Shown here: piece by piece, positions 1 to 64,000 of the stretch
Layout of the letters: each line of letters starts with the position of its first letter
Numbering within the stretch: position 1 is the first letter of the stretch
Assembly (NCBI GenBank): GCA_937902985.1
Contig: CALFNG010000208.1
Span: forward strand, 1 to 64,000
Origin: an uncultured Myxococcales bacterium
GTDB taxonomy: Bacteria > Myxococcota_A > Polyangia > Polyangiales > Polyangiaceae
Direction: 5' to 3'
DNA: 64,000 bases
Made by a program: the position numbers and the translations under genes
The notes under the pieces: model-generated
The model's input: the letters and a program-made list of their open reading frames with translations, nothing else
The model's database searches: none
What the model was told of the DNA's origin: nothing

Positions 1-1
1 G

Positions 2-49
2 CTGAAGGCCAAGGGCCAGAAGCGGGCGACGACGTACACGGCGGCGTAA
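2..49 (+). CDS. 3' end of a gene cut by the window edge
   Basis: The second frame reads LKAKGQKRATTYTAA and then a TAA stop, a basic hydrophilic tail that looks like the end of a coding region entering from outside the window. Nothing in 15 residues identifies the product. The alternative is chance open sequence. Confidence 0.35.
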   Translation: MKAKGQKRATTYTAA

Positions 50-143
50 CCTCGGAAGTCCTCCTTTGGGGAGGGTCCCCATCCGCTGCTTCGCTCGTTC
101 TTGCGTGTGGCGGAAGGCGATTGCGCGATGGTAGCATTGCCGG

Positions 144-683
144 GTGAAGCACGTGTGGGGAGCGGGCGTGGTGGCGTGCGCGCTGGCGACTGCTGCTTGT
201 GGGACTCTCGCCGGGCACTCGTGCGAGGGCGTCTACTACATTTGCAATCAGACTGCCGTCACGCTGCAATCTCCAAGCGACGCCTGGGCGGCGGGGAACT
301 ACACACTCGCGTTGACCGTGGACGGCACACCGGAGCAGTGCACGATCGACGTGCCCGATCCGCCGCCGGTGAGCGGCGTTCAGGGAGCCTGCAGCTTGGG
401 CTCGAACATCACGCTGGCCCTGGTCTCCGTGGAGTCGTGCCCCCCGGTCGTTTGCAACGGCACCGCCTGTCAGGGGATGAGCTGCACACCGATCCCCGGT
501 CACTTTCAGATGAATATCGTCGTTCAGGGCGTACCGACGCACCTGGGTCTGAACCTTTCGCTCAACGGCAATCATCTGATGAGCGAGACGATCGCTCCCG
601 AGTCCACCACCACCGAGCCGAACGGCGCGGGCTGCGGAATGTGCACCCTTGGGTTCGCGACTGTCTCGGTGGCGGGCGAATGA
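144..683 (+). CDS. hypothetical secreted lipoprotein
   Basis: The gene encodes 179 residues. It opens with a GTG codon and a short Lys-His n-region, then a hydrophobic segment ending in ATAAC, a plausible lipobox with Cys19, so the mature protein is probably a membrane-anchored lipoprotein. The mature part holds about ten further cysteines, which suggests disulphides outside the cytoplasm. No family is recognised. It stands alone, followed by about 120 bases and then the convergent end of a transporter gene. No good Shine-Dalgarno sequence is visible, so the start is less certain than the signal peptide. Confidence 0.6.
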   Translation: MKHVWGAGVVACALATAACGTLAGHSCEGVYYICNQTAVTLQSPSDAWAAGNYTLALTVDGTPEQCTIDVPDPPPVSGVQGACSLGSNITLALVSVESCPPVVCNGTACQGMSCTPIPGHFQMNIVVQGVPTHLGLNLSLNGNHLMSETIAPESTTTEPNGAGCGMCTLGFATVSVAGE

Positions 684-803
684 GCCAGGTGGTGCGAACG
701 CTCTCGCACGGGAACACGCTGGATGTTGGAGGAAGGCACCGCTGGTTCTAGAGTCGGCGGCATGAGCGAGCCCGACCGCATCACGCAAGCCATCCAGGTG
801 GAC

Positions 804-2210
804 TCAGGCGTCGATCTTGCGGTCTTTCGTCTCACGGATGAAGAACCCGCCGACGACGAGCGTCAGCGCGCAGATCGCGACCGGATAGATGAGCCCCACG
901 TAGATCGAGCCGCTGCCAAATGTCTGTTTCGCCCAGGCGGAGGTCGTCAGCGAGGTCGCGATGAGCGGGAGAAACCCGCCGAACCAGCCATTGCCGAGGT
1001 GATACGGCAGAGACATCGAAGTGTAGCGAATCTTGGTCGGAAAGAGCTCGACCAGGAACGCCGCCACCGGTCCGTAGACCATGCACACGTAGACCATCTG
1101 CAGGACGAGCAGCCCGACCATGGCGGGCGCGTTCAGCTGAGCCGGGTCGGCGACGGGCAGTCCGTCGGGGTTCGAGAACGCCTTCAGGCCCATGAAGATC
1201 GGCAAGTACGTGAGGCCCCCGAGGAGGCAGCCGGCGAGCATGATCTTCTTTCGGCCGATGCGATCGGAGAGCCACCCGAAGAAGAGAAAGAGCGGCGTCG
1301 TCAGCGCCAGCGCCACCGACATGAGAATGTAGGCGGTCTTCCAGTTGATCTTGAGTGCGCTCTGCATGAAGGTCAGCGTGTAGAACTGGCCCGTGTACCA
1401 GACGACCCCCTGGCCGGCGGTGACCCCGAAGAGCGCGAGCAAGACGTAGCGGAGGTTCACGGGATTCGTGAAGCTCTCTTTGATCGGGTTCTTCGAAGCC
1501 TTGCCGCTCGCCTTCAGTTTCGTGAAGAGCGGCGACTCGCGCATGCGAACGCGCATGTAGAGCGAGACGGCGAGGAGAAGGAACGAGAGCAAGAACGGCA
1601 GGCGCCATCCCCACGCTTTGAACTCTCCTTCGCTGACCGACGAGCGGGTGATTCCGATGACGCCCATGCTCAAGAAGAAGCCGAGCGTGGCCGTCGTCTG
1701 GATGAAGCTCGTGTAATATCCGCGCTTGTCGTCGGGAACGTGCTCGGCCACGTACGTGGCCGCCCCGCCGTATTCGCCGCCGAGCGCCAGCCCCTGGAGG
1801 AGCCGCAGAGAGACCAGGAGCACCGTGGCGAGGAGGCCGACCTTGTCGTAGGTCGGCAAGATTCCGATGAGCGCCGTCGAAATTCCCATTGTCGCCATCG
1901 TGACGAGGAACGTGTATTTGCGGCCGACGAGATCCCCCAGGTGGCCGAAGACCACGGCGCCGAGCGGGCGCACGCCGAAGCCGGCGCCGAACGTCGCGAG
2001 GCTGGCGAGGAGCTGCGCGGTCTCGTTGCCTGGCGGGAAGAACCGGCTCCCGAAGAACAGCGCGAGGCTGCCGTAAAGATAGAAGTCGTACCACTCGAAG
2101 AGCGTACCGACGGACGACGCCGCGATGACCCGCGCGAGCGTGGACCGGTCGTACACCACGGGAGCGGCGTCCCCTTCTGGGCTTGCTTCCGAACGGACGA
2201 GGTCGACCAT
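804..2210 (-). CDS. MFS transporter, metabolite:H+ symporter (MHS) type
   Basis: A 468-residue inner-membrane permease. After a short cytoplasmic leader comes the MHS-type first helix (ASSVGTLFEWYDFYLYGSLA) and, after helix 2, the MFS loop motif GHLGDLVGRKYT. A second related loop, GWLSDRIGRKK, lies near the middle, as expected for the duplicated 12-helix fold. Members carry organic acids such as dicarboxylates, shikimate, alpha-ketoglutarate or proline/betaine with protons; the substrate here cannot be read. The ATG at 2210 is preferred over an in-frame one 60 bases upstream because GAGGG stands just before it and family homology begins nearby. It is a single gene convergent with the preceding lipoprotein gene. 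Confidence 0.85.
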   Translation of the reverse strand: MVDLVRSEASPEGDAAPVVYDRSTLARVIAASSVGTLFEWYDFYLYGSLALFFGSRFFPPGNETAQLLASLATFGAGFGVRPLGAVVFGHLGDLVGRKYTFLVTMATMGISTALIGILPTYDKVGLLATVLLVSLRLLQGLALGGEYGGAATYVAEHVPDDKRGYYTSFIQTTATLGFFLSMGVIGITRSSVSEGEFKAWGWRLPFLLSFLLLAVSLYMRVRMRESPLFTKLKASGKASKNPIKESFTNPVNLRYVLLALFGVTAGQGVVWYTGQFYTLTFMQSALKINWKTAYILMSVALALTTPLFLFFGWLSDRIGRKKIMLAGCLLGGLTYLPIFMGLKAFSNPDGLPVADPAQLNAPAMVGLLVLQMVYVCMVYGPVAAFLVELFPTKIRYTSMSLPYHLGNGWFGGFLPLIATSLTTSAWAKQTFGSGSIYVGLIYPVAICALTLVVGGFFIRETKDRKIDA

Positions 2211-2698
2211 CGCCCTCAATTTATCCTCCGCGGCCCCGCGCAAAGTCAACAGGGGTCTCCCCCGGGGCACTCGTGGCCCACTTCACGCTCGTCGCTGGGT
2301 TCGGCATCGTCATGCACGCTCGAACCCTCGTCCGCTCGCGAAAATTCCCGCGATTCCTACGTCACGATCGGATCTACACCCTGTCGTCACGGTGTAGTTC
2401 TCATCATGACGCTCGCAGTCGGCGCTCGGCGCGGCGCTGCCCGTCGGCATCCTAAAGCCCGTCGGCAGCGTCGCCCACGGCCTCGACGCTCTGCGCGTCG
2501 CATCGACCGACGGGCACGTGGGATGCCCCGACCGACACGGACGGCGAGGCTCGGTTCACCCGCGCGTAGGTCCGCCCGCTGGACTCCGGACCTCGGCCTT
2601 CGGAGCGCTGAACCTTCGCTCATCACGGCGTGTGGCTCGGCCCGAGTCGTCTGGCGACCCGGTGGCTACGGCTACGTACCCACCGATCCATCCGCAGC
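2211..2698. other. intergenic region without a recognised gene
   Basis: About 490 bases separate the transporter start from the livM stop. Short open frames exist on both strands, but their translations are Arg-rich and resemble no family. The region should hold the transporter promoter and the end of the amino-acid ABC operon. The only clear structure is the inverted repeat at 2374-2397. Confidence 0.5.
2374..2397. repeat. perfect inverted repeat, possible operator or hairpin
   Basis: CTACACC at 2374-2380 is matched by GGTGTAG at 2391-2397, giving 7-base arms around a 10-base loop. It lies about 165 bases upstream of the MFS start and 300 bases beyond the livM stop. No T-run follows on either strand, so an operator is as likely as a terminator. 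Confidence 0.35.
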
Positions 2699-3691
2699 CT
2701 ATCGGGGCGTCGTCCACCTTGCCCGCCAACGAGTCGCGAGCGCGCGCAGCCGCTCCTTGTCCACGATCCCTTGCGGGAGAAAGAGCACGGCGACGATCAA
2801 GAGCCCCGAGTACGCCGCATACGAAAGAACGATTGGCGCGTAGCTGGGCATCCCGCCGAGCGTCGCCACCTGGTTGAGCGACTGAACGACGACAGTGACG
2901 AGCGCGGCGCCCACGAGCGCCCCTTCGATTGTCCCGAGCCCACCGACGACCGCCATCACGACGTACTCGAACGACAGCAAGACCGGGAAGGAACCCGGCG
3001 CGACGTAGCCGACGTAGAATGCGTAGATCCCACCGGCGAGCCCGGCGAATCCCGCGGCGAGCGCGAAGACGGCCAGCTTGTAGCGCCCCACGGGGACTCC
3101 CGACGACTCGGCTGCGACCTCGCTCGTCGCCAGCGCGCGCAGAGCTCGTCCCGGCCGAGAGGTCATCACGTTGTGCGTAATCAGCACGACCAGCGCCAAC
3201 GCCGCCCAGGCGAGATAGGCGTAGTTCCGGTCCGCGTGGAGCACGAACGGCCCGAGGGTCAGCGGCGGGATCCCTTGCAGTCCAATGTCCCCTCCGGTCA
3301 GGTGCATCCGTCCCACCATCGAAAGGTAGATGAGCTGGGTTGCCAGCGTCGCGAAGGCCAGGTGATGGCCGCGCAGCCGGAGGAGCGGGATGCCGACGAT
3401 CAACGCAAAAACGGCCGCCACGATCGGCGCGACCAGCAGGCCGATCCCGGTCGGAAAACCGTGTAGCGACAGCAGCGCGGCGGCGTTGGCGCCCGAGGCG
3501 TAGAAGGCCGCCTGGCCGAGCGAGACCTGCCCGGCGTATCCCATGAGCAGCGAGACGCCGACCGTGACGATCGCCGCGAGCTCCAGCAGGATGTAGACCG
3601 ACAGCGCGCTCTCGCGGAGCACGGCGGGCAAGACGAGCGTGACGACGGCGACGACGGCGACGACTCGATGCGTGCGGGGCGGGCGCTTCAC
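2699..3691 (-). CDS. livM: branched-chain amino-acid ABC transporter permease LivM
   Basis: A 330-residue permease, the last gene of the five-gene liv-type operon. It has the repeated helices of the family and the LivM signature around GYAGQVSLGQAAFYASGA, with the conserved segment VVGGLGTIEGALVGAA near the C-terminus. Together with LivH it forms the membrane channel for leucine/isoleucine/valine-type or other amide-like substrates. The start is a GTG at 3691 that overlaps the livH stop as GTGA, with GGAGGG just upstream; much longer open sequence precedes it but reads as the shadow of livH. Confidence 0.92.
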   Translation of the reverse strand: MKRPPRTHRVVAVVAVVTLVLPAVLRESALSVYILLELAAIVTVGVSLLMGYAGQVSLGQAAFYASGANAAALLSLHGFPTGIGLLVAPIVAAVFALIVGIPLLRLRGHHLAFATLATQLIYLSMVGRMHLTGGDIGLQGIPPLTLGPFVLHADRNYAYLAWAALALVVLITHNVMTSRPGRALRALATSEVAAESSGVPVGRYKLAVFALAAGFAGLAGGIYAFYVGYVAPGSFPVLLSFEYVVMAVVGGLGTIEGALVGAALVTVVVQSLNQVATLGGMPSYAPIVLSYAAYSGLLIVAVLFLPQGIVDKERLRALATRWRARWTTPR

Positions 3692-4548
3692 TGTCCCTCC
3701 GCGTCCAGGGAAGGACGGCGCGCTGTCTGTCCGATCATGACGGCGAGCATCAGGACCAGGGCGACGTCCGTTTGGTAGGACCCATTGACGTAGCCAGCCA
3801 CCATCGCTTCGGCGACGCCGAGCAAGAGGCCCCCCATCAGGGCAAGAATGGGCCTTGTCAGCCCGCCCAGGATGGCGGCCGCGAAGCCCTCGATGACGAG
3901 CGAGACATCGGAGTCGAACGAGGTCGGGCGAAGCGGGCCGAGGAGCACCCCGGCGAGTCCCCCGAGCGCTCCGCCGAGCGCGAACGCGAAGAGCCCCATG
4001 CGTGTCACGTCGATGCCGACGACGCGAGCAGCGTACGGATTGCTCGAGCAAGCGCTCAGCGCCTTGCCGAGGTACGCGCGCTCGAAGAACAGGTCCAGCG
4101 CGAGAAAGATCGCCGCGCTGGCGACGACCACGAGCAAATATTGCTCCTGCACCCGCACGTTCGCGATCTCGATCGCACCCGGCAGTCCGGGGAACGAACG
4201 CGGTTGATCGCCCCAGGTGAGCACCTCCACGGCGTAGGCGAAGATGCCCACCGCGAACGTGATGATGAGGGAAGACAGCGGCGTCGTCCCCCGGCGGCCG
4301 ATCGCAACGAGGCCTGTGAGCAGTCCGGCGACCACGGCCACGAGGACGGCGCATAGCTCCGCCACGCCGTGCGGCAACCCCGCGGCGAGAAAGGTCGCCG
4401 CGGACAACGCGGCCACGACCGCGTACATCCCCTGGCTGAGGTTCACGACGTGCGTGACGCGGTGGATGATCACGAGTCCGCTGCCGATGAGCGCGAATCC
4501 GCAGCCGACTGCGATGCCGCTGACGAGATAAGAGAGAAAAGCGCTCAC
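3688..4548 (-). CDS. livH: branched-chain amino-acid ABC transporter permease LivH
   Basis: A 286-residue permease. It begins VSAFLSYLVSGIAVGCGFAL and carries the LivH pattern HVVNLSQGMYAV in the first third and GFAAAILGGL in the last third, with about eight membrane helices. It pairs with LivM in the inner membrane. The start is a GTG at 4548 sharing four bases with the livF stop, the same GTGA arrangement seen at the livH/livM border, which implies translational coupling. Confidence 0.92.
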   Translation of the reverse strand: MSAFLSYLVSGIAVGCGFALIGSGLVIIHRVTHVVNLSQGMYAVVAALSAATFLAAGLPHGVAELCAVLVAVVAGLLTGLVAIGRRGTTPLSSLIITFAVGIFAYAVEVLTWGDQPRSFPGLPGAIEIANVRVQEQYLLVVVASAAIFLALDLFFERAYLGKALSACSSNPYAARVVGIDVTRMGLFAFALGGALGGLAGVLLGPLRPTSFDSDVSLVIEGFAAAILGGLTRPILALMGGLLLGVAEAMVAGYVNGSYQTDVALVLMLAVMIGQTARRPSLDAEGQ

Positions 4549-5213
4549 GCGGACTCTTCGATGGATCCGCCGAGGTACGCGTTCGAGAGTTCGGCGCTGT
4601 TTGCAAGCTCCGCGCAGGGTCCCTGCGCGACGATGCGGCCGGCCTCGAGGACGTACGCCCGGCGGCACATCGAGAGCGCCAGGCGGGCATTCTGCTCGAT
4701 GAGAAGAACCGCCAGGCCGCGTGACGTGTTGAGCTCCACGAGGTGGCGAGCCAGATCGGACACGATGATCGGTGCGAGGCCGAGAGACAGCTCGTCGACC
4801 GCGATCACGTCGGGCCGCGACATGAGGGCCCGGCCGAAGGCGACCATCTGTTGCTGCCCGCCGGACAGGGTCCCTGCCCGTTGCCTGCGCGTCTTCGCGA
4901 GAGCCGGCAGGAGCTCGTAAACCCAAGACGTGTCACGATCGCGAACCCTCCACGCGCCGAGCTTCAAGTTGTCGTCTACGGTGAGATCGGGGAACAGTTG
5001 CCGGCCTTCCGGCACGTGCGCCAGCCGGCCGCGGACGATCAACTGCCCGCCAGCGGAGCGCACGATGCCTGACAGCGTGTTGACGAACGTCGACTTGCCG
5101 GCGCCGTTCGGTCCGACGAGCGCGACCATCTCGCCTGGTGCAACGGTGAGAGACACGCGATCGAGCGCGGTCGCCGCCCCGTATCGGACAATGAGATCGC
5201 GCACCTCGATCAC
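4545..5213 (-). CDS. livF: branched-chain amino-acid ABC transporter ATP-binding protein LivF
   Basis: A 222-residue ATPase. It has Walker A GPNGAGKS near residue 34, the signature LSGGQQQM around residue 117, Walker B VIAVDELSLGLAP, and a switch histidine-type region LLIEQNARLAL, where LivF proteins usually have Asn. It is slightly shorter than the usual 230-240 residues but shows no missing motif. It energises the LivH/LivM channel on the cytoplasmic side. Its start overlaps the livG stop by four bases. Confidence 0.92.
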   Translation of the reverse strand: MIEVRDLIVRYGAATALDRVSLTVAPGEMVALVGPNGAGKSTFVNTLSGIVRSAGGQLIVRGRLAHVPEGRQLFPDLTVDDNLKLGAWRVRDRDTSWVYELLPALAKTRRQRAGTLSGGQQQMVAFGRALMSRPDVIAVDELSLGLAPIIVSDLARHLVELNTSRGLAVLLIEQNARLALSMCRRAYVLEAGRIVAQGPCAELANSAELSNAYLGGSIEESA

Positions 5214-5983
5214 GGCGCCGGCTCTCTTCCCAGGTACGCCGTGATGACGTCATCGTTGCGGCGGATCTCCTCCGGCGCGCCCTCGGCCAGGATCTCTCCG
5301 AGGTTGAGAACCGTGAGGCGATCCGCCAGGTTGGAGACGAACTGGACGTCGTGCTCGATGAGCATGATCGTCAGCCCGCCGCCGCGCAAGCCTTCGATGA
5401 GCCGCGCGAGCTCGTGCCGCTCGCGAGCGCGCAGACCGGACGCCGGCTCGTCGAGCAGCAGGAGCGCTGGCTCGCCACAGAGCGCTCTGGCCACCTGCAT
5501 GGTTCGTTGCTGGCCGAGGGGGAGCGCCTCTGCGTACCGGTCCGCCCAATCGGCGAGGCCGACCCGCTCGAGCGCGGCGTCAGTGCTCTGCCGGATCTCG
5601 CGCTCTTCGCGCTTGTGGAGAGGCGTCCGCAGGGCAGCATCGAGGAAGCCATGCCGTGTCCGCGCATGGGCGCCCACCATGACATTCTCCCGTACCGTCA
5701 TGCCGCGGAAGATGCGCGCACCTTGAAACACGATGGCGATGCCGCGCCTGGCGCGCTCGTGCGCGCTCAGGCCTTCGATCCGCTCGCTCCGGAGCGTGAT
5801 CCGACCTTGCGTGGGACGCAGGTGCCCGCTGATGAGATTGAACAGCGTCGATTTGCCGGCTCCGTTCGGCCCGATGATCCCGCGGAGCTCCCCGTCCGCT
5901 ACGTCGACGCTCACGTTCCGAACCGCGTACACGCCGCCGAACGGACGGCTCAGCCCCTCGATCCGGAGCATCGCGCAGTCCAT
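5210..5983 (-). CDS. livG: branched-chain amino-acid ABC transporter ATP-binding protein LivG
   Basis: A 257-residue ATPase with Walker A GPNGAGKST, the LivG-type signature LPLGQQRTMQVARAL, Walker B LLLLDEPASGL and the switch histidine in LIEHDVQFV. The C-terminal tail ITAYLG is typical of LivG and contacts the permease. The ATG at 5983 is chosen because GGAG precedes it by five bases and it overlaps the stop of the binding-protein gene by one base; an internal Met five codons later is the alternative. It is the second gene in the operon. Confidence 0.92.
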   Translation of the reverse strand: MDCAMLRIEGLSRPFGGVYAVRNVSVDVADGELRGIIGPNGAGKSTLFNLISGHLRPTQGRITLRSERIEGLSAHERARRGIAIVFQGARIFRGMTVRENVMVGAHARTRHGFLDAALRTPLHKREEREIRQSTDAALERVGLADWADRYAEALPLGQQRTMQVARALCGEPALLLLDEPASGLRARERHELARLIEGLRGGGLTIMLIEHDVQFVSNLADRLTVLNLGEILAEGAPEEIRRNDDVITAYLGREPAP

Positions 5984-7221
5984 CACTCCGCGGCGACGGT
6001 CTTCATCAGTTGCTCCTTGGCCCACTCCGTCGGAACGAACTGCCCGTCCTTCACGACGTTCACCGAAATGAACGCCGGGCCGAGGCCCGAGTGGTCCGCC
6101 TCCGTGTATTGAAACTTGCCGTTGGGCGTGATGAGCGTCATGTGCTCGAGCGCTTGCTGGATCTTGGTTCGGTCCGTGCTCTCCGCCTTCTTGACGGCCT
6201 CGAAGAGCAGCAGGCACGCGCTGTAGCCGTCTTGCGCGAACTGCGGCGGCGCATAGCCATATTTCTCCCGATATGGCGCCGCGATCTGATCGATGATCTG
6301 CTTCTGCGGGCCATCCGGCAGGGACGCGCCGACCACGCCGATCGCGCTGAGGATCGTGATGCCCTCCGCCGCCGGCCCGACCGGCTCCAGCCAGAGGTTG
6401 CTCGCCTGCGACCCGGTCAGGAAAAGGGGCGTCTTCAACCCCGAGGTCGCGTATTGCTTCGCGACGGTCACGCCCGGCGCGCCCGTCCCCCAGAAGACCA
6501 AGGCCTGGGCCGGCGACTCTTTGACGTGCGTGAACGCCGCGCTGAAGTCGCTCGTGGTCGTCTCGAACTCCTCGTCCTTGACGATTTCGACGCCGTACTT
6601 CGGGGCCAGCGACGTCATGGCCGCGTGCCCCCCGACGGCATACGCGCTCTTGGTGTCGTGGGCCACCGCGATCTTGGTGAGGTGCTGCGACTGCATGTAC
6701 TGGAGATAGCGCTCGGCGTACATCGCCGAGAGTGCCGGCACGACGAAGACGTACGACTTGATCGGCTCGACTTGCTCCTTGGCCGGGGCGAGCGAGAGGT
6801 ACGGAATCCCCTCTCGTTGGGCCAGGGGCTCGGCGGCCAGCGCCGCGTTGGAGAAGACAGACCCGATCATGGCGGCAATGTCCGTGCCCTTCAAGTCGTT
6901 GAAGGCAAGCACGGCCTGGTCGGGCTGGGTCTGGTCGTTGCGCGTCACGAGCTCGACCTGGCGGCCGAGCAGCCCGCCCGCAGCGTTGATTTGCTCGACC
7001 GCGAGCTCCACCGCCTTCTTGTCTTCGCTCCCCAGCGCCGAGTAGTTCCCCGTGAGGGAGGTGATGAAGCCCACCCGGATGGGACCCGCGACGGGCGGCT
7101 CTTCATGACCGTGATGGTCGTGGCACCCGACGGCGGCAACGGCGATCGCCACAACGGCACCCGAGAACGCGTGTCTCACGCGAGCGGTGCTTGATCCCAA
7201 AGAACCGAATGACCACAGCAT
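5983..7221 (-). CDS. branched-chain amino-acid ABC transporter substrate-binding lipoprotein
   Basis: A 412-residue periplasmic-binding-fold protein (peripla_BP_6 type). The N-terminus has a hydrophobic segment ending AAVGC, a likely lipobox, followed by a His-rich HDHHGHEEPP linker. The mature domain starts IRVGFITSLTGNYSALG, the classic LivK opening, and keeps LAVEQINAAGGLLGRQVELV. It captures the ligand in the periplasm for LivHMGF. The His-rich segment after the lipid anchor is unusual and might bind metal, but could be a mere linker. It is the promoter-proximal gene of the operon; about 250 bases upstream hold no recognised gene. Confidence 0.88.
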   Translation of the reverse strand: MLWSFGSLGSSTARVRHAFSGAVVAIAVAAVGCHDHHGHEEPPVAGPIRVGFITSLTGNYSALGSEDKKAVELAVEQINAAGGLLGRQVELVTRNDQTQPDQAVLAFNDLKGTDIAAMIGSVFSNAALAAEPLAQREGIPYLSLAPAKEQVEPIKSYVFVVPALSAMYAERYLQYMQSQHLTKIAVAHDTKSAYAVGGHAAMTSLAPKYGVEIVKDEEFETTTSDFSAAFTHVKESPAQALVFWGTGAPGVTVAKQYATSGLKTPLFLTGSQASNLWLEPVGPAAEGITILSAIGVVGASLPDGPQKQIIDQIAAPYREKYGYAPPQFAQDGYSACLLLFEAVKKAESTDRTKIQQALEHMTLITPNGKFQYTEADHSGLGPAFISVNVVKDGQFVPTEWAKEQLMKTVAAE

Positions 7222-7479
7222 CTGCGTGCCTTTCGCCGCTGCTCACGAAGACCGTAGCGATGGGGCAGTCGTACTCGCCGTGCACGGGCGCCGCAAGCAT
7301 CGGCGCGCCCAGCAGCACGCGGCCTCGGATGGTTCATCAAAAGGAGTGGCAGTCCTTGTCGGTGCCGCATGTTGACAAGATCAGTGAAAGCGAGACGACT
7401 AGCTCGGTCGGCCGCGATGTGACTGGGACCGCCGGATGGGGCTACGCTGGTGCTCCGCAGGACCAAGAGCCAGGCCCCG

Positions 7480-8667
7480 ATGACCATGAACTTTGGCGTC
7501 TTCGCGTTTACCGTCGCAGCCAGCTTGACCGGGGGGTCGGGTTGCGGAGGAACCCCTGTCGGAAGCGGCGCTTCCCCGGATGCCTCCAGCGTGTGTACCG
7601 GCGGCAACTCCGTGTCGGCGGGCGTTCTTGCGACGGGGCAGCACATGCCTTCTGGGCTCGCGGTGGATTGCGCCAACGTCTATTGGATCAACATGGGGAC
7701 TCCCCCCCCGCCTACGGGCGAAAAGCCGGCCGGTCCTTACACCGACGGGCAAGTGATGAAATGCGCCATTGCGGGCTGCGACAACCATCCGACAGCCCTC
7801 GCGTCCGGGCGACAGCAGGGCCTGACGCACGGAACACCGCTGCCCATCGCGTTGGACGCGACCAGCGTCTACTGGAACGACACCACGCCGTTATCGAGCG
7901 ATCCCGCGGGCTCCGCGCATCTCTTCAAGTGCTCCCTCGGCGGCTGCAACAACGCCCCGGAGATGCTCGCACCCGGGTTCGCCTACGCGCTCTCCGTGGA
8001 CGGGTCCAGCGCCTATTGGACGACGTACGACACTTCGCAAATCGCGACATGCCCCATCGGCGGTTGCGCGAGCCCCACCGCGTCGACCTCACCAGCGCTC
8101 CCGCCCACGGGCATCGCGGTTGACGCCGCGAGCATCTACTGGGCCGTCGAATTGGGGGGTCTCATGAAGTGCGCCATCCATGAATGCAGCCGCAGTGTGA
8201 CGACGCTCGTCACGGGCTTGAGGGTCGGGCCACCCATCACGGATCCCAGCGGAATGACTTACTCTGGCGCCGTCTCTCTGCTCCGGCAGATCGCGCTCGA
8301 CGACGCGAACGTCTATATCGTCGATAGTTACGGATCTGGACTCGGGCGAATCCTCAAGTGCGCGAAGAACGGGTGCAATAACAGCCCGACCACGCTTGCA
8401 TCGGGTCTAAGCGGAGCTGTCGGAATCGCGGTGGACGCCGACAACGTGTACTGGACCGAGGCGGGTGACAACATCGTTGCAGGGCAGATGGTGGCGGGCA
8501 CCGGCAGGGTGGCGAAGTGCGCTATCGGTGGCTGCAATGACAGCCCGACGGTGATCGCGGCCAACCAGGCGGGTCCCACGGGGATCGCAGTCGATGCGAT
8601 GCACGTATATTGGGCGACCTATGGCGGCAGCGCGACCGACGGGAAAATCACCGTGGCCGCGAAGTAA
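7480..8667 (+). CDS. lipoprotein with repeated beta-propeller-like CxIGGC units
   Basis: A 395-residue exported protein. The Met at 7480 begins a signal peptide ending SLTGGSGC, a possible lipobox. The mature part consists of about seven units of 45-60 residues, each with a Cys pair (KCAIGGC, KCSLGGC, KCAKNGC) followed by a segment such as GIAVDA..VYWA. This alternation of hydrophobic VYW strands resembles six- or seven-bladed propellers. Such Cys-paired propeller lipoproteins are common in myxobacteria, with no known function. A start 30 bases upstream would only lengthen the signal peptide. Confidence 0.75.
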   Translation: MTMNFGVFAFTVAASLTGGSGCGGTPVGSGASPDASSVCTGGNSVSAGVLATGQHMPSGLAVDCANVYWINMGTPPPPTGEKPAGPYTDGQVMKCAIAGCDNHPTALASGRQQGLTHGTPLPIALDATSVYWNDTTPLSSDPAGSAHLFKCSLGGCNNAPEMLAPGFAYALSVDGSSAYWTTYDTSQIATCPIGGCASPTASTSPALPPTGIAVDAASIYWAVELGGLMKCAIHECSRSVTTLVTGLRVGPPITDPSGMTYSGAVSLLRQIALDDANVYIVDSYGSGLGRILKCAKNGCNNSPTTLASGLSGAVGIAVDADNVYWTEAGDNIVAGQMVAGTGRVAKCAIGGCNDSPTVIAANQAGPTGIAVDAMHVYWATYGGSATDGKITVAAK

Positions 8668-8961
8668 TCGGCCTCGGTCCAGGGCCGCAGCGCTCGCCGG
8701 GGAGAGCACCAGGGTGACGTACGACCTCGACCCCGACGCTGGTCCGACACCTCTGCGATTGACGCATGGACAGGATCGTGACCAGCGTCGACGGTGTGGG
8801 GGCGCCATGAGGACTTTCGGCATTGGCTCCGATCACGCTCCGGACGGCTGTCCTCGGACGAGCGGCGCACGGACGGGACGAGCCGAACGCGGGAGCGCCG
8901 GCGCGGGTGGGTGGTTGGACGTTCTGTACATTCTGTCTAGAATGGACATCCGAGGTCTCGA
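8668..8961. other. intergenic region upstream of the toxin-antitoxin-like pair
   Basis: No gene is recognised in these 294 bases. The last 40 bases hold a palindrome and a direct repeat that are described separately and are the probable promoter/operator of the downstream pair. Confidence 0.5.
8929..8944. promoter_or_regulatory. palindrome upstream of the antitoxin gene
   Basis: CATTCT at 8929-8934 and AGAATG at 8939-8944 form a perfect inverted repeat with a 4-base spacer, 17 bases before the antitoxin start. A direct repeat TTCTGT overlaps its left arm (8922-8927 and 8931-8936). Phd/YefM antitoxins bind such palindromes and repress their own operon, so this is the natural operator candidate. 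The GAGG at 8952-8955 is the ribosome binding site. Confidence 0.5.
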
Positions 8962-9399
8962 ATGAAGGATTCCACGGCACCGGCCGCGCTGAAAGACGTT
9001 GCCCCGGCGAGCCCGCCCTCCCCGGCCAGTTTGCTTCGCGGCGCCCTCGCCACGTTGCGCAACGTCTCGGCCAAAGAGGTCGAGCTCGAAGAGGTCTCGG
9101 CGACCGAGGCGCGGAACGAGTTCGCCCACATGATGGAGACGGCCGCGCGCCGCGGTGTGGTGGTCATCCACAAGCAGAACACGCCCAGGGCCGTTCTGGT
9201 CTCCTTCGACGAGTTCCGCGCGCTCGTCACCCGGCCCGACCACACCCTCGACGTGCTAACCGCCGAGTTCGATCGGTTGCTCGCCCGCATGCAGGCGCCC
9301 GGCGCGCGAGCGGGCATGAAGGCCGCGTTCAACGCGTCGCCCGACGATCTCGGGGCGGCGGCGGTCGCCGTCGCCCGAAGGCGACGAAAGGTTGGCTGA
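8962..9399 (+). CDS. Phd/YefM-family antitoxin-like protein
   Basis: A 145-residue protein. The middle third (about residues 46-90) matches the Phd/YefM N-terminal fold: VSATEARNEFAHMMETAARR followed by the strand VVVIHKQNTPRAVLVSFDEF. This part dimerises and binds DNA in the family. A roughly 45-residue leader rich in Ala and Pro precedes it, and a long C-terminal part with RLLARMQ would be the toxin-neutralising segment; both make the protein longer than the usual 80-90 residues. Its stop lies inside the start of the kinase gene, so the two are translationally coupled. The function is inferred from fold and context. Confidence 0.8.
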   Translation: MKDSTAPAALKDVAPASPPSPASLLRGALATLRNVSAKEVELEEVSATEARNEFAHMMETAARRGVVVIHKQNTPRAVLVSFDEFRALVTRPDHTLDVLTAEFDRLLARMQAPGARAGMKAAFNASPDDLGAAAVAVARRRRKVG

Positions 9400-10021
9400 G
9401 AAGGGCCGCATCTTCGTGCTCGCCGGCACGAACGGTGCGGGGAAGAGCAGCATCCTCGGGGCGATGGCGGTCCGCGCCGGTGCCGTCTACTTCAACCCCG
9501 ACGACGCGACGCGCCGGATCCTCGCCGCGAACGCCCAGGCGACGCTGCCGGAGGCCAACGCCGCGGCGTGGCGGCAGGGCAAGCGGCTCCTCGAGCGCGC
9601 GATCGCGGCGCGCCTCGACTACATGTTCGAGACGACCCTCGGGGGGGAGACCTTCGCGGGGCTGCTGAGCGGAGCGGCGGCTGCCGGGCTCGAAGTGCGG
9701 GTCTCGTACGTGGGTTTGGCGAGCCCGGAGCTCCATGTCGCGCGCGTGGCGGCGAGGGTCGCCAAGGGCGGCCACGGCATCCCCGAAGCCGCGATCCGGC
9801 GTCGCTACGACAAGGGCCGCGAGCACCTCGTCGAGCTCCTGCCGGCCCTGACAGAGCTCAAGGTCTACGACAACAGCGTCGAGGCCGATCCGGACGCGGG
9901 CGCGGCCCCCCGTCCGACGCTCGTGCTCCACCTGGCGAAGGGCCGCATCAGGCGAATGTGCAGCGCCGCGGAGGTCCCCGAATGGGCAAAGCCGATCGTC
10001 GCGGCGGCGCTGAAGCGGTAG
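9392..10021 (+). CDS. zeta-toxin-like / COG4185-type P-loop kinase, probable toxin
   Basis: A 209-residue P-loop kinase with Walker A GTNGAGKSS at residues 12-20, then FNPDDATR in the position of the zeta NxD segment, FETTLGG around residue 76, and the family-typical RVAARVAKGGHGIPEAAIRRRY followed by VYDNS. Related zeta/PezT proteins phosphorylate UDP-N-acetylglucosamine and poison wall synthesis; many COG4185 members remain uncharacterised. It begins with a TTG that overlaps the upstream antitoxin stop by eight bases. The overlap with a Phd-like gene argues for a toxin-antitoxin pair, but the substrate is not deducible. Confidence 0.78.
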   Translation: MAEKGRIFVLAGTNGAGKSSILGAMAVRAGAVYFNPDDATRRILAANAQATLPEANAAAWRQGKRLLERAIAARLDYMFETTLGGETFAGLLSGAAAAGLEVRVSYVGLASPELHVARVAARVAKGGHGIPEAAIRRRYDKGREHLVELLPALTELKVYDNSVEADPDAGAAPRPTLVLHLAKGRIRRMCSAAEVPEWAKPIVAAALKR

Positions 10022-10174
10022 GGGCGCGCCGACCGAAGGGCAGATCTGCGCGGGGTGCGCCGCGCCTTAGAGGGGGGCGATTTCACAGGTCGAAGGCTCG
10101 CCCGCAGGCACTGCCCTGTACAAGGCGAAAAGGACGCGACGCGAGGGTCGGACCCTCAGCTAAATGTTCACGCG

Positions 10175-12439
10175 TCACTTCACGAACGACTGGACCAGCG
10201 CTCTCATGGTCCCGGCGTCGAAGGGCTTCGCGATCCGTTCGTTCGGGACCCGATCGAGGAACGCTCTCGCCGCCGGCGTGAACGCCCCTCCGCTGATGAA
10301 GACCATTCGTTCGGCCGCTCGCGGGCGGTGCCGGGCGACCTCGTCGTAGAACTCCATCCCCGACATCTCTGGCATCATGAGATCCGAAAAGACGACGTCG
10401 AAGTGCTTGCTCGAGAAGACGAGGCTGAGCGCCTCCCTCGCGGTGTTCACGATCGTGACGTCGTGCTCCCGGAGCACTCGGCCGAGCGCTGCGGCGACCG
10501 CCCGCTCGTCGTCGACGATGAGAACGGCGGCGCGGCGCCCGGTCGCCGGGGCCGCTGGGGTCATGACGGCCGGGGTGGGCCGGGGACGAGAGGGCGCCGC
10601 CGGGAGCACGACCCGGAACGTGGAGCCGCGCCCCTCCTGGCTGCTCGCCGTGATCTCGCCGCCCATACTGGCCACGATGTTGTGACAGATGAAGAGTCCC
10701 AGCCCGGTTCCCACGCCGATCGCTTTGGTCGTGAAGAAGGGGTCGAAGATGCGTCCGATCACGCTCGCGGAGATGCCGCAGCCCGTGTCTCGAATCTCGA
10801 CGACGGCTCGACCCACCGCGTCGGTCGACGTGACGACGCGGATTTCGTTCGTCTCGTCGTCGCCCTCCGGCAGGGCGTGGACGGCGTTGACGAGGAGGTT
10901 GATGAAGACCTGCCCGAGGCGGCCGTCGTCGCCCTCGACGTGCGGGATGTCGCCGAAGTCCCTCACGAGGCGAGCCCGGTGGCGGATCTCGTTGAAGGCC
11001 ATCGTGATGGCCAACTCGAGCGCGGGGTTCACCTCGATGAGCGCCCGCCGCTCCTCTCCCGCGCGAGAGAACGTGTCGAGACCGCGAACGATCTTCCGGA
11101 TCTTTTCGGCTCCTTGCCGGGCCTCGACCGCCATCTCCACCCACTCCCCGCCTGAGGCCCCCGAGCCGAGCGTTCGTGCCTCCTCGATCATGAGGTCGAG
11201 GTTCGCGACGGCGTAGGCGAGGGGGTTATTGATCTCGTGCGCGACGCCCGCCGCCAGGGTGCCCACGGACGCCATGCGATCCGCGAGAATGAGCTGCGCT
11301 TGCAGCCTTTTTCGAGCCTCGTTGGCCGCCTTCTCGGCGCTCATGTCCCGGAAGACCAACACGGCGCCGCTCGATCGCCCGTCCGCGTCCATCATGGGCG
11401 TACAGGTGCTGGCGATCGGCAACGCGTTGCCGCTCCGCGCGATGAGCAGGGTCTGGTTCGTCAAGGCCGCGGGGACCCCTTCCCGAAGGGTCCGCTCGAC
11501 GGCGAGTCCCGCGCCGGCGCGCGTCTCGGCATCGACGATGTTGAACACCAGGCCGATCGGCCGACCCCTGGCGTCTGCGTGCGTCCAGCCGGTGAGCTTC
11601 TCGGCCACCGGGTTCAGGCGTGTCACGGCCCCATCGGCGTCAATCGCGATGACTCCGTCCGCGATGCTGTTCAGCGTCGTCGTGAGGTTCTCCGTCATCT
11701 CCCGGAGCACGCGCTGGGCTTCCTTCTCGTCGGTGACGTCGCGCGCGACCGCGTAGACGAGACCTTGCTCGACATGCGCCACCGACTTCCATTCGAACCA
11801 GCGGTAGGTGCCGTCTTTGCACTGATACCGATTCACCAGGCGGAGCAGCGGCACGCCCGCCTTCAAGCCCGTGCGGCTGGCGAGCGTGGCCTCTCGGTCC
11901 GCGGGGTGCACGAAGTCCAGGGAGGGCCTCGCCATCAGCTCTCCTGGCGACCACCCGAGCGTCTTCGTCCATGACGCGTTGACTCGCTTGAAGTACCCGT
12001 CGAGCCCCGCGACGCAAAGGTGGTCGAGGGACCTCTCGAAGAGATCCGCAGCCGGCGAGGCGACATCGTGATCTCGAAGCTCGTCGACCTCCGACCCGCT
12101 CCCGATGAAGCCGGCGTAGGCGCCGGCGGCGTCCGTGTAGGGTACGCCACGATGGCGGATGGACCGATAGACGCGGTCGTGGCGGCGAAGCCGGTACTCC
12201 ATCTCGAAGGCTTCGCGCCGTTCGAAGTGAGTGCGGTAGTGGATGACGCAGTGATGGAGATCGTCGGGGTGAACGGACTCCATCCACCCGTCTCCCAGCT
12301 CACGCGGAAGAGGACGCCCGGTGAAGTCGAGCCACCGGGCGTTCACGTAATCGCACTTTGCATCGATCCCCACTCGCCAGACCATCGTCGGCGTGTGCTC
12401 GACCAAAACGCGATACTGTTCGAAATTGGGTGGGTCCAT
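10175..12439 (-). CDS. hybrid sensor histidine kinase, PAS-PAS-PAS-HisKA-HATPase-REC
   Basis: A 754-residue soluble sensor. Three PAS-type domains (about 1-120, 130-240 and 250-370) precede a HisKA helix pair with phospho-acceptor His401 in GVAHEINNP. The ATPase domain shows the N box NLLVNAVHAL, the G1 box DTGCGIS, the F box FDPFF and the G2 box GTGLGLFI. A receiver domain follows with the phospho-accepting Asp686 in VVFSDLMMPEMSG. No membrane helix is seen, so it senses a cytoplasmic signal. Upstream in-frame codons would add 68 residues unlike a domain, hence the ATG at 12439. It stands alone, without an adjacent regulator gene. Confidence 0.92.
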   Translation of the reverse strand: MDPPNFEQYRVLVEHTPTMVWRVGIDAKCDYVNARWLDFTGRPLPRELGDGWMESVHPDDLHHCVIHYRTHFERREAFEMEYRLRRHDRVYRSIRHRGVPYTDAAGAYAGFIGSGSEVDELRDHDVASPAADLFERSLDHLCVAGLDGYFKRVNASWTKTLGWSPGELMARPSLDFVHPADREATLASRTGLKAGVPLLRLVNRYQCKDGTYRWFEWKSVAHVEQGLVYAVARDVTDEKEAQRVLREMTENLTTTLNSIADGVIAIDADGAVTRLNPVAEKLTGWTHADARGRPIGLVFNIVDAETRAGAGLAVERTLREGVPAALTNQTLLIARSGNALPIASTCTPMMDADGRSSGAVLVFRDMSAEKAANEARKRLQAQLILADRMASVGTLAAGVAHEINNPLAYAVANLDLMIEEARTLGSGASGGEWVEMAVEARQGAEKIRKIVRGLDTFSRAGEERRALIEVNPALELAITMAFNEIRHRARLVRDFGDIPHVEGDDGRLGQVFINLLVNAVHALPEGDDETNEIRVVTSTDAVGRAVVEIRDTGCGISASVIGRIFDPFFTTKAIGVGTGLGLFICHNIVASMGGEITASSQEGRGSTFRVVLPAAPSRPRPTPAVMTPAAPATGRRAAVLIVDDERAVAAALGRVLREHDVTIVNTAREALSLVFSSKHFDVVFSDLMMPEMSGMEFYDEVARHRPRAAERMVFISGGAFTPAARAFLDRVPNERIAKPFDAGTMRALVQSFVK

Positions 12440-12496
12440 CCGGCCGCGCTCGGGCCCCGAAGCCTTGCTCCAGGCGGATTCCCCGATCGTAACACA

Positions 12497-12513
12497 CGTG
12501 TCCAGGAGACACG
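12497..12513. promoter_or_regulatory. inverted repeat upstream of the hybrid kinase
   Basis: CGTGTC at 12497-12502 and GACACG at 12508-12513 form perfect 6-base arms with a 5-base spacer, about 60 bases before the kinase start. The position fits an operator. No T-run follows. Confidence 0.3.
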
Positions 12514-12601
12514 CGAGGGCCCACGAGCACTGCGTTCGGAACAGGGCCAAGTGCACAGAAACGCTCGAAGAGATGAGGTAGCAGCAGCAGAATCGCGGCC
12601 G

Positions 12602-12875
12602 GGCGACGGCGTGATCGCATATCGCCGGCGGAACACCTGGCACGGGCGGCGCGCCCGATCAGATCGCACTCGTGGTCCTCAACTTCTCCGATGCGTCACG
12701 CTCCATCACCCTCCCCGCCCCCGCGCCGGGCGTTTACCGCGAGCTGCTCGACCGTCTCAACCGCCCGGGGGGTCAGGAACTCGAACGAACCGCGACCGGC
12801 GTCGGAAGCCCGCTCACCATAGATGTCCCGGCGAACTACGGTCAGGTCTTCGTGACGCCGGCCCCCGGGCTCTAG
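12602..12875 (+). pseudogene. relic of a GH13 alpha-glucosidase/amylase C-terminal domain
   Basis: One frame reads GDGVIAYRRRNTW, the motif that precedes the C-terminal beta domain of GH13 enzymes. The next part continues in another frame as IALVVLNFSDASRSITLP, followed by YRELLDR and ending in ANYGQVFV before a TAG stop, which matches the end of such domains. The two pieces are joined only by a frameshift near 12625-12655, and nothing of the catalytic barrel is present. It lies between the divergent kinase start and trpS. An intact GH13 gene occurs at 38.3-39.9 kb; whether the relic derives from a paralogue is untested. Confidence 0.65.
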
Positions 12876-12969
12876 CGCACCGCCGTCGCGATGGAATCAA
12901 GCTGCGCGTGGGGGGGTGCACGGCTGAATGCTTGATCGCCTCTCGACGGCGGTGCATTAGCGTACGCGC

Positions 12970-14040
12970 ATGCCATCGACGAGCACCTCCACCGCGCCGC
13001 GCGCGCGCATCCTCACCGGCGACACCCCTTCGGGGAAGCTCCACATCGGCCACTGGGTCGGATCGCTCGAGAACCGCGCGCGGCTGCAGGACGCGTACGA
13101 GTGCTACTTCCTCATCGCCAACCTGCACGCCTTCACGACGCGCGCCGATCAGCCCTCCGAGATCGCGCGCGACACGCTCGAGATCCTCAAGGACTGGCTC
13201 GCCGCGGGCATCGATCCCGAGCGCGCCACGGTCGTCGTGCAGAGCGAGGTGCCGGCGATCACGGAGCTCACATGGCACCTGTCGATGCTGCTGCCCTTCA
13301 ACCGGGTCATGCGCAACCCCACGCTGAAGGACGAGCTCGACGTGAAGGGGCTCGGCGACAAGTACAGCTTCGGGTTTCCCCTCTACGCGGTCGGGCAGTG
13401 CGCCGACATCCTCACGTTCCGTCCGGCGCTCGTCCCCGTCGGCGAGGACCAGCTCGCGCACATCGAGATGTGCCGCGAGGTGGCCCGGCGCTTCAATCAC
13501 ACCTACTGCGGGGTGGATCCGGCGACGCCCGACGCCGAGCACGTCGCGGCGGGCGGGCTGCTCCCGATCCCCGAGGGGCTCGTGGGACGGGTGGGCCGCC
13601 TCGTCGGCGTCGACGGCACGCAGAAGATGTCGAAGAGCCTCGGCAACGCGATCTACCTGACCGACACGACGGCGCAGATCAAGAAGAAGGTGGCGCAGAT
13701 CTACACCGGCCGCGTCGACACGAACGCGCCGGGCGACACGAACAACGCGCTCTTCCAGTACGTCCGCAGCTTCATCACCGATCCGGCGCGGGTCGCGGAG
13801 CTGGAGGACCGTTACCGGCGGGGCGACGCCATCGGCGACGGGCACGTGAAGGTCGAGGTCGCGGCCGCCATCGACGCGCTCCTGGCGCCGATGCGCGAGC
13901 GGCGCGCGAGGTTCGACGCGCCGGGCCGCGAGGACATTCTCCACGACATCATCCGGACGCACTCGGCGCGCGCGAACACTGCCGCGGCCGAGACGCTCGG
14001 CAGGGTGCGGGAGGCGATGAAGCTGCGGTTCGTGCGCTAG
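12970..14040 (+). CDS. trpS: tryptophan--tRNA ligase
   Basis: A 356-residue class I aminoacyl-tRNA synthetase that charges tRNA-Trp in the cytoplasm. The HIGH motif is exact at residues 25-28, preceded by TGDTPSGKL, and KMSKS is at residues 219-223 in DGTQKMSKSLGN. The segment LVPVGEDQLAHIEMCREVARRFN is characteristic of TrpRS. Length and motifs are complete. It is a single gene in a plain intergenic setting; the ATG at 12970 follows no strong ribosome binding site. Confidence 0.95.
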   Translation: MPSTSTSTAPRARILTGDTPSGKLHIGHWVGSLENRARLQDAYECYFLIANLHAFTTRADQPSEIARDTLEILKDWLAAGIDPERATVVVQSEVPAITELTWHLSMLLPFNRVMRNPTLKDELDVKGLGDKYSFGFPLYAVGQCADILTFRPALVPVGEDQLAHIEMCREVARRFNHTYCGVDPATPDAEHVAAGGLLPIPEGLVGRVGRLVGVDGTQKMSKSLGNAIYLTDTTAQIKKKVAQIYTGRVDTNAPGDTNNALFQYVRSFITDPARVAELEDRYRRGDAIGDGHVKVEVAAAIDALLAPMRERRARFDAPGREDILHDIIRTHSARANTAAAETLGRVREAMKLRFVR

Positions 14041-14172
14041 TGACACGGCGTCAGCGTGAAGGTGTTGCCCTCACGACCTGACTCCTTCGGGGAGCCTTGG
14101 ACGTCGCCAGCAAGCACGGATGCCGCGCCGTCGACCTGTAGTCGATGCCGACCACGGGAAGCTGGGAACGGG

Positions 14173-14493
14173 TCACTTCGCCGCGGCGGTCCCCTGCCCG
14201 GCCACCGCCGCGTTGAGCTTCGCCAGCATCTCGGGGTAGTCCTCGATGGCGTAGACGTTCGCCGTCCAGATGCGCTCGAAGGCGAGCCCCGAGGCGTTGA
14301 ACGCCTCGCGGACGGCCTCGGCGTCGGGGGCCTCGAACTCGCAGATCATCCGCAGCTTGTCGAGCGCGAGGGAGCTCCGTCGCCAGTGCCCGTTTCGAAT
14401 CTCGAGGCACGGATCGAGCGCCTTGGAGAATGCCTTGTAGCGGTCGTCGGTCAGCGGCTCTTGAAAGACTTGTTCAGCCAGTACGCGTGCCAT
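14173..14493 (-). CDS. DUF4242-type small protein (nickel-binding SCO4226 family)
   Basis: A 106-residue cytoplasmic protein with the ferredoxin-like pattern of DUF4242: a strand MICEFEAPDAEAVREAF and a following helix, then a C-terminal FERIWTANVYAIED. Family members are small dimeric proteins, one of which binds nickel; the role is unknown. An excellent ribosome binding site, AAGGAGGTGA, precedes the ATG. It lies 17 bases downstream of the next lipoprotein gene on the same strand and probably shares its transcript. Confidence 0.75.
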   Translation of the reverse strand: MARVLAEQVFQEPLTDDRYKAFSKALDPCLEIRNGHWRRSSLALDKLRMICEFEAPDAEAVREAFNASGLAFERIWTANVYAIEDYPEMLAKLNAAVAGQGTAAAK

Positions 14494-14510
14494 GGTTCAC
14501 CTCCTTGCCC

Positions 14511-14927
14511 CTATGAATGCCGCGCGCCCTTGAACGGGAGCGCTTCGGTGTGGCCGTTCATCGTGCGGTTCACCGTCCCGTCGACGGCATCACCCTTGAC
14601 GCTCCCGGTCCAGTCCATCGTCGTACCGGAGGGGTGGACGGTCTTCACGTGAAAGGTGGTGGCGCCGGCATCCTGGCGCGCGCCGTAGGGGGTCCACCGA
14701 GGGAAGCCGAGGCCCGTGCAGGCCGTCGATTCGAACGCCTGGTTGGCGAAGCGGAGGGTGTCCTTCTCCGCGGGCGCGGCGGGGAACTCGAGGACCACGT
14801 CGTACGACGTCCCGTCGAGCGCCCCGGCGGTGCTCGGGGTCGCCGGAGCCGGACCGCTGGCAGAAGCGCCGCCGCATGCGGCGAGCGCGACGAGAAACAC
14901 GAGTCCGTGGCGAGCTTGGAGTTTCAT
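14511..14927 (-). CDS. small hypothetical lipoprotein
   Basis: A 138-residue protein with signal peptide and lipobox VALAAC (Cys19), then an Ala/Pro/Ser linker and a compact beta-rich domain of about 100 residues containing two Cys and several Trp. AAAGAGGAA precedes the ATG. No family is recognised. It is the first gene of a likely two-gene unit with the DUF4242 gene. Confidence 0.7.
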   Translation of the reverse strand: MKLQARHGLVFLVALAACGGASASGPAPATPSTAGALDGTSYDVVLEFPAAPAEKDTLRFANQAFESTACTGLGFPRWTPYGARQDAGATTFHVKTVHPSGTTMDWTGSVKGDAVDGTVNRTMNGHTEALPFKGARHS

Positions 14928-15220
14928 GGGGAATTCCTCTTTGCGGTTGGGTGTCTGGGTTGGCGCGGCGCCTCCGGTGGGGGGCGCGACGTCGAACGGC
15001 GTCTCTGTGACCTACCTTCGGCGGGCGCCGTTGGAACGAGCGTTGGAACCGCCGTGGAAAATGGGGCTCCCGATCGATCACCCCGACCGACCGCGGCAGC
15101 CCCGAACTGAGCGAGCGTGCGCGGCCCAAGCGAAGCCATTAGCGTTCATTGCCTGTGCAACGATGGGCAGCCTTCGCCGGAGGCCTTACACATGGATCGC
15201 TTCATCGACCGCGCGGGCCG

Positions 15221-17038
15221 CTACGGCACCTGCTCGGCCAGCGCGCGGTACTTCGGGCAATGATGGACCACCGAAGCGATCGCCTCGCTCCCGGTCAGCA
15301 TCGGCAGATTGGACTCGCACGTCGCCGGATCCTCCAGGACGCCGGGGATCGACCCCCAGAAGCCGTATTGGTAGATGTTCTCGGGGAGCCCCGGATCGCC
15401 CGTCAGGCTGAAGTGCATGAAGAGCGACGCACCGAAATCCTTCTTCCAGAGCGCGAGGTACGCCTTGTACGCCTCGTACATTCGCTCGTCGTGCTGCGCG
15501 AGGTGCTTGATAGGCTGGTTCTTGGTCCCGGTCAGCGACTGCCCGCCCTCGTAGGCGACGATGCCGACGCGGTATTCCGCGCCCAGCTTCGCGAAGTCCT
15601 GGAACGTGGCATCCATACCCGCGATGTTGGTCTCCAGGGCGGGAAAGAGCGTGTCGAGCGAGCCGGTGGTCGTGTCGTCGGCGGTCGAGAAATACGGCGC
15701 CTGCGCGACGTAGCTCACGTAGGTCTTCGGGTCACCGTAGTTCGCCTTGATGAACTGCAGCCCCTCGTCGCTGTACACGGCGCCGAGGGCCCAGCCCGAG
15801 AGCACCGGCGCGATCGCGGTCGCCTTGCCGACGGCGGCGAACGCCGCGCGGAACGCGTTGCCGATCTGCACCAGGCGGTCGGCCTCGTACTGGGCCACCT
15901 TCATGAGGTCGCTCGACCCCGACATCCACGAAGGCCCGTACGCTCCCGTGTACTTGCCGGAATAGCGCGTGGACATCGCGTTCGCCGCCGCCAGGAACGT
16001 GGCATACGCGGTGAATCCCTGATTCCAGGTCTCGTTGCTGTTCTCGACGATGATCTGGAACGGCGTGGTGAACCCGGCCTGGGCGCGCGCCGCCCCGATG
16101 CGCGAGAAGTCGAGGCGGGCCGCCATGAACTGCGCGAACTGCGTGATGAAGTCGGGCGTCGCCATCTCGGGAATCGTGATCCAGCAATCTTTCCCGGTCT
16201 CGTTCACGAGCTCGGCGATGTGCTCGTAAGGTTGGCCGAAGCTCGATTGACCGAAGCGCGCGGCCGACGGGCGGTCGGCCCAGCTGGCGAGCTTGCTCCC
16301 GTTGGTGCTCTCCCAGTCCATAAAGCGCATGACCCGGAACGGAGCGAGGATCGAGACGAACTGCGGAAGGAACGTGGTCGTCGAGTCGTAGTCGAAGCCG
16401 GGGTAGTAAATATGAATCCCCTGCACAGTCTGGCTCGCGCCGTTGGTGATCGCGAGCGTGAGAGAGTTCCCGAACGCGCCCGGGGTGCCGGTGACCTGCA
16501 CCGTGTTTCGATGCTCGCCGTTCACCGCCTGCCAGGGGCCGCCGAGCTTGCCGATCCCCGAGACGGCCAGCGAGCCGGCCCCCTGGTAGGAGATCTTGTA
16601 CGTCCCGCTCGGGAGCACGTAGCCGATATCCGTCGAGCTCGTGCCCGACGCGGCCGCGACCGGGTAGCCGTTCGCGTCGAGCTGCGCCGCGGCGGTGTCG
16701 AACGGGTTCAGCTGGTAGGTGATGTCGACGCGCGGAAGATCCGCCGCGATGTTCGTTCCGAGCCATGACGAGACGGTGGGGTGCGGGTTCACGACAACCG
16801 CCGCGTCCCCTCCGTCGATCGCCGTCGCGTCGGTGCCGTTCGCCGCGTCGTCGCCGCCCGAGGGACCGCCCCCCAAGCCGGGGTCCGTGGCCCCCCCCGC
16901 GTCATCCGGAGATTCGCCGTGCGCGCCGCCGTCGCGCGTCTCGGTCGACCCGCCTGGAGATGCGGAGCCGGGGCTTCCGCATGCGGCCACTGCGATGGAG
17001 AGCGCCGCCATACACCAACCGACTCTCGCCTGTCGCAT
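15221..17038 (-). CDS. secreted glycosidase-like lipoprotein (cellulose-binding-protein type)
   Basis: A 605-residue protein. The signal peptide ends SIAVAAC with a lipobox Cys20; a 65-residue Gly/Asp/Ala-rich linker follows, then a beta-rich domain (about 90-240) and a probable TIM-barrel from about residue 245. The barrel contains FMDWESTNGS and IIVENSNETWNQGF, whose Glu-Asn-Ser-Asn-Glu resembles the catalytic strand of clan A glycosidases, plus VAYEGGQSL near the end. This suggests a surface-anchored hydrolase or binder of plant or microbial polysaccharide. The enzymatic class is not established. Confidence 0.65.
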   Translation of the reverse strand: MRQARVGWCMAALSIAVAACGSPGSASPGGSTETRDGGAHGESPDDAGGATDPGLGGGPSGGDDAANGTDATAIDGGDAAVVVNPHPTVSSWLGTNIAADLPRVDITYQLNPFDTAAAQLDANGYPVAAASGTSSTDIGYVLPSGTYKISYQGAGSLAVSGIGKLGGPWQAVNGEHRNTVQVTGTPGAFGNSLTLAITNGASQTVQGIHIYYPGFDYDSTTTFLPQFVSILAPFRVMRFMDWESTNGSKLASWADRPSAARFGQSSFGQPYEHIAELVNETGKDCWITIPEMATPDFITQFAQFMAARLDFSRIGAARAQAGFTTPFQIIVENSNETWNQGFTAYATFLAAANAMSTRYSGKYTGAYGPSWMSGSSDLMKVAQYEADRLVQIGNAFRAAFAAVGKATAIAPVLSGWALGAVYSDEGLQFIKANYGDPKTYVSYVAQAPYFSTADDTTTGSLDTLFPALETNIAGMDATFQDFAKLGAEYRVGIVAYEGGQSLTGTKNQPIKHLAQHDERMYEAYKAYLALWKKDFGASLFMHFSLTGDPGLPENIYQYGFWGSIPGVLEDPATCESNLPMLTGSEAIASVVHHCPKYRALAEQVP

Positions 17039-17076
17039 GAAGAGTGTCCTCCTTCACGGAGTGTGCCTACGGCACG

Positions 17077-18270
17077 TCACCTCTCGCTCGCTTGCCCCCC
17101 GTCGAGCCCTCGCGCGGCGCTCGGGTCGGGTTGACCGAGGGCCCGCTCGACCGCCGGTTGGCTTCGAGCCGCGGCGTAGGCGGTGAGCGCCGCTACGACC
17201 GCGACCGCGACCAGAGCCACGCCGGCGCGGGCCCAGAGCTGCGACGACCGCGGCGAACGGGCGGGGCGGGCCTTCTTGCGGTGGTCTGCGAGTAACGGCG
17301 TGGCCCTCTCGTCGCTCGCGCCCTCGAACGATTCCTCGGTCGGTTGCGCGCGCCCGTAAGCGTCGGCAAATGCTGCCTGCATGGCCCTGGCGCTCGGCCA
17401 GCGGTCCTTCTTGTCGAACCGGAGAGCCCGGTCCACCACGTCGATGATCGCGCGTGGCAAACGGGGCGCCACGTGGGCGAGCGAGAGGGCCTGCCGCGAA
17501 GCCGTGAGCACCAGCATCTCCTCCGGCGTTTCGGCGTCGTGAACGAAGCGTCCGGACATCAGGGTGAACGCCGTGGCCCCGACGGACCACACGTCGGCGC
17601 GCGCGTCGATCTCGCCGATCTTGCCGAGCATCTGTTCGGGGGCCATGTACGGCAGAGTTCCGACGATGCTCCCGACGCGCGTCTCGGTGAGGGTCCCGGC
17701 GAGGAGGCGCGCGACGCCGAAATCGAGCACCCGCACTGTCCCGTCGCGCTCGACGAAGAGGTTCTCCGGTTTCACGTCGCGGTGAACGATCCCTCGCTCG
17801 TGCGCGGCCGACAGGATGTCGAGCACCTGCCACATGAGCTCTGCCACTTCCCGCGGCGGAACCCGACCGCCGCGCTCCCACAGGGCTTGCAGCGTCTCGC
17901 CTTCGAGCAGATCCATGACAAGAAAGAGCGTGCCATCCTCGGTGATGCCGTCGTCGAGAACGCGAACCGTGCCCGCGTGCCGCACGCTGTTGGCGGCATA
18001 GCCCTCGCGCAGAAAGCGAATCCGAACGTCACTGGTGGCTTCGACGGCGCGGTGAAGAACCTTGACCGCAACGCGATTGCCATTCCGCAAATGCGTGGCC
18101 GCGAACACCGAGCCCATGCCGCCGACCCCGACGACGCGGTCCAGTCGGTATTTCCCCTCGAGGACAGTGCCGATGGGCAGGCTCGCCCGGACGCCGACGT
18201 TCTCGTCGATGTTCGCTTCGGGTGTCGTGGGAGCTCGACTCTCCGACGGCCTGCGACGTGCCTGGATCAT
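17077..18270 (-). CDS. Ser/Thr protein kinase with C-terminal membrane anchor
   Basis: A 397-residue Hanks-type kinase. The Gly loop VGVGGMGSVF, the Lys in VAVKVL, the catalytic HRDVKPEN, DFGVAR and APEQ are all present, so it should be active. A juxtamembrane stretch rich in Arg and Lys leads to one hydrophobic helix (WARAGVALVAVAVVAALTA) near residue 350, followed by a short tail without a sensor domain. The ATG at 18270 removes a non-conserved 22-residue extension. Such kinases are abundant in myxobacteria. No phosphatase or substrate gene is adjacent. Confidence 0.9.
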   Translation of the reverse strand: MIQARRRPSESRAPTTPEANIDENVGVRASLPIGTVLEGKYRLDRVVGVGGMGSVFAATHLRNGNRVAVKVLHRAVEATSDVRIRFLREGYAANSVRHAGTVRVLDDGITEDGTLFLVMDLLEGETLQALWERGGRVPPREVAELMWQVLDILSAAHERGIVHRDVKPENLFVERDGTVRVLDFGVARLLAGTLTETRVGSIVGTLPYMAPEQMLGKIGEIDARADVWSVGATAFTLMSGRFVHDAETPEEMLVLTASRQALSLAHVAPRLPRAIIDVVDRALRFDKKDRWPSARAMQAAFADAYGRAQPTEESFEGASDERATPLLADHRKKARPARSPRSSQLWARAGVALVAVAVVAALTAYAAARSQPAVERALGQPDPSAARGLDGGQASER

Positions 18271-18899
18271 GGTTCGTGAATCGGCAATCCAGTCGGGCCC
18301 GATAGGTCGAATCCGCTTTGCCCAGTTGCCCGCCACGGGCCTCAGTGAGCAGCAACCGTGCCTGGGTGCGTCAAATGGGGCCGCTGGGTGCTCAGCAACC
18401 GAACCGAGCGGCCCGAGTGCCGCTATTTCGTGCAGCGCGCCAAACCAAGAGAGCGCTACGCCCCAAGCAGCCGCGGCCGCTCATCCTCGTCACATGCGAC
18501 GATCGCGCGTCATGCGTCGTGGGCCGAGGGAGACAGGCCGGTTCGCGGCCCGACCTCATGTCGCCACGGTTTCATGGACAACCGAGGGCCGACGGTCAAC
18601 CGCCAGTCAGGCCCGCACGGCGCCGAGCGCCCCGTCGCGGCGGTACCCGCGGCGTATCCCTTCGGGGTGCACGCTCTCCGTCGGCGCGATGCGCAGGCGG
18701 CGACGAGCCTCGTCGATCGGGAGCTGGAGCATCTCCTCGATGGGCTCCGAGACGAGGCGCGCGGCCCGGCGACCGCGAACGTACGCTCGACAGCAGTACC
18801 GGGGCCAGGCGAAGCCGTCGCCGAAGCGACCGGTCCGCCCCGTGTCGCGCGCCAGGCCAACGAGCGCCTTGAGCGCGAGCTCGAGACTCACCGTGCGAT
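18271..18899. other. intergenic region, no confident gene
   Basis: About 630 bases upstream of the Ser/Thr kinase. A minus-strand open frame (18607-19014, 135 residues) contains helix-like segments such as SLELALKALVGLARD but ends in Arg-rich low-quality sequence and overlaps the next fragment, so it is not called. The plus strand may contain eroded upstream parts of the gene whose tail is at 18900-19094. Confidence 0.4.
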
Positions 18900-19094
18900 A
18901 TGAGGTCAGCGTCGTCGATCCCGTTTTGCGAGAGCCCGGGGGGTCCGCTGGCCCGCGAGGCCGCGGGGCGTCAGATCGACGCGCGCGAGAGGGCCGGCGA
19001 TCACGCGGCGGCACGCGACGCGGCGGCCAGCTACATCAAGCGCTTTCCGTCGGGTCCCTACGCGGGTTTGGCGCAGCTCCTGCTCGAGCGCTAG
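18900..19094 (+). pseudogene. C-terminal fragment of a TPR-like protein
   Basis: The 64-codon frame ends in GPLAREAAGRQIDARERAGD, then the helix AARDAAASYIKRFPSGPY and a closing LLLER. This looks like the last two helical repeats of the tetratricopeptide-type proteins that often precede secreted proteins in myxobacterial sigma-factor operons. The first residues (MRSASSIPF) do not look like a protein start, and no in-frame upstream part is found. The stop TAG directly abuts the next ATG, as in a coupled operon, so an upstream deletion is inferred. Confidence 0.4.
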
Positions 19095-20282
19095 ATGGGG
19101 CGGAGACGGCGGGGAGCTCCCGGGGCATGGCTCGTGGCGCTGGCCCTTCGCGTGTTGCATCCGGGCGTGGCCACCGCCGACGACGAGCCCGGGCAGGTGG
19201 TTCTCATCGCCGACAATCCCGACGGACGGCTGGCGCGGAAGATCCGCATGGAGCTGGCCAGCGTTCACACGCCGGTGCTCGTCCGCGCCGCGACGGACCT
19301 CGCAGCGGGTGGAGCGGCGACCTCACGATCGGGCGGACGCGTCGTGCTCCGCGTGACGCGGGGCAACGACGGCGTCGAGGTCTGGGTCCGCGACCGCAAA
19401 GACGGGCCCCTTCGTTTCGGTGAGCTCGTCGGCGACCCTACGGGCGCGGCGGACTCGAGCGTGATCGCGATCCGCACCGCGGAGCTCGTGCACGCCGCGC
19501 TCTCGTCGCTCACTTCCCCCGTCCCCTCCTCGACGACGGCGGCCAACTCGCCCATCGGCCCGACGGCGCCTGGCGACGCCGCGGCCGGTCAGGCCGCGCC
19601 TCGCGAAGCGCCTGCCGGTCAGGCCGCGCCTCGCGAGCCAGCGTCCGATGCGACGTCGCCCCACGACGCCACGGCAGCCCAGAGCCCGGGACAAGCGACC
19701 CCGCCCGCGCGCGTTCCCGTTCGCGGGCGTGCCGCGCGCGACGAGCCGAAGCCGCCGGCGCCGCGGCCCTTCACCGTTCGTGTCGGGGCGAGTGCCTGGT
19801 TCGCCCAGGGCGGTGCGTCGCCCCTCGGCAGCGCGGCGGTCGGTGGATCGTGGTTCTTCCATCGACGCCTGTGCGCGGAGGCCGATCTGCGGATCCCGGT
19901 CCTCTTCGCGAACGTGCACGGTCCAGAGGGTACGGCGACCCTCGCGGTGAGCACCCTCGCAGCGGGCCTGTCGTTCGCGCTGACGCCGATCACCGCGGCG
20001 GTTCGTCCGGCGATCGGCGCGGGGCTGGCGCTTGCCTGGACCCGCGCCCAGGGCACGGCGATCGCGCCCTTCGTGAGCGCCCGAGCCGACGTCTTCTCCG
20101 CCGTCCCGTTCGTGCGACTGTCGACCGGCCTGGCGCTGGCGGAGAGCGTGCGCCTGCGCGCCGATCTGCTCGGGGGCCTCGAGCTCCCAGGCGAGGCGAT
20201 CGTCTTCGCGGGCCGACGGGCCGCGACCTCCGGTGCGCCTCTGGCAGAAGGCTCGCTGACCCTCGAGGCGGCCTGGCGCTGA
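19095..20282 (+). CDS. hypothetical exported protein with C-terminal barrel-like domain
   Basis: A 395-residue protein with a signal-like N-terminus (WLVALALRVLHPGVATA). Residues 30-145 form a soluble domain starting GQVVLIADNP. A linker of Ala/Pro/Thr follows, with a near-perfect tandem 11-residue repeat (AAGQAAPREAP). The last 170 residues alternate short amphipathic strands such as VRVGASAWFAQGG and FTVR, ending in an aromatic/Arg residue, which suggests a small outer-membrane beta-barrel. It begins immediately after the stop of the TPR-like fragment. Its function is unknown. Confidence 0.65.
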   Translation: MGRRRRGAPGAWLVALALRVLHPGVATADDEPGQVVLIADNPDGRLARKIRMELASVHTPVLVRAATDLAAGGAATSRSGGRVVLRVTRGNDGVEVWVRDRKDGPLRFGELVGDPTGAADSSVIAIRTAELVHAALSSLTSPVPSSTTAANSPIGPTAPGDAAAGQAAPREAPAGQAAPREPASDATSPHDATAAQSPGQATPPARVPVRGRAARDEPKPPAPRPFTVRVGASAWFAQGGASPLGSAAVGGSWFFHRRLCAEADLRIPVLFANVHGPEGTATLAVSTLAAGLSFALTPITAAVRPAIGAGLALAWTRAQGTAIAPFVSARADVFSAVPFVRLSTGLALAESVRLRADLLGGLELPGEAIVFAGRRAATSGAPLAEGSLTLEAAWR

Positions 20283-20343
20283 AAAAGGTGAGCCATGCGA
20301 CCGCGCGCGGGCCATTCCTGTGCAGAGGGAAATCGACGACCCC

Positions 20344-20983
20344 ATGAAGAGAACTCTGGTCAGAGCGTGCACGGGAGCGGTCTTCTGGGCGGCGCTTGCG
20401 GGCGGGTGCTCCTTGACGGCGGTGACGCCCATCATCGGTCCGTCCGACGACGCGGCGACGAGCGACGGCCCTGCCGGGACCTCTCCGGATGGCGGCGCAC
20501 CCCCCCGATGCGCTCGGGAACGACGCCGACGCGGGGGCGTGCGCTCCGCCTCTCGTTCTCCGATACGAATCTCCCGGGTGCGGCACCTCTGCCCTGCCCG
20601 TCTGCGGCGGCAGCGTCCAGGACGCGTGCGCCATCTCTGTATGTGGATGCGACGGCACGACGATCGTCAAATGCGATTACGCGAGCCAACCATGGGACCA
20701 CGTCGGGGCTTGCGGGGGAGAAGTCGACGCCCCCGCCGACCAGATGACGAGCGACGCCGACGCGGGCGCATGCCCGCCGCCGCTGGTTCTCCGCTACGAG
20801 TCTCCGGGGTGCGGCGCGGCGAGCCATCCCGTCTGCGGGAGCCTGGACCAGGACGCGTGTGCGATCGCGGTGTGCGGGTGCAGCGGAGTCACGCTCGTGA
20901 AGTGCGACTATGCGAGCGAAGCGTGGGAGCACGCTGGCGAGTGCGCGACCGACGCCGCGAGCTCGGACGCCAAGGGTGAGTGA
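20344..20983 (+). pseudogene. lipoprotein gene with frameshift on a C7 tract and an internal tandem duplication
   Basis: From the ATG at 20344 the protein has a lipoprotein signal (WAALAGGC) and reads to a run of seven C at 20500-20506, after which its frame becomes Arg-rich. Dropping one C joins it to the frame that ends at 20983. That second part holds two near-identical units of about 72 residues, each with ADAGAC, LVLRYESPGCG, ACAI, VCGC and KCDYAS. So either the gene is frameshifted, or the tract length varies, or the sequence has one C too many. No family was recognised for the Cys-rich repeat. Confidence 0.6.
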
Positions 20984-20986
20984 TGG

Positions 20987-22381
20987 CTAGAGGACTTTAT
21001 GGACGACGACGGGAGCGAGGGCCCCTCCGTCGCCTGCCGGGGCGACGACATACACGACGTTCCCGATCGACGGCTCGGTCGTGATCATCATGGTGTCGGC
21101 GCCCGCGCCGTAGGGCGTGATCACCTGGACCCCCACGACGTCGGAGGGAGTGAGCACGTCGAGCTCGCTCCCCGCGGCCACGGGCGCATGGCCGGTCACG
21201 CTCAAGAGGCCCGTGTTGGTCAGGAACGCGGGCATCTCGCCGGCGCCCGTGCCCCCGTCGAGCACGACGACGACGCCGCCCGACTGCGTGAACGAGGCCA
21301 GCGTCGCGGCCCACGACGACCCCAGCGCACCGAGGGCGCCGGCCGCGGCGCCGCTCTGGTCGAGGACGACGAGGGTATCATACTGGACGATCGAGAGCGT
21401 CGTGGGGATGTCGACGTCGTTGTTGGTCGGCGTCAAGTGCAGCGTTCGGCCGCCCCGCGCGGCCGCGGCCGAGAGGATCGCCGAGGCGCTCGAGATGGCG
21501 TTGGGATCCGCGTAGCGCTCGTACGCGAGGACTTCGAGCGAGCTACCGCTGGCCGCGAAGACGGCGTTCGAGAAGACGCGCGCCTGCGGGGCGCTGCTCG
21601 GCGGCTTCGCGTAGTCGTTGCCGATGTAGACGATGGAGCCCGGCGTGGCGCCGACGCAGGCCGAGCTCCGGCAGAGTTGAGACGGGCAGATCACGGCGCA
21701 GGCGCCGCAGTTGAACGGATCGGTCGTCAGGTCGATGCAGGTCCCCGTGCCGCAATCGACCAGCGGGGCGGCGCACGTCGGCGTGCACACGAAGCCCGCG
21801 TCGGAGGGTGTGCAGCGCGGCGTCGCGCCGGTGCACGCGTTGGCGCAGCTCCCGCAGTGGTCGGGGGTGTCGAAGGGGGGCGTGCAAGCGTCCGCGTCGA
21901 TGGTCGCGTCGCCCGGAGCGACGTTGGCGTCGGCGTCCGTCGCGGTGCCGTCGGAGACCCCGGACGCGTCGGAGGCGTCGGGGTTCTGCGTCGTGCCGTC
22001 GGGCGCCGAGTCTCCTCCCCCGGAGCCCGACTCCGATTGGAAGGGCGAACCGTCGGGGCTGCCGGGAGAGCCATCCGCGTCGGATCCGGTGGATACGTCG
22101 GATACGCTGGATGCGTCGGAAGCGTCCGCTTCGGCGTCGCGCGCCATGGCGTCGGTCGGCTCTCCGGCGCAGACGCCGGCGAGGCAGCCGTCGCCCGCGA
22201 GGCACGGGTGCCCGCAGGAGCCGCAGTGCACGGCGTCGCTGGAGAGGTCCACACACTCCGAGCCGCAAGCCGAAAGACCGGTCTTGCAGGCGCCCCCGAC
22301 GATGGCCTCGTCTTGCCCGCAGGAGGCGATCCCGATGGCTGCGAGGACGATGCACGCCGTTGCCAGCGAGGTTCGCCTCAC
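20987..22381 (-). CDS. Cys-rich lipoprotein with Asp/Ala/Gly-rich linker
   Basis: A 464-residue exported protein. The signal ends AAIGIASC (lipobox Cys21). A first Cys module contains CVDLSSDAVHCGSCGHPC; a Ser/Asp/Gly-rich linker of about 90 residues follows, then a second Cys module with CIDLTTDPFNCGACAVICP. From about residue 265 a Cys-free alpha/beta domain continues (GSIVYIGNDY, TLVVLDQSG, GGVVVVLDGG) that resembles a flavodoxin/GATase-like fold. The gene overlaps the end of the preceding OmpA gene by four bases, so both are probably co-translated and may form one envelope complex. Confidence 0.75.
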   Translation of the reverse strand: MRRTSLATACIVLAAIGIASCGQDEAIVGGACKTGLSACGSECVDLSSDAVHCGSCGHPCLAGDGCLAGVCAGEPTDAMARDAEADASDASSVSDVSTGSDADGSPGSPDGSPFQSESGSGGGDSAPDGTTQNPDASDASGVSDGTATDADANVAPGDATIDADACTPPFDTPDHCGSCANACTGATPRCTPSDAGFVCTPTCAAPLVDCGTGTCIDLTTDPFNCGACAVICPSQLCRSSACVGATPGSIVYIGNDYAKPPSSAPQARVFSNAVFAASGSSLEVLAYERYADPNAISSASAILSAAAARGGRTLHLTPTNNDVDIPTTLSIVQYDTLVVLDQSGAAAGALGALGSSWAATLASFTQSGGVVVVLDGGTGAGEMPAFLTNTGLLSVTGHAPVAAGSELDVLTPSDVVGVQVITPYGAGADTMMITTEPSIGNVVYVVAPAGDGGALAPVVVHKVL

Positions 22382-23541
22382 GGCGGCCCCCCTTCAGCGG
22401 GCGACGGCGACGGCGTGAGAGCGGTGGACCCCCCTTGCGCGTTTCGAACCCTGGTGATGACGAACTCGACGCGTCGGTTCTGGCGCCATTCGTGCTCGCT
22501 GTGCCCTTCGACTCGAGGCTTGCTCGCGCCGTACGCCGTGGTGGTCAGGCGGTTCGACTCGACGCCATTCTGAACGAGCGCGGCCTTGACGGCATCCGCG
22601 CGAGCCTGCGACAGCCGAAGGTTGACGTCGGGGTTTCCCCGCTCGTCGGCGTGACCGACGATGTTGACCTGCTCGATCGCGGGATTGGCCAGGATGAACG
22701 CCGCGAGCCGGCGCACGAGGGGCGGCGACGTCCGGCTGATGGTCGCGACGTTCGTATTGAAGAGCAGCACGTCGTCGTACTCGATACGGTCCCGGACGAC
22801 TGTCACCCCGTCTCCCGCCTTGGGGCAGCCGTCCGTCTTCGGATCGGCGGTGCGCACGCCGGGGACGTCGGGGCAGGCGTCGTCGGCGTCGGCGATCCCG
22901 TCGCGGTCTCGGTCCGGGGGCGGGGGTGGCTCGGGTGGCGGTGGCGCCGGCTCGGGCGGCAACGAGGGCAGAACGCGCACCTCGGGGGCCGCGCCCAGCG
23001 TCAGGTCGAGCCCGATCGAGATCACGTGGGCGTCCTCGCCGCGCAGCGTGTCGTCGGGCTGCACGACCTGAAGATAGCCAACGTACGGGCCGAGGGCCCA
23101 CCGTCCACCTACCGACCACGCATAGCCGACGTCCGCGTCGAAGCCGAGACGATCCAGCATCCCGGTACGCACATATCCGACATTCGCATCACCCCAGAGC
23201 CCGGGCAGATCGCCCGGTACGGGGTGAATCCGCAGCCCGACCATGGCCAGAAGGGCGCCCCCGCCGCCGTGAGTCGCGATGTTCGGATCGAGCGGCGGAT
23301 CGCCTCCGGACAGCCAGAGGCCTCCGAGCTCGAGCTGAGCGCCGAGAGCGGGGAAAAAACGAACTTCCGCCGCGAGCCGGCCCTCGCCGCCGAGACGATA
23401 TTCGCGCGCCTGAGGATCGCCTACCGCGTGCGCTCCCGCTGCCTCGAGATGCCAGTCGAGCGAGGGGGGCGCGGCGTGGACCTCGGGCGACCACCCCGCG
23501 GCCACCAAGAGCAGCCCGACTCCGATGACGGGTTCTCGCAA
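22378..23541 (-). CDS. OmpA-family outer membrane protein with one type-3 calcium repeat
   Basis: A 387-residue protein. A signal peptide ending EVHA, then about 190 residues of beta-barrel-like strands, a Pro-rich hinge (PPPPEPPPPP) and one thrombospondin-type-3 unit (DRDRDGIADADDACPD) lead to the C-terminal OmpA domain (about 265-365) with NIVGHADERGNPDVNLRLS and ending RVEFVITR, which binds peptidoglycan. It probably anchors the outer membrane to the wall. The gene is upstream of, and overlapping with, the Cys-rich lipoprotein. Confidence 0.88.
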   Translation of the reverse strand: MREPVIGVGLLLVAAGWSPEVHAAPPSLDWHLEAAGAHAVGDPQAREYRLGGEGRLAAEVRFFPALGAQLELGGLWLSGGDPPLDPNIATHGGGGALLAMVGLRIHPVPGDLPGLWGDANVGYVRTGMLDRLGFDADVGYAWSVGGRWALGPYVGYLQVVQPDDTLRGEDAHVISIGLDLTLGAAPEVRVLPSLPPEPAPPPPEPPPPPDRDRDGIADADDACPDVPGVRTADPKTDGCPKAGDGVTVVRDRIEYDDVLLFNTNVATISRTSPPLVRRLAAFILANPAIEQVNIVGHADERGNPDVNLRLSQARADAVKAALVQNGVESNRLTTTAYGASKPRVEGHSEHEWRQNRRVEFVITRVRNAQGGSTALTPSPSPAEGGPP

Positions 23542-24220
23542 CGTTACTCTTGGCTACGCTCATTTGGCTTCCGAGGCCAGATCTTCGCGTGGCCGATCGC
23601 CTCGACGGATCAGGGCTGCCGTGGGCCTCGACCTCGCTCTCCACTGGTCCCCGCTGGTTTCCCCCTTGGCGAACATTTAGGCAGTCCGGCGGCGGCCCCT
23701 ATGAGCTCGCTTCCCGGCATCGCCGACGCCGGCGCGTTGCCGCTGGTCAGGCCTCGCTCGTCGAATTTCCCCATTCCTTGAAGAGCGCGGTGGGCGGCGC
23801 GGCGCCCGTCACACCGGCCACACTGGCCACACTGGCCACACTGGCCACACTGGCCACACTGGCCACACTGGCCACCAAGGGCGCCAACCGGTAATTCGCT
23901 ATGTGGTGACGGCCCGAGGGCCAGCGTCGAAATCGGGCGTCAAAAAGTTAAAGCCATCGTCGACGTGCCATCGAATTCCACCCGCCGTCGCGGAAAGTCG
24001 CTGTGCCGAGTTGCACGAGCCCGGTTCCACGTGGCCTACTGAATACATGGCTTCATCGCCTCGGCGGGTCCCCCCGAGGCGCCACTGAACTCGATGCAAG
24101 CGCTGCCCTCTCGAACCACCGAGTACGGAAGGAGACCGCACGCATGTCACGCGTGAAAACCTGTCTCGGTCCGGCCCTCATGCGAGCGCCTCGCGCGCAC
24201 CTTCGCCGAGGCGACCGGCC
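23542..24220. other. intergenic region, 9-base tandem repeat inside
   Basis: Nearly 680 bases with no recognised gene. A plus-strand frame (23550-23894) encodes ATLATLATL through the 9-base repeat at 23810-23872, but the rest is unlike a protein. The region holds the promoter of the OmpA gene at its left end. Confidence 0.45.
23810..23872. repeat. tandem array of seven 9-base units
   Basis: The unit CACACTGGC is repeated seven times without interruption; only the first copy differs, by one base (CACACCGGC). Read on the plus strand in one frame it encodes Thr-Leu-Ala repeats. The perfect conservation suggests recent expansion by slippage, so the copy number may vary among strains. Confidence 0.9.
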
Positions 24221-24797
24221 ATGGCCGACCGGTTCGCGGGGCGCACCCCCGCCCTCAGCGAGCTGGATCAGCTCTCCACGTGCGCGCGCGTCTTCAAGGA
24301 GGCCCTCCGCAAGTACCCGCCGATGCGCCTTCGGCCGCCAGGCGCTCACGAACGTCACCCTCGGTGGGCACGAGATCCCCGCCGGCACGGTCGTCCTGGT
24401 ATCGACATACGGCCTTCACCACAACCCGAGCGTCTACCCGGATCCGGAGCGCTTCGATCCCGATCGATTCGCACCCGAGGCCGAAGCCGCGCGGCACCGG
24501 TCGGCGTGGCTGCCCTTCGGCAACGGCCAGCGGGTCTGCATCGGGAATCACTTCGCGCTGCTCGAAGGGCAGATCGTGCTGGCGGCGCTCGCGCACCGCG
24601 TCGCGTTCGAGCCGAAGCCAGGCGCCGACGTGAAGCCCGCCCCGGCGGCCACGCTGCGCCCGAGCGGCGGGATGCCGATGATCGTGCGCCGGCGCGACCT
24701 TGCGCGAACCGGCGCACTCTCGAAGAGGGCGCGCAGGGTGAAGGCCCGTAGGGTGAGTGGCCCGTGGGGTCACGGCCCCGCCGTCACCGCGAGGTAG
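24221..24797 (+). pseudogene. cytochrome P450 C-terminal relic
   Basis: The K-helix motif ExxR is clear in FKEALRKYPPM in one frame, and the rest continues in the next frame as FGRQALTNVTLGG, PAGTVV, NPSVYPDPERFDPDRF and the haem loop FGNGQRVCIG with the cysteine near 24537. A single-base loss around 24325-24328 separates them. Everything N-terminal to the K helix (oxygen-binding I helix, about 270 residues) is missing. The tail runs into the convergent end of the TetR gene. It is a truncated, frameshifted P450 (CYP) gene and cannot encode an active enzyme. Confidence 0.8.
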
Positions 24798-25425
24798 CCG
24801 CCGCGCGACGCCGCGAGGGCGCGCGCGCAGCGGCGCCGGCGAGAACGAGATCGATGACAGCGTCGCAGAAGTCCTCGGTCGGTAGCTCTTCGCCGCTGAC
24901 GAGGCGCACGACCACGGGCGAGACCAGTACCTCGCTCAGAAAGAGGGGCGACGTGTGGGCCGGGAGCTCTCCCCGCGCCATGCCGCGCGCGATGACCGCG
25001 ACCCACTGGGACTCGAACTGGCGCCGCGACCCGCGCATGATGGCGCGCACTTCGGTGTTGCTCAGCTCCGACAACCAGGCGCGGGCGAGCGGCGTGCGCC
25101 CGTTCTCGACGAACGAACGCATCATGATCCGGAGATCGCTTCGCAACGAGCCGGTGTCGGGAGCGACCGTCCGGCGATCGCTCTCTCTTCGCATCGCCTC
25201 GCCCACGAGCTGCATCTTCGTGGGCCAGCGCCGATAAACCGTGGTCTTGTTGACGCCCGCGGCCTGCGCCACTTCTTCCATGCGGAGGGCGGCGTAGCCC
25301 ACGCGAGCGAGCTCCTCGGCGGTGGCGCGCAAGACGTCGGCGACGATGCGCGCGCTGCGCCCGCCAGCCCGGACCCCGCCGGGCACGGCGCGCAGCGCGC
25401 TCTTCCCCTTCGGCCGTGCCGCCAT
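24784..25425 (-). CDS. TetR-family transcriptional regulator
   Basis: A 213-residue repressor-type protein. The N-terminal helix-turn-helix (about residues 27-72) is canonical: LRATAEELARVGYAALRMEEVAQAAGV followed by TTVYRRWPTK. The C-terminal ligand/dimer domain has the TetR_C_11-like pattern with LSELSNTEVRAIM. It is divergent from the efflux genes starting at 25598, with 170 bases between them containing palindromic sites, and is the expected regulator of that operon and itself. The C-terminus overlaps the end of the P450 relic on the other strand by 14 bases. Confidence 0.9.
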   Translation of the reverse strand: MAARPKGKSALRAVPGGVRAGGRSARIVADVLRATAEELARVGYAALRMEEVAQAAGVNKTTVYRRWPTKMQLVGEAMRRESDRRTVAPDTGSLRSDLRIMMRSFVENGRTPLARAWLSELSNTEVRAIMRGSRRQFESQWVAVIARGMARGELPAHTSPLFLSEVLVSPVVVRLVSGEELPTEDFCDAVIDLVLAGAAARAPSRRRAAATSR

Positions 25426-25435
25426 TGACGTGCAG

Positions 25436-25597
25436 GTTGCAATACCCTCTCCGTTAATGCAACAAGTCGTTGCTATAAGCTCGACGTCTCACGGCGGCTC
25501 GCGCTTCAGCGCGCTCGCGAGAGGCTTCTTACCCAACAAATCCCGCAACGCACATGCCCGAAGGCTGCATCCAAGCCTGCAACCATAGGTTGCGATA
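25436..25597. promoter_or_regulatory. operator/promoter region between TetR and efflux genes
   Basis: Three copies of GTTGCNATA lie on the plus strand at 25436-25444, 25469-25477 and 25589-25597. The second is the right arm of the palindrome GCAAC-AAGTC-GTTGC (25459-25473), and the third of GCAACC-ATA-GGTTGC (25579-25593). The second copy also forms an extended -10 box (TGCTATAAG at 25472-25480) pointing toward the efflux genes. Repeated palindromic half-sites overlapping a promoter next to a divergent TetR gene are strong operator candidates. This is inferred from sequence alone. Confidence 0.6.
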
Positions 25598-26590
25598 GTG
25601 TCACCCGCGCACCAGCTCGACGCCAATGTCACCCTCACCGTGCCCATCATCAACGTCGCGAACTGGGACCGCCGCGATGTCGCCAAGGCCTCGCTCGCCG
25701 GTGCGCGAGCGAGCGAAGCCAACGCCGAGCTGACCGTACGGAAGAACGTCCTTCGCGACTACTACACCCTCCTCGGAGACGAGGCGGTGCTGCTGTCGGC
25801 AACCAAGAACGCCGAGGTCGCGCAGCACAACGTACAGCTCGCCCGCGATCGCAAGGAGAGCGGCACCGGCTCCGAGCTCGACGTGCAGCGCGCCCTGGCC
25901 GATCAGGCGAAGACTTCGCAGAGCGCGACCGCGGCGCAGCTGGCGGTCACGAACACCCGGCACGATCTCTACTCGCTGACGGGGCTCGTTGCCGAGCCGG
26001 CCGATGCCTTCCCCGAAGACGACCTCCACGACGAGCCGGCTCTCGACCACTGGACGGGCAAGGCCACCGACTTGCCCGCCGTGCAGAGCGCGACCGCCGG
26101 CCGCATCACGGCCGAGAAGAACGTGAAGGCGGCAGAGGGCGCGTGGTGGCCGAGCGTCGACGCGAAGGCCGAAGAGCGGTTCACCAACGCCACGGCCTTC
26201 ATCGGCGGGCACTCGGCGGTGTACCTGCTCCAGCTCCAAGCCACCTGGAAGATCGATATGACCATCAGCCCGCAGATCCGCGCGCAGAGCGCCGCCGCCG
26301 CCGCCGCGCGCGCCAACGAAGACCAGGTTCGGAAAGACGCGGAAGACGCCGTGTTTCGCGACTGGCAGCAGGTCCACGCGGACATCGAGTCGGCGCGCTC
26401 GGCGCGCGTGCAGGTGACGTCGACGCTGCTCGCCGCGTCGCTCGCGCAAGACCGGTACGAGAACGGGGTCGCCACCCAGCTCGACGTCTTGCAAGCCCGG
26501 CAAGAAGCCTTCTCGGCCGACGTATCCCGCATTCAGGCCGACGCCGACCTCGCTTATGCCCGCCTGGCCCTCCGGCTGGACTCCGGGCTT
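25598..26590 (+). pseudogene. TolC-like outer-membrane efflux gene, 5' truncated
   Basis: From GTG 25598 the frame reads LDANVTLTVPIINVANW and then typical OEP helices (NVLRDYYTLLGDEAVLL, ESGTGSELDVQRALADQ, RYENGVATQLDVLQARQEA) to YARLALRLDSG. This covers the barrel insertion of repeat one to the end of repeat two. The signal peptide and first roughly 100 residues are absent; a related piece, RGFLPNKSRNA, appears in another frame at about 25515-25560. At about 26590 the frame leaves TolC homology and joins AcrA-type sequence in a different frame. A functional outer-membrane channel is unlikely unless the sequence is misassembled. Confidence 0.7.
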
Positions 26591-27182
26591 CTCGCGCGCC
26601 GCCGCGGCCGTGCAGACGGTCTCCGACTCGTCGATCCGCGCCCCGTTCGGAGGCGTCGTCGCCGAGCGCTTCGTCCACGTCGGCGACTACGTGCACGCCG
26701 ACACGCGCGTCGTCACCCTGCTCGTCGACGATCCCCTGCGCCTCGAGCTGACCGTGCCCGAGGCCAACGTGGGCAGCGTGCGCCCCGGGCTCGCCGTCTC
26801 GTTCCAGAGCGTCGCCGTACCGGGCCGCGTCTTCACCGCCGCTGTCAAGTACATGGGCGGGGAGATCCGATCCGCCACGCGCGACCTGGTGGTCGAGGCC
26901 GTGACCGACAACGGGGACCACGCCCTCTTGCCGGGCATGTTCGTGACCGCGCAGCTCCCTGTGGGCGAGGTGACCTTGCCCGTCGTGCCCCAGAAGGCCG
27001 TCGTCGATCGCGACGGCAACGACACGCTCTTCACGGTCGTCGACGGTCGCCTCGAGATGCGCGTCGTTCAGCTCGGCCCCAAGGTGGGCGACCTCGTGGC
27101 CATTGCCGACGGCGTGAAGAAGGGGGACCAGGTCGTGGTCTCGCCCCCGCAAGGCGCGGTCGACGGCGCGCTGGTCGAGTAG
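26589..27182 (+). pseudogene. AcrA-type membrane fusion protein, N-terminal half missing
   Basis: The frame resembles the second half of RND periplasmic adaptor proteins: it begins at the end of the hairpin (SRAAAAVQTVSDSSIRAPFGG), then VAERFVHVGDYVHADTRVVTL, the beta-barrel with VRPGLAVSFQSV and the membrane-proximal domain VVPQKAVVDRDGNDTLFTV, ending GDQVVVSPPQG. The signal/lipid anchor, first lipoyl half and most of the coiled coil are gone. The homology starts exactly where the TolC-like frame ends, pointing to a deletion that fused the two. The pump gene follows after 27 bases. Confidence 0.72.
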
Positions 27183-27209
27183 AGCGGAAGAGGAGAGGGG
27201 CTAAGGATC

Positions 27210-30200
27210 ATGCAATGGCTCGCGTCGCTGTGCATCCGGCAGCCGGTGTTCACCTGGGTGCTGATGCTCGTGTTCGTCGTCATCGGCGCCTTCGGCTATT
27301 TCTCGCTCGGCGTCGATCAGTTCCCGAAGATCGACTTCCCCGCCATCATCGTCACCACGACCGAGAACGGCGCCGCCCCCGAAGAGATCGAGACCGAGCT
27401 GACCGACAAGGTCGAGGGGGCGGTCAACACGATCAGCGGCATCGATGAGCTGCGGTCCACGTCGAGCCAGGGCATCTCGCTGGTCATCATCAGCTTCAAC
27501 CTCGACAAGAACCCCGACGTCGCGGCGCAGGAGGTGCGCGACCACATCAACAACGTCCTCCCCCGAGCTGCCCAAGGGCATCGACCCGCCCATCGTCTCG
27601 AAGATCGACCCTGACGCGTCGCCGATCCTCTACGTCACGCTGAGCAGCCCCGGGTCGATCCGCGACACCACCGAGCTCGCCGACAAGCGGGTGCGCCGCC
27701 AGATCGAGAGCATCAACGGCGTCGGGCAGGTGAACATCCTCGGCGGCAAGAAGCGGCAGGTCAACGTCTGGCTCGATCCGCTCCAGCTCCAGGCCGCCGG
27801 TCTCACCGCCGTCGACGTCGAGCGCGCGCTCGCGCAGCAGAACCTGAGCGTCCCGGGCGGCCAGATCGAGACCGGGCCCAAGAGCCTCTCTCTCCGCGTC
27901 GAGGGGCGCGTCGACGACGTGGCCAAGATCGGTCGCATCGTCATCAAAGACAGCCAGGATCACCCGACGCGCATCGGCGACGTGGCCCGCGTCGAAGACG
28001 GGGTCGAAGAGCCCAAGACGTCGGCCGTCGAAGACGGCAAAGAGAGCGTCGTGCTCTCGGTCCGCAAGCAGTCGGGCGAGAACACCGTCGCGGTCGTCGA
28101 CGCGGTCAAGGCGCGACTCGGCGAGGTGGAGAAGACGCTCCCCCAGGGCTCCGAGCTGAGGGTCGTGCGCGACGAGTCGGCGTCGATCAGGACGAGCGTG
28201 AACGCGGTCAAGGAGCACCTCGTTCTCGGCGCCGTCTTCGCCGCCGTCATCGTGCTCCTCTTCCTGGGCAACGCGCGGAGCACGCTCATCGCCGCGCTGG
28301 CGATTCCCGTCTCCATCATCGGCACCTTCGGATTGATGTGGGCGATGGGCTTCACGCTCAACATCATCACCTTGCTGGCCCTCGCGCTGGCGGTGGGCAT
28401 CGTCATCGACGACGCCATCGTGGTGCTCGAGAACATCGTCCGCTTCATCGAAGAGAAGAAGAAGAAGCCCTTCGTCGCGGCGACGCTCGCGACGCGCGAC
28501 ATCGGCCTCGCCGTCCTCGCGACCACGCTCTCGCTCATGGCCGTGTTCCTCCCCGTGGCCTTCATGAGCGGCATCATCGGGCGGTTCTTGAAGAGCTTCG
28601 GCCTGACAATGGCGTTCGCCATTCTCGTGTCGCTCATCGTCAGCTTCTCGTTGACGCCGATGCTCGCGGCCCGCTGGCTCAACGGCCCTCCGGCCGAGGG
28701 CGTGTCGACCGAGAAGTCATTTCTCGAGAGGTTCGTCGATCGCTTCTACCGGCCCATCGAGTCGTTCTACATGCTCGTCCTCACCTGGGTGATGGGCCGC
28801 CGCTGGGTCGTGGTGGTCGTGGCGTGCGGCGCGCTGGGGTCGTGCTTCCCGCTCGCGAACGCCGTGCCCAAGGGTTCACCCCGCCGAACGATGTCGCCGA
28901 GTTCGACGTGAACGTCCGCGCGCCGGAGGGCACGAGCCTCGCCGAGACGCGCCTCCAGGCCGAGCGCGTCGCGCGCGAGATCCGCGCCATTCCCGGGGTC
29001 AACCACACCCTCCTCACGATCGGCAACGACTCGTCGGTGACCCGGAACCTCGCGAACGTCTTCGTGCACCTGGTCGACCCTCGCTCGCGGAAGGAAGACC
29101 AGTTCGCGATCATGGACCGGGTCCGCAAAGAGGTCGTGCCCCGTCAGCCGGCGAACCTGCGCATCGACGTGTCGCAGACGGCGCAGATCTCGAGCGGGCA
29201 GTCGCAGGCGCAGGTGCAGTACACGCTGAACGGCCCGGATCTGAACCAGCTCGCGCGCTATACGAGCGCCATCCTCGAGCGGTTCCGCAGGGCCAGGGGA
29301 GCGGTCGACGTCGACTCGAACCTCGTCGTCGGCAACCCCGAGGTGCACGTGGAGATCGACCGCGACCTCGCCGGCAACCTCGGGGTGGACGTGGCCGACG
29401 TGGCCAACGCCCTCGAACTCCTCGTCGGCGGCCTCAAGGTGTCGACGTACGAAGAGGCGGGCAACGACTACGACGTCCGCGCCCGCGCCGACGCCGCGTA
29501 CCGCGCCGATCTCTCGGGCATCTCCGCGATGACGGTGCAGACGAAGACGGGAAAGTCCGTGCCGCTGTCGTCGGTGGTGAAGCTGGTTCCGACCACGGGC
29601 CCCTCGCAGATCAATCGCCTGGCCCGGCAGCGTCAGGTCACGATCACGGCAAACGTGGCTCCCGGCGTCGGCCAGAGCGAGGTCTCGGACGCGCTGGTCC
29701 GGATCATCAAGGACCAGCACTTGCCGCCCGAGTACCACGCGGTTCCCGCAGGCATCACCAAGGAGACCGGGCGCGCCGTCAAGGGGTTCGCCGTGGCCGT
29801 CGGGCTCTCGTTCATCTTCATGTACCTCGTTCTCGCGGCCCAGTTCGGGTCGTGGCTGCACCCGATCACGATCATGCTGTCGCTCCCGCTGACGGTCCCC
29901 TTCGCCTTGCTCTCGCTGCTGCTCTTTCACCAGGAGCTGTCGCTCCTGTCGATGCTGGGGATCATCGTTCTCTTCGGCGTCGTGAAGAAGAACGCGATCC
30001 TCCAGGTGGACCACACGAATCACCTCCGCGCCGAGGGCAGGCCGCGGCTCGACGCCATCCTCGAGGCGAATCGCGACCGCCTCCGGCCCATCCTCATGAC
30101 GACGCTTGCGTTCGTGGCCGGGATGATCCCGCTCATCACGTCGCGCGGGATCGGCGCCGGATTGAACCGCGCGACCGCCGGAGTCGTCGTCGGCGGGCAG

Positions 30201-30419
30201 ACGCTCTCGCTCGCCCTGACGCTCCTCGTCACGCCCGTGGCGTATTCCCTCTTCGACGACCTGACCGGGTGGCTGGGCAGGCGCTTCGGCTCCAGCGACC
30301 GCGTCGACCGAGGAGAGAAGGACCTCGACGCGCTCTCCCGCGGGCGCCACGAGGCTCCGGCTACCCCGTATCGCTCGAAGGCGCTCGGCGCCGCCTGCCG
30401 TCCGGCCCCGGCCGATTGA
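27210..30419 (+). pseudogene. RND multidrug efflux pump gene with two frameshifts
   Basis: An AcrB/HAE1-type proton antiporter gene, about 1,070 codons, with TAAGGATC just before the ATG. Three frames carry it: residues from MQWLASLCIRQPVFTW to about 27560, then to about 28872, then to the stop. The first break is at C5 (27560-27564); one C fewer restores VLPELPKG. The second is at GGG (28872-28874); one G more restores VPKGFTPPND. Membrane segments and the two porter halves are otherwise complete, including the RND motif GIVIDDAIVVLENIVR. Both indels are on homopolymers, so a read error is possible; if real, the pump is dead. Confidence 0.8.
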
Positions 30420-30452
30420 CCACTTCGCTCCGGCACTTATGTTCGCCATGGG

Positions 30453-31526
30453 ATGACCGATTCGTCGCCGCTGCTCGCCATGCTCGAGGTCGACCGGCCG
30501 ATCGTGCAGGCGCCGATGGCCGGCGTGTCGACGCCCGCCATGGCGGCCGCCGTCTCGAACGCCGGAGCCCTGGGCTCGATCGGGGTCGGCGCGACCAACG
30601 CCGCGGGCGCGCTCGAGATGATCAAGGCCGTGCGTGAGCGCTCGCGACGCTCGCTCAACGTGAACGTCTTCTGCCACCGACCGGCCAAGGCCGACGCCGC
30701 CGTCGAGGCGGCGTGGGTGGAGCGCCTGCGGCCCGAGTTCGCGCGGTTCGGCGTCGAGCCACCGCGTCGCCTGGCGGAGATCTACAAGAGCTTCGTCGAA
30801 GACGACGACATGCTCGCGATGCTCGTGGCCGAGAGGCCGAAGGTCGTCAGCTTGCACTTCGGGGTGCCGGCCCCGGAGCGCATCCAGGCTCTTCGACAGG
30901 CCGGCATCGTTCTCCTCGGCTCGGCGACGAACGTCCTCGAAGGGCAGCTCCTCGAGGCCGCAGGCGTTCAGGCCGTGGTCGCGCAAGGCTTCGAGGCCGG
31001 CGGCCATCGCGGGGTCTTCGACCCCGGGGCGCCCGACGATCGCCTCGGCACAATGGCGCTCACGCGGCTGCTCGTGCGGGCGCTCGGTGTTCCCGTGATC
31101 GCGGCCGGCGGGATCATGGACGGCGCGGGCATCGCTGCCGCCTTGCGGCTCGGCGCGAGCGCCGCGCAGCTCGGCACGGCCTTCGTGGCCTGCGCCGAGT
31201 CGCTCGCCGACGCCGGCTACCGGGCTTCTCTGATGAGCGAGGCCGCGAGCCACACCGTGATGACGCGGGCCATCTCGGGACGCCCGGCGCGGTGCCTGGC
31301 GAATCGGTTCACCGCGCTGGGCGCCCGCATTTCACCCGCGGACATCCCGGCCTACCCAATCGCCTACGACGCCGGAAAGGCGCTTAACGCTGCCGGCAAG
31401 TCGGCGGGCGAGGCCGGGTTCGGCGCCCAGTGGGCGGGTCAGGGCGCGCCGCTCGCTCGCGCGATGCCCGCGGGCGAGCTCGTGGCAAAGCTCGCGGCCG
31501 AGATGGCCGAGGCGACGACGGTGTGA
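30453..31526 (+). CDS. nitronate monooxygenase / 2-nitropropane dioxygenase family
   Basis: A 357-residue FMN-dependent TIM-barrel oxidoreductase. It opens PIVQAPMAGVSTPAMAAAVS and carries GFEAGGHRGVFD with the conserved His of class I enzymes, the phosphate-binding VIAAGGIMDGAGIAAALRLGA and GTAFVACAES. Family members oxidise propionate-3-nitronate or other alkyl nitronates, detoxifying them; some are of unknown substrate. It begins 33 bases after the efflux pump stop and could be read from the same transcript. Confidence 0.88.
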   Translation: MTDSSPLLAMLEVDRPIVQAPMAGVSTPAMAAAVSNAGALGSIGVGATNAAGALEMIKAVRERSRRSLNVNVFCHRPAKADAAVEAAWVERLRPEFARFGVEPPRRLAEIYKSFVEDDDMLAMLVAERPKVVSLHFGVPAPERIQALRQAGIVLLGSATNVLEGQLLEAAGVQAVVAQGFEAGGHRGVFDPGAPDDRLGTMALTRLLVRALGVPVIAAGGIMDGAGIAAALRLGASAAQLGTAFVACAESLADAGYRASLMSEAASHTVMTRAISGRPARCLANRFTALGARISPADIPAYPIAYDAGKALNAAGKSAGEAGFGAQWAGQGAPLARAMPAGELVAKLAAEMAEATTV

Positions 31527-31777
31527 CTGCCGTCTCACCGAGCCGCGAGCGTCGGGCGGCAGAACGCGCGTGGATCGAAGGGCGGTATGCCGCCCCCGGC
31601 GTCGGGTCGGCGACTCGCAAGCACGCCGTCTTGCTCGACGGCCCCCGTGCCGTCCGAGCCCCCCAGACCGGCATGGACAAGACAGAATACCACTCCGCCT
31701 CGCGGCACGCCGGAACGCTGGGCTGACCTCGCGGTGGAGGGGGGGGTGGAGGGGGTGAGCCGGTAGAGGGGCGCGTA
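31527..31777. other. intergenic region
   Basis: No gene or structured element was recognised in these 251 bases between converging genes. Confidence 0.4.
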
Positions 31778-31984
31778 CTATCCGATGTCGACCTTGAACC
31801 CCATCGCTTCGAGGCCGCGCTTGTACTTCTCGGCTTCGTCTCGCGTCGCGAAGGTCGTCGTGCGAGGGTGAGTGAGCTCGTTCCACCGCAACCGAGTTAC
31901 GGCGGGAGCGTCGAGTCTCCACGCGCGCATCGGTTCGGGCTCGGCGGGGGCTGCCCGCTCGCTTGCGTCCTTCCCGTTGCTCAT
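31778..31984 (-). CDS. small hypothetical protein
   Basis: A 68-residue basic/acidic protein with a C-terminal core TRLRWNELTHPRTTTFATRD and KYKRGLEAMGFKVDIG, which looks like a small alpha/beta fold. GGAGG lies 7 bases before the ATG at 31984, so the in-frame extension to 32032 is not used. No family was recognised. Confidence 0.55.
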   Translation of the reverse strand: MSNGKDASERAAPAEPEPMRAWRLDAPAVTRLRWNELTHPRTTTFATRDEAEKYKRGLEAMGFKVDIG

Positions 31985-32047
31985 GGCGCCTCCTCCCTGT
32001 AGAGGGGGACCTGTCAGGGGAAAAAGGATCAAACCGCGAGCAGCCCG

Positions 32048-32896
32048 TCAGCCTCCGCTGCTCCCCGCACCCACGCTCCCCGAAGCCGGCCCGCCACACC
32101 CCCCGAGGTCGCAGGGCGAAGTCACCGGGCACGCGGCGCATACCGTGGCCATCGTCTCGCAGCAGATCTGGCCCGTCGCGCAGCTCAACGCGCTGGAGCA
32201 TTCGACGAGCGACCCCGGGCACGCTTCTCCGGGATCCACGCAGGAGCCCGTGCCGTCGTTGCCACCACTCGACGACGAGCCGCCCGACTCCGCGGAGCCG
32301 GCGGGTCCGCACGTCGCGAGAACGACGGGAACGTTGCCTACATCGGTCGTGCTGACGTTCACGCAGGCCTGTCCTGCCGGGCAGTCGGTGTTCCTCCCGC
32401 CGGGATCCTGGAAACACTGCTGCGGGGTCGTCGAACAGCTGGCAGCGCAATGGGTGCCGATCACGGCTTCGACGACGCCGCACGGGCACGTCGCCGGGTC
32501 GACGTTGCCGGCGCTCACTCCGGGAACGCAGCACTGCTGCGGCGTCTCGCAGAAGAGTCCGACGCCGCAAAGCACATCGCCCTTGCACAGGTCGATGTCG
32601 CGACCCGGCGAGTTCGGGTTGCTCCCGCCGCCTCCCCCGCTGCTGCTGCTGCCGCTGCCGTTGGGGGACGGGGTGCAACCGCGCGTCCCGTTCGAGGCAC
32701 TGGAACCAGGCGCGGTCGACGACCCCGCGTCCGACCCGGAATCGGCACGTTCGGCGCCCGCCCCTTGGGACGAGGCGGAGCCGACGTCCCCCCCGTTGTC
32801 GCCGCGGACGGACCCCCCGCACGCGGCCGCCGCGGCGAGCCCGAACGAGAGGCTCGCGAAGGCCCACCAGGCGCGGCGGGGCATGGAGGTCATCAT
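32048..32896 (-). CDS. Cys-rich secreted lipoprotein
   Basis: About 282 residues. The signal peptide ends FGLAAAAAC (lipobox). A Ser/Gly-rich linker including a run of Gly/Ser encoded by repeated triplets precedes a domain with about 25 cysteines in pairs such as GLFCETPQQCCVPG, CCETMATVCAACP and CPAGQACV. No homologous fold was recognised; the pattern resembles disulphide-knotted envelope proteins common in myxobacteria. The ATG at 32896 and two nearby in-frame ATGs (32893, 32884) are equally plausible; none has a clear ribosome binding site. Confidence 0.65.
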   Translation of the reverse strand: MMTSMPRRAWWAFASLSFGLAAAAACGGSVRGDNGGDVGSASSQGAGAERADSGSDAGSSTAPGSSASNGTRGCTPSPNGSGSSSSGGGGGSNPNSPGRDIDLCKGDVLCGVGLFCETPQQCCVPGVSAGNVDPATCPCGVVEAVIGTHCAASCSTTPQQCFQDPGGRNTDCPAGQACVNVSTTDVGNVPVVLATCGPAGSAESGGSSSSGGNDGTGSCVDPGEACPGSLVECSSALSCATGQICCETMATVCAACPVTSPCDLGGCGGPASGSVGAGSSGG

Positions 32897-33033
32897 GCGG
32901 ACGCATCGAGCAAGGTCCGGGCCGCGCAGAAAGACGCGGTTCGTCGATGCTTTTGACCGGTCGCATGTGCCAATCACCGCCGCCCCTGACAGGGGTGCCC
33001 TGGCACGCGCGTCGGTCACGAAGCCCGAAAACG

Positions 33034-35202
<2,169 letters not shown>

Positions 35203-35424
35203 CTCGAGGAGTCTTGCATAGGCGAGCGCCCGGGCGAGCGGTGACCGCGCTCGCGCTCGGTTTCGCGACCGGCGACTCGAGGCCGTGATCCCGCGACCTC
35301 GATCGGGGTCGAGTGGCACACGATGGCATGGGCACGCGGCCCTGAAATCAAGCGGTTGGGCTTGGCGCGAAACCTGCGATACCACGCTGAACCAGCCGCG
35401 GTGTCGCGGCCAAGGAGGCCCGCC

Positions 35425-36489
35425 GTGAACCGCATTCCCCTCTTCTCCTCGTCGCTCCTGTCTCTGCTCGCGTCCACCGTGGTGACGTTCTCGTCCGACG
35501 CCGCTCGGGCCGACACGTCGTGCGCGAAAGACGCCGACTGCGTGAAGGGGTTCATCTGCCAGACCAGCCAGCTCGAGGCCTGTCCCGACATCGCCTGCGC
35601 TCCGAACGAGGCCTGCGACCCGCCCCCCTGCACCTCCACGTCGGTCTCGGAGTGCGTGCCCGGCCCTTGCACTGCCGACGGCAACTGCGCCGCCGGAATG
35701 GCGTGCATCGCGCAGGCGGTGAACTGCGCCACGCCGGCGGCGCCCCCGTGCGCGGCGGGCCAGACGTGCCCGCCGGGTCCGGCGGTGGACGCCGGCGCGT
35801 GCGGAAGCCCGGTCAAGCAGTGTATTCCCCGCTACGATCTGCCGTGTCAGGCCAGCGCAGACTGCGGCGAGGGGTTCACCTGCCTCGCCGACACCGAGTG
35901 CGGATGTGCGGGCTCGGCCGGCACCGGCTCGAGCCCAACCCCCTCGACGTCACCGAGCGCGGGCGGCACGCCCGACCAGCCGGCCTCCGCCGCCGACGCG
36001 GGCACCACCTCAACCACCCCGTCACCCGCCCCCTCCCCAATGTGCTCTTGCACCACCCTGGCGACGTCGCACTGCAGTGTGAACGTCATCCAGTGCACGA
36101 CCGCCAGCGACTGCCCCGCGCAGTGGTCTTGCCTCCAACCTCCCACCGCCGTGTCGGGCTGCGCGGTCAGCGACACCGCCGACGGATCGACGACGTGCAC
36201 GCCGATCGCGACGCCTCCAGTGCAGAGCGTCTGCGAACCGCCCTACCTGAACGTGGGCTCCGACCAGGGCTTCGGCAGCGAGACGAGCGGGAGCGGCTCG
36301 GCACCCCCGCTGGCATCGGGCGGACCGAGCGGGGCGGGCTCGAACACGGGCGCGGGCGGCAGCACCGCCGGTCCGGAGAACACGGCTGGCTGCCAGATGG
36401 GTCCCGGTCCCGCCGACGTGAGCGTGGCAGGGTGGGCCGGACTCTTCGGGCTCGCCGCGTTCGCTCGCCGTCGCTCGCGAGCACGCTGA
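35425..36489 (+). CDS. Cys-rich surface protein with MYXO-CTERM-like tail
   Basis: A 354-residue exported protein starting with GTG 35425 behind an excellent AAGGAGG. A signal peptide of about 30 residues ends DAARADT. The body has about 30 cysteines in small units such as [14 protein letters not shown], typical of growth-factor-like folds, and a Pro/Ser/Thr linker. The tail begins with a Gly-Cys (AGCQMG), then a hydrophobic stretch ([13 protein letters not shown]) and ARRRSRAR. This is the layout of MYXO-CTERM sorting signals, so it is probably surface-anchored. Confidence 0.7.
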
Positions 36490-36631
36490 CGTGGGCGCTG
36501 GTAATGACGGCGTTCGGCATGTTCGGCGATGTCTGGTTCACGCGCCGCGGATGACGAACATGGAACACACGAGTCGAGCGGCAGCCCGCCCGAGGAGCCA
36601 CGGGTGAAGCTGCCGCCCGGGTCGGGCCTGC

Positions 36632-36781
36632 TCAGACCGTTCGGCGGCCGGAGACGAGCTGCAGAACGACCACGGCCAGCGCCACGATGAGCAGCAGGTG
36701 AATGAAGCCGGTCGTCACGTGGAACGCGACGAAGCCCAGGGCCCACAATACGACCAGTACGACGGCGATAGTCCAAAGCAT
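36632..36781 (-). CDS. lmo0937-type small membrane protein
   Basis: A 49-residue protein. It starts MLWTIAVVLVVLWALGFV and continues with AFHVTTGFIHLLLIVALA and LQLVSG, two helices with the Gly-Phe and His conserved in the lmo0937/DUF5670 family of small proteins induced by stress in other bacteria. GAGGATGAGATC precedes the ATG. Its codon use is like its neighbours. A second start is not available, and the short length means gene finders will usually miss it. Confidence 0.8.
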   Translation of the reverse strand: MLWTIAVVLVVLWALGFVAFHVTTGFIHLLLIVALAVVVLQLVSGRRTV

Positions 36782-36984
36782 GATCTCATCCTCTTTCTCG
36801 GTCGAGTGACTTCGAGCGCGTCCTGGCGCCCGCGTCTAGCGTGCGACGGATGAACAGCACGTTGCGTACCATGACGCGCCCGACGGTCGCCGCGCTGACC
36901 TGTCGGCGTTTCGTCGCATTTTCAGCGAAGAACCGTGCGACGGCGCGTCATCGGAAGGTCGTACTGAGGCGAGAATCCGCGCGT

Positions 36985-37261
36985 CGACGACGACGACCGG
37001 CCTCCGGAATCGCCGGCCGGGAGCATCCGGCGCCCGGTGGTCATCGGGTGGGCCGGCAGGACCGCGTCTGCCTCCCGCACGAAGCCAACGGCGCGCTCGC
37101 CATGTTTTCCGGACGCCCAGCTCCGATGGTTCGACGACAGCGGGCACTTCCCCCACTGGGACCGTCCGCGGGCCGCCGTCAGCATGATCCTCGACGCGAC
37201 GGCGGCGCCCGCGGCACTGTGGCGGCAGCGCAAATCTGCCGCAGCCTATTTGCTCAATTGA
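36985..37261 (+). pseudogene. alpha/beta hydrolase C-terminal relic
   Basis: One frame reads RRPVVIGWA, a second reads RQDRVCLPHEANGALAMF, and the first resumes with FPDAQLRWFDDSGHFPHWDRP and AAVSMILDAT. Together they match the C-terminal part of alpha/beta-hydrolases, including the catalytic His in GHFPHW. Breaks are at GGG (37050-37052) and TTTT (37105-37108), each a one-base indel. Nothing recognisable of the N-terminal two thirds is present. It is a decayed gene, unless both homopolymer errors are technical, in which case it is still truncated. Confidence 0.6.
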
Positions 37262-37302
37262 CCGTCGGGCGACCGCCCGCCGACGGCCACGAGCGGGCCC
37301 GC

Positions 37303-38298
37303 TCACCCGAGGATGCGGCGGTAGAGTGCCAGGTACCGATCGGCCATGCGCTCGACGGAGAAGCGGGCCGCGACCGCAGCCCGACACGCGGAGCGGTCGA
37401 TCTGCGGAATCCGGCCGATGGCGTCAACCGCCTCCTCGATGCTCTCGACGAGGAAGCCGGTGACTCCGTGCTCGATGATCTCGGGCATCGAGCCACGGTT
37501 GCGCGCGATGACCGGGGTCCCGCAGGCCATCGCCTCAACGACCGACAGGCCGAAGGGCTCGTCGAAGTTGATGAGATGAAGGAGCGCGCGCGCCGAGCCC
37601 AGAGTCCGCAAGCGGACGTCCCCTCCCACCGGACCGCCGTAGACGACGCGCGCGCCGTCGATCGCAGGGGCGACTTCGCGCTCGTAGTAGCTCTGGTCCT
37701 GGACGATGCCTGCCATCACGAGGCGGCGGCCCGCGCGGCGTGCCGCCTCGATGGCCTCGGCCGCGCCCTTGTCGGGATGGATGCGTCCGAAGAAGAGCAG
37801 GTCGTCGCTGCCCGCGGCGTCGAACGGAAACTCGTCGAGCGCGATGCCGTGATGAATCGTCGCGGCGTAGCGCAGATCGGCGCGGCGGTCGGCGGCGCTG
37901 ATCGCGACGTACGCCACGCGATCTTCGTAGCGGCGGTACGCAGGCACGATCCTGTCGGACGAGAACCCGTGGATCGTCGTCACGATGGGGGTCTCGACCA
38001 GACGCGAGAACGCGAGGGGTACGAAATCGGCCTGGTTGTGGATGACGTCGAATTCGTAGGCCCGCTCGAAGACGTGGGCAACGTGCAGGAGCTCCCAGAC
38101 CTTGGCGTCGATGCTGGGGTCGTCCGAATAGGGTCGAGGGCAGACCGCGGCGAGCTTGCCTGCGGTGATCGAGTCGGCCGTGGCGAAGAGCGTGACGTCG
38201 ACGCCGCGGGCCACGAGCGCCTCGGTGAGAAGACTGGTCACGAGCTCCCAGGGCCCGTAGGCGCGCGGTGGAGTGCGCCACGAGATCGGCGCCAGCAT
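37303..38298 (-). CDS. GT4-family glycosyltransferase
   Basis: A 331-residue retaining glycosyltransferase with two Rossmann-like domains. The first starts MLAPISWRTPPRAYGPWELV (acceptor site), and the second holds DDLLFFGRIHPDKG and the donor-binding EPFGLSVVEAMACGTPVIA with the conserved Glu. The frame is open about 14 codons further upstream without ATG, GTG or TTG, so ATG 38298 is used although family homology begins three residues earlier; a rare CTG start is an alternative. It is the last gene of the GH130-GH13-GT4 operon, 38 bases after the GH13 stop. Confidence 0.85.
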   Translation of the reverse strand: MLAPISWRTPPRAYGPWELVTSLLTEALVARGVDVTLFATADSITAGKLAAVCPRPYSDDPSIDAKVWELLHVAHVFERAYEFDVIHNQADFVPLAFSRLVETPIVTTIHGFSSDRIVPAYRRYEDRVAYVAISAADRRADLRYAATIHHGIALDEFPFDAAGSDDLLFFGRIHPDKGAAEAIEAARRAGRRLVMAGIVQDQSYYEREVAPAIDGARVVYGGPVGGDVRLRTLGSARALLHLINFDEPFGLSVVEAMACGTPVIARNRGSMPEIIEHGVTGFLVESIEEAVDAIGRIPQIDRSACRAAVAARFSVERMADRYLALYRRILG

Positions 38299-38336
38299 GG
38301 CCAGGCGCAGCGCGGGCAGGGTGGCCGGGCCCTTCT

Positions 38337-39932
38337 TCAGGCCGCAGTGGGCGTGGCGAGCACCATGCCTTCGTTGGGGCGAAGCGCGACGCGGTCCGCG
38401 GCGGGCGGGGGCGGGTCGGCCAGGGTCGACAGCAGCGGACGCGCCGCGCGAGCCCAGTGCGGCAGCGTGAAGGTCTGCGGCGTGTCGCCCAGGTTGAGCG
38501 CGACGACGAGCCGTTCGTCTCCGGTTCCCCGCGCGTAGGCGAGGACGTCGCCATCGCTCTCGACGATCGCGATGGCGCCGGTCGCGAGCGCGGAGTGGGC
38601 GCGGCGAAGCTCGAGGAGACGGCGGTGGAGAACGAGGGGCGAGCCGGCGTCGCGCGCCATCGTCTCGACGTTCCGTTCGGCCCAGTCGGCATTCAGGGGG
38701 AGCCACGGCTCTCCCGAGGTGAAACCCGCGTTCGCCGTCGTGTCCCAGGGCATCGGCGTGCGCACCGGGTCGCGTCCCAGGCCCAGGCCGGGCTCTCGCA
38801 GTTCGCGCGGATCCTGCACCCGGTCCGGAGGGATGTCGACGTGCCCGAGGCCGAGCTCGTCACCGTAGTAGAGCGTGGGCGTCCCGCGGAGCGTGAGCAG
38901 CAGCATCGCCGCGACGCGCGCCTGCGCCTGGCCGAGGCGGGCGGCCACCCGGGGACGGTCGTGATTTCCCAGCACCCAGTTTGGCCACGCGCCCTCGGGC
39001 AACGCCGCCTCGTATTCGGCGATCAGCCTGGCCAGGCCTCGCGCGCTCCACGGGGCGTCGATGAGCTGGAAGTTGAACGGCAGGTGAACGCCCGCGGTTT
39101 CGCGACCGTAGTAGTGCATGAGGCGACCGAGCGGCAGGTAGATCTCGCCGATGAGCACCCGCTCTCCGAACGAATCGGCGATGCGCCGCATCTCGCCGGC
39201 GATGCCGTGCACCTCGGGCTGATCGGTCGAATAGGCCTGGAGCACGCGGTGCGCCTCGCCCATCTCGGGGCGGTACCGGGGGTTGACCGGGTTGTCCGGA
39301 AGGTCGGCCGCCTTGATCAAGTGCCACAGGACGTCGATGCGGAAGCCATCGACCCCGCGCGCGAACCAGAAGCGAAGGACGTCATACATCGCGCTTCGAA
39401 CCGCGGGGTTGCGCCAGTTGAGGTCGGGCTGCTCTTTGAGGAACGCGTGCAGGTAGTATTGTCCGCTGGCCTCGTCCCACTCCCAGGCGGATCCGCCAAA
39501 GTCGCTGATCCAATTGTTGGGCGGGCGGCCGTTCGGGGCGGGGTCGCGCCAGATGTACCAGTCCCGTCTTGCGCTCTCTCGCGACGCTCGACTCTCGAGA
39601 AACCACGGGTGCTGGCTCGAGCTGTGATTGGGCACGAAGTCGAGCAGCACCTTCAGGTTTCGCGCGTGCGCCGCGGCGAGCAGGGCGTCGAAGTCGGCGA
39701 GCGTCCCGAACCGTGGATCCACGGCGCAGTAGTTGGCGACGTCGTACCCGAAGTCGGCCATCGGGGACGGGTAGATGGGGGAGATCCAGAGGGCGTCGAC
39801 GCCCAGGTCGACCAGAGCGTCGAGCCGGCGCTCGATCCCCTTCAGGTCGCCGACTCCGTCGCCATCGCTGTCCTGAAACGACCGCGGGTAGATCTGATAG
39901 AGGACGCCTCGCTTCCACCAGGCCCCGCTCAC
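38337..39932 (-). CDS. GH13 alpha-glucosidase / amylase-family enzyme
   Basis: A 531-residue GH13 enzyme without signal peptide, so cytoplasmic. The barrel begins WWKRGVLYQIYPRSFQDSDG and has the catalytic residues: the nucleophile Asp in GVDGFRIDVLWH, the acid Glu in LIGEIYLPLG, and the transition-state stabilising Asp in VLGNHDRPR. The C-terminal domain is about 100 residues. It resembles oligo-1,6-glucosidase/alpha-glucosidase or sucrose-active subfamilies, but specificity cannot be read. Translation starts with GTG 39932 overlapping the upstream GH130 stop by four bases. Confidence 0.9.
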   Translation of the reverse strand: MSGAWWKRGVLYQIYPRSFQDSDGDGVGDLKGIERRLDALVDLGVDALWISPIYPSPMADFGYDVANYCAVDPRFGTLADFDALLAAAHARNLKVLLDFVPNHSSSQHPWFLESRASRESARRDWYIWRDPAPNGRPPNNWISDFGGSAWEWDEASGQYYLHAFLKEQPDLNWRNPAVRSAMYDVLRFWFARGVDGFRIDVLWHLIKAADLPDNPVNPRYRPEMGEAHRVLQAYSTDQPEVHGIAGEMRRIADSFGERVLIGEIYLPLGRLMHYYGRETAGVHLPFNFQLIDAPWSARGLARLIAEYEAALPEGAWPNWVLGNHDRPRVAARLGQAQARVAAMLLLTLRGTPTLYYGDELGLGHVDIPPDRVQDPRELREPGLGLGRDPVRTPMPWDTTANAGFTSGEPWLPLNADWAERNVETMARDAGSPLVLHRRLLELRRAHSALATGAIAIVESDGDVLAYARGTGDERLVVALNLGDTPQTFTLPHWARAARPLLSTLADPPPPAADRVALRPNEGMVLATPTAA

Positions 39933-41050
39933 GAGAACCTCTCCTTGGGCACGGCGGTGATGCGGCACGCGAGGTCTCCCTCGCCCGAAGCGACGATGTA
40001 GTGGTCGCCCGCGTCGACGATCCCGGTCGTGAAGACAACGGGCGTGGGGAGGTACCTCTGAGCGGCGAGAGGCTCGGTGAGCGACGGATTCGCCTCGAGC
40101 AGCGGCCGCTCGTCTTCGATACGGAGGATCCGGCTCGGATCGTCGAGATCGAGGAGCGCCCAGAAGCTGCGATAGACGCCGACGGTCTCCCGCGGCTCGA
40201 CCCCGTGATAGACGACGAGCCAGCCGCGGTCGGTGCGAATCGGAGGGCTGCCGGCGCCCACCTTCATGCTCGACGTCGACCCTTTGCGGGCGCGGATGCC
40301 GGGCTGGTCGAAGGGCTTCCAGTGAAGGGCGTCGGGCGAGGCGGCAAGATGAATCGACGGGCCTCCGGCGTAAGGGCTGGCCTCGGGATAGAGGAAATAC
40401 ACTTCCCCGAGGGGCCGCGTGAGCGCGACGAACTTGCCGTCGACCTTTCCCTCGAAGACGACCATGTCCTTGTTCTGATGGTCGAGGACGATGCCCTTGA
40501 GCTCGTAGTCGAGCCCGTTTTCGGAGACGTGCAAGGTCGTGCAGTGACGCTCGGCGCTGACCGAGCAGGTCGTCATGTACCAGGTGCCGTCGACCTTGCT
40601 GGTCCGCGCGTCCTCGACGCCGTATTCCTGATACGATGCCGCCGGTTCGATCGCCCGCTCGTAGTGCACGGCAACGACCTCGCGTCCGTCGGCCGAGAGC
40701 TCCACCGGGAGCAGCCATGAGATCGACGTGAGGCCGAGCAGCCGCGTCGTCCCGACGGTGCGCGAGAACTGGCGCGGGTCGGTCATGTCGACGGATGCGC
40801 GCGTGTGGCGATCGAGCACGTAGCCCTCGGGCGTCCACCGGATCGCGCGAGCGTACCCGTCGACCACGGGCTCCACGAGCGCCTCGGCGACGCGGACCAT
40901 GAGCAAGAGATGCCCGCTCGGAAGCCGTGTGAGGCCGGGGTTGAACGCGCCGAGCACGCGGGTCGGCGCGTCGAGCGAGCGGCGCAGAGGCGAACGCCTC
41001 AGGTCGACGTCGAGAGGCCGGAAGATCAGATGGTCATCACCCGCCGGCAT
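39929..41050 (-). CDS. GH130-family glycoside phosphorylase/hydrolase
   Basis: A 373-residue five-bladed propeller enzyme. It carries the family landmarks AFNPGLTRLPSGHLLLMVRV near residue 35, the segment YGVEDARTSKVDGTWYMT around residue 142, and PPIRTDRGWLVVYHG about residue 265. GH130 enzymes cleave beta-mannosides, often by phosphorolysis. There is no signal peptide. It is the first gene of the operon with GH13 and GT4. The mixture of beta-mannoside and alpha-glucoside activities with a glycosyltransferase suggests metabolism of a storage or compatible glycan; this is inference. Confidence 0.85.
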   Translation of the reverse strand: MPAGDDHLIFRPLDVDLRRSPLRRSLDAPTRVLGAFNPGLTRLPSGHLLLMVRVAEALVEPVVDGYARAIRWTPEGYVLDRHTRASVDMTDPRQFSRTVGTTRLLGLTSISWLLPVELSADGREVVAVHYERAIEPAASYQEYGVEDARTSKVDGTWYMTTCSVSAERHCTTLHVSENGLDYELKGIVLDHQNKDMVVFEGKVDGKFVALTRPLGEVYFLYPEASPYAGGPSIHLAASPDALHWKPFDQPGIRARKGSTSSMKVGAGSPPIRTDRGWLVVYHGVEPRETVGVYRSFWALLDLDDPSRILRIEDERPLLEANPSLTEPLAAQRYLPTPVVFTTGIVDAGDHYIVASGEGDLACRITAVPKERFS

Positions 41051-41124
41051 CGCGGCGTGCCATTAAGCACCGAACCGTCCCGGGCGATACTCCGATCGGC
41101 TTCGGCGGCTCGCGTGCACGGGCG

Positions 41125-41265
41125 TCACCCGAGCGCGTTGATGTCCCGGTTCTCGAGCACGGCCGTAGGCGCCCCACGCTTGGCGACCACGAGCATGGCG
41201 CGCCCGACCTTTTCGCTGGTGGTCATGTGCGACGGCAGCAGGGCCTTGAGTACGCTCGGGCCCTC
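41125..41265 (-). pseudogene. C-terminal relic of an epimerase/SDR-like enzyme
   Basis: The minus frame reads SVLKALLPSHMTTSEKVGRA, then MLVVAKRG and ends VLENRDINALG. This resembles the last 45 residues of NAD(P)-dependent epimerase-like proteins, where a similar TTSEKVGRAML segment and a final ENRDI occur. Nothing upstream in this frame looks like a Rossmann fold. The start of the old yellow enzyme gene lies close by on the other strand. I regard it as a leftover gene tail; a small real protein is less likely. Confidence 0.5.
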
Positions 41266-41351
41266 ATCCGCGATCTTCGAGGCTCCAGTGCTACCGTGCG
41301 CTCGGGCGCCGGAACAAGCGGGAATGGGCCAATCGAGAAAGAGGCCGTCTG

Positions 41352-42410
41352 TTGAGCAAATTGTTTTCGCCATTCACGCTCCGGGAGCTGACCATCCCGA
41401 ACCGCATCTTCGTCTCGCCGATGTGCCAGTACTCGTGCGTCGACGGGCTCGCGACGCGCTGGCACCTCGTTCACCTGGGCTCGCGCGCGGTCGGGGGCGC
41501 AGGGCTCGTGATGACGGAGGCCACGGCGGTCTCCTCCGAGGGACGCATCTCGCCCGTCGATCTCGGCCTCTGGCACGACGCGCAGATCGCGCCGCTACGG
41601 GACATCGCGGCCTTCATCAAGGGGCAGGGAGCCGTGCCGGGGATGCAGCTCGCGCACGCGGGGCGGAAGGCGTCGACGGAGGCGCCGTGGGCTGGCCAGG
41701 GGGCCGTGAAAGAGGGAGGCTGGACTCCGCTCGCCCCCAGCGCCGTCGCGTACTCGGCCGAGTACGCCGTGCCGCAGGCGATGACGCCCGGCGACCTCGA
41801 CCGCGTCGTTGCCGATTTTCGCGCGGCGGCCTTGCGCGCCCTCGACGCGGGGTTCGAGCTGATCGAGATCCACAACGCGCACGGCTACTTGCTCCACGAG
41901 TTCCTCTCGCCCCTGTCGAATCACCGAACCGACGACTACGGCGGGAGCTTCGACAACCGCGCGCGCTTGCCGCTTCGCGTCGCGAGCGCCGTCCGCGAAG
42001 CATGGCCGGCGAAGTGGCCTGTGTTCATCCGCATCTCGGCGACCGACTGGGCCGACGGCGGGTGGGACGTCGACCAGAGCGTTCGCTTCGCCCAAGCGCT
42101 GCGCGAGGTCGGGATCGATGTCGTCGACTGCTCGAGCGGCGGCCTCGTGCCCGGGGTGCGCGTCCCGGTCGGCGCCGGCTATCAAGTCCCCTTCGCGGAG
42201 AGAATCCGGCGTGAAGCCAGCATCCCGACGGTGGCGGTCGGCATGATCACCGAGCCCGAGCAGGCCGAGGTGATCGTCGCGAGCGAACAGGCCGACGCGG
42301 TGATGCTCGCGCGCGAGATGCTGCGCGACCCCTACTGGCCCCTTCACGCCGCCAAAGTGCTCAACGCCGAAGCCCGCTGGCCGAAGCAATACGAACGGGC
42401 ACGGCACTGA
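41352..42410 (+). CDS. NADH:flavin oxidoreductase, old yellow enzyme (YqjM/NamA type)
   Basis: A 352-residue FMN enzyme, which reduces alpha,beta-unsaturated carbonyls with NAD(P)H. It begins LFSPFTLRELTIPNRIFVSP followed by MCQYSC (Cys that tunes flavin in YqjM-like enzymes), HLGSRAVGGAG, the substrate-binding EIHNAHGYLLHEFLSP with His pair, NHRTDDYGGS and a late AVGMITEP. TTG 41352 follows AAAGAGG and is the only start matching the family N-terminus. Single gene. Confidence 0.93.
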   Translation: MSKLFSPFTLRELTIPNRIFVSPMCQYSCVDGLATRWHLVHLGSRAVGGAGLVMTEATAVSSEGRISPVDLGLWHDAQIAPLRDIAAFIKGQGAVPGMQLAHAGRKASTEAPWAGQGAVKEGGWTPLAPSAVAYSAEYAVPQAMTPGDLDRVVADFRAAALRALDAGFELIEIHNAHGYLLHEFLSPLSNHRTDDYGGSFDNRARLPLRVASAVREAWPAKWPVFIRISATDWADGGWDVDQSVRFAQALREVGIDVVDCSSGGLVPGVRVPVGAGYQVPFAERIRREASIPTVAVGMITEPEQAEVIVASEQADAVMLAREMLRDPYWPLHAAKVLNAEARWPKQYERARH

Positions 42411-42497
42411 GGAAGGTCGAGACCCGCAGACGTTCCCTGAGGAAAGCGCTCGACGCTCCGACGTGGGATCGGTGACCCCACGCCATGCAGGGGGACG

Positions 42498-43493
42498 TCA
42501 TCCCGGCGTGGGCTTGTCGGCGTGATCGCGGATCGTCGCGGCGAGCTTCGTGCGCTGATCGGGCGTGAGGATCGGCGCGGCGGCCTCGAGGAAGCGGGCG
42601 CGACGCGTGGCGCCCCACTTTGCCATGTGGCCGGCAGCGGCCTTGGCTCCGGCGAGCTTCTTGGCGTCGAACGCGTCGGCCTTGAAGGCCGTTGCGAACG
42701 CCGTCAGGTGGTCCTGCACTTCCTTGTGCGCGTGGTCCTGCGGCGTGGCCTTCATCTTGTCCTTGAAGGCGGCCTTGATCTTGTCGGCCTGGTCTTGCGA
42801 GAGACCGAGCTCGCGCACGAGGCCGAGCATGAAGCCGTCGTGGTGCTGCTTGTCGTCGGCCTCGTCTTTGCCGTGGGCTTCTTTCCACTTTTCCCAGTGG
42901 CCCTGCACCTCGTCGACGAGCTTCGCGCGCTGCGCGGGCGTGAGCGCCGCGTGCAGATCGTTGAGGGACGTGAGCGACGCGTCGTGCGTCGCCTGCACCT
43001 GGGCGAAGAGCTTGGCGATCGCCGCGTCGGTCTTGGCGCGATCGACCTTACCCGCGGCGACGCCGTCGGCAAGCGTGTTCGCGAGGTCCTTTCCGGCCGC
43101 CTTCGCCGGCTCGGCCTTGGTCACGAGATCGGCTCGGATCTTTTCGACCTTTTCCTTCTGGTCGGCCGTGAGATCGAGATCTTTCAGGCTCATGACGATG
43201 AGCCCGAACACCCCGCCATGATGGTGCTCGCGGTGCTCTTGGCCCTCGGTGACCTCGGCGCCGGTCGGGTTCGGCGGCGCGGGAGGCTCGGGCGCTACGG
43301 TCGGCGCGGGCGCCACGCTCGCCATCGGAGCGACGGTCGCCGGCGGAGCGGGCGGCGGCGGGCCAGGCGGCGGAGCGACCGGTGGGTTCGCGTTCTCGGG
43401 CGCGCACGCGCCGAGCGGTACGCTCGCCAGAGTGGCCAGACCGATCACGAGCGCCGGGGTCATCGCCGAACGGCGCCATCGATTCGAAGTCAT
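42498..43493 (-). CDS. Spy/CpxP-like periplasmic lipoprotein
   Basis: A 331-residue exported protein, signal ending VPLGAC (lipobox Cys30). A Pro/Ala/Val linker of about 45 residues follows, then a mostly helical region with LTADQKEKVEKI, LTPAQRAKLVDEV and LTPDQRTKLAATI motifs, the LTxxQ repeat of the Spy/CpxP family, and a His-rich HREHHHGGVF. Spy-type proteins are ATP-independent chaperones or stress sensors. It has two Spy-like halves, so it is about twice the usual length. No sensor kinase is adjacent. Confidence 0.75.
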   Translation of the reverse strand: MTSNRWRRSAMTPALVIGLATLASVPLGACAPENANPPVAPPPGPPPPAPPATVAPMASVAPAPTVAPEPPAPPNPTGAEVTEGQEHREHHHGGVFGLIVMSLKDLDLTADQKEKVEKIRADLVTKAEPAKAAGKDLANTLADGVAAGKVDRAKTDAAIAKLFAQVQATHDASLTSLNDLHAALTPAQRAKLVDEVQGHWEKWKEAHGKDEADDKQHHDGFMLGLVRELGLSQDQADKIKAAFKDKMKATPQDHAHKEVQDHLTAFATAFKADAFDAKKLAGAKAAAGHMAKWGATRRARFLEAAAPILTPDQRTKLAATIRDHADKPTPG

Positions 43494-43530
43494 CGTGTTC
43501 TCCTTCGTCGTCCAGTTCGGAAAACCGGGC

Positions 43531-44034
43531 TCACATGCCCGGGACGCAGACGCCCATCACGCACTGATTGGAGCCGACGCAATCGGCGGCCGTCTGGCAA
43601 GGGAATGCGCATTTGCTATACTGCGTGTTGCAGTGGTGCAGGCCGCAGGCCGTGTCCGACGAACACGGCAGTGCGAGGAGCCCAGGGGTCGCCATGGTTC
43701 CCGTGGTGGCAGGAGCAGGCGCGGGCGCGGGAGCCGGCGCGTACGTCGGCGCCGGCTGCGCGGTATAGACCGGGGCCGGAGCGGGAGCCGGATAAGGCGT
43801 GGGGTACGCGGGCGCCGGCGCCGGCGCCGGCGCGTACTGCGGCGCTGCCGTCGCGTATCCGGGCGGATAGGCCGTCGGGTATCCGGGCGTCCCCGGCGGC
43901 GGGTAGCCGGGCGGGTAAGCGGCGTAGGTCGCCGTCGGCGCCGCGGCCGGAGGCGTGGTGCTGTCATTGGGACCACACGCCAGGACGACGAGGGGCGCAG
44001 TCACCAGAACCATGATTGCCGCGGATGCACGCAT
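43531..44034 (-). CDS. Pro/Ala/Tyr-rich lipoprotein with C-terminal Cys module
   Basis: A 167-residue protein, signal ending APLVVLAC (lipobox). A low-complexity region of about 95 residues, rich in Pro, Ala, Tyr, Gly (PPGYPPPGTPGYP), resembles flexible surface stalks, and a 55-residue end has six to eight Cys in DTACGLHHC and CQTAADCVGSNQC. GGAGGAG precedes the ATG at 44034. Its function is unknown. Confidence 0.65.
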   Translation of the reverse strand: MRASAAIMVLVTAPLVVLACGPNDSTTPPAAAPTATYAAYPPGYPPPGTPGYPTAYPPGYATAAPQYAPAPAPAPAYPTPYPAPAPAPVYTAQPAPTYAPAPAPAPAPATTGTMATPGLLALPCSSDTACGLHHCNTQYSKCAFPCQTAADCVGSNQCVMGVCVPGM

Positions 44035-44255
44035 TGACTCTCCTCCGAAAGCGGTCCGAGCCGCGCAAAGGGAGCCGAGCATACGCCGGCTTCGCCGCCG
44101 CTTGCCACAACGTTGCGCATGGGCGTCGTGGGCGTCGTGGGACGTGCCGGTAGACACGCAGGCTCTCGCCGCCGGCGGTCGAAGTCCCATGGTCGGCTCG
44201 GGCGCACTTGAGCGGACGGAGTACGCCCAGTGCAGCCATAACTTCGCCGTGACGT

Positions 44256-44951
44256 TCAGACCTGGCCGAAACGTCGGCCGAGCGCGGCGCCGACCAGAGC
44301 CGCGACGAACATCGTTCCGCCGTGGCCGATGAGCACGTGGGCCGGGTTGCCGACGGAGCACACGAAGCTCATCGTCGCGGCTCCAGAAGCGGCGCAAGCC
44401 ATCGCGAGAGCGGCGGTTCGCCACGCAGGCGCGACCACGAACGAGCGCCGGAACGCCCAGCCGGCGAACACCAGCGGGCCCGCGGTGTAGAGGCTCGTCC
44501 ACGCGAAACAGCGAAAGCAGTGGAACCAGAAGGAGAGCGTGTCGTCTTCGCCGACCGGCGCGACCGAGGCCACGAGGAGGGTCGCGAGCACGAAGAGCGC
44601 CGGCGAGAGGAGCGCGAGGGTCGCCAGTCGGGCCTTCGGCTCGCCGAGGCCGCGCTCACCGGGCGCGGCGGCCGCGACGAGCGCCAGGATCGCGGCGCCA
44701 ACCGGGATTGCGACCTCGATGAACAGCGTCATGGCCCCCAGCGTGTGCAGGTCGTCGCGCTTGCTCATGATCGTGAGCCAGGCGAGCTCGTAGAGTAACG
44801 CGCCGACGAGGGCGATCGCGCGCACGCTGGCCACCTGTGAGCGGGTGGGCGACGGCGCGGTCACGGCGCGGAGCGGCGGCAGCGGTCTCGTGTCGATGCC
44901 GGAGAGTGGATCGGGCACGTCGTCGAGGCGCTCGAGATCGAAGTCGCTCAT
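44256..44951 (-). CDS. NrsF-like (DUF1109) anti-sigma membrane protein
   Basis: A 231-residue protein with a 45-residue cytoplasmic N-terminus and six hydrophobic helices. Cys in FHCFRCFAW resembles the conserved Cys pair of DUF1109/NrsF proteins that retain ECF sigma factors at the membrane until a redox or metal signal. Its ATG lies inside the stop of the sigma gene (four-base overlap), so it is very probably the cognate anti-sigma. The role is inferred from the pairing. Confidence 0.72.
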   Translation of the reverse strand: MSDFDLERLDDVPDPLSGIDTRPLPPLRAVTAPSPTRSQVASVRAIALVGALLYELAWLTIMSKRDDLHTLGAMTLFIEVAIPVGAAILALVAAAAPGERGLGEPKARLATLALLSPALFVLATLLVASVAPVGEDDTLSFWFHCFRCFAWTSLYTAGPLVFAGWAFRRSFVVAPAWRTAALAMACAASGAATMSFVCSVGNPAHVLIGHGGTMFVAALVGAALGRRFGQV

Positions 44952-45631
44952 CGCGCACCCGGCTTGCCGGCGAGCGCGTCTGCCTGGTTCTGTTTGTCGA
45001 GCGCCGCCCGGACGACGACGTAAGCGCGGTGCACGAGGATCTTCACGGCGGCCTCGGTCGCTCCCAGCACGTGCGCGGCCTCGGCGAGGCTCAGGCCTTC
45101 GAAGCGCATCAAGACGAACGCCTCGCGCTGCCGGACCGGGAGACTCATGAGCGCGTGCTGCACGATCCCCAGCATCTGGCGCGCGATGAGCGCACGGTCG
45201 CCGCCGCTCTCGGGCCGATCGAGTCGCTGCGGCGACGCGAGCATCGCCGTCGTGTTCCGGTGCTCACGGCGCACCTGCTGACGACGGAGAAAGTCGCGGT
45301 ACGAGTTGCGTGCGATCGCGAACATCCACGGCAGGGCAGGCGCGCCCGCGGCGAACTTTCCGCGCGCGGCGTGGATGCGGAGAAAGGCGTCTTGCGTCAG
45401 GTCGTCGGAGAGGGCGAGGTCGGAGCACAAGCGCGCGAGGAACGCCCGAACGCGAGGCGCGCCGAGACGGTACAGCTCGGCGAGGGCCGAGTCGTCTCCG
45501 CGCGCGAAGCGGTCCATGACGGCGTCGACGGGGGTCCCCTCTTCGGGGGCGCCTTGCGCGCCAGCTTGCGACGTTCCAAGCGCCGTCGGGGGCGCCTCCG
45601 GAAACATCGCCCTGTCGCCGCGTTCGCCCAT
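44948..45631 (-). CDS. ECF-type RNA polymerase sigma factor
   Basis: A 227-residue sigma-70 family regulator. Region 2 includes FARGDDSALAELYRLGAPRV and DDLTQDAFLRIHAARGKF, and region 4 has LPVRQREAFVLMRFEGLSLAEAA with VLGATEAAVKILVHRA for the -35 element. A 30-residue N-terminal extension is not conserved. ATG 45631 is used; ATG 45607 is also possible. The gene is first of a two-gene unit with the NrsF-like gene. Confidence 0.88.
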   Translation of the reverse strand: MGERGDRAMFPEAPPTALGTSQAGAQGAPEEGTPVDAVMDRFARGDDSALAELYRLGAPRVRAFLARLCSDLALSDDLTQDAFLRIHAARGKFAAGAPALPWMFAIARNSYRDFLRRQQVRREHRNTTAMLASPQRLDRPESGGDRALIARQMLGIVQHALMSLPVRQREAFVLMRFEGLSLAEAAHVLGATEAAVKILVHRAYVVVRAALDKQNQADALAGKPGAR

Positions 45632-46159
45632 CGGGGTCGCCCGAGCGTACGGGAAAGTCGGGAGGATGGCCCCCGGCTCTTCTGCCGTTGATCGGTCCCA
45701 CGGAATCGGGCCGCCGAACGGCAGCGTGGCCGCCGGATATTGCACGGAGAGAGATACGCGCGAGCCAGTCCTTGGATACGGTCGCCGGCCGATCGCGCCC
45801 CCCCCAACGCGGTGCTTCAAATTGTGCGTACCCGATCCGCGTGGGTCATGCGTAGCCCTTCGAAGACGGGGCTCGGCGCGAACGCGTCGCGGGTAGGTGG
45901 GTGCGCCGGCCGCTGCTTTCCTTCGCGTTCATCCGGATGACTCGACTGAGCGCCGGCGGAATACCGGATTGGGCGCAATCCCCGAATTCTCGGCAACGAT
46001 CGGTTCGCCACGATCCGCCCGGGGCGGCGGGCCGAAGGCTGACGCTTCACGAGGAGGCAGAGAACCGAGCTCGTCGCGATCACCGCCTCCCACAAATGAG
46101 CGACACGCATGGCGGTTTCGGTGGATTCGAATTGCCGCGGTCCGTTACGCTTCGTGGTC
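45632..46159. other. divergent intergenic region with a perfect 12-base palindrome
   Basis: About 530 bases between the sigma gene and the lipoprotein reading away from it. No gene is recognised. TCATCCGGATGA at 45929-45940 is a perfect palindrome and could be a regulator site; no matching copy was noticed elsewhere. The region should hold the promoters of both transcripts. Confidence 0.45.
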
Positions 46160-48121
46160 ATGTTGACTTCGAATCGCCGGTTTCACCGTTCGCGATTTCG
46201 GTTTAGCAGGCCCTTCGTCGTGTGGACGATGTATGTGGGGTGCACCCTCGCGCTCGGCCCGCTCCTGGCTTGTGGGTCGGTACCCGCCGACGCCGAGTCC
46301 ACGGGATCGACGTCGAGCGCGGTCGCCATCGCGGGCCTCTTTTCTACCGGCGTCGACGCCACGGGCGGGCCGCTCGCGAACGGCAACGACCCTCATTACG
46401 TGCTCTCTTCGCTGGATCCCACGCGGCGGGGCCCGAACGCGCCCGTGGTCCCTCTCGCGGCGGGGTGGACGGCGAACACAGCCAACTCGAAGTGGATCGG
46501 CGCCGCGGCCGACGGGAACGGCTCGGCGCTCTTCACGTACACCTACACGACCACCTTCTCGCTGACGGGCGCCGACGCCGCGACCGCGACCCTCAGTGGC
46601 ACATGGGCGTGCGACGACTCCTGTACCCTCGTCTTGAACGGAACCCACCTCGTCGCGACGTATGCCGTTCCTGCCTGGCAGGCGACGGCCGCCTTCACCG
46701 TCCCGGCAGGCAGCGGGTTCGTCGCCGGGACGAATACGCTCGCGTTCGTCGTCAGCAACAGCGGCGGAGGGCCGACAGGCCTCCAGGTGGTGTCGCTCAC
46801 GGCGGCGGCGAACTGCACGGCCGACGCGGTGTGCGCCGCCGGTCAATTCTGCAATACGCAGTCGGGCGCCTGCACGGCCAAGCTCCCGAACGGCACGGCC
46901 ATCCCGACGATCCCCGGCCACGCGCCCGTTCTCGACGCGACCTGTTCCGCGGCGGTCGGGACCGCCGTCTGCGTCTCCGGCCTCTGCGACACGAAGAACA
47001 GCGAGTGCGGCCTCGCCAACGGCGACGGCCCGTGCGTCGCCGCCGCGACAGGGAGCACGGTCTGTCAGTCGGGCTCTTGCAGCGTCAACCTGACCTGCGA
47101 GCCGGCCGGCGGGTGCAATGTCGACGGCGACTGCGCCGGCGGCCTGTGGTGCAACGAATCGACGCACGTCTGCACCGCGAAGCTGGCGAACGGCTCGCCG
47201 ATCCCGACGGACGCCACCCACACGAACCCGACCTTGACCGGCGTGTGCACGACGGCGGCCGGCACGCTCGTCTGCGCCAGCGCGGTCTGCGACCCCGTGG
47301 ACAACGAATGCGGCATCGCCACAGGCGACCCCGGGTGCACCGCGGGCACGGCCACCGAGTGCCGGTCGGGTGCGTGCAGTCTGCTCGGCACATGCGAACC
47401 TCTGGGCGGCTGCAACGAAGACGCCGATTGCCAGACCAAGCGCTGGTGCAACGAATCGACGCATGCGTGCACGGCGCAGCTCCCGAATGGCGCTCTGCTT
47501 CCCAGCGATCCTCCGCACACGAACCCGACGCTGAATGCGACCTGCTCGACGGGGGCGGCCACGCTCGTGTGCGTCAGCGGTCTATGCAATTCCACGTCGA
47601 ACACGTGCGTCGCGTGCACCGCGGCAAACGCCTCGGCTTGCGCGGGGCTCACGCCGGTTTGCGGACCGACCGGGGTCTGCATCGCCGAGCTGGATGCCGG
47701 CGTCGATGCCGGCGGAGCTCCCGACGCCGGCGACGCCGGACTCGACTCGGGCGTGGACGCCGGCGCGGGCCTGACGTCGGATGGAGGCGCGGACGCCGGG
47801 ACGGATGCGGGCGCGGCCGGGAAGCTGGATGCCGGCGACTCGAGCACGAGCACGGACTCGGGCGCCGACGCCCAGTCCGACGCGAGCACGGGTGACGACG
47901 CCGGCGACGACGCGAGCGGTGGCGACGACGCAACGACGGGAGCTCGAGACGCGTCTCGGGGCGGTCAGAACAGCGGAGCGGGCGTGTCGGGCGAACTCGA
48001 GGGCGGGGGAATCTCGTGCACGGTGTCGTGGTCGAGGTCGTCGGAGTCCAGCGGCGGACCTCTCTTGATGTTGGCCATTGCGTTGGGCGCAGCGTTCGGG
48101 CGCAAACGACGTAATCGATAA
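46160..48121 (+). CDS. Cys-rich lipoprotein with MYXO-CTERM-like tail, partner of OmpA
   Basis: A 653-residue protein. The signal ends ALGPLLAC (lipobox). Residues 30-200 form a beta-rich domain with LSGTWACDDSCTLVLNGT, like a carbohydrate-binding jelly roll. Three tandem Cys units of about 85 residues follow (WCNESTHVC, then HTNPTL and LVC), then an Asp/Ala/Gly-rich linker of 120 residues (DAGVDAGGAPDAGDAG), and a tail with ISCTVS, a hydrophobic stretch and RKRRNR, which resembles a MYXO-CTERM signal. The OmpA gene follows after 11 bases and they likely form one envelope unit. Alternative start: ATG 46229. Confidence 0.75.
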   Translation: MLTSNRRFHRSRFRFSRPFVVWTMYVGCTLALGPLLACGSVPADAESTGSTSSAVAIAGLFSTGVDATGGPLANGNDPHYVLSSLDPTRRGPNAPVVPLAAGWTANTANSKWIGAAADGNGSALFTYTYTTTFSLTGADAATATLSGTWACDDSCTLVLNGTHLVATYAVPAWQATAAFTVPAGSGFVAGTNTLAFVVSNSGGGPTGLQVVSLTAAANCTADAVCAAGQFCNTQSGACTAKLPNGTAIPTIPGHAPVLDATCSAAVGTAVCVSGLCDTKNSECGLANGDGPCVAAATGSTVCQSGSCSVNLTCEPAGGCNVDGDCAGGLWCNESTHVCTAKLANGSPIPTDATHTNPTLTGVCTTAAGTLVCASAVCDPVDNECGIATGDPGCTAGTATECRSGACSLLGTCEPLGGCNEDADCQTKRWCNESTHACTAQLPNGALLPSDPPHTNPTLNATCSTGAATLVCVSGLCNSTSNTCVACTAANASACAGLTPVCGPTGVCIAELDAGVDAGGAPDAGDAGLDSGVDAGAGLTSDGGADAGTDAGAAGKLDAGDSSTSTDSGADAQSDASTGDDAGDDASGGDDATTGARDASRGGQNSGAGVSGELEGGGISCTVSWSRSSESSGGPLLMLAIALGAAFGRKRRNR

Positions 48122-48132
48122 ACGGAGTGATC

Positions 48133-49872
48133 ATGCGATTAAAGACGGCGCGCTGGCTTTCGGCGGCGTTGGCGTGTGCGGCCTGCACGAGCCTCGCCCG
48201 GGAAGCGCACGCGCAAGCGCAAGGGTTCGCGGTCGATCAGTTCGAGCCTTCGGAGCGGGGCAGCGATTGGTTCTCGGTCGAGTCGCTCGACCTGCGAGGC
48301 AGCCTGCGGCCGGCGGTCGGCGTCGTCATGGACGGCGCGTATCGGCCGCTGGTCGTCTACGCGCCCGACGGGACCGTGGAGCGGAGCATCGTCAGGAACC
48401 AGATCTTCGCGCACGCGGGCGCCAGCCTCGTACTCGGGGACCGGCTCCGGGTCGGGTTCAACCTGCCCATCGCGGTCTTTCAAGACGGGCACGCGGGCGT
48501 GGTCGACGGCGTGACCTTCGCGCCGCCCGCCACGCCTTCGATCGGAGACCTCCGGCTCGGCGCCGACCTGCGCCTCGTCGGCACGTACGGCGAACCCTTC
48601 ACGCTCGCCCTCGGAGCGCGCTTCTTCATTCCGACCGGGCAGCGCGACAACTACACCGGTGACGGCGCGGTTCGACTCGACGGTCGCCTCGAGATCGCGG
48701 GCGACCTCGACATCTTCACCTACGCGGCACGGGCCGGCGTCGAGTACCGAAACCTCGACGCCTCGCTCGGTGGCAGCCCGATCGGCTCGCAGCTGCTCTT
48801 CGGCGCGGCGGCCGGTCTTCGCTTCTTCGACCACGCCCTGGTGATCGGCCCCGAAGTCTACGGCGCCACGATCATCAGCAACGGCGACGCGGTCTTCGCG
48901 ACCCGATCCACACCGCTCGACGGCGTGCTCGGAGCGCACCTCACCTTTGCTCGCGACTTCCGGCTCGGCGGCGCCGTCGGGCCCGGTCTGACACGCGGCT
49001 TCGGGTCGCCCGTCGTCCGATGGATGGCCTCGCTCGAGTGGGCGCCCGCCTACGAAGAAGTGAAGCCGCCCGAGCCGGCGCCCGAGCCGCCGTCGGACCG
49101 CGACAAGGACGGGATCATCGACGACAACGACGCTTGCCCCGACGTCGCGGGCATCAAGACCGATGACCCCAAGACCAACGGCTGCCCGCCCGATCGCGAC
49201 AAAGACGGAATCATCGACGACGAAGACGCTTGCCCCGACGTCGTGGGCGTCAAGACCGACGACCCCAAGACCAACGGCTGCCCGTCCGACCGCGACAAGG
49301 ACGGCATCGTCGACGACGTCGACGCCTGCCCCGACACCCCGGGCCTGAAAACGGACGACCCCAAGACCAACGGCTGCCCCGACCCCGATCGCGACAAGGA
49401 CGGGATCGCGAACGACGCCGACGCCTGCCCCGACGTGGCCGGCCCGACGAACGCCGACCCGAAGAAGAACGGCTGCCCGCAGGCTTACATTGCCGCGGGT
49501 CAGATCAAGATCCGCGATCAAGTGAAGTTCGCGACCGGCAGCGCCGCGATCGTTCCGGGCAAAGACAGCCAGGACGTCCTCGACGCCGTGCAGAAGATCC
49601 TGACGGCCCACTCGGAGATCGCGAAGCTGCGCGTAGAGGGTCACACCGACAACGTCGGCGCCGCGGCGATGAACCGCACGCTGAGCCAGCACCGCGCCGA
49701 GTCGGTCATGAAATGGCTGGTCAAGCACGGCATCGACGCTGCGCGCCTGACGGCGGAAGGCTTCGGTCCCGACAAACCCATCGACGACAACACGACCGAC
49801 GAAGGCCGGCGCAACAACCGCCGCGTCGAGTTCCACCTCGTCGACGACGGAGCGACCCACTCGGCCGACTGA
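48133..49872 (+). CDS. OmpA-family outer membrane protein with four type-3 calcium repeats
   Basis: A 579-residue protein. A signal peptide ending REAHA, about 280 residues of beta-barrel-like strands, a Pro/Glu hinge, four thrombospondin type-3 units (DKDGIIDDNDACPDVAG) and a C-terminal OmpA domain with RVEGHTDNVGAAAMNRTLS and GRRNNRRVEFHL that binds peptidoglycan. The calcium repeats form a stalk of about 130 residues, longer than the one repeat of the OmpA at 22.4 kb. GGAG lies 5 bases before the ATG at 48133. It is cotranscribed with the lipoprotein upstream. Confidence 0.9.
   Translation: MRLKTARWLSAALACAACTSLAREAHAQAQGFAVDQFEPSERGSDWFSVESLDLRGSLRPAVGVVMDGAYRPLVVYAPDGTVERSIVRNQIFAHAGASLVLGDRLRVGFNLPIAVFQDGHAGVVDGVTFAPPATPSIGDLRLGADLRLVGTYGEPFTLALGARFFIPTGQRDNYTGDGAVRLDGRLEIAGDLDIFTYAARAGVEYRNLDASLGGSPIGSQLLFGAAAGLRFFDHALVIGPEVYGATIISNGDAVFATRSTPLDGVLGAHLTFARDFRLGGAVGPGLTRGFGSPVVRWMASLEWAPAYEEVKPPEPAPEPPSDRDKDGIIDDNDACPDVAGIKTDDPKTNGCPPDRDKDGIIDDEDACPDVVGVKTDDPKTNGCPSDRDKDGIVDDVDACPDTPGLKTDDPKTNGCPDPDRDKDGIANDADACPDVAGPTNADPKKNGCPQAYIAAGQIKIRDQVKFATGSAAIVPGKDSQDVLDAVQKILTAHSEIAKLRVEGHTDNVGAAAMNRTLSQHRAESVMKWLVKHGIDAARLTAEGFGPDKPIDDNTTDEGRRNNRRVEFHLVDDGATHSAD
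49096..49479 (+). repeat. four tandem 96-base units encoding type-3 calcium repeats
   Basis: Units start at 49096, 49192, 49288 and 49387; the first two are exactly 96 bases, the third is 99. Each encodes DRDKDGI followed by DDDACPD or a close variant and ends TDDPKTNGCP. DNA identity is high in the first three, so unit number may vary by recombination. Confidence 0.85.
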
Positions 49873-49892
49873 TGCAGGGACCGTGCGCTGCG

Positions 49893-49919
49893 CTCCAGGA
49901 CCGCCATCTGGGGGTTTTT
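49893..49919. terminator. possible intrinsic terminator after the OmpA gene
   Basis: CTCCAG at 49893-49898 can pair with CTGGGG at 49908-49913 (one G-T pair), followed by TTTTT at 49915-49919. It lies 21 bases after the OmpA stop. Weak stem, so confidence is low. Confidence 0.35.
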
Positions 49920-49981
49920 CCTGGGACAGCGCACCTGGTTCCTGAGACAAGCACACTTGGTTCCTGGACAAGCGTGGCTCG
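49918..49981. repeat. three direct repeats of about 21 bases
   Basis: Units start at 49918, 49939 and 49961: each begins TTCCTG, then GACA and AGC, and ends in a TGG or TCG. Lengths are 21, 22 and 21 bases. They lie between two convergent genes and are not coding. Purpose unknown; a protein-binding site or a slipped duplication are possible. Confidence 0.6.
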
Positions 49982-50003
49982 TTCCACGACGCCGACGCTT
50001 GCT

Positions 50004-50411
50004 CTAGGCGAGGCCGAGGCCAAGCGGGAGGCGGGCTCGGAAATGCGTGACGAGCTCGCGGGCGCGCGAGAGGCGGTCGAACAGGTTCGCTGCGGGCGTC
50101 GGGCCGGGCAGCGCGGGCGCTTCGGGCGACGCGTCTTCGATGGCGAGGGTCTTGGTGAGAGACTCGGCGACGAGGCTGCTCACGTCGCGATCGAGCTCGA
50201 CGCAGCGCACGGAGAGCTGACGCGCGAGGGCGACAGGGAGGTACACGGTGAGCTCGCGTCGTTCGCCCACCCGGGTCACGACGTTCGGCCCTTCGGCCGC
50301 GCGCTGCTCGGAGGCAGCGGAGGAACGCGCGTCGTCGCCACCGGCCACGAACGCGTCCGGATCAGCGGGCGGCGGCTTGCGCAACGAAACGGCCACTTGC
50401 TTCTTGCCCAT
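50004..50411 (-). CDS. small partner of ParA with ribbon-helix-helix-like core
   Basis: A 135-residue protein. Residues 50-90 read RRELTVYLPVALARQLSVRC followed by DRDVSSLVAESLTKTL, a beta strand plus two helices as in ribbon-helix-helix (CopG/MetJ/ParG) proteins. The Arg/Lys-rich start and long disordered flanks resemble small partition proteins that stimulate ParA ATPase and bind DNA. GGGAGAC precedes the ATG. The first 50 bases overlap the 3' end of parA, so the genes are co-translated. Confidence 0.65.
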   Translation of the reverse strand: MGKKQVAVSLRKPPPADPDAFVAGGDDARSSAASEQRAAEGPNVVTRVGERRELTVYLPVALARQLSVRCVELDRDVSSLVAESLTKTLAIEDASPEAPALPGPTPAANLFDRLSRARELVTHFRARLPLGLGLA

Positions 50412-51045
50412 GGAACAGTCTCCCTAGTTCGTCGAGAAGGTCGAGGATCTCGCGCGCCCCTGGGTCGCGCGACGCAAACGTGGTGATGCCCTGCCCCGCC
50501 GCCAGCGACTCCTGGTAGGCGACGCGAGAGCCGAGCTCGGTCTGGAGGACGGGCAGCCCGGTCGATTCGAGCATCTTGCGCGCGCTCTTGCCGAGCGCCG
50601 TGCGCCCCTGCTTTCGCGTGATCAGGACGCACGCCTGCAGTTCCTCGCGCATCGTGCGGGCCTCGCGAACCACCTCGAGCGACGTCGCGAGGGCCCAGGC
50701 ATCGGCGGCCGAAGCGCCGCACGGCAAGACGACGACGTCGGCGACCATGAGCGCCGAGCGCTGCACCTCGCCGTGTCGCGGCGGGCAGTCGATGAAGGTC
50801 ATGTCGAACCCGGCGGCGAGATCCGCGAGCTGACCAGATTTGTGCATCGACGCGCCCATGGCGATGACGGTCGGCGCCGGTCGTTTGCGCTCCGCCGCGA
50901 CCTCTCCCCACGTGCGCACGGTCCCTTGCGGGTCGGCGTCGACGAGAAGCACGCGCGAGCCGGCCTCGAGCGCAGCGACCGCGAGGCATACGGCGGTCGT
51001 GCTCTTGCCAACTCCCCCTTTTTGTCCTGCGAAGGCGACGATCAT
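50362..51045 (-). CDS. ParA-family ATPase
   Basis: A 227-residue ParA/MinD-type protein with deviant Walker A KGGVGKST (residues 9-16), Walker A' DADPQGTV near residue 37, and the family motif DCPPRHGEV around residue 92. Unlike plasmid ParA type Ia it lacks an N-terminal DNA-binding domain, so it is type Ib-like. Such ATPases form gradients on the nucleoid that move plasmids, chemoreceptor arrays, carboxysomes or chromosomes. Its substrate is unknown; no parS-type repeats were noticed in the 100 bases upstream. Confidence 0.88.
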   Translation of the reverse strand: MIVAFAGQKGGVGKSTTAVCLAVAALEAGSRVLLVDADPQGTVRTWGEVAAERKRPAPTVIAMGASMHKSGQLADLAAGFDMTFIDCPPRHGEVQRSALMVADVVVLPCGASAADAWALATSLEVVREARTMREELQACVLITRKQGRTALGKSARKMLESTGLPVLQTELGSRVAYQESLAAGQGITTFASRDPGAREILDLLDELGRLFHGQEASGRFVAQAAAR

Positions 51046-51263
51046 GACGACGGCTTAACCGTTACGGCGTCCATACGTCCAATTTTCGGCTGCCCGTCTG
51101 ACGATCGCGCGCTTCTCATCGAATACCGAGGGATGCGCCCGCTTCCGTGGCTCTCGATCCCCAGAGCGTGCCGCTCGTGCCGGCGCTGCCCGCCGGGGGG
51201 TACGATGATGGTCTCGGTGTTCTACGTGAACCGGAACGTCGAAACCATTCGCCCCACTTCGCA

Positions 51264-51461
51264 GTGACCCACGAGAACGATCCGAACGAAGACGACAACC
51301 GGGCATCGCCCTTCGGGTGGTTTCCGGTGCTCGTGCTCGTCTTGCTCGTGGGCGGCGGGCTCTTCGTGATGTTCGCGCTCCGCAACGACTCGAACCTTCA
51401 AGACTGCGTGCAATCGGGGCGGAAGAACTGCGCTCCGATCGACACTACGAACCTGAAGTGA
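51264..51461 (+). CDS. small single-helix membrane protein
   Basis: A 65-residue protein: an acidic hydrophilic start (THENDPNEDDNRASPFGW), a hydrophobic helix (FPVLVLVLLVGGGLFVMFAL) and a short tail with two Cys and Lys. GTG 51264 is the most sensible start; a longer reading from 51147 adds no recognisable signal. No family was recognised. Confidence 0.5.
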   Translation: MTHENDPNEDDNRASPFGWFPVLVLVLLVGGGLFVMFALRNDSNLQDCVQSGRKNCAPIDTTNLK

Positions 51462-51471
51462 CTTCGCGCGG

Positions 51472-51696
51472 CTACACGCCGAGGCGAATGGCGACGCCGA
51501 GCAGCGCCAAGATGGCCACGGCGATCGCCGCCATCACGATGAGATTGGAGACGAAGTACGGATAAACCGACAGAATGACTCCTGCGAGCATCTGCGGGAA
51601 CCGCCGCTGCCGCTTGCCGTAGGCGAAGCAGACGAAGCCGACGCAGCCGATGACGAGCGACAGGACCAGGGAGTTGCCGTCGAGATTCAGGTCCAC
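51472..51696 (-). CDS. small membrane protein with two helices
   Basis: A 74-residue protein. GTG 51696 is preceded by AAGGAG. The body reads LVLSLVIGCVGFVCFAYGKR, then QMLAGVILSVYPYFVSN and AAIAVAILALLGVAIRLGV, about two to three hydrophobic helices with a charged KRQRR loop, a layout seen in uncharacterised small membrane proteins. It converges with the preceding gene. Confidence 0.65.
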   Translation of the reverse strand: MDLNLDGNSLVLSLVIGCVGFVCFAYGKRQRRFPQMLAGVILSVYPYFVSNLIVMAAIAVAILALLGVAIRLGV

Positions 51697-51940
51697 AGCA
51701 CTCCTTACGGACGAAGGCGCTCGCGCGCAACGCGGTCGGCTCCGAAGTCGTCGCGAGAACGCCGGGAACCCATCTCGAACCTGGAACAAGGCACGCCGCG
51801 GAGCTGTTCCCGCAAATGGCCGCGCTGAACGCGAACCTCGCGCGGAGCTTGGGCGCGAACGCGGCGTGAACGTTCGCACGCGAAGCTGCGCCAAGTGCGC
51901 GTTATCGCATCGGGCCCACAGTTTGCTCTTTCGGTCATCC

Positions 51941-52129
51941 ATGCGACCCGATCTCGTGATCGTGCACTCCCCGGTTGGCGGCGGCCACAAGGCGGCGGCG
52001 GCGGCGCTGGCCGAAGCGGCGTTCGACCGCGGTCTCTCCACGGTGGTGCTCGATACCTTCGAGCACGCGCCGAGGGTCTTCGGGAAAGCGTACCTGGCCG
52101 CACACCTCGCCGGCAGCATTCGCGCTTAG
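51941..52129 (+). pseudogene. N-terminal fragment of a monogalactosyldiacylglycerol synthase-like protein
   Basis: The frame starts MRPDLVIVHSPVGGGHKAAA and continues ALAEAAFDRGLSTVVLDTF with HAPRVFGKAYLAAHL, which resembles the first 60 residues of MGDG-synthase-type glycosyltransferases with the conserved GGGH loop. It then stops at TAG 52127-52129. The remaining 300 or so residues are absent. The stop abuts a fragment of another gene on the opposite strand, implying a recombination breakpoint here. Confidence 0.6.
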
Positions 52130-52293
52130 AGCGTCTCGAGGTAGGCCGTCAGGTTGGCGATGTCGGCGCTCGAGAGCGGCGCGATGTTGCCGTGAAGCAC
52201 CGTCGCGCAGGTGCCGAAGCGATCGGCGAGCGTCGCGGCGCACCCGTCGTGCATGAGGGGCGCTCGCCATCCGACGTCCCGGATCCATTTACC
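52126..52293 (-). pseudogene. C-terminal fragment of a c-type cytochrome
   Basis: Reading the minus strand gives WIRDVGWRAPLMHDGCAATL, then ADRFGTCATVLHGNIAPLSS and DIANLTAYLETL before TAA. This resembles the end of di-haem or mono-haem cytochrome c domains, where MHDG carries the axial Met. No CXXCH is present and nothing upstream looks like the rest. Its stop overlaps the stop of the opposite fragment. Confidence 0.55.
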
Positions 52294-52335
52294 AATCGTG
52301 CACGCGCGGGAGCGGAACCACGCTACCTACACGTC

Positions 52336-53010
52336 ATGCCGAGCGGCCTGCCCTCGAGGACCAGCGTCCTCTTCGACCTCGACGGCGTCTTGCTCGACAC
52401 CGAGCGCCTCTACACCCAGGCGACGCAGGCCGTCGTCGGGCGGTTCGGCAAGACCTTCACCTGGGCCATCAAGCGAGACGCCATGGGCCGCGACGCCCAC
52501 GTGAGCGCGCGAATCATTCTCGATCGCCTCGACGTACCCCTGACGACCGACGCGTTCCTGGCCGAGCGCAACGCGATCCTCCCAGGCCTCTTCGCGGACT
52601 GCCGGGCCATGAACGGGGCGGAAGCTTTCGTCGGGCAGCTCAAGGACATGGGCATACGGATCGCAGTCGCGACGAGCAGCGATCGCGACTTTTACGAGTT
52701 GAAGGTCCGACCCCACCGGTGGTTCGATCGGTTCGACGCGGTCGTCTGCGGCGACGACCCACGCGTCGCGTCCAAGAAGCCCTCGCCCGACATCTTCCTC
52801 GTGGCGGCCAGCGAGCTCGGGGTCGAGCCCGCTCGTTGCCTCGTCTTCGAGGACTCGCTCGCCGGCGTCGAGGCCGCGCTGGCCGCCGGAATGCGCGTCG
52901 TGGCCCTTCCGGATCCGGCCGCCGGGGTCGAGCATTTCACGTCGGCCCACCGCGTCGTGCGTGGGTGGGACGAAGCCTCCCGGACGCTGCACGCCTTGCT
53001 CGAGGCCTGA
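52336..53010 (+). CDS. HAD-superfamily phosphatase, HDHD1/GS1-like
   Basis: A 224-residue phosphatase. Motif I is DLDGVLLDTERLY with the nucleophile Asp, motif II VATSSDRDF with Ser, and motif III/IV in KPSPDIFL and FEDSLAGVEAA. The cap residues TWAIKRDAMGRDAH resemble the pseudouridine-5'-monophosphatase group HDHD1, so a nucleoside monophosphate is a possible substrate, but related HAD enzymes act on sugar phosphates. ATG 52336 is the start. Confidence 0.85.
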   Translation: MPSGLPSRTSVLFDLDGVLLDTERLYTQATQAVVGRFGKTFTWAIKRDAMGRDAHVSARIILDRLDVPLTTDAFLAERNAILPGLFADCRAMNGAEAFVGQLKDMGIRIAVATSSDRDFYELKVRPHRWFDRFDAVVCGDDPRVASKKPSPDIFLVAASELGVEPARCLVFEDSLAGVEAALAAGMRVVALPDPAAGVEHFTSAHRVVRGWDEASRTLHALLEA

Positions 53011-53016
53011 TCGTAC

Positions 53017-53196
53017 ATGCGCATCATCGTCGACGGACGGGAGCCGCGCGTCGTCGCGCTCGTCCGTCACATGCACGCCACCGGGCGCTCGATGCACGAG
53101 ATCGTCGCCGACCTCCGGTCGATGGGCGTCGTCGACGGCACGGGCCTTCCCCTCCGCCTCGTGCACGTCTGGGGCATCCTCCGCACCGGCCGCTGA
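53017..53196 (+). CDS. small protein resembling a recombinase-domain helix bundle
   Basis: A 59-residue frame, six bases after the HAD stop, reads VRHMHATGRSMHEIVADLRS followed by MGVVDGTG and LVHVWGILRTGR. This matches the pattern GxSxxxIAxxLxxxGVxT, with a later V..IL, of the DNA-binding part of large serine recombinases. It is too short for a recombinase and has no catalytic Ser. It may be a relic or a small DNA-binding protein. Confidence 0.45.
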   Translation: MRIIVDGREPRVVALVRHMHATGRSMHEIVADLRSMGVVDGTGLPLRLVHVWGILRTGR

Positions 53197-53221
53197 CGCC
53201 TCTCACGAGACTGCCGCGCGG

Positions 53222-54913
53222 TCACGGGGTCTTTGTGTAGATCCAGATGTCGCGGGCGGTGGCGTCGTGGACGTCGCGGCATTCGAGGGGCCACGGCAGC
53301 GCGCAGCGAGCGACGAACGTGCGCGCGTAGCCGAGCGAGCCGTCGTACAGGCCGCGAAAGAGGCGGTGCGACTGGTCGTTGTGGTACGCGGTGCTGCCGT
53401 AGGGCCTGGCGTCCGGAGGCGGCGGTGGGAACGTGACGACCTCGAGGCTCAGCACCGTGGCGAGCACGATCACGTCGGGGGCGCGCGACCGTGGATCCAT
53501 CTCGGGATCGACGATCTCGGTCACCCCCGGGATTCGCTGGCGCTCGGCAAGAGGCTCGACGCCCGGTCGCTCGACCCGCAGGGTGGACGGCATGCGCGGG
53601 AGGAAGAACCCGGTACCGTAGATCTCGACGCGCGTGGTCGACCGCAGGCGAGTGAGGAAACGCTCGGCCTCGTAGCGCGAGTCGGCGACCAGAGTTCCGT
53701 CGACCGAGGCCACGCCGACGAGCGCTGGGACCGCGCACGCCGCCGCGCCCGCGCCGATCCAGAGCCTCGCGCGCGGCCACGCAGACCACGCGCGCGCGAC
53801 GACGACCGCGGCGTACGGGAAGACGAACAGAGCCTGGGGCAAGAGGAAGCGGTCTTCGCTCCGGCGCGCGTTGAGCGTGAAGAGCAGAGTGAACGACGTG
53901 GCGGCGAGAAGTGGCAAGAGGGACCGCGCACGCTCGACGCCGCGGGTCGACGCGCTCACGATGGCGATACCGCCGAGCGCAGCGAAGGCGATCGGCCACG
54001 AAGTGAAGTGCGGAATGGCCTGCGCGGCATGGCCCAGGAGCAGCGCGGCGCCGTGGAGACCCGGCGGATACCCCGCCCAGGTCTGGCTCGCGGGGCCGAG
54101 GAGGAACGCGACGCGCCGCCGGAAGCCCGACGGATTGACGAGCGCGCCGGAGACTACGCCGTAGACGAGCGCCCCGAGGACGGCGGAGCCGAGCAGACCG
54201 CGCCGGAGCGTCGACGCGCGCCGCGACACCCACGGGACGATGACGAGGGCGAACGGGAGCGGCAGAAGCAGGGCCGCGGCCGACTGATCCTTCGAGAGTA
54301 CGGCGGCCACGGAGAAGAGCAGCGCCTGACGCTCCCGCGGCTCGCCACACAGGACCCGATCCATCTCGACTAGGGCCCACGTGGCCCAGAAGAGGTACGG
54401 GACCTCGAGGTTGCCCGTGTGCGCGTAGTACACGAGCGTCGCGTTGCTCGCGGTCACGATCCCCGCCCCCACGCCGGCCACGCGGCCCTGCATGCGCGTC
54501 CACCATCGAATCGTGTTCCACACGATGCCGAGGGCCATCGCGGCCGCGAGCGCGCGAGCGCTCACCTCGATGCCCGTCATGTAGAGCGGCTTGATCAGCT
54601 CGTCGCCCAGGGCGTCGAGGCCCGCCCCTGCGCGAAGCACGGCCAGCCCGATCCACGGGAGAGACAGCATCGTGAGCCAGGCCATGTGGAGCGGCGGGTA
54701 CGTGTGAAAGTGACCCGGCCAGTACGTCTCGACGATCGCGCCGAGACCGCACGAGCGCGGCGAGATGGCGTCGACGGCCCAGGTGTTCGAGTTCGGCAGT
54801 CCCCAGGTGAACCCGACCCCAATCGCGACCGCGAAGGCGGCGAGCACCGCGCGCTCGGGCGCGAGCAGAGCCCTCCACGCCGCGGCAGCAGCGGCCCGCG
54901 GGCGCTCAAGCAT
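53222..54913 (-). CDS. GT39/ArnT-like membrane glycosyltransferase
   Basis: A 563-residue integral membrane protein with about 11 hydrophobic helices. The first luminal loop has Asp-Ala and Phe-His (NTWAVDAISP and WPGHFHTYPP) in the position of the catalytic Asp of GT39/ArnT-type lipid-dependent glycosyltransferases. The last 130 residues are soluble. It uses polyprenyl-phosphate sugar donors in the family. It is the last of three overlapping genes; eight bases overlap with the flippase stop. Confidence 0.7.
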   Translation of the reverse strand: MLERPRAAAAAAWRALLAPERAVLAAFAVAIGVGFTWGLPNSNTWAVDAISPRSCGLGAIVETYWPGHFHTYPPLHMAWLTMLSLPWIGLAVLRAGAGLDALGDELIKPLYMTGIEVSARALAAAMALGIVWNTIRWWTRMQGRVAGVGAGIVTASNATLVYYAHTGNLEVPYLFWATWALVEMDRVLCGEPRERQALLFSVAAVLSKDQSAAALLLPLPFALVIVPWVSRRASTLRRGLLGSAVLGALVYGVVSGALVNPSGFRRRVAFLLGPASQTWAGYPPGLHGAALLLGHAAQAIPHFTSWPIAFAALGGIAIVSASTRGVERARSLLPLLAATSFTLLFTLNARRSEDRFLLPQALFVFPYAAVVVARAWSAWPRARLWIGAGAAACAVPALVGVASVDGTLVADSRYEAERFLTRLRSTTRVEIYGTGFFLPRMPSTLRVERPGVEPLAERQRIPGVTEIVDPEMDPRSRAPDVIVLATVLSLEVVTFPPPPPDARPYGSTAYHNDQSHRLFRGLYDGSLGYARTFVARCALPWPLECRDVHDATARDIWIYTKTP

Positions 54914-56192
54914 GCCGGGCCTTCGGCAGGCGGATCCAGAAGACGAGCGCCACGACCACGTACGTCATCGACGTAGACAGCGCGATCCCCGAGAGCCCGA
55001 GGAACCCCACGAAGGCGAGGTTGAACGCCGCATTGCACGCGCTGTTGAGCACGCCCATGCCGGGCATGATGCGGCTATTTTGCAGGGCGACGTGCGCCCG
55101 GGCGAGCACGAGGAGCGCACCGAAGGGCGCGGCCCCGATGAGGGCCCAGGGAAGGATCGCGGCGATGCGCGCGACGCCGGCGGAGTCCATCGCGCCATGA
55201 AGGAAGAGGAGCGCGCAGAGCGGCCGACGGAACACGACGAGGAGCGCCGAGAACCCCGCGAGGAGCCCCACGACCGCGGCCAGCGTGCGGCGGGTCGTGG
55301 CCGCGAACTCCTCCGGTCGCGTCGCCTCGCACGCGAGGCGAGTGAGCAGGACCGGAAAGAGCGTGGCCTGGAGGATCGACGTCGGAAGCGACGCCACGTC
55401 GCCCGCATAGCGCAGGAGCGTCCCGCCTCCGAGGACGCCGGCGAGGCCCGCCATGAGCTGATCGATGACCGGATTGACCCGCGTGATTAGCGAGCCAGCG
55501 ACCTCGAGGCGAACGAGCGAGAAGATGCGTCGGACCGGCTCGGGCCGCGCGAGGTTCGGTACGATCCGGAGCTCGAGCGCCCGTCGCGCGAGGACGGAGA
55601 GGACGAGGACAGCGACTAGCTCGCCGGCGAGCAGACCGATGGGCACGATCCGGATCCCCATCTGGCGACCGGCATAGAGAATGGACCAGGTGACGCCCAT
55701 ACCGAGGCCACTGCCTACGGGGTGAGCATGAAAGAGACCCCGCGCGTTGAAGAGGCCGACGTAGAACGCCCGCACGGCGGAGGCGACGACGCCGGCCGAC
55801 ATGACGCCGACGATCTCGAGGGCCGGCCCGCGAGGATGGAGCGCGACGAGCGCGACGAGCACCGCGATCGACCCCATCGCGGCGGCTGCGGCACCCCCGA
55901 TGGCGAGCGTGTGTCCGAGGAGCGCGCCGGCGATTCCGGGAAACTCTGCCGGGGCGGTCGACTCGACTTCGATGAGAACCGGGATGACCGCCGAGTCCTG
56001 GAACGCCCCGGCGATGAGCGCCCCTGCGAATACGAAGTAAGCGGCCAGGAGGTAGTAGAGATCGGTCTCTTCGTTTCGGCCGAACCAGGCGGCCAGAAAG
56101 AGCGGCAAGAGCGCCTCGCCGCCGCGGAAGATCGCCTGGAGCGGCAAGAGAAGCAGCGCGGTTCGCGCCATGCCGGGGGTCGCCGCCGTCAC
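54906..56192 (-). CDS. Wzx/MurJ-type flippase
   Basis: A 428-residue protein with about 14 hydrophobic helices, of the MATE/MurJ/polysaccharide-flippase superfamily (segments RGGEALLPLFLAAWFG and LHGAMDSAGVARIAAILPW). It would carry lipid-linked sugars across the inner membrane. GTG 56192 overlaps the stop of the upstream GT4 gene as GTGA. Whether it is Wzx or MurJ-like cannot be settled from reading; its place in this cluster favours a polysaccharide or glycolipid flippase. Confidence 0.72.
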   Translation of the reverse strand: MTAATPGMARTALLLLPLQAIFRGGEALLPLFLAAWFGRNEETDLYYLLAAYFVFAGALIAGAFQDSAVIPVLIEVESTAPAEFPGIAGALLGHTLAIGGAAAAAMGSIAVLVALVALHPRGPALEIVGVMSAGVVASAVRAFYVGLFNARGLFHAHPVGSGLGMGVTWSILYAGRQMGIRIVPIGLLAGELVAVLVLSVLARRALELRIVPNLARPEPVRRIFSLVRLEVAGSLITRVNPVIDQLMAGLAGVLGGGTLLRYAGDVASLPTSILQATLFPVLLTRLACEATRPEEFAATTRRTLAAVVGLLAGFSALLVVFRRPLCALLFLHGAMDSAGVARIAAILPWALIGAAPFGALLVLARAHVALQNSRIMPGMGVLNSACNAAFNLAFVGFLGLSGIALSTSMTYVVVALVFWIRLPKARHA

Positions 56193-57322
56193 GAAGCGCC
56201 GACTTTCGCGGTCGCGTTCGCGTTCGCGTTCGTGTCGGCGTACGCGGCCGCGTAGCCCTCGCACATGCGTTCGATGCTGCACTGCTCGACAGCGAAGCGG
56301 CGGCCGTTGTCGCCCATGCGCCCGAGCGCGGCGGGGTCGGCCTGGGCCCGGGCGATCGCCGTCGCGAGGGCGGCGGCCGTCGCCTCCTGCACGAGGAAGC
56401 CCGTGCGCTCGTGCTCGACGATCTCGGGCACCCCGCCCGCCGCGAACGCGATGACAGGCCGACCCATCGAGAGCGCCTCGAGCACCGAGAGGCCCAGCGG
56501 CTCGCTCTCGGCGGTGCTCAAGATGGCGTCGCACGCCGCGACGAAAGGCCGCGGATCGGGCCGATAGCCCACGAATCGGACCGCCGCGCCTCGCTCCTTC
56601 GCCATCGCCTCGAGGCGCGCGCGCTCTTCGCCGTCACCGATCACCACGAGCTCGCACCGCGAAAGGGCGGCGGCTTCGACGGCCAGATGCACGCGCTTCC
56701 ACGCCGTCAGGCGACAGACGATCCCGAGGTGCAGAGCCCCGGCGCGCGCTTCGTGAGGCGCAGCCCGCTCGCCGGGCGCGAAGTGGGCCGTGTCGACCCC
56801 GTTCCGCACCACGGTCATGCGTTCCGCGACGCGGGGCGCCGTTCTGGCTACCACGCCGCGCACGTAGTCGCTCACGGCGACGAAGCGGTCCGTACGGGCC
56901 GCCGCCCAGCGCGTAAAGGGCGAGCAGCTCGGATCGAAGTAGTGCATCACGTGGTGCTCGGTGCGAAGCTGCGGCTTCCCTGCCCGCTGCGCCGCGCGTG
57001 TGCCGAGGACGTGCGAGCCGAACGTGTGAGTGTGCACGACGTCGATCGACTCGCGCGCAAGGAGGCTCGAGAGCCACCGGGCGTCGGTCGGCCCGAACGA
57101 TCGGAAGAGATACGAGAGCGGGTTCTCGCGGACGGGCCCGCGGTCGTGAACCCGGACGCCCACGTCGACGAAATACGCCGCGAGCGCCCGGTTGGGCGTG
57201 AACAAGGCGACCTGGTGATCGGCGGCGGTCGGCTCGGGCCGGGTCGCGAGCTCGGCGACCACGCGCTCGGCTCCGCCAATGTCTCCCCCGACGACGACGT
57301 GCATCACGCGGAGGCGTCTCAT
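56189..57322 (-). CDS. GT4-family glycosyltransferase
   Basis: A 377-residue retaining glycosyltransferase. The first domain has VMHVVVGGDIGGAERVV with the Gly-Gly acceptor loop and VVHTHTFGSH. The second has GIVCRLTAWKRV and the donor-site segment SEPLGLSVLEALSMGRPVIAF. The C-terminus contains NANANA encoded by a hexamer repeat of about 56216-56237, a slippage-prone site. It is first in the operon with the flippase and GT39-like genes. Confidence 0.88.
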   Translation of the reverse strand: MRRLRVMHVVVGGDIGGAERVVAELATRPEPTAADHQVALFTPNRALAAYFVDVGVRVHDRGPVRENPLSYLFRSFGPTDARWLSSLLARESIDVVHTHTFGSHVLGTRAAQRAGKPQLRTEHHVMHYFDPSCSPFTRWAAARTDRFVAVSDYVRGVVARTAPRVAERMTVVRNGVDTAHFAPGERAAPHEARAGALHLGIVCRLTAWKRVHLAVEAAALSRCELVVIGDGEERARLEAMAKERGAAVRFVGYRPDPRPFVAACDAILSTAESEPLGLSVLEALSMGRPVIAFAAGGVPEIVEHERTGFLVQEATAAALATAIARAQADPAALGRMGDNGRRFAVEQCSIERMCEGYAAAYADTNANANATAKVGAS

Positions 57323-57503
57323 ACGGATCGAGCGGCGGGGCGGGGCGAGCGCCGGCGGGCGTCGGCAGGGGCACGGCAGGAGAGAGCGTGGCAGGAGGCC
57401 GACGGCGCACGGCCACGAGACGGCTTCGTATCACGCCGCGTCTCACGTCTCCAACGTCCCAGGCGACCGCGACGACCCCGTGATAGGCATGGGCCCATCC
57501 CCC

Positions 57504-59396
57504 GTGTGCGGCATCTCGGGCATCGTCTCGCAAACTGTCTCGCACGCCTCGCATGACGCCTCCCACGACGAGATGGCCGTCCGGCGAATGAACGACGCGC
57601 TCCAGCACCGCGGGCCCGACGCCGCTGGCCTCTGGAGCCGCGCCGGCGCGGTGCTGGGTCACCGGCGTCTCTCGATCATCGACCTGACGCCCGAAGGCAC
57701 CCAACCGCTCCTCAATGAAGACGAGACCGTCGGGGTCGTCGTCAACGGTGAGATCTACAACTTCGCCGAGCTCCGGGCCGGCCTCGTGGAGCGAGGGCAC
57801 GTGTTTCGATCGCGGAGCGACAGCGAGGTCGTTCTCCACCTGTACGAGGATCACGGCGCCGACTGCGTCGCCAAGCTCACGGGCATGTTCGCGTTCGCGT
57901 TGTGGGACGCCAAGAAGGGGCGCTTGCTCCTCGCGCGCGACCGCGCGGGGAAGAAGCCGCTCTTCTACTGGCCCCTCCCCGGCGGCGGCCTCGCGTTCGC
58001 CTCGGAGCTGCACGCGCTCGTTCGCGCGTTCCCCGATCTTCCGCGCACACCGGACCTCGAAGCGATCGACGAGTACCTGACCCTCCAGTACGTGCCGAGC
58101 CCGCGCACGGCCTTCCGCGGAATCTTCAAGCTGCCTGCCGCGCACCTCGCGGTGCTCGACCGCGACTCGGACCTCGTCATCAGGCGCTACTGGAGCAAGC
58201 CCGGCGGCGCCGAGCTCGCCGGTTCCGAAGACGAGCTGGCGCACGAACTGAGGGAGCTCCTCGCGAAGGCCGTGCGCCGGCGTCTCGTCGCCGATGTCCC
58301 GGTGGGCGCGTTCCTCTCGGGAGGCCTCGACAGCTCGACGATCGTCGCGCTCATGGCGACCCAGTCGACGCGCCCCGTCGAGACCTTCTCGATCGGCTTT
58401 CCGCATGCGTCCGACAGCGAGCTCGGATGGGCGCGCCAGGTGGCCGCGCGCTTCAAGACGAATCACCACGAGGCGGTCGTGACTCCGGCGATGACCGATG
58501 TCGTCGCCGAGACCGTTCGCCACCACGGAGAGCCGTTCGCGGACAGCTCCGCGGTCGCGACATATTACCTCGCGAAGATGACGCGCCAGCACGTCACGGT
58601 CGCCCTCTCCGGCGACGGGAGCGACGAGACGCTCGCCGGCTACACGCGGTACGCGACCGCGCAGCTCGCGCACGTGCACGACGCCTTGCCCGCGCCGCTG
58701 CGAGGCGCCTACCGCGCCGGCCTCCGCGCCGTGGTGAAGGTCGCCGCCCCGCACGCGCTCGGGTTCGTAGACCACCTGAAGGACGGCGAAGCCGTTCGCT
58801 ATCCGTACATCATGTGTCAGTTCACCCCCGAAGAGAAGCACCTGCTCCTCGGCCCCGCGATGCGCGGAGCGTCGAACAGCCGCGTCTTCGAGCGCTTCGA
58901 GCGGGTGCTGTCGGAGAGCCGGCGCGCGTCACGCCTCGGCCGCCTCATCGATCTCGACTGGCACACGTACCTGGTCGACGACATCAACGCCAAGGTCGAT
59001 ATCGCGTCGATGGCGCACGCCCTCGAGGTCCGTTGTCCTTTCCTGGATACCGACGTCGTCGAATTCGCGGCGCGCCTCCCACGACGGATGCTCATGCGAC
59101 GGCAGGGCAAGCACCTGCTGCGGGCAGCGGTTCGCGGGCTCGTGCCGCCGGCGATCACGAAGCGGCGCAAGCGCGGGTTCGGCCTCCCCTTGCGAAGATG
59201 GATGAAGGAAGACCTCGGGACCCTCACGCGCGACGTCCTTCTCGGTCAGCGAGCCCGCGAGCGCGGACTCTTCAATCAAGCCGAAGTCGAGCGACTCATC
59301 GACGCGATGGGCACCGAGCGCGACGCCCCCGACCGCGTCTGGACGCTCTTGATCCTCGAGCTCTGGTTTCGCGAATTCATCGACGGCCCTCGCTAG
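57504..59396 (+). CDS. asnB: asparagine synthase-like glutamine amidotransferase
   Basis: A 630-residue AsnB-type protein. GTG 57504 places Cys2 at the N-terminus after Met removal (CGISGIV), as required for the Ntn glutaminase; the longer upstream reading would bury it. The glutaminase part contains RRLSIIDL, GEIYNF and the synthetase part holds the pyrophosphatase loop SGGLDSSTIVAL, then SGDGSDETLAG. Located opposite a polysaccharide cluster, it resembles amidotransferases that modify exopolysaccharide or lipid-linked sugars rather than make Asn. The gene is divergent from the GT4 gene. Confidence 0.9.
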   Translation: MCGISGIVSQTVSHASHDASHDEMAVRRMNDALQHRGPDAAGLWSRAGAVLGHRRLSIIDLTPEGTQPLLNEDETVGVVVNGEIYNFAELRAGLVERGHVFRSRSDSEVVLHLYEDHGADCVAKLTGMFAFALWDAKKGRLLLARDRAGKKPLFYWPLPGGGLAFASELHALVRAFPDLPRTPDLEAIDEYLTLQYVPSPRTAFRGIFKLPAAHLAVLDRDSDLVIRRYWSKPGGAELAGSEDELAHELRELLAKAVRRRLVADVPVGAFLSGGLDSSTIVALMATQSTRPVETFSIGFPHASDSELGWARQVAARFKTNHHEAVVTPAMTDVVAETVRHHGEPFADSSAVATYYLAKMTRQHVTVALSGDGSDETLAGYTRYATAQLAHVHDALPAPLRGAYRAGLRAVVKVAAPHALGFVDHLKDGEAVRYPYIMCQFTPEEKHLLLGPAMRGASNSRVFERFERVLSESRRASRLGRLIDLDWHTYLVDDINAKVDIASMAHALEVRCPFLDTDVVEFAARLPRRMLMRRQGKHLLRAAVRGLVPPAITKRRKRGFGLPLRRWMKEDLGTLTRDVLLGQRARERGLFNQAEVERLIDAMGTERDAPDRVWTLLILELWFREFIDGPR

Positions 59397-59568
59397 CGGC
59401 GCGCACTCATGGAGCGCATGGTAACCGGCGGCGTCGGTACCGGACTCGCGCTATGGGTCCAACCACAGCCCCGGATGTCGCTACGCGCGGCTTATAGTCG
59501 CTCCCTCGTATCGACTCGCCTACATTCGCCTGTGGGCGCCCAGAAGAGCGCAAAAACACGGAGGCTTC

Positions 59569-60249
59569 ATGAAACGCTCGATCTCGATTGCGTGGTTCGC
59601 TGCGTTGGTAGGCTGCGGATCAGCTCACATGGCCGTTCCGCCCGACATCGGGCCTGCGACGGAGGAAATTCATGTTGATGGCCGCTCCCAGGCGAGCGGC
59701 ATGTTCGTCAACGAAGACTTCAAGATCGGCGACTTCGCTGTGGCGAACGTCTCGCGCGGAGGAAAGAGCACGTCGAAGTTCGGCGCCTTCGGCGGCTTTA
59801 GCAGCGGCTCGCAGACGGGCTATTCCTTCGATCTCAAGCGCGGCGCGGACAGCCTCCACGGCGAGTGCCTGTCGGAGGCGAGCGAAGGCGGCTTCAGCCT
59901 CGGAGGCCTCACGACGAGCAACAAGACGGCAAAGCTCGGGTGCGCCTGCGGGAACGAGTCCGCGCCGGTGGCGAGCGTGGTCATGTCGTCCTCGACGACC
60001 AGCGACTACGGGGGTTCGATGAAGGCGCACGACGCGACCTACCAGGTGAAGGCCATCTACGACCGAGAGGGCGGTATGTCGGCGGGCGGTCCGGCCGGCT
60101 ATCGCGTCGACGGTCAGGGCGTCACGGCTGCCGTCGACGTCCTCGGGCCCGGCCGCGTGTGGATGGCCAAGGGGATCGACGCGCAGCAGAAGACGGACGT
60201 GACCTGCGTCCTCGCCGGGCTGATGCTCTACCAGCCGCCGAAGAAATAG
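59569..60249 (+). CDS. hypothetical lipoprotein
   Basis: A 226-residue protein. The signal ends FAALVGC (lipobox Cys16) behind a GGAGGC ribosome binding site. The mature protein is Gly/Ser-rich and beta-like, with IGDFAVANVSRGGKSTSKFG, then GYSFDLKRGADSLHGEC and further Cys. No family was recognised. It lies 172 bases after the amidotransferase stop and may have its own promoter. Confidence 0.6.
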   Translation: MKRSISIAWFAALVGCGSAHMAVPPDIGPATEEIHVDGRSQASGMFVNEDFKIGDFAVANVSRGGKSTSKFGAFGGFSSGSQTGYSFDLKRGADSLHGECLSEASEGGFSLGGLTTSNKTAKLGCACGNESAPVASVVMSSSTTSDYGGSMKAHDATYQVKAIYDREGGMSAGGPAGYRVDGQGVTAAVDVLGPGRVWMAKGIDAQQKTDVTCVLAGLMLYQPPKK

Positions 60250-60571
60250 CGCGAAGACCGCGGAGGCGAGGGGCGGCGCTAGCGGCTAGCCGCTCTTCGT
60301 CTCGGGCTCGACGGGCCGCGTCGGCTCCACCAGGGAGTCGCGTCAGAAACGTTTCGGCGACTCGGGGTCTGCGTCGTTGACGAATGGCGCCGGCACGCGT
60401 AGCGATGAGGACTCTCGAAGGGCAGGAGGGACCCATGCGACACAAGTCGTCGATTCCGCAGTATCTTCTCATCGCGGCGGGCACGGCGCGACGCTCCTCG
60501 CCGCCCCGGCCGAACACCGAATAGGTGGTCGGCGAGCCGAACCGCGGTCTCGCCGGGCTGGGCGTGCGCGT
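60250..60571. other. convergent intergenic region with a 14-base palindrome
   Basis: About 320 bases with no recognised gene. AGCGGCTAGCCGCT at 60282-60295 is a perfect palindrome 32 bases after the lipoprotein stop. It could form a hairpin between the two convergent genes and act as a bidirectional terminator, but no T-run follows. Confidence 0.45.
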
Positions 60572-62974
60572 TCAGCCTCCGCAGAGGCCGGATCCGAGCG
60601 TCGGGGGAGCGAGCTTCAGCGTGCTGACGGGCGGGTTCATCTGAGTCACGTCGCTGGCCACGATCCCGCCGTACGAGATCGAGTACACGTACTTGTCGAT
60701 GAAGACGCCGCGGCGAACGGCGCCGTCGTAGTACCCGCCGCAATACCCGTAGTTGCCATTCTGCAACGTACCCAAGAGGCTGGTGTGGTCGACCGAGCCC
60801 ACCTTCGTGATTCCTTCGGCGACTCCCACCTGGAAGACCTCCAGGGTGCTCGACGGCCCGTTCCCGCCGTACGAGCTCTCGCGGACGTACGGGAAGGCAA
60901 GGAGCTTCTTGTCGTCGAAGTACGTGAACGCCTTGTGCTCCTCCATCGCCTCGGAGGTGGCGTACTCGCCGCCATCGTAGACATATTTGTATTGAAGCGA
61001 GGGCGCGAGCGGGTTCGTGACGTCGAACACCTGGATCGCGAGCCCGTACCAGTAGCTCCCCGCGTGCTGGTGGCCCGTGTCGTCGGTTTCGCGGCCGATC
61101 GTCAGCAGATGGGTGGCGTCGAGCGGATGAATGTACGTGCTGAAGCCTGGAATCTGGACCTGCCCGACCACGCGCGGCTTGGTCGCATCGGAGACGTCCA
61201 CGACGAAGAGCGGGTCGGTCACGTGCCACGTGACGATGTACGCCGTGTCGCCGACGAAGCGCGTCGCATAGAGCTGCTCGCCGGGGGCGATCTCGCCCGC
61301 GTCGCCGGTGATCGCGAGGCCGCTGCTGCCCGTGCGCAGCACGTAGACGTGGCTCACCTCGTTCGCGGTCCCGTTGGTGGAGTACCCGGTGCGCTGCTCG
61401 GTCGTCGCAACGCGCACGGCGCCGCTCTTCTCGTCGATGGCGAACTGATCCGCCACGTCGCCCGGTACGGTGCCCGACGCCACGTAGCGCGCGATCTTCG
61501 GGTCGGTCTTGATGTCGAAGAGGTGGAGATGGGTGAAGTCGAGGGTGACGCCCGCGCTGGCGCTCGTACCCGCGGCGTTGCTCGTGTACGCGTTCTGGAT
61601 TAGCCACGGGTCCTGATACGCTTGCATGGCGAGCACCATCGCCTCGTCGTTGCCGTAGACCGTCGTGGCCGAGCCGAGGATGGCCGTCGCTTGCGGCGGC
61701 GTGGTCGGCGCATCGAGGGCGAACGTCTCGAGCGTCGTCACGCCGAAGTCCGTCGTTCCGGCCGGCGGCACGTAGAACGCGTCGCACGCCGTCGGGGCCG
61801 CCGTCACCGTCGAACCGTCCTTCGTGAAGCCGAGCGGCACCCAGTCCGTGTACGTCGTCGCGTCGATGCGCCTGTTGTTCTCGGCCCGCACTTGCTCCCA
61901 GGCGTTCACGTACTCGTCCGCACCGGGGCTCGACGTCCACACCGTCCCGTCGGGCGTGGTCATCGTCTTCACCACGGGCTGCTCGGGGTAAGTCAGGAGC
62001 GTCGGGCCGTGCGCCCCTCCCGTCAACACCGCGCGCACGGTCTGGTCGATGCGTCGCGAGGAGAGGTAACTCCCCTCGAAGTAGAGCTCACGGGTAACGC
62101 TCGGGGCGGCTCCCGTCAGCGTGAGCACGGTCACCTTGGTGAGCGGGTTGTTCACGTAGACGCCGCCGGGCAGGCTCGGCCCGCCCACGAACCCCCCTCC
62201 GCCGCCAAGCGCCACCCCGCCGCCGGTGTAGACGTACGGGTCGGAGTACGTCGGCCTCGGGTTGACGCCGGCCGCGGCGTAGATCGCGGTTCCATCGACC
62301 TGCGAGAAGACGACCGCCTGGGTCCCTTCGACGTACATCTCCGATGGGTTTCCCTCGATGGTGAGCGACGACGAAATCCCGAGGGCCGTCGGAGGCCACG
62401 CGGCGGCGACGAGGAACGCGTTGCCGTGAAGCACGTAAATGTTCTGCCCGTCGGTCTTGACGATGTCCGCCTCGTCGACCCCCTTCACCTGGGTCTCCGT
62501 TTCCGAGTGGGCCGGGGTCGCCGTGGAGGAGGTTCCGGTCGCCGCGGCGCCGGTCGTGGCGCCTGTGTTCGCCTGGGGTGGCGCGGCGACGGCGGCCCCG
62601 ACGGCCGCGAAGCCGCCGCCCGGGTTGCCCGAGACACCTCCGCCCCCAAAGTTGGGGCCGAAGTAGACGCCGCCGGCGTCTTGCGCGGCCGCCGCCGCCG
62701 CGCGGATCGTCTTGATCTGCGCGTCGACGCTCGCGTCCATCTTGGCGCGCGCGTCGTCATGGAGCGCGACCGTCAGATCGCTGCACGACGTGATCGGTCG
62801 AAGCGCGGACGTGACGCTGATGCCGCCATCGCTCCCCCGGTAGGGGGATCCGCCCGCATCGCCGCCCGCCGGATCGCCAGTCTTCGCGGGCCCGCCCAGG
62901 CTCGGTGCCAAAGACGACGAGCACGCGGCGAGCAGCGCAGTGCCCCCGAGAACTGCGAGCGATGATTTTCTCAT
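60572..62974 (-). CDS. secreted beta-propeller domain lipoprotein
   Basis: An 800-residue exported protein. The signal is MRKSSLAVLGGTALLAAC (lipobox), with AGGGAGAC before the ATG at 62974. A long N-terminal region rich in Gly/Ala with GGVYFGPNF precedes a large domain resembling COG4880-type secreted C-terminal beta-propellers, with EADIVKTDGQNIYVLHG, VVDVSDATKPRVVGQVQIPG, VYDGGEYATSEAMEEHKAF and FAYV-like strands up to IDKYVYSISYGG. Each blade has about 50 residues. It is probably surface-located and may bind a ligand; its function is unknown. Confidence 0.78.
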   Translation of the reverse strand: MRKSSLAVLGGTALLAACSSSLAPSLGGPAKTGDPAGGDAGGSPYRGSDGGISVTSALRPITSCSDLTVALHDDARAKMDASVDAQIKTIRAAAAAAQDAGGVYFGPNFGGGGVSGNPGGGFAAVGAAVAAPPQANTGATTGAAATGTSSTATPAHSETETQVKGVDEADIVKTDGQNIYVLHGNAFLVAAAWPPTALGISSSLTIEGNPSEMYVEGTQAVVFSQVDGTAIYAAAGVNPRPTYSDPYVYTGGGVALGGGGGFVGGPSLPGGVYVNNPLTKVTVLTLTGAAPSVTRELYFEGSYLSSRRIDQTVRAVLTGGAHGPTLLTYPEQPVVKTMTTPDGTVWTSSPGADEYVNAWEQVRAENNRRIDATTYTDWVPLGFTKDGSTVTAAPTACDAFYVPPAGTTDFGVTTLETFALDAPTTPPQATAILGSATTVYGNDEAMVLAMQAYQDPWLIQNAYTSNAAGTSASAGVTLDFTHLHLFDIKTDPKIARYVASGTVPGDVADQFAIDEKSGAVRVATTEQRTGYSTNGTANEVSHVYVLRTGSSGLAITGDAGEIAPGEQLYATRFVGDTAYIVTWHVTDPLFVVDVSDATKPRVVGQVQIPGFSTYIHPLDATHLLTIGRETDDTGHQHAGSYWYGLAIQVFDVTNPLAPSLQYKYVYDGGEYATSEAMEEHKAFTYFDDKKLLAFPYVRESSYGGNGPSSTLEVFQVGVAEGITKVGSVDHTSLLGTLQNGNYGYCGGYYDGAVRRGVFIDKYVYSISYGGIVASDVTQMNPPVSTLKLAPPTLGSGLCGG

Positions 62975-63128
62975 GACGTCTCCCTCATCTGGCCCAGAAG
63001 CAAGGGAGAGGCCACGCACGCGCCAGGCCGATTCCGGCCTTCGCGTGCGAGCGGGGCGTCCGCGCAAGCGCGACAGCCGTGTCGGACCTGGCCAGGACTG
63101 GCACAGCTCGCGCCTGACCCCGGACGGG

Positions 63129-63393
63129 TCATCTGCGGCTCCGTGGAGCTCGACCGGGGATCCGCTCGGCGATGCGGAAGATCGTGTCGCGGGTCATCGG
63201 CGCGCCGCCCCCGAGGCGTGGCTCGCCGACTGCCTCCACGTGGACGTCGCGCCCGTGGCTCACCGCGTAGGTCGCGCCGGGCATGCTCCCGCGCGCGACG
63301 TGCCCTGTCATCGCCTCGTGCAGCCGCTGGGACCGTGCGGCCAGGGACCGAAAGGCGCTGGGGGCCGCGAGCGAGTCGTCGACGCATACGATG
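63129..63393 (-). pseudogene. N-terminal relic of a class C beta-lactamase-like serine hydrolase
   Basis: The frame reads FRSLAARSQRLHEAMTGHVA, then MPGATYAVSHGRDVHVEAVG and GGGAPMTRDTIFRIA, which resembles the start of AmpC-like serine hydrolases up to the RIASMTK motif. After FRIA the sequence diverges (ERIPGRAP) and stops at 63129, so the catalytic Ser-x-x-Lys is gone. No upstream start is in frame. The TetR gene starts on its upstream side at a distance of 15 bases from its own stop. Confidence 0.6.
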
Positions 63394-63407
63394 ATCCTTC
63401 GGAGACC

Positions 63408-63995
63408 TCACCCCGCCCGAGCCCCCTTCTTCGCTCGGTCGACGACCGCTTCGAGCTGCCGACGCGCGGCGCGTAAGTGGAAGACCAGGCTCCGGTCCTT
63501 GGTATCCTTCACCCATTGCTCGAAGCCGACTCGAAGGACGGCGAGGCCTGCTTCGGCGGCCAGGCTCGCCGCTGAAGCCGAGGTCCCGCGCTCCTTGAGG
63601 ATCTCGGCCATGGCGGCCGCGAGCGACATCATCTTGACGAGCTCGCGCTCTTGTAGCTCGGGATGCGCAGCGATAAGCGCGCTGCGCTTGCGCGCGAACG
63701 GGCGGCGCTCCTCGAAGAAGTCGTTGGTCGACTCGTAGGCCCAGATCACCGTGTCGAGGGGCGCGCTCGACTTCGGGACGGCGCGCACTGCGTCGACGAC
63801 TTGCTTGACGAAGTGCTCCGAGCCCGCGAAGAGCACCTCCCTCTTGTCCGTGAAGTAGTTGAAGAACGTGCGCTCCGTGAGGCCCGCGCGCGCAGCGATG
63901 TCCTCGACGGTGGTCTTGCCGTAACCGCGCTCGGCGAAGAGCTCCATCGCCGCTTCGGTGAGCCGTCCGCTCGCATTCGGTTCCCAGCGCGCCAT
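63408..63995 (-). CDS. TetR-family transcriptional regulator
   Basis: A 195-residue regulator. The N-terminal helix-turn-helix (residues 10-58) reads RLTEAAMELFAERGYGKTTV, IAARAGLTERTFFNYFTDKR. The C-terminal part with FEERRPFARKRSALIAAHPE is a ligand-binding TetR domain of unknown specificity. The gene starts at ATG 63995 near the window end, so what it controls upstream is not visible. Confidence 0.9.
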   Translation of the reverse strand: MARWEPNASGRLTEAAMELFAERGYGKTTVEDIAARAGLTERTFFNYFTDKREVLFAGSEHFVKQVVDAVRAVPKSSAPLDTVIWAYESTNDFFEERRPFARKRSALIAAHPELQERELVKMMSLAAAMAEILKERGTSASAASLAAEAGLAVLRVGFEQWVKDTKDRSLVFHLRAARRQLEAVVDRAKKGARAG

Positions 63996-64000
63996 CGCAT

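Follow-up and report, generated by a model that had tools for sequence, protein, structure and literature searches.

The window analysed here is a 64,000-base stretch of DNA, bases 1-64000 of the 66,338-base contig C208, which belongs to a metagenome-assembled genome (MAG) of 563 contigs and 8.3 Mb with a contamination estimate of 3.37%. The window contains no N. Its region of interest carries the following features:

24221..24751, + strand: cytochrome P450 remnant, comprising a K-helix piece and the C-terminal ~121 residues (Pfam p450; two-frame match)
about 24239-24322 and 24333-24698, + strand: the K-helix piece and the C-terminal part of the P450, respectively, in different frames
24784..25425, - strand: apparently intact gene for a 213-aa TetR-family repressor, oriented divergently from the operon (Pfam TetR_N, TetR_C_11)
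25459..25473, + strand: likely TetR operator 1, GCAAC-N5-GTTGC (exact motif match)
25579..25593, + strand: likely TetR operator 2, GCAAC-N5-GTTGC (exact motif match)
25594..25606, + strand: deletion junction 1, at the TolC 5' end (tblastn start at TolC residue 145 of the reference operon L029; BLASTN start at 25611)
25598..26587, + strand: TolC-family outer membrane factor fragment (Pfam OEP; 60% identity to L029 TolC)
26588..26592, + strand: deletion junction 2, joining TolC out of frame to the adaptor (homology to L029 and other relatives)
26592..27182, + strand: RND periplasmic adaptor fragment, C-terminal part (TIGR01730; Pfam HlyD_D23; tblastn against L029)
27210..30419, + strand: RND permease (HAE-1 type), in three frames (ACR_tran pieces; three-frame match to L029)

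A 9-base unit, CACACTGGC, is repeated in tandem in 7.3 copies at 23810-23875, just upstream of the P450 remnant, and an open nitronate monooxygenase/FabK-like gene (30453-31526) lies directly 3' of the broken pump.

The locus is an ordinary TetR-controlled RND multidrug efflux operon, with a TolC-like outer membrane factor, an AcrA-like adaptor and an AcrB-like permease. The outer membrane factor matched PF02321 (6.2e-32), and the TIGR01844 cut-off was reached neither by the TolC fragment nor by the intact L029 TolC. The adaptor scored 140 bits against the RND_mfp model TIGR01730 (cut-off 94.9), the match covering only positions 124-319 of 322; its nearest named relatives are Myxococcales, Polyangiaceae or Labilithrix metagenome assemblies, at 46-50% identity, so that the DNA probably comes from an uncultured polyangial myxobacterium. 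Three ACR_tran pieces (profile positions 2-116, 113-550 and 550-1020) jointly span positions 2-1020 of the profile, and the permease start, its stop and the transmembrane DD motif (GIVIDDAIV) are present. Complete, exported and in-frame products are nevertheless not encoded: the 5' ends of TolC and adaptor are absent and the pump is spread over three frames.

As the intact reference we used L029 (contig C952 of genome G003), the nearest operon to come out of a search of 38 genomes. At the DNA level the window and L029 are 76% identical across adaptor and pump and 69% identical in TolC. The L029 TolC (a 487-residue ORF) and adaptor (365 residues) are whole, as is its permease except where the contig ends. 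The whole operon set is also found in G022, a single-contig genome, and the G003 and G022 operons likely show the ancestral state. A search of plasmids returned nothing but distant pumps.

By tblastn of the L029 proteins against the window, the region 25598-26587 (frame +2) corresponds to TolC residues 145-473 of 487 at 60% identity, and 26592-27179 (frame +3) to residues 163-358 of the 365-residue adaptor at 56%. Absent relative to L029 are therefore TolC residues 1-144, the last 14 TolC residues (474-487) and adaptor residues 1-162. At junction 2 the window has about 4 bases (26588-26591) in place of about 527 bases of L029 (4248-4774). The adaptor homology of several other relatives begins at 26593, which places the join to within a few bases. 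These results bear out an earlier note on this DNA, which had the TolC frame entering AcrA-type sequence at about 26590, out of frame, and had put the missing stretch at 400-700 bases; against the intact L029, the loss comes to about 0.52 kb. The reading frame changes between the two fragments, so the open frame 25598-27448 runs through about 330 codons of TolC and then through adaptor DNA out of frame. Automated annotation would report a "TolC-fusion" of 616 residues and a shortened adaptor at this locus, but neither reflects a genuine protein architecture. That TolC and adaptor are truly fused into one protein was rejected, given the out-of-frame join and the separate genes of the relatives.

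The 5' end of TolC is the site of a second lesion. The TolC similarity begins directly after the GCAAC-N5-GTTGC motif at 25579-25593, indicating that the first deletion ends just past operator 2, and at junction 1 the start of TolC is short of about 300 bases (L029 2958-3260). If the ATG at L029:2940 is taken as the TolC start, about 107 residues are missing, in good agreement with the signal and roughly 100 first residues reported as lost before. The earlier note had described the genes as fused by an apparent deletion. This deletion fusion is upheld by comparison with the G003 and G022 operons, but the TolC truncation is a separate lesion of about 0.3 kb. Since both proteins have lost their N-terminal export region along with their first part, it can be soundly inferred that neither fragment would yield a functional product, as had been proposed.

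The pump matches L029 in three frames, at 27210-27587 (+3), 27559-28872 (+1) and 28869-29828 (+3), where the L029 sequence stops, and its frame breaks thus lie near 27.56 and 28.87 kb. Both of the pump frameshifts described earlier are confirmed by comparison with the intact G003 and G022 operons. The P450 neighbor is damaged as well: the Pfam p450 match is confined to profile positions 343-447 of 462, about 300 N-terminal residues are missing relative to full-length relatives, and a frame break lies near 24.33 kb (coding-frame model call at 24330; two-frame match to relatives). With the P450 included, the lesions cluster at about 24.2-28.9 kb and reach beyond the part of the window with which the earlier note was concerned.

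The TetR repressor gene and both candidate operator copies look intact. GCAAC-N5-GTTGC has two exact matches in the 64 kb, where 0.09 are expected, and both fall between TetR and TolC. The window TetR shares 38-41% identity with the TetRs encoded next to related operons (L029, L030, L032 and L033), and the motif adjoins the TetR genes of L029 (positions 1259, 2096, 2776 and 2943), L030 (6496 and 6539) and L032 (6931); the L029 copy at 2943-2957 falls at the likely TolC start codon. This recurrence suggests that GCAAC-N5-GTTGC is likely a shared operator of this TetR group.

To describe how the frame breaks are distributed we used a coding-frame model, after removing segments shorter than 90 bases as well as short ones lying at the ends of contigs. 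Some of what the model flags is false, several of its calls in genome G001 adjoin N, and the sequences L046 and L140 consist entirely of N; it was therefore used for clustering only. All three "hard" breaks in the window lie at 24.3-27.6 kb, with no hard calls in the remainder of the 64 kb; at 28.87 kb the model called a shift without classing it as hard, and homology confirms the break there. In a 4.65-kb region, 0.15 hard breaks would be expected against the three seen (P about 5e-4, for a region picked after seeing the data). The expectation is based on other contigs of the window genome, where 23 calls fall within 720 kb of coding sequence: 13 in 420 kb, and 10 in 300 kb on 40 more contigs, 6 of which had been picked for matching the C208 ends, with 5 of the 10 calls on C422. 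Hard breaks in other genomes numbered 3 in 102 kb (G002), 5 in 114 kb (G001) and 2 in 156 kb (G021/G022). The genome-wide rate of about 3.2 per 100 kb coding is not significantly different from the 1.3 of G021/G022 (P 0.30), although the assembly may be mildly error-prone.

We favor recent pseudogenization of the efflux operon and its P450 neighbor over local misassembly, and consider it the probable explanation. The earlier note had left decay and misassembly side by side; the balance now tilts toward decay, and the undisturbed constraint on the fragments keeps the choice from being settled. Decay is favored by the focal lesions, the k=55 assembly signs discussed below, the lack of long repeats at the joins, the broken P450 neighbor and the split or fragmentary genes found in other parts of this genome (described at the end). 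Intact homologs exist in G003 and G022, and the lesions are several and independent: two deletions in the operon, two pump breaks, and the truncation and break of the P450. The comparison shows two deletions of about 0.3 and 0.52 kb, measured against the intact relative, which removed the front of TolC and fused its end out of frame to the last half of the adaptor; two small frame changes split the permease, and the P450 is truncated and frame-broken as well. In the favored scenario no functional pump would be made, and the repressor and operators would survive because too little time has elapsed. The loss might be tolerated through at least one related intact operon, on contig C467, whose adaptor and permease frames are open.

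Apart from the break rate given above, two results count against decay. The first concerns selection. Using nine outgroup loci (one for TolC), we found that window-unique changes are not systematically above G003-unique changes, either in amino acids or at codon positions 1 and 2, so relaxed selection was not detected in the fragments. The absence of excess amino-acid change means that the lesions are either recent or artifactual; six lesions with no measurable rise in such change must, if real, be very recent events, and long-standing decay was rejected for want of excess substitutions. Second, the junction is seen in one assembly, and among the matches listed it occurs in no other of the 183 genomes examined in the order, leaving it without independent replication.

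The same two results fit a local misassembly: the cell would carry an undamaged operon, and pieces would have been lost and frame breaks introduced either through low coverage or when the assembler closed gaps between the tips of contigs. The mixed nature of the lesions within one focal cluster and the fragmentation of the MAG also speak for it, as does a 9-base repeat, CGACTCCGC, which in L029 lies close to each end of the missing stretch. De Bruijn assembly at a largest k of 55 makes wrong joins at shared 55-mers, and when SPAdes-type assemblers close gaps between the tips of contigs, short overlaps might in principle lead to a loss of sequence. Tip joining poorly explains small frame breaks outside repeats, however. 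Among 135 contig ends of the assembly, four pairs overlap by exactly 55 bases, the largest overlap seen, and PMC9784204 gives 55 as the largest default k of metaSPAdes, which points to a short-read assembly with k=55. With end overlaps matching that k, a join that has no shared 55-mer is not a simple graph collapse. At junction 2, exact direct repeats in L029 reach 9 bases at most, and none of at least 8 bases spans junction 1. Simple repeat collapse was accordingly rejected, with L029 standing in for the window species' own intact sequence: no repeat of at least k lies at the joins in L029, and the missing sequence was not found elsewhere in the assembly. For the missing TolC front end, the window's own genome gave no match at E<=0.001 (a search with no positive control in that genome); for the missing adaptor front end, the best match was a 41-42% paralog on C467, with none closer. 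That the missing pieces are located elsewhere in the same assembly was rejected on these grounds. Together with the short-read assembly signs, the lack of N and the freedom of the remaining window from hard breaks, these observations make a local misassembly an unlikely account, although one to be taken seriously.

Two readings at the level of strains have only a slim chance each. In the first, intact and deleted operons would coexist in the population and the assembler would have kept the deleted path; the contamination estimate of the MAG and the very recent look of the lesions agree with this, but the assembly yielded no other copy of what is missing. In the second, which we rate just as low, the lesions would be real and confined to some strains, intact and broken pumps standing side by side after a recent and possibly selected loss of efflux that kept the repressor and operators. 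That the truncated genes work in a new form, for instance as a short TolC or a frameshift-decoded pump, is barely conceivable: the fragments show no relaxed constraint, but the TolC and adaptor front ends are missing, the join is out of frame and the junction is not seen in relatives.

Set against known systems, the locus shares its gene row, with TetR and likely operators adjoining, with HAE-1 RND tripartite operons with a divergent TetR, of the AcrAB-TolC, MexAB-OprM and MtrCDE kind, from which it differs in having TolC and adaptor truncated and fused out of frame and the permease in three frames. MacAB is an ABC-type pump. A change at macAB in Salmonella is likewise a lineage-specific change in a tripartite efflux locus, although the pump type differs. 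African Salmonella carries macAB gene variants, for which isolates and experiments exist (PMC7446830). In Neisseria, loss-of-function mtrCDE and farAB alleles occur across isolates with a susceptibility phenotype (PMC7431566); that is likewise a natural inactivation of efflux, whereas the evidence here is the sequence of one metagenome assembly. With natural loss of efflux operons already known, as for mtrCDE and farAB, the locus adds nothing unusual biologically. If confirmed, the recent pseudogenization that we favor would add a further case to the natural losses of RND efflux pumps, seen at a stage early enough for the repressor, the operators and the constrained pump residues to be still intact. 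We found no paper on pseudogenes in Polyangia metagenome-assembled genomes.

Other genes of the same genome are also split in two frames, namely those for a KdpD-like kinase (L130, about 19623, in the phospho-acceptor region), an arylsulfotransferase (L120, about 2217) and a Band_7 protein (L056, about 9280). In L199, which represents contig C422, short gene fragments in changing frames occupy about 2.6-8.8 kb; names such as integrase-like and IlvA-like were given to them by eye. A run of 28 bases there (3284-3311) also forms the right end of C208.
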